Shown here piece by piece: positions 1-20,040 of a stretch of 20,040 nt of DNA. Each line of letters begins with the position of its first letter. The stretch's first letter is position 1. This DNA is from a virus, in IMG/VR virus record IMGVR_UViG_3300029286_000305, positions 1-20,040 of that record. One strand, given 5' to 3'. Made by a program: the position numbers and the translations under genes. The notes under the pieces are model-generated. The model was not told the DNA's origin. It worked only from the letters and a program-made list of their open reading frames with translations, and made no database searches.

Positions 1-14
1 ATAATGTTTTTCAT
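1..14 (-). CDS. Start of next late gene, probably major capsid protein (partial)
   Basis: Only the first codons (Met-Lys-Asn-Ile) are inside the window; the gene runs off the left edge. An ATG at 14 on the minus strand is preceded by a good Shine-Dalgarno sequence (AGGGAGAG, about 5 bases upstream), 23 bases after the protease stop. In HK97-type phages the gene after portal and prohead protease is normally the major capsid protein. The identity is therefore inferred from gene order alone. Confidence 0.5.
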
Positions 15-37
15 GTATCTCTCCCTTGGCTTTCGCC

Positions 38-661
38 TTAAATTAATTTTTCCGTTGTATCTAAAATCCGCTTGCGGACCAGACGGTCAGCAGACCCTTT
101 CTTAAAAAGAGCATCCTGATCTTCCAGTTCCCGGGCGGACAGAGCGCTTAGATAGTCCCTTACCTTGACAGAGGTCTGGGGATAGGCCGGGAAGGTTACC
201 GGCGAAACGTCGAAAAGTTGAGCCTCCACCAGTTTCCGGATGATATTTTTTAGGTCAGAGTTATTCCATTCGTCTTTGAGTGTCCGGAAACCGAACGACA
301 TTTGGGTGATGTCCTTCCTCCCGATCGAGATCATGAGGTCCCGCGCCCACTGCGTATCTGGCGGGTCGATCTCAATGGCCAGCCCCTTATCATCTTCCAC
401 CATCCGGAGCGTGTCGTTAATGGTCCTGCCGAGGACATAGTTCGGGTCATGGTTGAAAAGTGCCCTGATATCGTCCTTGGCAACAGTATTTTTAAAGGCG
501 CCGGGTGACACCATCTCCCTGAATCCCCCAAGATCCTCAGAGAGCTTATTGAAAACTGCGGCATATCCTTTGATAACCGGCTTTTTATCTTCACCCTGGT
601 CTACCCGCAGCTCGGTGACTTCGAATGTTCTCAACTCGGTATCGTTTTTTTGCTTAGTCAT
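38..661 (-). CDS. HK97-family prohead protease
   Basis: Serine protease that matures the capsid by cutting scaffold or delta-domain peptides inside the prohead. The 207-residue form contains the family signature in order: an opening strand ending GYAAVFNKLS, the catalytic-His segment LFNHDPNYVLGRT, and the catalytic-Ser segment ITQMSFGF. A C-terminal Arg/Lys-rich tail follows. The ATG at 661 was chosen because GGGAGG lies 6 bases upstream. The frame stays open further upstream to an ATG at 760 and a TTG at 772, adding about 33-37 residues with four cysteines (CFTHSCDLCLYKDYELC), so a longer form is possible. It lies directly after the portal gene and before the presumed capsid gene, the usual HK97 order. 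Function is secure; only the start is uncertain. Confidence 0.93.
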   Translation of the reverse strand: MTKQKNDTELRTFEVTELRVDQGEDKKPVIKGYAAVFNKLSEDLGGFREMVSPGAFKNTVAKDDIRALFNHDPNYVLGRTINDTLRMVEDDKGLAIEIDPPDTQWARDLMISIGRKDITQMSFGFRTLKDEWNNSDLKNIIRKLVEAQLFDVSPVTFPAYPQTSVKVRDYLSALSARELEDQDALFKKGSADRLVRKRILDTTEKLI

Positions 662-778
662 ATTTACCTCCCGTGGTTCAAAATGAGCATTCTCACCGCA
701 TAACTCGTAGTCTTTATAAAGACACAGGTCACAGCTATGTGTGAAACAATCGTTTTCCATTTTATTTCTCAAGAAATA

Positions 779-2683
779 TTATTCAGGAACTATCTGGCAC
801 TCGCAGCCCTCGTGAATTGGTGGATGGCCAGCTTCGGACAATCCAGAGGTGGAGAATTTACCCTCTATGCCCACGACCTGGCCATCGATGCTTTCGCAGA
901 AATCACAGGGCTTGCTTCCCATGGCCGCCCAGACTAATTTAGTGATACCGGCCGCCACAAAAACCGTCTTGGCCACGGCATTGGCCAATCTAACTGTTTC
1001 ATTCAAAGCCACTTTGCCCGGGCGATTAGCCTCCCATTCGTCGAGTCTTGCCTCTATGTTGATCAAAGGGTCGGTGTTTTTTGTGTCACGGACGATCGCC
1101 TCTAATTGGCCTTTCGAAGAATCCGTGTAGATCGCGCCGAAATTCTCTCCGTAAGCCTTCACAAAATTATCTACAGAAGGCTCCTTTATATTGACCTCGT
1201 TGGCCGCGATAAACTTGATCGCGTCAGCTAACGACATGAAGGCCGCACCCATTTTCGATTTAATCACATGGGCCGGGAAATCGCGGTAGAAATCCTCCAG
1301 CCAGATCTGCCACTGATCAACGGATCTCTCTGTGAAGTATTTCTTAGCCGCGCGCCTAACTGCGCTCACCTCGGCCTTGACCACTTGTGCCGCGGCCGCT
1401 TCAAAAACCGGTAAATAGGATCTTGCGACTCTCCCGCGGTGTACCGCGCTCCCCTTCTTACTCCTTGTCTCAAGGTTAAGAGGCGCTGTGTTTTGTTGAT
1501 TCAAACCCGCATCCTGCAGCGGGATCATATTCAGTTGAGTGTAATAATTATCCCCTCCGTCCACGGGGTTCATATTTTCCTTCTCGCGGATATCATTCGG
1601 ACTAAGGGCGCCGATGTAGAACAACTGCTGATAGTAAGCCGACCTCGCCGCCGAGTCTCCCCTCAGTAAACCATCTACCAGGAATTCATTAAAATATCCA
1701 CTGTCAAGCCCGAAGAGCTTGAAATTAGTCTCCTGCTCGCAGTTTACAAACCAGGGGTTCATTGTGTAGACGACGAACTCAATCCCCTGCTGCTCAATAT
1801 TATTGTTCGTCGACCTTAACAAGTGCCCGATCATGTGTAACGGGACATGAAACATGCGGGCGATATCCTCGATCTGGAATTGCCTTGATTCGATAAACTG
1901 TGAATCGTTGGGCGGGATACCCACCTTCTGATAATGCATCCCTTCTTCCAATAACATCAATCTATTGGCCGATCCCAGTCCTGCATATTTTTCATTCAAC
2001 CGGCTATACAACCGATCCGAGGCCGGGCCTGTCATTATCTTGGGGTGCTCGACCACCCCCCCGACGTTGGCACCCTGGGAGAAATAGGTCGCCCCAAATT
2101 GCTCAGTGGCAATCGCTAACCCAATGGGCTCCCGAGCCTGCTGGATAACTGATAATCCGGAGGCTCCATCTGTACTTAACCCCATCAATTGCCACACCTG
2201 ATAAGGGGGGAGATTCTTGGGACCGTCAGGCAGTGTTAATTGGTAAAATAGTTCCTTTTCCTGAGTGCGTAACGGTTTGACCCTCCAGGCAGGTAACGGC
2301 CACAATGCCACCGGTAACCCTCTGTTATTGAACTCAATCTCGGCGTAAGCGTTACCATGTAACAGCGCTTGCGCCATCGCGGTTGATCTGAATGTGAAAG
2401 AGTTCTGCTCCGGGTTGGGCCGGTCATGTAATACCTTGTATAACCTATGGTCCGTGGCCGGTTCTTTGCCCCGGGTCAATCTTCGGTAGGTCTTCCAAGG
2501 CACATAAGCAAATGTGCTCGCCAGCACACTGACACACGCAAAAACAGCCGAGACCCTCATGGCAGTATTGACCGTTACAGACACTCCTGCATTGGACTTA
2601 TTGCCAGATAAACCTAACCAGTAACGCGGGTCAGTAGCTTTAAATGCTGATCGTTTCTCTATGGAGTTTTTGATAAATCCCAT
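779..2683 (-). CDS. Phage portal protein fused to a MuF-like head morphogenesis domain
   Basis: The 634-residue product forms the portal ring through which DNA is packaged. Residues 1 to about 400 look like an HK97-family portal: early SAVFACVSVLAST, then HGNAYAEIEF and the conserved FHVPLHMIGHL region. HK97 portals are usually near 400-430 residues. The extra 200 or so end in a Cys/His-rich MuF-like signature, KPCDFCESIDGQVVG followed by HPPIHEGCECQIVPE. This matches the terminal motif of Mu gpF/SPP1 gp7-type minor head proteins. Portal and MuF genes are often adjacent, so a fusion is plausible; the single frame has no internal stop. The start ATG follows AAGGTTAG, and the gene begins 2 bases after the 2-TM mini-gene upstream. 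Confidence 0.93.
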   Translation of the reverse strand: MGFIKNSIEKRSAFKATDPRYWLGLSGNKSNAGVSVTVNTAMRVSAVFACVSVLASTFAYVPWKTYRRLTRGKEPATDHRLYKVLHDRPNPEQNSFTFRSTAMAQALLHGNAYAEIEFNNRGLPVALWPLPAWRVKPLRTQEKELFYQLTLPDGPKNLPPYQVWQLMGLSTDGASGLSVIQQAREPIGLAIATEQFGATYFSQGANVGGVVEHPKIMTGPASDRLYSRLNEKYAGLGSANRLMLLEEGMHYQKVGIPPNDSQFIESRQFQIEDIARMFHVPLHMIGHLLRSTNNNIEQQGIEFVVYTMNPWFVNCEQETNFKLFGLDSGYFNEFLVDGLLRGDSAARSAYYQQLFYIGALSPNDIREKENMNPVDGGDNYYTQLNMIPLQDAGLNQQNTAPLNLETRSKKGSAVHRGRVARSYLPVFEAAAAQVVKAEVSAVRRAAKKYFTERSVDQWQIWLEDFYRDFPAHVIKSKMGAAFMSLADAIKFIAANEVNIKEPSVDNFVKAYGENFGAIYTDSSKGQLEAIVRDTKNTDPLINIEARLDEWEANRPGKVALNETVRLANAVAKTVFVAAGITKLVWAAMGSKPCDFCESIDGQVVGIEGKFSTSGLSEAGHPPIHEGCECQIVPE

Positions 2684-2685
2684 AT

Positions 2686-2835
2686 CTAACCTTCAATAAA
2701 TAATCCCCAGGCGATTAGCGCCAGCCCGGCCATGATCACCGATGCCGGGATGTAGATCAACCAGACCCCCGCCAAAATACCGAGGACTCCGAGTAGAATA
2801 AATATGTCTGACCGATCAAATTTATACTTCTTCAT
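2686..2835 (-). CDS. Small two-transmembrane phage protein (49 aa)
   Basis: This short frame fills the only gap between the large terminase and the portal. It encodes 49 residues: a charged start (MKKYKFDRSD), a hydrophobic helix at about 11-29, a turn at Pro30, and a second hydrophobic helix at about 31-47, ending in TAG. Its ATG overlaps the terminase stop as TAATG, with AAGG about 9 bases upstream, so translation is probably coupled. No family is recognised. Tiny membrane proteins are known at this position in siphophages but have no settled role. The frame, coupling and clean 2-TM pattern make it a credible gene. Confidence 0.75.
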   Translation of the reverse strand: MKKYKFDRSDIFILLGVLGILAGVWLIYIPASVIMAGLALIAWGLFIEG

Positions 2836-4445
2836 TAAAATACCTTGACATCGTAGCCTTCATCCTCGAAAGCTGACTTCTCTTCCGGAGCGTGTCTTGT
2901 TGCCCGGTCCAGCGCCATGATTAAAGCGACCATGCCGTCGATCTTCATCGCGCCCTTGGGTTTGACCGGCTTGATATTCCCCGCCGGATCCTGCAGGACG
3001 GTCATGTTGTCGGCATTCCACCTTAAAACAGGGTTGCCGCCATGGTGGAGTTTCTTACCCAGGACGATATTCATGATCTCTTTGGTCGGGGCGCTCATTG
3101 AGGCAAACCCCTGGCCGAAGGGGATGATCACCGGTCCTTGTTCCTTGGGGTCCATCACGAACCCGTCTTCTATAAGGTCCTGGACTAATTTCGTGGCGCC
3201 CCAGCGGTCGAAGGCCAGCTCCCTTAAATTGAATTCCTCACGGATCTCCCGTATCTGTTCCTTTATATAGGAATAATCGATCACGTTCCCCGGCGTTAAG
3301 GTGATGAAACCTTTTTTCGCCCATTCCCGGTAAGGCACCTGGTCGTGCTTCTCTTTGTCCGCCGCTGTGTCCTCCGGTATCCAGAATTTCATCAGGGTTT
3401 TGTAGATATCATCCTGAGGAAAGACCAGGGCAAGCGCTGCCAGGTCCGTGGTTGAGGCCAGGTCAAGCCCGCCGTAACAATCAGCCCCTTTTAAATCTTC
3501 AATGGGGGCGTTACAGGCGTCCCAGTCCGACATTTTCATCCAGCGCAATGAACTTTTCACCCAGATATTCAATCTCAGTTGTTTGAAGAGGTTCTCCTCG
3601 GCTATGTTGCGCTGCGCGTCCTGGAAAGACTTCCTAAATTCATCTATGTTTAAAATCTGCCCCAGGGCAGGGTTGGCTTTGTACCAGTTCTTCTCGTCCG
3701 TCCAGTCCTCGTCATCTTTTAAACCGTAAACCACCGCATAGAAAGACGGGTCATCCATCGGAGATCCCTGCACCCAGGCGTATTGTTTAGGATACCGAAA
3801 TTTTAATACTCTTAAAGCGTGCTCGCGGATCTCCCAACAGATCGAATTCCGGTCCGTGCCAGCCGTCGTTATGAATATAAACAGCGGCTGCCGGCGGGCC
3901 GCGCCGGATCCTTTGGTCAGGACATCGATCAGACCTCTGTCCTTGTGCGCATGTACCTCGTCGACCACTAACCCCGAAATGTTGTATCCATGTTTTGAGT
4001 AGTTCTCTGAAGAGAGCACCCGGTAAAATGAATTGGACCTGGGGACGGTTATACGTTTTGTGCCGTCCAGGACGTCACATCTTGAGGAAAGCTCCGGGCT
4101 CTCCTCCACCATTATCTTAGCGGCCCGGTAGACAATTTCCGCCTGCTCGCGGACCGTGGCTGCAGAATAGACCTGCGCGCCAGGCTCGCTGTCAGCGGTT
4201 AAAAGGTAGAGCGCCAGGCCGGAGGCGAATTCAGACTTCCCATTCTTCTTTGGTATCTCGATATAGACGGTCTGATATTGCCTGAACCCGTCTGTCTTGA
4301 GTGTTCCAAATATCTCGACTGTGGCCTTATGCTGCCAGTCCAGTAAATGAAAGGGCTCACCGGCCCATTGTCCCGTGGTATGCCTTAGTCCTTTGAAGAA
4401 TGCGATCGCCTGGTTGGCGGCTTCTGGATTGATTTTTGACTTCAT
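2835..4445 (-). CDS. terL: Terminase large subunit
   Basis: ATPase and nuclease motor that cuts concatemeric phage DNA and pumps it through the portal. The 536-residue protein has an N-terminal ATPase with Walker A-like IPKKNGKSEFASGLAL (about residues 85-100) and Walker B VVDEVHAH (about 160). The C-terminal RNase H-like nuclease has its acidic residues in GGLDLASTTDLAAL, LAFDRWGAT and KIDGMVALIMALDRA. Length and order fit the HK97/Terminase_1 family. The ATG follows the small-subunit stop by four bases, and the gene overlaps the next mini-gene by one base, so the packaging genes look translationally coupled. It is complete, with no missing motif. Confidence 0.96.
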   Translation of the reverse strand: MKSKINPEAANQAIAFFKGLRHTTGQWAGEPFHLLDWQHKATVEIFGTLKTDGFRQYQTVYIEIPKKNGKSEFASGLALYLLTADSEPGAQVYSAATVREQAEIVYRAAKIMVEESPELSSRCDVLDGTKRITVPRSNSFYRVLSSENYSKHGYNISGLVVDEVHAHKDRGLIDVLTKGSGAARRQPLFIFITTAGTDRNSICWEIREHALRVLKFRYPKQYAWVQGSPMDDPSFYAVVYGLKDDEDWTDEKNWYKANPALGQILNIDEFRKSFQDAQRNIAEENLFKQLRLNIWVKSSLRWMKMSDWDACNAPIEDLKGADCYGGLDLASTTDLAALALVFPQDDIYKTLMKFWIPEDTAADKEKHDQVPYREWAKKGFITLTPGNVIDYSYIKEQIREIREEFNLRELAFDRWGATKLVQDLIEDGFVMDPKEQGPVIIPFGQGFASMSAPTKEIMNIVLGKKLHHGGNPVLRWNADNMTVLQDPAGNIKPVKPKGAMKIDGMVALIMALDRATRHAPEEKSAFEDEGYDVKVF

Positions 4446-4449
4446 ACAT

Positions 4450-5079
4450 TTATCTCGGCTTCCTTTCCGCCGCCCGGAGCGCCTTCTCCAATGGAGTCAA
4501 CCCCTCTTCAGTCGGTTCCTGTGGGCCTTTTGTAACGGTGATGCCCAGTTCCACCGCGAAAGTCTTGACCTGTGCCCAGGCCTTCTCAGCGATGGCCACC
4601 TCCGTCTTCTTTCTCATCACTGTGTACGGATCGCCTGTCTTGGTATAGAACTCCACCGCAACCTCGAAGCCATCCCTCAGCGCGAGCTCCGCGCGCACCG
4701 CCCGGGAATAAGCAGCGCAGTAACCCTCAAGTGTCGCGTGATTGACGTCCTGCAGTGTGCCCAGGTCATGTAACACCTGGCAGATCCGTTGAAACTCAGC
4801 CTTGCCGTACTCATCAAACCATTCAGGACAAGAGATCGGGGTCTCTACCTGCTTGGTCGTACGCTGCTTTAGTCCATCTTTTGCTGACATGAGCGCTCCG
4901 CCTGATTTCCCTGGAGCTTTCGCAATCGCAACCTTCGTTTGCACCGGGCGCTTCTTTAATCCGTCTTTTGCTGACAACCTCGCAGGAAGCGGCCCGTGCC
5001 GGTCTACCCGGTACGTTCCACTATGTAAGTGCTGCTCAACGGACTTTTTATTCGATCCACCGCTCCCTTTCCCTCCCAT
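4450..5079 (-). CDS. terS: Terminase small subunit, P27 family
   Basis: DNA-recognition subunit that brings the packaging site to the large terminase. The 209-residue product carries the P27-type N-terminal motif HSGTYRVDRHG at about 20-30. It also has the conserved core CPEWFDEYGKAEFQRI, then LGTLQDVNHATLEGYCAAYS, and a helical C-terminus. It is longer than usual for the family (about 150-170). The excess is a linker in which SAKDGLK appears twice, about 29 residues apart, reflecting a DNA-level repeat. The second copy starts with an in-frame ATG (4890) preceded by GGAG, so a short form is conceivable. The chosen ATG at 5079 has GGA 8 bases upstream and sits directly after an in-frame TAA. 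Confidence 0.9.
   Translation of the reverse strand: MGGKGSGGSNKKSVEQHLHSGTYRVDRHGPLPARLSAKDGLKKRPVQTKVAIAKAPGKSGGALMSAKDGLKQRTTKQVETPISCPEWFDEYGKAEFQRICQVLHDLGTLQDVNHATLEGYCAAYSRAVRAELALRDGFEVAVEFYTKTGDPYTVMRKKTEVAIAEKAWAQVKTFAVELGITVTKGPQEPTEEGLTPLEKALRAAERKPR
4862..4976 (-). repeat. Direct repeat inside terS (two copies, with a third partial copy upstream)
   Basis: Two near-identical 27-29 base stretches, 4862-4890 and 4950-4976, both encode SAKDGLK followed by K/Q-R. The shared minus-strand core is TGTCAGCAAAAGAYGGA, continuing through TTAAAG/CTAAAG. A third, shorter match of about 13-14 bases (5111-5124) lies between terS and the HNH gene, in the same reading frame. There it begins an ATG-started 14-codon frame that ends in TAA immediately before the terS ATG. 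The pattern suggests local duplication of the gene's 5' end. Any binding role is speculative. Confidence 0.6.
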
Positions 5080-5184
5080 TTAACTATTCCAACTCATCAT
5101 ATGAATTATTTCTTTTGCTGACATTTTCCACGCGAAGCTTGCCGCTCGGTTTCGTAGCTATAGGGCTGTAGAGATTTATACCGC

Positions 5185-5568
5185 CTATCCCCTATGTGTC
5201 TGTTTATTGCCGAATGCTCCATCTTCGGCTGCCGTCTTCTTGTCGTGGTGAGGCCGGCACATCGATTGCCAGTTGTTCTCGTCCCAGAATAGCTCCTGGT
5301 TGCCCTTATGGGGCTTGATGTGGTCAACTACACTGGCCGCTGTTGTACGCCCTTCCTTGAGGCACTCAGTGCATAACGGATTCGATTGTAGATATAGTCT
5401 GCTAACCTTATGCCATCGGTATGTGTAGCCACGCGCATTCGCGCTTGGTCTTTCACTGTTCTGCTGCTTTAATACTTGAGGCTTATGCTTATCACAATAA
5501 CCAGTGCGGTCATTGGTCAACCCTGGACAGCCTGGCTGCCTGCAGGGACGCGCTGGTTTATACGGCAT
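5185..5568 (-). CDS. HNH endonuclease of the packaging module
   Basis: The 127-residue protein has an N-terminal Cys/His cluster (CRQPGCPGL, then YCDKHK) and a C-terminal HNH domain. That domain contains CTECLKEG, the first His in VVDHIKPH, the Asn in WDENNWQSMC and the last His in RPHHDKKT. HNH proteins next to terminases, such as HK97 gp74, assist cos cleavage by the terminase, and this position fits that role. The start at 5568 (MPYKPARPC) was preferred over one 13 codons upstream because AGAAGG precedes it and the upstream codons lie within the previous gene. It overlaps that gene by 11 bases. The stop is TAG, showing that TAG terminates genes in this phage. Confidence 0.92.
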   Translation of the reverse strand: MPYKPARPCRQPGCPGLTNDRTGYCDKHKPQVLKQQNSERPSANARGYTYRWHKVSRLYLQSNPLCTECLKEGRTTAASVVDHIKPHKGNQELFWDENNWQSMCRPHHDKKTAAEDGAFGNKQTHRG

Positions 5569-5947
5569 CGCGTGGGTTTTCCTTCTGTCCCAGGTACTGC
5601 TTGCCAAGCCATATCTGCATCGTAATATTAGGAGGCTTACCTTCTGAATAAACAGGCTTACCCTTCTTGTCTACCAAAACCTTCCCGTCAGTATCCATCA
5701 TTGGCCTTGACTCATTGCCAAGAGCGGCCGACATCTGTGCCCTTCTTAAAGAGACCGATCCCCTTGCTGCTCTTTTTTTATAATACTCCGCAAAATTCGC
5801 GCCTTTTTCTCTCAGGCATGCGCGCTCGATGGTATCCTCTGAGCAGCCAAACCAATCAGCGATCTCAATTAAAGTACAATGCAATTGACAGAGCTTATCA
5901 AACTCCGCCCAATTGATTTGTATTCGGGGCCTGCCTCTGTCACCCAT
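5558..5947 (-). CDS. HTH DNA-binding phage protein, possibly a second small-terminase-like protein
   Basis: The 129-residue protein begins with basic GDRGRPRI and then a homeodomain-like helix-turn-helix, LIEIADWFGCSEDTIERAC (about residues 27-46). A basic helix (KKRAARGSVSLRRAQMSAA) and a conserved-looking end (NITMQIWLGKQYLGQKE) follow. Proteins of this layout are common just before terminase and HNH genes in siphophages. They are variously labelled HTH or small-terminase-like. A true P27 small subunit lies two genes downstream, so this one may bind the packaging site or act as a regulator. It overlaps both neighbours (8 bases with the methyltransferase, 11 with HNH). Confidence 0.75.
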   Translation of the reverse strand: MGDRGRPRIQINWAEFDKLCQLHCTLIEIADWFGCSEDTIERACLREKGANFAEYYKKRAARGSVSLRRAQMSAALGNESRPMMDTDGKVLVDKKGKPVYSEGKPPNITMQIWLGKQYLGQKENPRDAV

Positions 5948-7160
5948 TGATCAACTCGGCCTTCAATCCGGTGAACTGCTCCCAGCGGTTGATTATAACG
6001 TCGCAATAATGCGGGTCAATCTCCATGCAGTAACACCTGCGACCAAGTTTCTGGCAAGCAATTAATGTCGATCCGGAGCCGCCGAATAAATCAACTATTA
6101 CCTCATTTATTAATGAACTGTTCTTAATAGCACGTTCCGCCAGGGCTACCGGCTTCTCTGTGCTATGCACCATATTGAGATTGAATACCTTATCGATCTG
6201 CCACAGGTCTGATTGTGAATGATCACCAAACCACCTGTGAGCTGCGCCTTCTTTCCAACCATAGAGTATTTGCTCATGCTGCCTGTTATAATCGGTCTTG
6301 AACTTACCCATCACAAACTGGTTCTTTGCCCAGATTATCAACTGCCTCAGCGACATGGAGTTGTTTTGCAGTTGCTTCTCAAATTGAGAGAACGAGTTCC
6401 AGCCCGAGCATACGTAATAAGCATGCCCTGGTGTGAGTATATTGGATAGGTTGCTAATGAAAGCGCTACAAAATCTCTCCCAATCTTCGGGGTTCAGGTC
6501 ATCGTTGACCATGCCCTTAAATCTTTCTTTGTGTAGCTTTCCCCTGTATTGCCACTTCACGTTATAAGGCGGGTCCGTGAACACCATATCGGCTGGATTA
6601 CCATCCATTAATCTTTGCACTTGCTCATCTACCGTGCAGTCGCCACATAACAGACGATGATCACCCATCCTGTAGAGTTGCCGGGTCTTGCATGACGCTT
6701 CAACTTCCTCCGGGATATCGTCATCATCAATCAACCCCTTCTCTTCGACTTGAAGCGCGCTAAGGTCCTGGGTTGAGAAACCCGTTAGTTCCATATCGAA
6801 TCCCGCTATCTCGAGCATTTCCAGTTGCTCTTTCAAGATTGCCGGATCCCACTCAGCCAATAGAGCGCTCTGATTATCCATCAGCGAGTAGCCTGCAGCC
6901 ATCTGCTCATTATCCTCTACCATCACCGCTGCAATCTCACTCCATCCCATCTCTATGGCCGCCTGCAGCATCCCGTTGCCAGCCTCAACTATCCTGTCTT
7001 CACTGCGCACAACAATCGGTTTCCTCTGACCATAAGCTTCCAGACTGCGCTTGATTGCCTCGAGGTTCAGATCTGGGTGCCTGCGCGCATTATGAGGATC
7101 GAGTTTTATAGAATCGATGGGGATAATGAGAGGCTTTAACGATTCAATAATCATATTCAT
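5940..7160 (-). CDS. ParB-like domain fused to a DNA (N6-adenine/N4-cytosine) methyltransferase
   Basis: Predicted DNA methyltransferase, probably protecting or marking phage DNA. Residues about 8-95 form a ParB/sulfiredoxin-like domain (PIDSIKLDPHNARRHPD, IVEAGNGMLQAAIEMGW). Residues about 170-406 form a beta-class methyltransferase in the order target motif then SAM motif: TDPPYNVKW, later VDLFGGSGSTLIACQ, then CYCMEIDPHYCDVII. The GHR-type ParB motif appears as GNGM, so nucleotide hydrolysis is doubtful. The frame is open to a GTG at 7268, but those 36 codons are read through a tRNA-like sequence and were excluded. The ATG at 7160 follows GGGG in the acceptor/T-arm and shares its A with the tRNA CCA. 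An ATG at 7154 is an alternative. Confidence 0.92.
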   Translation of the reverse strand: MNMIIESLKPLIIPIDSIKLDPHNARRHPDLNLEAIKRSLEAYGQRKPIVVRSEDRIVEAGNGMLQAAIEMGWSEIAAVMVEDNEQMAAGYSLMDNQSALLAEWDPAILKEQLEMLEIAGFDMELTGFSTQDLSALQVEEKGLIDDDDIPEEVEASCKTRQLYRMGDHRLLCGDCTVDEQVQRLMDGNPADMVFTDPPYNVKWQYRGKLHKERFKGMVNDDLNPEDWERFCSAFISNLSNILTPGHAYYVCSGWNSFSQFEKQLQNNSMSLRQLIIWAKNQFVMGKFKTDYNRQHEQILYGWKEGAAHRWFGDHSQSDLWQIDKVFNLNMVHSTEKPVALAERAIKNSSLINEVIVDLFGGSGSTLIACQKLGRRCYCMEIDPHYCDVIINRWEQFTGLKAELING

Positions 7161-7234
7161 GGTAGCGGCCCCCGGAGTCGCGCCGGGTATCTCTGGTTTA
7201 TGAGACCAGCGGCTTACTCTTTGCCCTGGCCGCA
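7160..7234 (-). tRNA. tRNA-Met-like gene (anticodon CAU), atypical D-arm
   Basis: The minus strand folds as a 75-base cloverleaf. The acceptor is TGCGGCC with GGCCGCT: six pairs, with the 1:72 position T-T. The D-stem is GGC/GCC with a 9-base loop lacking the usual GG. The anticodon arm CTGGT-CTCATAA-ACCAG pairs perfectly and gives anticodon CAU. A 5-base variable region is followed by T-arm CCCGG-CGCGACT-CCGGG, then discriminator A and encoded CCA. The loop CTCATAA is that of Met-type tRNAs; an unpaired 1:72 position is an initiator-tRNA trait. The T-loop begins CG instead of TT. It may be a degenerate phage tRNA or a tRNA-like processing signal. The final A is the first base of the methyltransferase ATG. 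Confidence 0.68.
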
Positions 7235-7357
7235 GTAGATAAGTAATAACGGAGCACAATGAATGCACACGGAGACTGTCTCGTTATTCACTTCTAACCA
7301 TACCTCTAACCAACCTATTAGGCTATCATCCAATATTAAGGGGCATAATTGGTTCAT
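7214..7357 (-). CDS. Small hypothetical protein at head of the late operon (47 aa)
   Basis: A 47-residue frame starts at an ATG with AAGGA 7 bases upstream, just after the tandem terminators. It ends in TAA inside the 5' part of the tRNA-like gene, overlapping it by 21 bases. The peptide is hydrophobic and acidic, with CIHC near its middle, and contains SLIGWLEVWLEVNNE. No family is recognised. The ribosome site and position support translation, but the overlap with the tRNA and the short length leave doubt. It may also be a leader whose translation affects the structured RNA that follows. Confidence 0.4.
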   Translation of the reverse strand: MNQLCPLILDDSLIGWLEVWLEVNNETVSVCIHCAPLLLIYCGQGKE

Positions 7358-7370
7358 AATTATGTCCTTG

Positions 7371-7394
7371 AAAAAAGCCCGCGGTTAAGCGGGC
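7371..7394 (-). terminator. Rho-independent terminator (downstream of a tandem pair)
   Basis: On the minus strand GCCCGC-TTAACC-GCGGGC forms a 6-bp GC hairpin followed directly by TTTTTT. It lies between the early genes and the late block, about 14 bases before the next ATG. Confidence 0.85.
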
Positions 7395-7397
7395 AAT

Positions 7398-7425
7398 AAA
7401 AAAGGAACTTCTGTGCAGAAGTCCC
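7398..7425 (-). terminator. Rho-independent terminator (upstream of a tandem pair)
   Basis: On the minus strand a stem GGGACTTCT / AGAAGTTCC with a 4-base loop (one internal mismatch) is followed by TTTTTTATT. It comes 35 bases after the stop of the 144-residue gene. With the second hairpin it makes a strong double stop for early transcription, implying antitermination or a late promoter for the structural genes. Confidence 0.8.
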
Positions 7426-7460
7426 CAATACACATACTGTAAAGGATTTTGTTCGTGATG

Positions 7461-7895
7461 TCAAGTTTTACGTAGTACGTCCGTATCTGAAAACCGTGCA
7501 CCATTGAGAAAGTCCCTCATCTTTTTTATGATGAACCAATTTTCGCAATATCCTGGCGCAAATTTTCCTCCGCAGCCGGCGCATGATTCGATTATGCAGC
7601 CATTCACTATCCGACGCTGCCAGGCACTAAGCTGTGGATGCCGCCCGACCTGCTGCAACATTGATGGCGTTATGGACAACGATATTAATCCCCAGACGTC
7701 GCTCTTGCTGAGAGATGATATGGCCATGTCGATATCGGCCTTCCAAATTGTCAACGTTATCTGTGGGCTCTTTGTGCCACGTACCTTTGTAAATATCTTC
7801 ATTTCCTCCAAAACTCGCGGCGAGCAGCCAGCGGAAAGATCAACATAATTTACCAGTACAAAGCGGATGAGCCGCCGCGAGTAACTCTCCGTCAT
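7461..7895 (-). CDS. Hypothetical protein, last gene before terminators; candidate late regulator
   Basis: This 144-residue protein is not confidently recognised. It starts with a basic stretch (SYSRRLIRFVL). A helical middle contains KADIDMAISSLSKSDVWGL and SITPSMLQQVGRHPQLSAW, which could hold a helix-turn-helix. It ends with a Cys cluster (CIIESCAGCGGKFAPGYC) that could bind a metal. Its ATG overlaps the preceding stop as ATGA. Its place as the last early gene, just ahead of two terminators and the late block, is typical of phage late activators or antiterminators (Q-, ArpU- or RinA-like). That role is inferred from position only. Confidence 0.7.
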   Translation of the reverse strand: MTESYSRRLIRFVLVNYVDLSAGCSPRVLEEMKIFTKVRGTKSPQITLTIWKADIDMAISSLSKSDVWGLISLSITPSMLQQVGRHPQLSAWQRRIVNGCIIESCAGCGGKFAPGYCENWFIIKKMRDFLNGARFSDTDVLRKT

Positions 7896-8056
7896 TTCAC
7901 CTTCACCACATTACCCTTTGGGTCAACCATAATGTATGGCTCTTTAGGGGCTGTGTCCGTGAGGTAAATATTAAATATGCCTTTGTACTTTAGGTAAACC
8001 GGGTGCCCCACTAACCTGGCCGTGGTTATCGCGTTAATCAGTGTCGTGTGATGCAT
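7892..8056 (-). CDS. Small hypothetical protein (54 aa)
   Basis: A 54-residue frame starts with ATG preceded by GGGAGGG at about 4 bases, one of the strongest ribosome sites here. It ends in TGA overlapping the next ATG (ATGA). The sequence looks like a small beta-rich protein (HPVYLKYKGIFNIYL, PYIMVDPKGNVVKVK). No family is recognised. Strong initiation signals and overlaps at both ends support a real gene; its start overlaps the previous gene by 23 bases. Confidence 0.72.
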   Translation of the reverse strand: MHHTTLINAITTARLVGHPVYLKYKGIFNIYLTDTAPKEPYIMVDPKGNVVKVK

Positions 8057-8234
8057 TTGCCCTCCCGGGTTGTTGCCTGATTAAACTTCCAATCTCCTCA
8101 ACACTCTCTAATTTTGCAGAGATCTCAACCATTTGCTTTTTATCTTTCTTGCGGTATGCCATGACCATTGACTGCAATAGGGAGTACCACGCTTGCCGCC
8201 CGTGATCTGATAATGAGTCTATCCATTCAGGCAT
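8034..8234 (-). CDS. Small hypothetical phage protein (66 aa)
   Basis: The 66-residue product is mostly helical and charged (PEWIDSLSDHGRQAWYSLL, then YRKKDKKQMVEISAKLESV). No domain is recognised. The ATG at 8234 has AAGGA 8 bases upstream; a GTG two codons earlier lies too close to that site. It follows the 127-residue gene by 11 bases. Likely an early accessory protein of unknown function. Confidence 0.65.
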   Translation of the reverse strand: MPEWIDSLSDHGRQAWYSLLQSMVMAYRKKDKKQMVEISAKLESVEEIGSLIRQQPGRANASHDTD

Positions 8235-8245
8235 GATCACTTTCC

Positions 8246-8629
8246 TTAATCATCAGGACCTCCGTCCACTTCCTGCACGAGAAGTTTGGCATCCGGGTCA
8301 ATCCATTCCTTCCTCTGATAGTCGTACTCCAGCCCTTCATTCAGCTTTTTAAAGGTGTCTTTAATCGACTCGACGAACTTGTCTTTGCCGCAGGTGTCAA
8401 TAACCCTGTTGGCGTCCTTGATGGCCGCGTCCATGTCTTCACCACTCCCAACTCGGCAACCGGTTTTCTTTTCCGTGACGTGCCAGGTATCCTCGCATTG
8501 ATGGGCAAATAGCTCGATCTCCTCGCTGCCGAAAGGGAACACGTCGCGCGGGTATTCCCGTTGGGAGTCACGGCTCAACCTGCCGGTCTCGAGCGCCATC
8601 CGTCTAAAATAGAAGCCGTTATTCTTCAT
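8246..8629 (-). CDS. Hypothetical phage protein (127 aa)
   Basis: The 127-residue protein is acidic and mixed alpha/beta, with no signal peptide or membrane segment. A central part (CEDTWHVTEKKTGCRVGSG) is followed by a helical part (EDMDAAIKDANRVIDTCG). The latter resembles the small-phage-protein pattern in which a short beta strand pair precedes a helix starting with 'A..A'. The end is strongly acidic. The ATG has GGGAG about 5 bases upstream. Function is unknown. Confidence 0.7.
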   Translation of the reverse strand: MKNNGFYFRRMALETGRLSRDSQREYPRDVFPFGSEEIELFAHQCEDTWHVTEKKTGCRVGSGEDMDAAIKDANRVIDTCGKDKFVESIKDTFKKLNEGLEYDYQRKEWIDPDAKLLVQEVDGGPDD

Positions 8630-8661
8630 TTGGTCTCCCTATCTTTCTATGGAATTTCTGA

Positions 8662-8964
8662 TCACCCCGAATGCTCATGTTTCCATTCCTCCCAGTCAGT
8701 TTTGTTCTTGAGGTACTGGGAAAGTTTCGCCGCCTCCGCGGGACTGTAGACCCTGCCATCTAACAGATCGTGACAATTGGCACACAGGAGAGTCACGTTG
8801 CGCGGGTCGTCGATTATCCGCTCCATCACTCCATGCCGGCCGCCCATTTTGCGATGCAACAGGTGGGCATGCTGGAGTCCACGGAAGTCAGGCCCAGCGC
8901 AGTCCGGCGCCTCACATATTCCGCCTGAGCGTTGCAGGACGACTTCAACTGTTTTCTGGTTCAT
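8662..8964 (-). CDS. HNH nuclease-like protein
   Basis: A 100-residue protein with a zinc-binding HNH layout: an early pair of cysteines (GGICEAPDC), the His motif QHAHLLHRKMGG, then DDPRNVTLLCANCHDLLDG with the second Cys pair and final His. The short C-terminal helix is ordinary. It is distinct from the packaging HNH protein at 5185. Within the replication region it may act in recombination or as a homing-type nuclease, but nothing shows its target. The ATG at 8964 was preferred over the GTG at 8985, which has no ribosome site. The gene overlaps the end of its upstream neighbour by 20 bases. Confidence 0.85.
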   Translation of the reverse strand: MNQKTVEVVLQRSGGICEAPDCAGPDFRGLQHAHLLHRKMGGRHGVMERIIDDPRNVTLLCANCHDLLDGRVYSPAEAAKLSQYLKNKTDWEEWKHEHSG

Positions 8965-9454
8965 GTTTTTCAACCCATTTCGCACCGGTAATTTCCGCGC
9001 CGCAGCGGGAGCACGTCACTGAATGAGCGCCGTCATTCCGCGTGACTTTCAATCCCAGTTTTTCCCTCAGGTCCCGGTTAGTGCAATTCTTGGCCAGGTC
9101 AATGATCTCCAGTGGCAACTTCCCTTGCTTGGCCATGGGGAGAAGTAGGAACATCTTGGTCATGCCGATCTCATGCACATCCTCTTCTGAAATATATTGC
9201 GACGTCACAATTTCATAAACCTTGATGAGCCGCGTGGCCATAGTGTAGTCACCGATCCCCAACTGCTCCACATAATCCCGCCAGGCCTCAAATCCTGCCT
9301 GCGACCACCAGGCGTTGTCTTTGTTGAGCTTCAGCAGCCCGCCCAGGGCGACAAAGCACCCCTTGACATGCCGGGCCATGTGCTGGGTGTCAACCACGTT
9401 TTGTTCAGCCGGAGTAAGCTGGATCGATTGCGTTACTGGTATTAAATCACTCAT
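8945..9454 (-). CDS. Hypothetical phage protein with C-terminal Cys pair
   Basis: The 169-residue product is largely helical. A central block (LLKLNKDNAWWSQAGFEAW, then RDYVEQLGIGDYTMATRLI) resembles the helical core of phage proteins related to DUF3102, a tentative link. The C-terminus has CSRCGAEI, half of a zinc ribbon, with a late His as possible extra ligand. The start overlaps the replisome organizer stop as ATGA, so it is probably coexpressed with replication functions. No enzymatic motif is visible. Confidence 0.7.
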   Translation of the reverse strand: MSDLIPVTQSIQLTPAEQNVVDTQHMARHVKGCFVALGGLLKLNKDNAWWSQAGFEAWRDYVEQLGIGDYTMATRLIKVYEIVTSQYISEEDVHEIGMTKMFLLLPMAKQGKLPLEIIDLAKNCTNRDLREKLGLKVTRNDGAHSVTCSRCGAEITGAKWVEKHEPENS

Positions 9455-10314
9455 CTCTGCACCATATGGGCGTATTTGCCCTTGACGTATTTATCGGGGT
9501 CAAGTGGTTTCCTCCCATTTGGTGGTTTGGACGTATGCCGAAACAGCACCGCATTAATGAAGTCCAGGTGGCTGCCGGCTATTCCGTGTGAAGCCGTGTC
9601 CCAGATCACCTTGAGGATAAAGCCCGCATCTTTGCCCTTCTTCCCGTACATGCCGGCAATCCGACCGCCGCACTTCTGCATATCGATATCAGGAGCGTTT
9701 GAGTGCAGCTTCTTGAAAGCAGTTACGAGTAAGGCAACTTTGTCAGGGTAAACCTCCAGTAAGTTTTGATAATCTGAATAAGTAAAACAACAATCGATTG
9801 GGTCAATAGATGGCGGCTTGCCGCCCGTTAGGTTCTTATCTTGTTCTTTCTCTTTATCTATCTCTTCTATCTTATTCTGTTGCGTGACATTGCTGTGACA
9901 TTGCTGTGACATTGCTGTGACAGTCTCAGGTTTTTGGGAGTCGCGTTGTTTGGCTTTCCGTAGGCGATTCCGTTCCCTTATGATCCCCAGTGCCTGTATG
10001 TTCTGGTACTTCTCCCAGTTGATGATAAAGATGCCGTTGTCGCTCACCTCTATCATTCCCAGATTCGTCAGTGTGCTAAGGGCCAGCCGGACCGTGTTGA
10101 TCGGCCGGCGGAAGATGGCGGCCAGCATCTCCTCGGTGTAGGGCCTGCCCTCAGCCAGGTAAATCCAACCACCGGCATTGCACTTCCCGGCGCGCAGCAT
10201 AAGCTTGGCCCACATCACCAGGATGGCATCGCACTCGGGCATCGATTCAATGATGAGGAGTTTCTCATCCTCGAACATATCGGTGGTGATCTTTATCCAG
10301 GTAATCTCAGACAT
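9451..10314 (-). CDS. Phage replisome organizer (origin-binding initiator)
   Basis: The N-terminus (about residues 1-120) matches the phage replisome organizer family: ITWIKITTDMFEDEKLLII, VMWAKLMLRAGKCNAGGWI, and a winged-helix-like part with IFRRPINTVRLALSTLTN and FIINWEKYQNI. A basic stretch (RERNRLRKAKQRD) and a low-complexity Gln/Glu linker (about 130-165) follow. The C-terminal domain of about 100 residues probably recruits the helicase loader or DnaD/DnaB-like host proteins. The linker DNA holds iterons, a layout like lambda O with its internal origin. The start overlaps the previous gene by 8 bases and has AGGGAAA just upstream. The 287-residue length is normal for the family. Confidence 0.88.
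   Translation of the reverse strand: MSEITWIKITTDMFEDEKLLIIESMPECDAILVMWAKLMLRAGKCNAGGWIYLAEGRPYTEEMLAAIFRRPINTVRLALSTLTNLGMIEVSDNGIFIINWEKYQNIQALGIIRERNRLRKAKQRDSQKPETVTAMSQQCHSNVTQQNKIEEIDKEKEQDKNLTGGKPPSIDPIDCCFTYSDYQNLLEVYPDKVALLVTAFKKLHSNAPDIDMQKCGGRIAGMYGKKGKDAGFILKVIWDTASHGIAGSHLDFINAVLFRHTSKPPNGRKPLDPDKYVKGKYAHMVQR
9834..9923. repeat. Iterons plus AT-rich tract: candidate phage replication origin
   Basis: Plus-strand GTGACATTGCT is repeated head to tail three times (9884-9894, 9895-9905, 9906-9916), with a partial fourth copy GTGACA at 9917. The period is 11 bases, about one helical turn and not a multiple of three, so the protein-level pattern shifts while the DNA unit is kept. Alongside, 9834-9880 is a T/C-rich, AT-rich strand that would melt easily. 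Iterons inside an initiator gene followed by an AT-rich tract are the classic lambda-type origin layout. Confidence 0.68.
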
Positions 10315-10963
10315 TCTTTCCCTTCCTCACTAAATCGATTATTTTTATCAGGTTGACGTTTCGTCCGTTGAAGTGCTGGCAGTATTTGATAATAAACTCC
10401 CTCAGGTCCTTCCCCTCGATGTGCCACATGGCCATCCCGTTCTTACCTGGCTTGCGGCCATTATGGTATGTGGCTTTCAGGGCGCCGGAGTCCAGGAAAG
10501 GTTGTAGAGTGTGATGATCGATGCCCAGGATTTCACAGCAATCCTTTTTTGTGTACCAACCATCGCGGCTTCTCAGACAGAGCTTCATCCTGGTCAACCG
10601 CACCTTGATGGCGTTGGGGCTGCGATTTATCTTATTTGAGATAGTGGTGATCGCGTATCTGTGAACCAGCCGCTTTAGTTCCGCGTCCTCCTCAGGAGTC
10701 CAGTATCGCGTGTGTCCGGTCTTCTTCCCCAGTCCCATAACGTGAGCCCTGCCCTTGACCTGGTGGGGAGTCAGTTTTAAGATAGTCGCTATTTCCTGCG
10801 CCGACTCGTTACTCTGTTTATAGTGGCGGCGGATATAATCATCCTCCGACTCTGTCCACGTGTGCCAGAGCTTCTTAAATACTGGCGTGCCCGGCTTATC
10901 CCTCAGTGCCAGGGCCCGCTTGATCTCCTGTCGCGCCATCTCTTCTGGGTCGTAAGAGCTCAT
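10307..10963 (-). CDS. Myb/SANT-like DNA-binding phage protein
   Basis: The 218-residue protein has two Myb/SANT-like helical repeats. The first (about 34-78) begins TWTESEDDYIRRHY and ends HQVKGRAHVMGL. The second (about 86-130) begins YWTPEEDAELKRLV and ends NAIKVRLTRMKL. A third, MerR/excisionase-like part (YTKKDCCEILGIDHHTLQPF) follows, then a basic C-terminus. Three DNA-binding modules in series suggest a transcription or replication regulator. The start has AGGAG 9 bases upstream, and its ATGA overlaps the ancestral stop of the broken DUF5131 gene. Confidence 0.82.
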   Translation of the reverse strand: MSSYDPEEMARQEIKRALALRDKPGTPVFKKLWHTWTESEDDYIRRHYKQSNESAQEIATILKLTPHQVKGRAHVMGLGKKTGHTRYWTPEEDAELKRLVHRYAITTISNKINRSPNAIKVRLTRMKLCLRSRDGWYTKKDCCEILGIDHHTLQPFLDSGALKATYHNGRKPGKNGMAMWHIEGKDLREFIIKYCQHFNGRNVNLIKIIDLVRKGKNV

Positions 10964-11646
10964 GCAGGAAACTCCTGGCGCAGCGTGCCATACCGGGGAT
11001 TGATATTGTTCTTCATAAACACGGGGATCCCGACCTTGTCAGCAACATCCCTTATCTGATCGACCTAATCGAAACGCGGTTGTATTCTTGGGTTGGTCTG
11101 CGTCCCCACTATTACCCAGTCGATGCCGGCATCCTTCATAATGAAGGCGTAATCATCGAGATCGTCGTAGGCCGCGTCCATGATTGACCCCAATAAGGGC
11201 TCAAAGGATACAAACTTGACCTTGGCCTGGACTATTGATAGATGCCTGGCCGCCTCAACAAATGCCCTGCCACTTATGCAACTCGCGCCGAGCCAGCAGT
11301 TATCAGGGAATGGCGACCATTTGGATAGCTTCCGCGGCTGTTTAGTGAGAAGCTGGAATGTGTGCTGTGGGGTTAGGTTTATCGTTTGTAAAACATCATG
11401 CGTCCAGTTCTCATTATCCCCGAATAACTCACCCATAGAGCACGTAAATATCTTCGCTGGTTTTTTAAGGGACCATGGCTCGAAACGCCTGTCTTCATGA
11501 AAGGTCGGCACAAACCCATTGGGGAAAGCCTTCCCACCCTTAAATCTCTCGGCGATCTTGCGGGCATAGCAGTAATCGCAGCCATAAGTACAGCCGGTAA
11601 TGGGGTTCCAGGTGTAGTCAGTCCACTCGATGGCGGTTTTATTCAT
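10960..11646 (-). pseudogene. DUF5131 (phage Gp37/Gp68) radical-SAM-like gene interrupted by an in-frame amber codon
   Basis: The intact N-terminal part (11646 to 11068, 193 residues) begins KTAIEWTDYTWNPITGC and carries the three-cysteine motif GCTYGCDYCYARKIAERF (CxxxCxxC), expected to bind a 4Fe-4S cluster as in radical SAM enzymes. FSLGE-like FTCSMGELFGD and WVIVGTQTN are also family-like. The frame meets TAG at 11065-11067. Beyond it the same frame stays open for 34 codons, through IRDVADKVGIPVFMKNN and LRQEFPA, to a TGA overlapping the next start (ATGA). That tail is what the family normally ends with, and the stopped position fits a Trp (TGG to TAG). The function is probably lost or reduced, unless read through. 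Confidence 0.82.
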
Positions 11647-11783
11647 AAATTAGCCTCATCACATGCATGACCGAAAACGTAAAACCAATGGCAGTTATGA
11701 CGTTTGCAGCGCCAGCAGCACTTAGCCGTGAACGGGCAATGGTAATTGAGCACGGCGTCATCGCACAGACAGTAATCAGGCAT
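11643..11783 (-). CDS. Small Cys-rich protein (46 aa)
   Basis: A 46-residue peptide with eight cysteines and several histidines: PDYCLCDDAVLNYHC, then KCCWRCKRHNCHWF and a late HAC. The spacing suggests one or two structural zinc sites. The ATG at 11783 has GGAG 5 bases upstream, and the stop overlaps the DUF5131 start as ATGA. The same frame is open upstream, but no better start is seen. Tight coupling to the radical-SAM-like gene hints at a shared function. No family is recognised. Confidence 0.62.
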   Translation of the reverse strand: MPDYCLCDDAVLNYHCPFTAKCCWRCKRHNCHWFYVFGHACDEANL

Positions 11784-11862
11784 AATCACTCCATGCACAA
11801 TTCCAACACAGATACCGGTTAAACAATTTGATGCACCTGCGGCCACAATTCGGGCAAATCAT
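11776..11862 (-). CDS. Miniature zinc-ribbon protein (28 aa)
   Basis: A 28-residue frame consisting almost only of a zinc ribbon, ICPNCGRRCIKLFNRYLCWN and a final C, giving CxxC...CxxC. The ATG at 11862 follows GGAGGAGG and overlaps the preceding stop as ATGA, the same junction used through this operon. It overlaps the next Cys-rich gene by 8 bases. The longer open frame upstream runs antiparallel to good coding sequence of its neighbour and was rejected. Short, but initiation signals and the intact CxxC pairs favour a real gene. Confidence 0.55.
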   Translation of the reverse strand: MICPNCGRRCIKLFNRYLCWNCAWSDYA

Positions 11863-12440
11863 GCCTCCTCCAGTGATTCCTTTAATTTTGCGGTTTGCCA
11901 TTTTAGTTCCGCCTCCGAAAGCGCCCGCCCGCCGAGAGCCGAATTCGCAGCCCAGCGATCGTAACTCGCAGCCCGCGCCCGCGAGCCGCAACCCGCGCCA
12001 TGCCCCAACCACCGCCGGCGAGCAGCGCCCCATATAATATCCCTATCATCCACACTAAGATTCGCTCCAAGAGTCGCCCTGTAAGCATCATCCACCGCGT
12101 GGGCCGTCTTGTTTGACGGATTCAAAAAATAAGCTCGCAGCGCTTCGATCGCCCGGCAAGGTCGCTTATCTTCCGGATATTTAGATTCAAAATAACTTAA
12201 CTCCCTGTCAGCGACGGCGATTAAAAACTTAGTGGCAATAATATCGGCCACTTCTTGATCCTGGATAGTGCGTAGTGCCCAGAGGCAATCACTGATACCC
12301 AGGACATCAAGGATATCCGTCAAGGGGATTTGGGTATCGACATCCAACTTCTCGATGCCCCCGACATGTTTGACCCATGCTTCCAATGCCCTCTCACAGG
12401 CGTTATGTTTGACTGCTAAATTGTAGGTTGTATATATCAT
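11859..12440 (-). CDS. Imm5-like helical phage protein
   Basis: The 193-residue product starts with a segment rich in Ala and acidic residues (NLAVKHNACERALEAWVKH). It also contains ISDCLWALRTIQ and the signature FESKYPEDKRPCRAIEALRA. That F/Y-E..YP-DKRP-AIEA pattern is shared with Imm5-like or related phage helical proteins. The last third is Arg/Ala/Gly-rich (AARRRWLGHGAG, SRARAASYDRWAAN) and encoded by very GC-rich DNA (11930-12030), unlike its neighbours. Function in phages is unknown; immunity to toxins is known only for some relatives. The start overlaps the upstream stop as ATGA. Confidence 0.72.
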   Translation of the reverse strand: MIYTTYNLAVKHNACERALEAWVKHVGGIEKLDVDTQIPLTDILDVLGISDCLWALRTIQDQEVADIIATKFLIAVADRELSYFESKYPEDKRPCRAIEALRAYFLNPSNKTAHAVDDAYRATLGANLSVDDRDIIWGAARRRWLGHGAGCGSRARAASYDRWAANSALGGRALSEAELKWQTAKLKESLEEA

Positions 12441-13186
12441 TTCGCCCTCACAATCATTTCTTTATGCATAGACTTTGCGGCGTCGATGGTGAATTTCTTT
12501 GTTGTGCTGTTAAAGTCCACCGTGACGAGTTTGGAGCTCATGTCAATAGTCACTATCTTGCCGATCTCCCGCCCGGGCGCATGGTAGACGTAGGATTTAA
12601 TACCGAATGGCTTGGCGGCATCGTAATCCGCCGGAACCTGGAATTCCTTTTTCTGAAAAACACTTTTGACTGAATCTATGAATGAAGGCTTAGTTCCCCC
12701 CCTGATATTGGAAGACCACCTCTCATCTATGGGTGGCGCCGGAGGTGCGACCGTTTCATTTTCAAAGGATATCGATTCATCGGTAGCCTTAATCGATTCA
12801 TCCGGCTTGGACCTGCGTATCTCACTGCCGTACTTGTCGCTGCATTTCTTCGCGGTGAAGCCCAGGTGCTGGGCGACTTCCTTATTATTTTCCTTGCCCC
12901 AGTGCTCCATCAGGTAGGCCACCTGCTCAGGTGTCCATCGTCCCCGTCCTTTCACTCGTTTATTCCCGCAATGCCTTGAGTGCTGACCGCAGCTCCTGAT
13001 CGAATCAAACTCCGCGCCGCAGGTTTTACATGACCATTTCCCGTTGTTTTTCAACGGCCTTGAATCTATGAACGCCAACTCACCAGAAGTTAGCTTCTCT
13101 ACTGGCTTAACAGCCGGCTTAAATTTATAGACGACAGTGATTGTCTCGGCCTCACAATTTTCCGGTATCACAATATTAATGTTCAA
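12437..13186 (-). CDS. Zinc-finger and SANT/Myb-like DNA-binding phage protein
   Basis: The 249-residue protein has a C2H2-like finger, WSCKTCGAEFDSIRSCGQHS followed by RHC (about 51-73). A SANT/Myb-like helix set follows, GRWTPEQVAYLMEHWGKENN with VAQHLGFTAKKCSDKYG (about 82-123). Then come a Ser/Glu/Pro-rich linker and a beta-rich C-terminal domain (GREIGKIVTIDMSSKLVTVD). It is probably a DNA-binding regulator. The start is TTG: GGAGG lies 6 bases upstream, and the stop of the previous gene overlaps it as TTGA, matching the ATGA junctions elsewhere. No ATG offers a better site. Confidence 0.8.
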   Translation of the reverse strand: MNINIVIPENCEAETITVVYKFKPAVKPVEKLTSGELAFIDSRPLKNNGKWSCKTCGAEFDSIRSCGQHSRHCGNKRVKGRGRWTPEQVAYLMEHWGKENNKEVAQHLGFTAKKCSDKYGSEIRRSKPDESIKATDESISFENETVAPPAPPIDERWSSNIRGGTKPSFIDSVKSVFQKKEFQVPADYDAAKPFGIKSYVYHAPGREIGKIVTIDMSSKLVTVDFNSTTKKFTIDAAKSMHKEMIVRAK

Positions 13187-13497
13187 AATCTACCTCCGGA
13201 CGCTACCAATAGCCTCTCGAATTCCTGACGTGCCATCTCGGCATCGGCCAACCCCATCTCGGTTGCCCAACAGTCCCAAGGGATTCTCCCGCCGTCCTGC
13301 CGGTCCTCGCCGCTCCACAACCTCCACCGGTGACCATAGTGCACCAAGGTGACCATGCGGGGAGGGATATCCCGACCTCTTCCCCCGCTGCGGGAAAGAA
13401 ACCTGACACCGTGCATGCGGCGTGCAACCTCATTTTCGTGTAATAATTCCCGCTGTATTTCACGTATGGTCTGCTCCTGCCAGTCGTTATATTTCAT
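13183..13497 (-). CDS. Hypothetical phage protein (104 aa)
   Basis: The 104-residue product has a helical N-terminus (NDWQEQTIREIQRELLHE), a basic middle with HYGHRWRLWSGEDRQDGGR, and an acidic helix (LADAEMARQEFERLL). No domain is recognised. No Shine-Dalgarno site precedes the ATG at 13497; instead a strong GC hairpin ends ten bases upstream. Its stop overlaps the TTG of the next gene. It may depend on translation of the short frame at 13487-13636 for initiation. Confidence 0.65.
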   Translation of the reverse strand: MKYNDWQEQTIREIQRELLHENEVARRMHGVRFLSRSGGRGRDIPPRMVTLVHYGHRWRLWSGEDRQDGGRIPWDCWATEMGLADAEMARQEFERLLVASGGRF

Positions 13498-13636
13498 GGA
13501 TTAAGTAGGGGCCGGGGCGGCAACCCGGCCCCTGAATAAATAAGGAGGGTTCGGCACCTGGCTCGGGGATTCGCGCCTTACTCACTGCCCTGTGGCTGCT
13601 GCCCCGATAGTCTTCGGACACCAGGCATCTCTTCAT
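13487..13636 (-). CDS. Possible small protein spanning a GC hairpin (49 aa)
   Basis: The 49-codon frame starts at an ATG overlapping the previous stop as ATGA, with AAAGGA 8 bases upstream. It ends 11 bases inside the next gene, so it would keep the chain of coupled genes unbroken. The peptide (MKRCLVSEDYRGSS, then IPEPGAEPSLFIQG) is Pro/Gly/Arg-rich and unlike its neighbours, because the 10-bp hairpin lies within it. Coding status is open: it may serve only to couple translation. Confidence 0.35.
   Translation of the reverse strand: MKRCLVSEDYRGSSHRAVSKARIPEPGAEPSLFIQGPGCRPGPYLIHEI
13507..13533 (-). other. Strong GC-rich hairpin before the 104-aa gene
   Basis: AGGGGCCGGG and CCCGGCCCCT form a perfect 10-bp stem around a 7-base loop. 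No run of T follows on either strand, so it is unlikely to be a rho-independent terminator. It ends ten bases before the ATG at 13497, where a ribosome site would normally be, and could control translation or protect mRNA. Confidence 0.6.
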
Positions 13637-13770
13637 TTCTTTTGTCCTTTGTCCGACCTGGGCTTTCTTACCGGCTGGTTAATGAATTGAATTAACCTCG
13701 GTATGTTCAAAGCCTCGAACACCTGGCTGAATATCTCTTTGCCATCCTGGACGATCTTAACTTCGTACAT
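13633..13770 (-). CDS. Small hypothetical protein (45 aa)
   Basis: A 45-residue frame, too short for usual cut-offs, fills a gap after the coiled-coil gene. It begins with a beta-strand-like start (MYEVKIVQDGKEIFSQ), then a helical segment, and ends strongly basic (RKPRSDKGQKK). Its ATG overlaps the preceding stop as TAATG. The composition looks coding and globular. No family is recognised. Confidence 0.65.
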   Translation of the reverse strand: MYEVKIVQDGKEIFSQVFEALNIPRLIQFINQPVRKPRSDKGQKK

Positions 13771-14432
13771 TAGCTGAACCTCGATACGGTTGATTTTTTC
13801 TCTGTGATCAGAATGCCTGGGATAGGTTTTTGGTAAATGTCGTATTCGGATTCCACTTTCTTAAGATCAGTTGTCTTGAGGTGGGGCGGCACCAGTGATT
13901 CATTTTGCACGGTGAATTCCATTTTGGTTCTGATTCCTGTGATGCTCATATTGCCGCGCATCGGATGTTTGGATTCCTCGATGATTTTGGCTTCAATCGG
14001 TACGACCTCACCAGTTTCCTGCTGCTCAGCTATAGCCTTCTGTTGCTCGGCATATTGCAAAGCCAGCAGTTGCAGGCGTTCTTGCTCTTTCTTCTCGCTG
14101 TAAATAATAATGGCCGGCGCGAGCAGCCCAATGGCGTATTCCGCCTGTTCAAGAGGCTGTTTATAGCCAGCATCTATCCTTCGGCCTTCCTCAAGAGAAG
14201 GTTTTTTTTCCTCAGACCGCGTGTTGTTCAAGTCTTTTTTGAGACTCTTCGCCAATGCCAGCAGGTCACTGCAATTTCTCAGTTGCTCATCACTCTCGAT
14301 GGTAATTTTGAGTATCCTCTTACCATCCACGGTTTCAGGAAGCAGCTTTTTTACCCAGGGGAAGAGATCCTCTTTGGCACGCGCTATTAAATGCTCTTTG
14401 ATTTGGGCTGGCGTTTGCTCCACATTGCTCAT
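13770..14432 (-). CDS. Coiled-coil phage protein next to the directionality factor
   Basis: The 220-residue product has a helical N-terminal region, then a long charged helix/coiled coil (about 60-135: KSLKKDLNNTRSEEKKPSLE through KKEQERLQLLALQYAEQQKA). The beta-rich C-terminal third contains GNMSITGIRTKMEFTVQNES and ends at the basic TEKKSTVSRFS. Similar coiled-coil proteins sit beside recombination genes in many siphophages, some called host-nuclease inhibitor or Gp157-like; that label is only a possibility here. The start overlaps the upstream stop as ATGA. No enzymatic motif is visible. Confidence 0.75.
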   Translation of the reverse strand: MSNVEQTPAQIKEHLIARAKEDLFPWVKKLLPETVDGKRILKITIESDEQLRNCSDLLALAKSLKKDLNNTRSEEKKPSLEEGRRIDAGYKQPLEQAEYAIGLLAPAIIIYSEKKEQERLQLLALQYAEQQKAIAEQQETGEVVPIEAKIIEESKHPMRGNMSITGIRTKMEFTVQNESLVPPHLKTTDLKKVESEYDIYQKPIPGILITEKKSTVSRFS

Positions 14433-15481
14433 ATCGTCTCCTCGAATAAAGGGGCTTGGTTTTGCAGCTCCTCCAGCATGGCCTTCAGTACCGGCACGCG
14501 CATACCAATCGTGATACCGCGCGAATCCGCTATGTTGAATTTATCCTGGAAAAACTGTTTGATCTGAGGAGGCAGCCATCCTAACTTGAGGCTAACTCTG
14601 ACCAGCGTGTTTAGGTAGTCTTTCTGTGTCTCTCTGGACCAGTCCACATTGAGTATGTCGGTCACATTAAGTTCGGGTTTGACTTCGACTTTAACTTGAT
14701 CGTTAGCTTCCTGATCTTGTTTTTGATTCTGTGGCATGATAAGTTCTGGTATTTCGTCATCCGGCACTGGCAGGCCCGGGTTGATCTCTCCGGTTTCTTT
14801 ATCTACCGGGGCTAAGCGGGGCAGTTCCTTCCCCATGCTGGCCCGCAGCTCCAAGAGGGTTTTGTTCAGTTTGATATTAATGATGTGGACGATCTTCTTT
14901 TTACCGTCCGCTGTCACCTCCAGCGGCGCGATAACCAGATCCAGCGGTACCATGGCGACCCGCCCCACTATGGACCGTATGAGTTCCAGTGTGGAGTTGA
15001 CGTTCCTGATTGCGTTTACCGATCCGGTGTCTAATTGCCACACACCCAGTCCTGGTACATCGGGCAGCAGGAATTGCAGGTTCATAACCTCAGTGCATTT
15101 TTTGCCGTAATGCTCGCATTCCTTGCCCTCGCACGCTATCTCTTTGAGTGCTATCTCTTTGGTATCCGGCGTGGGGAATGTCTCGTTGTTGATGTCACAT
15201 AACCGGTATGCTGTCTCACCATCACCCTTACAGATTAATCCCCGGCTCGCAGAGTAAGCTCTGTAGAATTGGCTGGCAAAAACCGTGTCGTCCTCGATCG
15301 GGAAGTAGATTCTCAGTGATTTGGGCTTTTCCCCATAGACTGTCTGTACCTCCGGAGGACACACAAAATATTCGACTGCCTGTGGATATTCTGTGCCTTT
15401 GGCATTAGCCACTTTAATTCCGGTCCTGATCTTGCCTAAGCGCGGCAGCCGGCGCTTTTCCGTAAGTCCTTTGATGGGCAT
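14429..15481 (-). CDS. Gp3-like recombination directionality factor (RDF family)
   Basis: The 350-residue protein starts PIKGLTEKRRLPRLGKIRTG and continues with EYFVCPPEVQTVYGEKPKSL, RIYFPIEDDTVFASQFYRAY and SRGLICKGDGETAYRLC. This is the pattern of the phiC31 Gp3-like RDF family. A Cys cluster (CEGKECEHYGKKCTEV) precedes VPGLGVWQLDTGS, as in relatives. Gp3 itself binds a serine integrase and reverses its direction to excise the prophage. Many family members occur in early phage regions without a proven partner, so excision is inferred. The C-terminal 80 residues, after an acidic Gln-rich linker, form a helical module of unknown role. AAGGAGG precedes the ATG. Confidence 0.78.
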   Translation of the reverse strand: MPIKGLTEKRRLPRLGKIRTGIKVANAKGTEYPQAVEYFVCPPEVQTVYGEKPKSLRIYFPIEDDTVFASQFYRAYSASRGLICKGDGETAYRLCDINNETFPTPDTKEIALKEIACEGKECEHYGKKCTEVMNLQFLLPDVPGLGVWQLDTGSVNAIRNVNSTLELIRSIVGRVAMVPLDLVIAPLEVTADGKKKIVHIINIKLNKTLLELRASMGKELPRLAPVDKETGEINPGLPVPDDEIPELIMPQNQKQDQEANDQVKVEVKPELNVTDILNVDWSRETQKDYLNTLVRVSLKLGWLPPQIKQFFQDKFNIADSRGITIGMRVPVLKAMLEELQNQAPLFEETI

Positions 15482-15490
15482 AAACCCTCC

Positions 15491-15676
15491 TTAATTACTC
15501 GCGCTCTCAAAAATGTCGCATGCCTTTTGCACCGCCCAGGGTGTGACGAACGGGATAAAGGTAGCGACACGCTTGCCTTCCTTTAGCAGGTATAGAAAAT
15601 CGCCCTCCTCCTCTAAGGAGTATCCCTTTGCCTTCTGATCTGGTCGTAGTGCACCGTTTAATATTTCATTCCGCAT
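15491..15676 (-). CDS. Small hypothetical phage protein (61 aa)
   Basis: A 61-residue product (MRNEILNGALRPDQKAKGYS, then LEEEGDFLYLLKEGKRVATF), probably beta-strands followed by a C-terminal helix. The ATG at 15676 follows AAAGGAGG at a spacing of 6, much better than the longer frame's start at 15778. It overlaps the KGG gene end by 11 bases. Similar short proteins are common in early phage operons; function unknown. Confidence 0.75.
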   Translation of the reverse strand: MRNEILNGALRPDQKAKGYSLEEEGDFLYLLKEGKRVATFIPFVTPWAVQKACDIFESASN

Positions 15677-15941
15677 GAGCAACCTCCTTTTTATTGCCCC
15701 TCCCGCCAAGCTTGCCAATGCGGGAGTAATGCTCTTTGCCGTGGCGCCGCTTAGTGACCTCTCCACCCTTGCGGCCACCGATCAGTCCGCCCTTGCGGCC
15801 GTTCGCCGAGTGGAATTCTGACTTCTCGGCGATGAGCCGGGCCTCACATAACCGGCCGTCCAGCGGGCACCTCACGCAGTTGAGCCCGTATTTCTCGGCA
15901 GTCGCTAATCCGCCCAGCCGGGCGGCTTCCTGTTTATTCAT
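15666..15941 (-). CDS. KGG-repeat phage protein with Cys motif
   Basis: The 91-residue protein contains an N-terminal AARLGGLATAEKYGL, a Cys cluster (LNCVRCPLDGRLC), and several Gly-Gly basic repeats: GRKGGLIGG, RKGGEVTKRRHG and RIGKLGGRG. These match the KGG motif of stress-induced and spore-type small proteins (YciG/GsiB-like), probably disordered and nucleic-acid-binding. The start at 15941 overlaps the antirepressor stop as TGATG. The longer frame to 16007 lacks a ribosome site and was rejected. Function in the phage is unknown. Confidence 0.75.
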   Translation of the reverse strand: MNKQEAARLGGLATAEKYGLNCVRCPLDGRLCEARLIAEKSEFHSANGRKGGLIGGRKGGEVTKRRHGKEHYSRIGKLGGRGNKKEVAHAE

Positions 15942-16627
15942 CAACTCTCTATGAAGATATGCCCTGCCAGGTTGACCAAATCCTCTAATTCTTTTGGCGA
16001 GGCACAATCCAGCGGATCACATTTGCGGTTGCGGGCGCGGGACCTTAGGTCTTCGTGGTAACGATATTTATGTTGATAGTAGAGTTCCCGCCATGCATCC
16101 GGGTACGAATATGCATAACCAAGTTCTTCTTGCTTGGCTACAAACCTGCGGATAATCATGTTCAGCCGGGCCCTGGCTGAAATGTCAGGGATGGGTTGAA
16201 GTAATAAATGCCGGCCGCCGCGTTCCAGTTGTTCTATGCGGTCAGTTAAGGCCTTTATGATATCAGGGGAAATGGATGCCCGCGCTCTCAGTTTGTCGAT
16301 GAGCGCCCGCAGTATAATCTTTGCAATGGGTTTGCGGCTGCCGGCCAGGATTTCAATGATACCTGGCTCGTTGGTGAAGGCGGCATCCTTTGGCTGTCCC
16401 ACGTTGAAATATTCAAGGGCAACGTTGTTTGAAACCACATTGGAATTGTCAGTGTGTTTTGAAAGAACATTGAGCTTTTCAATCCAGGCCGCAGCGTGTC
16501 CAACATCAATAGCATCCAGTATGTCCCGGACACATACCAATCCCCTGGCCTCGACGGAGCGGAGCTTATGCCCCTCAATCTCCAGGGTTACTATGACGGG
16601 TTTCGCTATGACAATTTGCTGTGACAT
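15941..16627 (-). CDS. Phage antirepressor-like protein
   Basis: The 228-residue protein has a BRO/KilA-like N-terminal half. This holds beta-strands (TLEIEGHKLRSVEARGLVCV), a DILDAIDVGHAAAWIEKLN segment and NEPGIIEILAGSRKPIAKII. The C-terminal ORF6C/KilAC-like helical part contains ARLNMIIRRFVAKQEELGYA and YPDAWRELYYQHKYRY. Proteins of this arrangement directly downstream of cro act as antirepressors or early regulators by binding DNA or the repressor. The ATG at 16627 has GGGAGG 4 bases upstream; the ATG at 16639 is an alternative with GGAG nearby. It lies 13 bases after the Cro-like gene. Confidence 0.75.
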   Translation of the reverse strand: MSQQIVIAKPVIVTLEIEGHKLRSVEARGLVCVRDILDAIDVGHAAAWIEKLNVLSKHTDNSNVVSNNVALEYFNVGQPKDAAFTNEPGIIEILAGSRKPIAKIILRALIDKLRARASISPDIIKALTDRIEQLERGGRHLLLQPIPDISARARLNMIIRRFVAKQEELGYAYSYPDAWRELYYQHKYRYHEDLRSRARNRKCDPLDCASPKELEDLVNLAGHIFIES

Positions 16628-16640
16628 AACACCTCCCATG

Positions 16641-16832
16641 TCACTCCTTCAGCAGAACATCAGCCAGGTCGGGATATTTTGCATAGATGGCTTTGACTAT
16701 ATTTAAGGAAGGACTGCGTTTACCATGGAGGAGTCGGGACAGGTCCACTTTTGTTATACCCAAGTGCTCAGCAAATTGCCGGTTGTTCATTTGGAGTGTT
16801 GCCATCTTGGCATATAACATCTGCTGTAGCAT
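16641..16832 (-). CDS. Cro-like XRE-family regulator
   Basis: A 63-residue protein containing a single helix-turn-helix (RQFAEHLGITKVDLSRLLHG, about residues 18-37), typical of Cro repressors. It is the first gene leftward from the divergent switch and should compete with the CI-like repressor for the operators there. AGGG lies 4-5 bases before the ATG. The best leftward promoter would give an mRNA leader of only a few bases. Confidence 0.85.
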   Translation of the reverse strand: MLQQMLYAKMATLQMNNRQFAEHLGITKVDLSRLLHGKRSPSLNIVKAIYAKYPDLADVLLKE

Positions 16833-16841
16833 GTTGCCCTT

Positions 16842-16871
16842 ATGGTATCACCATGATTGCCGTGATGTCAA
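16842..16871 (-). promoter_or_regulatory. Candidate early leftward promoter
   Basis: On the minus strand TTGACA (16871-16866) lies 18 bases before TACCAT (16847-16842), with TG one base ahead of the -10 (extended -10). The -35 box is inside the left operator palindrome, so repressor binding there would block the early genes. The -10 is imperfect, and the start point would fall about 3 bases before the cro ATG. Confidence 0.55.
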
Positions 16872-16872
16872 T
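16856..16872. promoter_or_regulatory. Operator O2 in the CI/Cro switch
   Basis: The 17-bp imperfect palindrome ATTGACATCACGGCAAT (minus strand) has the same arms (TTGAC / GGCAA) as the operator at 16900-16916. It includes the -35 TTGACA of the leftward promoter. Centre-to-centre spacing between the two operators is 44 bases. Confidence 0.6.
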
Positions 16873-16899
16873 ACCCCCCTCACAGCTAATTATTTAAAT

Positions 16900-16916
16900 G
16901 TTGACAAATTGGCAAC
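16900..16916. promoter_or_regulatory. Operator O1 in the CI/Cro switch
   Basis: GTTGACAAATTGGCAAC is a near-perfect 17-bp palindrome (GTTGnCAAwTTGnCAAC). It sits between the divergent genes and contains the -35 TTGACA of the rightward promoter. This is typical of a binding site for a dimeric XRE repressor. Confidence 0.7.
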
Positions 16917-16927
16917 ACTTATATTAT
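16901..16927 (+). promoter_or_regulatory. Candidate rightward promoter for the repressor operon
   Basis: TTGACA (16901-16906) is followed by TATTAT (16922-16927) at 15 bases, or TATCCT at 18 bases (16925-16930). It would transcribe the repressor and the downstream nuclease. Its -35 lies inside O1, so the repressor could control its own synthesis. Confidence 0.5.
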
Positions 16928-16948
16928 CCTGATTAAGGGAGATTCTCC

Positions 16949-17542
16949 ATGGATATTGGTGAAGCTGTAAAATTAGCCAGGACAAAAAGATCGTTATCCC
17001 AACATGAATTAGCGAAGTTGGCTGGTGTGGCCCCATCTTTTATATCTCGTATTGAAAAAGGTAAGTATAAATTCACCTCTCAAGAATCCCTGGATAAAAT
17101 AGCAAGAGCCTTAAAAATTAGTCCGGGGACACTTTATGACGCTGCCCTTTCCAAAAAGCCTCCTGTCCAATACATCCGCCCCCAAGGAATCAGTGATATG
17201 GTTAGGGATATACAGGCCATGCAGACAAATTTTTACGAGGTCCCTGTTGTCGCTGAATTACACATGCCAGGGGAAATCCTCGAGTACATTTATATCCCAC
17301 GCACTGGCACCGGTAAAGTCAATTATGTCGGCGTCAAAGCGAAGGGCTATTGTTTGGCGCCGGACATTCTGGATGGTGACACCCTGATCATTGACCAAGA
17401 TGCTGCACCAGAGATTGGTAAAACAATACTCTGTTATCACAACGGGCACGAGCACCCACAACTATTCAGATTAGTAAAGAAGTCCCAGGCAAAAGACTGC
17501 GAGATATATGGCGTCGTGGTCGGGATCTTCAGGAGGATGTAA
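16949..17542 (+). CDS. CI-like repressor: XRE HTH plus S24-fold domain with non-canonical catalytic residues
   Basis: The 197-residue protein has an N-terminal XRE domain (about 5-60: QHELAKLAGVAPSFISRIEK) and a C-terminal S24/LexA-like fold (about 95-197). It should maintain lysogeny by binding the palindromes just upstream. In the usual S24 motif G-x-S-M-x-P the Ser is the nucleophile. Here the position reads GYCLAPDILDGDTLI, with Cys replacing Ser. The segment expected to hold the catalytic Lys reads PQLFRLVKK, with no Lys in the usual place. RecA-triggered self-cleavage is therefore doubtful. GGGAG lies 7 bases before the ATG. The gene overlaps the nuclease start as TAATG. Confidence 0.88.
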   Translation: MDIGEAVKLARTKRSLSQHELAKLAGVAPSFISRIEKGKYKFTSQESLDKIARALKISPGTLYDAALSKKPPVQYIRPQGISDMVRDIQAMQTNFYEVPVVAELHMPGEILEYIYIPRTGTGKVNYVGVKAKGYCLAPDILDGDTLIIDQDAAPEIGKTILCYHNGHEHPQLFRLVKKSQAKDCEIYGVVVGIFRRM

Positions 17543-18252
17543 TGCGAAAGCTGTTCTTTACTATCCTTTTATTAAGTTTGGCCTGTGCCCCTGCAGTCCC
17601 TGCAGCCCCAGCGCAAATAATCCAACCTGAATCTAATTTCACCACCGCACAGGTAGTGAGGGTAGTTGACGGTGATACGATCGACGTTTCTATTAACGGT
17701 AAGAAATATGAGGTACGTTATATTGGGATCGATACGCCGGAGTTGGCTATATTCGGGAAGCCGGCAGATTATTACGGCCCCGAGGCTTCGGCTAAAAATA
17801 AGGAACTGGTCACGGGTAAAACCGTGGAATTAGAAAAGGACATATCCGAAGTTGATAGGTTCAATCGTCTTTTAAGGTATGTCTACGTTGGCGATCTGTT
17901 TATTAACGCAGAGCTCGTGCGCCTGGGATATGCCGTCGCCTTCCCATATCCGCCTGATATCAAATACCAGGATAATTTTATGGAGTTACAGAACCAAGCA
18001 CGGGCAACCAAACTGGGCTTGTGGGCATATTCAGATAACAAAACGTCTACCCAAGTCGTGTCCGCTGCACCCACGATTGCTGGCCAACCTGCCGACAAAA
18101 TTTATATCGGTAATAAAAGCACAAAGAAACTCCACTACCCGACGTGTAGTAGCGTCGGCGATATGAAAGATAGTAACAAAATAGAATTCCGTTCCGTTGC
18201 TGAGGCCACAGCACAAGGTTACCAGCCCTGTCAGAAATGCAAGCCTAAGTGA
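17542..18252 (+). CDS. Secreted thermonuclease with Ada-like metal-binding tail
   Basis: The 236-residue product starts with a signal peptide (RKLFFTILLLSLACAP; possible lipoprotein Cys at 15, or cleavage after Ala-Pro-Ala). The staphylococcal-nuclease domain (about 33-170) follows with active-site features: VVDGDTID, the first Arg and Asp in RYIGIDTPE, and the second Arg in DRFNRLLRYV. The C-terminal 50 residues form a metal-binding module like the N-terminal part of Ada (KKLHYPTCSSV, then GYQPCQKCKP). It probably degrades DNA or RNA outside the membrane. Its start overlaps the repressor stop and has AGGAGG upstream, so it should be made in lysogens. Confidence 0.92.
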   Translation: MRKLFFTILLLSLACAPAVPAAPAQIIQPESNFTTAQVVRVVDGDTIDVSINGKKYEVRYIGIDTPELAIFGKPADYYGPEASAKNKELVTGKTVELEKDISEVDRFNRLLRYVYVGDLFINAELVRLGYAVAFPYPPDIKYQDNFMELQNQARATKLGLWAYSDNKTSTQVVSAAPTIAGQPADKIYIGNKSTKKLHYPTCSSVGDMKDSNKIEFRSVAEATAQGYQPCQKCKPK

Positions 18253-18303
18253 TGGCTGGTGGCGCAATGAGCTTTTGGCAGGACTTGCTTTTCCCCTCAG
18301 GGC

Positions 18304-18348
18304 CTTCTAAGCAGCGGGTCGTGGGTTCGAATCCCCCCAGGGACGCCA
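18304..18348 (+). other. Attachment site: 3' remnant of tRNA-Arg(UCU)
   Basis: The 45 bases match tRNA positions 32-76: anticodon loop CTTCTAA (UCU), a variable region, T-arm with TTCGAAT loop, acceptor strand CAGGGAC, discriminator G and CCA. No 5' half precedes it, the anticodon stem cannot close, and the T-stem has one mismatch, so it is not a functional tRNA. Such a 3' duplication is left at one end of a prophage integrated in a tRNA gene; the intact copy should be at the left end outside this window. No integrase is present here. Confidence 0.75.
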
Positions 18349-18402
18349 CCATAATCCAGTTTATCTCCGTTTTGCGCTGGGGGATCAAATCGGGAAATTC
18401 GT
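18349..18402. other. Intergenic DNA without a recognised gene
   Basis: No reading frame, RNA gene or clear structure is seen between the attachment site and the hicBA promoter. The 51 bases between the nuclease stop and the tRNA remnant (18253-18303) are also blank; no clear terminator for the repressor operon is seen there. Confidence 0.5.
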
Positions 18403-18431
18403 TTGACACCCAAACCTGACCACACTATTAT
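18403..18431 (+). promoter_or_regulatory. Promoter of hicBA
   Basis: A near-consensus sigma-70 type promoter: TTGACA (18403-18408), 17 bases, TATTAT (18426-18431). Downstream, an imperfect inverted repeat with arms TTACCTT and AAGGTGAA (18449-18478) spans the leader up to the ribosome site. It could be an autoregulatory operator for the HicBA complex; this part is speculative. Confidence 0.7.
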
Positions 18432-18481
18432 ATTCACATAATCGGAAGTTACCTTTCTGTGATTAAAGAAGGTGAATTAAT

Positions 18482-18787
18482 ATGGCAGGAAATGGAAAAA
18501 AGCAAATAGGTTTCCAGGTTGAAATCATAGTGGAGCCGGATGGTGATGAATACCACGCCTACTGTCCTGCGCTTAAAGGCCTTCATGCGTGTGGTGGAAC
18601 GGTAGACGAAGCCTTAAGCAATGCACGTGATGCTGCTACCGCATATATAGAATCGCTCATAAAGCACGGCGACCCAATCCCCGTGGGTGTGGTAATAGAT
18701 GTTCCACCGGCAGGCTTGAAGAAACAAGGTCGGGGTAAGGCCTCTTCTCGCATATTTAAAGAGGATTTGACGGTAGCGACCGCGTGA
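18482..18787 (+). CDS. hicB: HicB-type antitoxin
   Basis: The 101-residue protein has the HicB partial RNase H-like fold: FQVEIIVEPDGDEYHAYCPA, LKGLHACGGTVDEALSNARD and a helix with AATAYIESLIKHGDPIP. It neutralises HicA by binding it. The C-terminal tail is short and basic, with no clear DNA-binding helix set, so autoregulation would need another route. AAGGTG lies 7 bases before the ATG, and the stop overlaps the hicA start (GTGA). It lies just outside the attachment site, so it is probably host DNA. Confidence 0.9.
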   Translation: MAGNGKKQIGFQVEIIVEPDGDEYHAYCPALKGLHACGGTVDEALSNARDAATAYIESLIKHGDPIPVGVVIDVPPAGLKKQGRGKASSRIFKEDLTVATA

Positions 18788-19038
18788 AATTCCCCAAACT
18801 TATTTGGGACCAGCTAAAAAATCTTTCCGCGGATGAACTTATTGCCGCATTATTGAAAGACGACTGGGAACCGGATACTAAATCAGGTTCTCAACGTATC
18901 TACAAACATCCTGACGGCCGCCGAGCTTCTGTTCATTACCATGCCGGCAAAACCTTTGGTTCTAACCTCCTTAAATCCCTATTTGATGATATTGGGTGGT
19001 CTGTCAAAGATCTGCGCCGTTTGAAGCTTATAAAATAA
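18784..19038 (+). CDS. hicA: HicA-type toxin, subfamily without the usual catalytic His
   Basis: The 84-residue product resembles HicA mRNA-interferase proteins with a double-stranded RNA-binding-like fold: an N-terminal helix (SADELIAALLKDDWEPD), KSGSQRIYKHPDGRRAS, and the C-terminal IGWSVKDLRRLKLIK. In classic HicA the glycine motif is GSH, with His catalytic. Here it is GSQ. Histidines remain in KHPDG and VHYHAGK. The ending LRRLKLIK marks a subgroup that often lacks that His, so activity cannot be assumed. Translation begins at GTG overlapping the hicB stop. Confidence 0.85.
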   Translation: MKFPKLIWDQLKNLSADELIAALLKDDWEPDTKSGSQRIYKHPDGRRASVHYHAGKTFGSNLLKSLFDDIGWSVKDLRRLKLIK

Positions 19039-19081
19039 TTGATGTCCTGTGTATCTTTAACCGATTATAATCTTAATTGAT

Positions 19082-20040
19082 ATGGGAAACTCCAGATTTA
19101 GTTATATTTCGGCAGTATTTTTCAGCTGTATCTTGGCAGCAGCCTGTGTCGTGTCGGTTACGGGTTGCCGCCCCGCCGTTCCGGAAGGCCCGGCGCACCT
19201 CACGATCTTGCATACCAATGATACACACGCCCACCTTGATAACGTGCCCGCCAGGTGTACGCTGATCACCGGCTTGAGGGACGGTAAAACGCAATCCGAT
19301 CAGCTGCTGCTGGATGCGGGCGATGTGTTTGCCGGGACGCCGTACTTTTCTCTGTATAAGGGCGAGGCCGACCTGTGGTACATGGAGTACCTCAAATATG
19401 ACGCCATGTGCCTGGGCAACCACGAGTTTGACAAGGGTGATGATGTACTCGCGGACTTTGTGAAGAATGCGGATTTCCCCGTACTCTGCGCCAATTTTGA
19501 TTTCAGCGAAGCCGGTGCGTTGGGCAGCCGGGTTCAGCCCTGGGTCATCATAGAGCGGGGCGGGCATAAATACGGCATCTTCGGCCTTACGACCGAGGAG
19601 ACTGCCGAAATCGCAAAGCCGGGCCCGGAGATCGTAATTAACGACCATTTAACGTGGGCCAGGAAAGCAGTTGAGTATTTCCAGGGCAAGGGCGTGAATA
19701 AGATCATAGCTCTCACACATATCGGCTGGGATGAAGACGTTGAACTGGCATCCCAGGTGGAAGGCATCGACATCATAGTCGGCGGGCACAGCCACACCGT
19801 CCCGGATGTTTACCCGCTGGTGGTCAATAATTTCAGCGCTCCCACGGTCATCGTGCAGGCCGGGTGCTTCGACCGCTACCTGGGCAGTTTCAGCGTTGAT
19901 TTTGACAGCAACGGGGTGATCACGGGCAATGCCGCCGGTAAGCTCACGGCAATCGATGATACCATCCCCTCCGATGAAATCGCAGCAGCCAAACTGGCCG
20001 TGTACCACGCCCCCATTGCCGTCCTGATGAACAAAGCGGC
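19082..20040 (+). CDS. Lipoprotein 5'-nucleotidase/metallophosphatase (partial, 3' end outside)
   Basis: The 319 residues present belong to the UshA/5'-nucleotidase family. An N-terminal lipoprotein-like signal ends in VSVTGC (about residues 24-29). The metallophosphatase motifs follow: ILHTNDTHAHLD, LLLDAGDVFAGTP, CLGNHEFDKGDD, IIALTHIGWDE and IIVGGHSHTVP. The metal-binding residues are the Asp/His of NDTHAH, the Asp of AGD, NHE, and the His residues of LTHIG and GGHSH. It should dephosphorylate nucleotides at the cell surface. No strong ribosome site precedes the ATG at 19082. The C-terminal substrate domain lies beyond the window. It is host sequence, GC-richer than the phage. Confidence 0.92.
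   Translation, partial: MGNSRFSYISAVFFSCILAAACVVSVTGCRPAVPEGPAHLTILHTNDTHAHLDNVPARCTLITGLRDGKTQSDQLLLDAGDVFAGTPYFSLYKGEADLWYMEYLKYDAMCLGNHEFDKGDDVLADFVKNADFPVLCANFDFSEAGALGSRVQPWVIIERGGHKYGIFGLTTEETAEIAKPGPEIVINDHLTWARKAVEYFQGKGVNKIIALTHIGWDEDVELASQVEGIDIIVGGHSHTVPDVYPLVVNNFSAPTVIVQAGCFDRYLGSFSVDFDSNGVITGNAAGKLTAIDDTIPSDEIAAAKLAVYHAPIAVLMNKA

Follow-up and report, generated by a model that had tools for sequence, protein, structure and literature searches.

A predicted initiator-like tRNA(CAU) gene in the late region of a phage genome and its relatives in an apparently undescribed phage-borne family

The DNA analyzed in this study, hereafter the window, is a stretch of 20,040 bases from an IMG/VR virus record. 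On its minus strand, replication genes are followed by a DNA methyltransferase (MTase) gene, an HNH endonuclease gene, the genes of the small and large terminase subunits and the portal gene, and a predicted tRNA gene with the anticodon CAU abuts the MTase start (Table 1). Within 7377-7464 of the same strand, two terminator-like hairpins come immediately after a promoter-like site, a layout known from antitermination-controlled phage late promoters. Given that both hairpins are located between the promoter and the tRNA, this arrangement suggests that expression of the window tRNA awaits antitermination; it must be noted that the promoter and terminator scans of the window gave results only slightly above the shuffled expectation. 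Elsewhere in the window, a HicB/HicA-type toxin-antitoxin pair (Pfam PF15919 and PF07927) lies on the plus strand at 18482-19038, near a repressor and a nuclease-like gene. In addition, a DUF5131 protein (phage Gp37/Gp68-type, radical-SAM-like CxxxCxxC) is encoded on the minus strand at 11065-11646; it ends at 193 aa, corresponding to position 189 of the 243-position profile, and is possibly truncated.

Table 1. Coordinates of the features in and around the predicted tRNA gene of the window.
Feature	Position	Strand	Basis or remark
Terminase large subunit	2835..4445	-	PHROG 9; 2.7 kb downstream of the tRNA
Terminase small subunit	4450..5079	-	PHROG 83; 2.1 kb downstream of the tRNA
ParB-N / N6-N4 DNA methyltransferase (MTase) gene	5940..7160	-	Pfam PF01555 (2.4e-33), PHROG 498 (1.1e-117)
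Predicted initiator-like tRNA(CAU) gene with encoded CCA	7160..7234	-	Rfam score, family alignment and covariation
GGGGG, sole Shine-Dalgarno-like stretch of the MTase start	7169..7173	-	Sequence; inside the 3' strand of the tRNA T-stem/acceptor; pairing partly predicted, putative Shine-Dalgarno function
T-loop CGCGACU	7176..7182	-	Common to L109 and L130; UGCGACU in L138
Anticodon CAU, loop CUCAUAA, 5-bp stem	7200..7202	-	Sequence
47-codon frame over the 5' part of the tRNA	7214..7357	-	No homolog found
Terminator-like hairpin 2	7377..7394	-	Between promoter and tRNA
Terminator-like hairpin 1	7403..7426	-	Between promoter and tRNA
Sigma-70-like promoter TTGACA-17-TACAGT	7436..7464	-	Just past the stop of ORF 7461-7895; L156 has a matching site at the corresponding position
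Conserved gene immediately preceding the tRNA locus	7461..7895	-	62% identity to its L156 counterpart, also followed by a family tRNA

Nucleotides 1-75 of the window tRNA correspond to positions 7234..7160 of the minus strand. A preliminary description of this DNA had proposed a cloverleaf there with a perfect CAU anticodon arm, a T-arm and an encoded CCA, and every element is present letter for letter: all five pairs of both the anticodon arm and the T-stem are perfect, and the CCA is encoded at 7162-7160. The irregularities that it had listed, namely an unpaired 1:72 position, a D-loop without GG and a T-loop starting with CG, were likewise found, as U:U, AG and CGCGACU, respectively. The universal U8, G18G19 and U54U55 are replaced by A8, A18 and C54G55. 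The covariance-model check proposed at that time gave a positive result, the Rfam tRNA model (RF00005) scoring 35.1 bits with a cut-off of 29 and an E-value of 9.6e-8 for the window. Neither ARAGORN nor the Rfam gathering search with its default fast filters reported a tRNA at 7160-7234. The cloverleaf (-29.7 kcal/mol) is nearly co-optimal with the minimum free energy fold (-29.8 kcal/mol), and single-sequence folding gave a z-score of only -1.57, which is uninformative alone.

Relatives of the window tRNA were sought with sequence patterns. The first one, combining the anticodon loop, the odd T-loop and ACCATG, retrieved one other contig, L109, whose tRNA is 91% identical to that of the window. 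By blastn, the tRNA is all that both sequences have in common; L109 has its own terminase and portal, and downstream of the CCA of its tRNA are genes for ordinary tRNA-Thr and tRNA-Ser in place of a methyltransferase. A relaxed pattern, in which everything save the D-arm and the anticodon loop was left free, retrieved 56 contigs, and its A11:U24 version 32 further ones. The resulting family comprises 58 distinct, well-formed phage-borne CAU-tRNA members, among them the annotated tRNA-Met of Sinorhizobium phage phiM5 and an unannotated tRNA of Bacillus phage FADO, and copies are present on rhizobial plasmids too. The family signature was found in none of the 783 bacterial genomes searched (385 Alphaproteobacteria and 398 Bacillota) and, therefore, the family tRNA is not a standard host tRNA. 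ARAGORN detects 63 of the 93 family loci, so that a sizeable share of these genes is missed by a standard tRNA finder; in 71 of the 93 there is no further tRNA within 1.5 kb. No description of the family as such was found in the literature searched, whose reach left out most subscription journals, and this phage-borne family of many unrelated phages is apparently undescribed so far.

Some copies are incomplete. In L156 (1440-1860, minus strand), an HNH_3 endonuclease frame interrupts the family tRNA after approximately nucleotide 45, and the 3' acceptor half (GGCCGCTACCA) lies about 400 nt downstream, with the T-arm partly missing; a group I intron was considered for this interruption and discarded, as no Rfam match was obtained. 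In L132, L140, L155, L166, and L167 the tRNA is truncated directly behind the T-arm and fused to CCATGAGTACGAGG..., with loss of the 3' acceptor half. Since these copies are truncated or interrupted, the gene is dispensable in some relatives. An apparent decayed relic of the 5' half was also observed at 2001-2082 of L115, a Bradyrhizobium japonicum plasmid. On the other hand, L119, L127, and L150 carry a second, phiLM21-type initiator-like CAU tRNA 0.4-0.6 kb downstream of the family tRNA.

With respect to genomic position, the terminase, where detected, is downstream of the family tRNA and on the same strand (large subunit in 31 of 31 loci, small subunit in 25 of 25), and a NusG-like antiterminator, where detected, is upstream of it (30 of 30); the loci behind these counts are not independent, many being related prophages, and include several unrelated terminase types. 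In L130, L138, and phiM5 the tRNA lies among structural genes. L156 has several early genes in common with the window; the same gene as in the window (7461-7895) precedes its tRNA, along with a promoter-like site that matches. The head-of-late-operon placement given in the preliminary description agrees with the terminases found downstream in the window and in the family and, judging from gene order, the family tRNA gene belongs to the late region.

Published features of formylation and initiation are an open 1:72, G2:C71, C3:G70, R11:Y24 and A73 (PMC7949028, PMC9976931). The window tRNA has no Watson-Crick pair at 1:72 and carries G2:C71, C3:G70, A73 and R11:Y24. Among the 58 members, 1:72 is open in 49, U:A in eight and U:G in one, and never G:C or C:G; position 1 is never G, and G2:C71, C3:G70, A73 and G30:C40 are nearly constant. 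As the purine11:pyrimidine24 orientation was set by the search patterns, the opposite one was searched separately, and Y11:R24 appeared in the same scaffold in only 2 contigs vs. 56 and 32 for the R11:Y24 patterns. When host tRNAs were compared with the family model, the initiator came out best in at least 10 of 12 bacterial genomes. The three G:C pairs of the initiator anticodon stem (29-31:39-41), by contrast, are complete in one of the 58 members, G30:C40 being the only constant pair, and read G:C, G:C, U:A in the window. For this reason the family is called initiator-like. In this regard, the 3-GC rule is already relaxed in Alphaproteobacteria, because most of the host initiators sampled there have A29:U41. 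A8 is present in all 58 members (the position was free in the first pattern and fixed in the second); among 218 other tRNAs of the fetched loci, U8 was found in 188 and A8 in 10, several of these 10 being family members trimmed differently by ARAGORN. To our knowledge, A8 and the altered D/T-loop contact of the window subfamily are unlike any known functional initiator. In the alphaproteobacterial host loci L199 and L200, the next-best host tRNA against the family model after the initiator was tRNA-Gln(UUG), whose D-arm (GCC-AAGTGGTAA-GGC) has the same layout as that of the family; this likeness may hint at a chimeric origin.

These identity features bear on the alternative that survives best, namely an elongator tRNA-Met of the ordinary kind, or a tRNA-Ile(CAU) of the lysidine type, which adds to the host pool and whose acceptor and D-arm features result from drift. 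It would account for the lack of the 3-GC stem, and CAU within the loop CUCAUAA occurs in host Ile2-type tRNAs too; moreover, the annotated family copies are named tRNA-Met, and tRNAscan-SE classes most of the phiLM21-like prophage copies as Met, not as fMet (PMC12429752). We nevertheless hold it to be unlikely: Y11:R24 and G1 characterize the elongator CAU tRNAs sampled from hosts, whereas in the family scaffold Y11:R24 is almost absent, position 1 is never G and 1:72 is open or weak.

The conservation of the fold was evaluated in 27 distinct sequences. In these, 93.3% of pair cells were paired vs. 30-41% with slid partners, two-sided changes occurred at 11 of the 20 pairs and the covariation score was 0.401 vs. 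0.106 for shuffles, the covariation evidence being that of the free acceptor, anticodon and T stems since the sequences were picked by their D-arm and anticodon-loop letters. The cloverleaf is kept by compensatory changes in homologs; from the window to L109 alone, C6:G67 becomes G6:C67, U28:A42 becomes C28:G42 and G29:C41 becomes A29:U41. A18 accompanies G55 in all five members with G55, the window included, and G18 accompanies U55 in 51, which across the aligned members is a linked change between the D-loop and the T-loop. The preliminary description had considered a degenerate tRNA or a viral mimic; because the odd positions occur in relatives and the stems covary, neither reading is retained, and the oddities are, on this comparative evidence, not the product of random decay. 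The window copy might be a tRNA pseudogene that has lost its function and is decaying, but on the same data this appears improbable. The score of this copy is indeed below the 48-50 bits of the intact members L146 and L119, ARAGORN misses it and relatives have broken copies, but all its stems are intact save 1:72, normally open in the family, they have changed in a compensatory manner, and the odd D- and T-loop letters are identical in L109 and almost so in L130, A18 and G55 changing together.

As the preliminary description had pointed out, the last A of the tRNA CCA is the A of the MTase ATG at 7160, the overlap being exact. The start may alternatively be ATG 7154; GTG-7268, from which translation would read through the tRNA, was rejected, and the ATG starts are preferred, because MTase-family matches begin no earlier than residue 3 of the ATG-7160 protein. 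The 47-residue frame also reported to overlap the tRNA 5' half is present (7357-7214), with no homolog in the fetched loci or Pfam. Given that the overlap is exact and that the only Shine-Dalgarno-like stretch is inside the tRNA, the MTase start would be lost on maturation of the tRNA, and ATG 7154, with a leader of 5 nt, would remain. In the window phage, 3' maturation of the tRNA and translation of the MTase could physically compete; intact tRNA and full-length MTase mRNA would be alternative products of one transcript, an arrangement for which no selection was seen.

The same junction was looked for in relatives, as had been proposed. The family model, built with the window included, found nothing credible in 100 loci with related terminases or MTases (83 MTase matches), and none of the family members found besides the window adjoins such an MTase start. 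MTase homologs as a path to relatives yielded only matches below 41% identity, none of those examined carrying the tRNA, and the search of genome contigs revealed no MTase relative. Of 56 family members, 2 have TG after the CCA, approximately the chance rate. Therefore, the junction is private to the window phage, its role as a conserved regulatory device was discarded, and the overlap looks like a coincidence, an accident of this phage alone. The preliminary description had set two joint findings against the element, a covariance score below threshold and absence of the structure from relatives that keep the MTase; the absence was observed, while the score is above the threshold. A cis element controlling the MTase, either through end processing that cuts the late transcript or through a fold that hides the MTase start, would fit the shared A, the enclosed Shine-Dalgarno-like stretch and the placement at the head of the late region. 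It is, in our opinion, very improbable, as the structure is not conserved before homologous MTase genes, CCATG occurs at the chance rate, and the family retains the anticodon loop, A73 and, in most cases, CCA, none of which would be required of a cis element. Finally, a chance shape in a GC-rich stretch, to which the silence of ARAGORN and of the fast Rfam search and the modest z-score could be ascribed, is practically negligible in view of the E-value and is already refuted by the homologs, since a covarying one is present in L109, an unrelated phage. In attention to the above indicated, and as far as sequence comparison can tell, 7160-7234 is a real phage tRNA gene, initiator-like and reading AUG.

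On balance, we lean towards a functional phage tRNA, from a distinct family of phage-borne tRNA(CAU) of the initiator type, that serves late translation by supplementing or replacing the host initiator. This reading is grounded in the tRNA homology, the covariation, the common identity features, the association with phages and the late-region position; that the tRNA is expressed, charged, formylated, used in initiation or active against host defences is what we infer from them. The tRNA would be transcribed with the late region, in the window probably by readthrough of the two terminators from the promoter at 7464-7436, and would be excised from the transcript by RNase P and 3' trimming. It would then be charged with methionine by the host MetRS, probably formylated, and would start translation in the late phase, adding to the host initiator tRNA or replacing it. 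Replacement could be useful, for instance, when host defences cleave tRNA-fMet by means of tRNA-cutting toxins and, by analogy, an anti-defence role is plausible. The rarity of a complete 3-GC stem (1/58), U1:A72 in 8/58 members, A8, the altered D/T-loop contact of the window subfamily and the truncated or interrupted copies of some relatives speak against the initiator reading. More tentatively, and going further than we would commit ourselves to, many unrelated phages might possess a dedicated second initiator tRNA, switched on late for phage messages when the host initiator is destroyed or outcompeted, and structurally unlike any host tRNA sampled in its A8, R11:Y24, open 1:72 and lack of a 3-GC requirement. 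The usual explanations of phage tRNAs are codon supply and the replacement of cut elongator tRNAs; an initiator-like family that goes with the late region of otherwise unrelated phages suggests, instead, a control over how translation is initiated. The family is also a test of how much deviation from the bacterial pattern, here A8 and an incomplete 3-GC stem, an initiator tolerates without ceasing to work.

The family has in common with bacterial initiator tRNA-fMet the anticodon CAU, the loop CUCAUAA, the open 1:72, G2:C71, C3:G70, R11:Y24, A73 and G30:C40. It differs in having A8 for U8, a 3-bp D-stem with A13/A22 and an incomplete 3-GC stem, and in being phage-borne; the window subfamily, moreover, is without the G18-U55 contact and the UU of the T-loop. 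Among prophage tRNAs of S. meliloti, fMet and Met are the commonest, and its prophages are known to harbour lone tRNAs for Met or fMet whose use is unknown (PMC11476347, PMC12429752). Such tRNAs, in phiLM21-like prophages and phage phiM5, resemble the family as single CAU tRNAs of temperate phages, although U8 and a D-arm like that of host tRNAs set the phiLM21 tRNA itself apart. The Sinorhizobium papers report these genes without recognising the family or its spread (PMC11476347, PMC12429752). In other phages, tRNAs can replace host tRNAs cut by nucleases (PMC10264068), and VapC toxins, one of them from the alphaproteobacterium Bosea, cut tRNA-fMet (PMC8522696). A phage-supplied substitute as a possible counter-defence is akin to the putative role of the family. 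Unlike the phages of this family, which carry an initiator-like tRNA, Shigella phages mostly avoid having a gene for tRNA-fMet, the target of VapC (PMC10264068).
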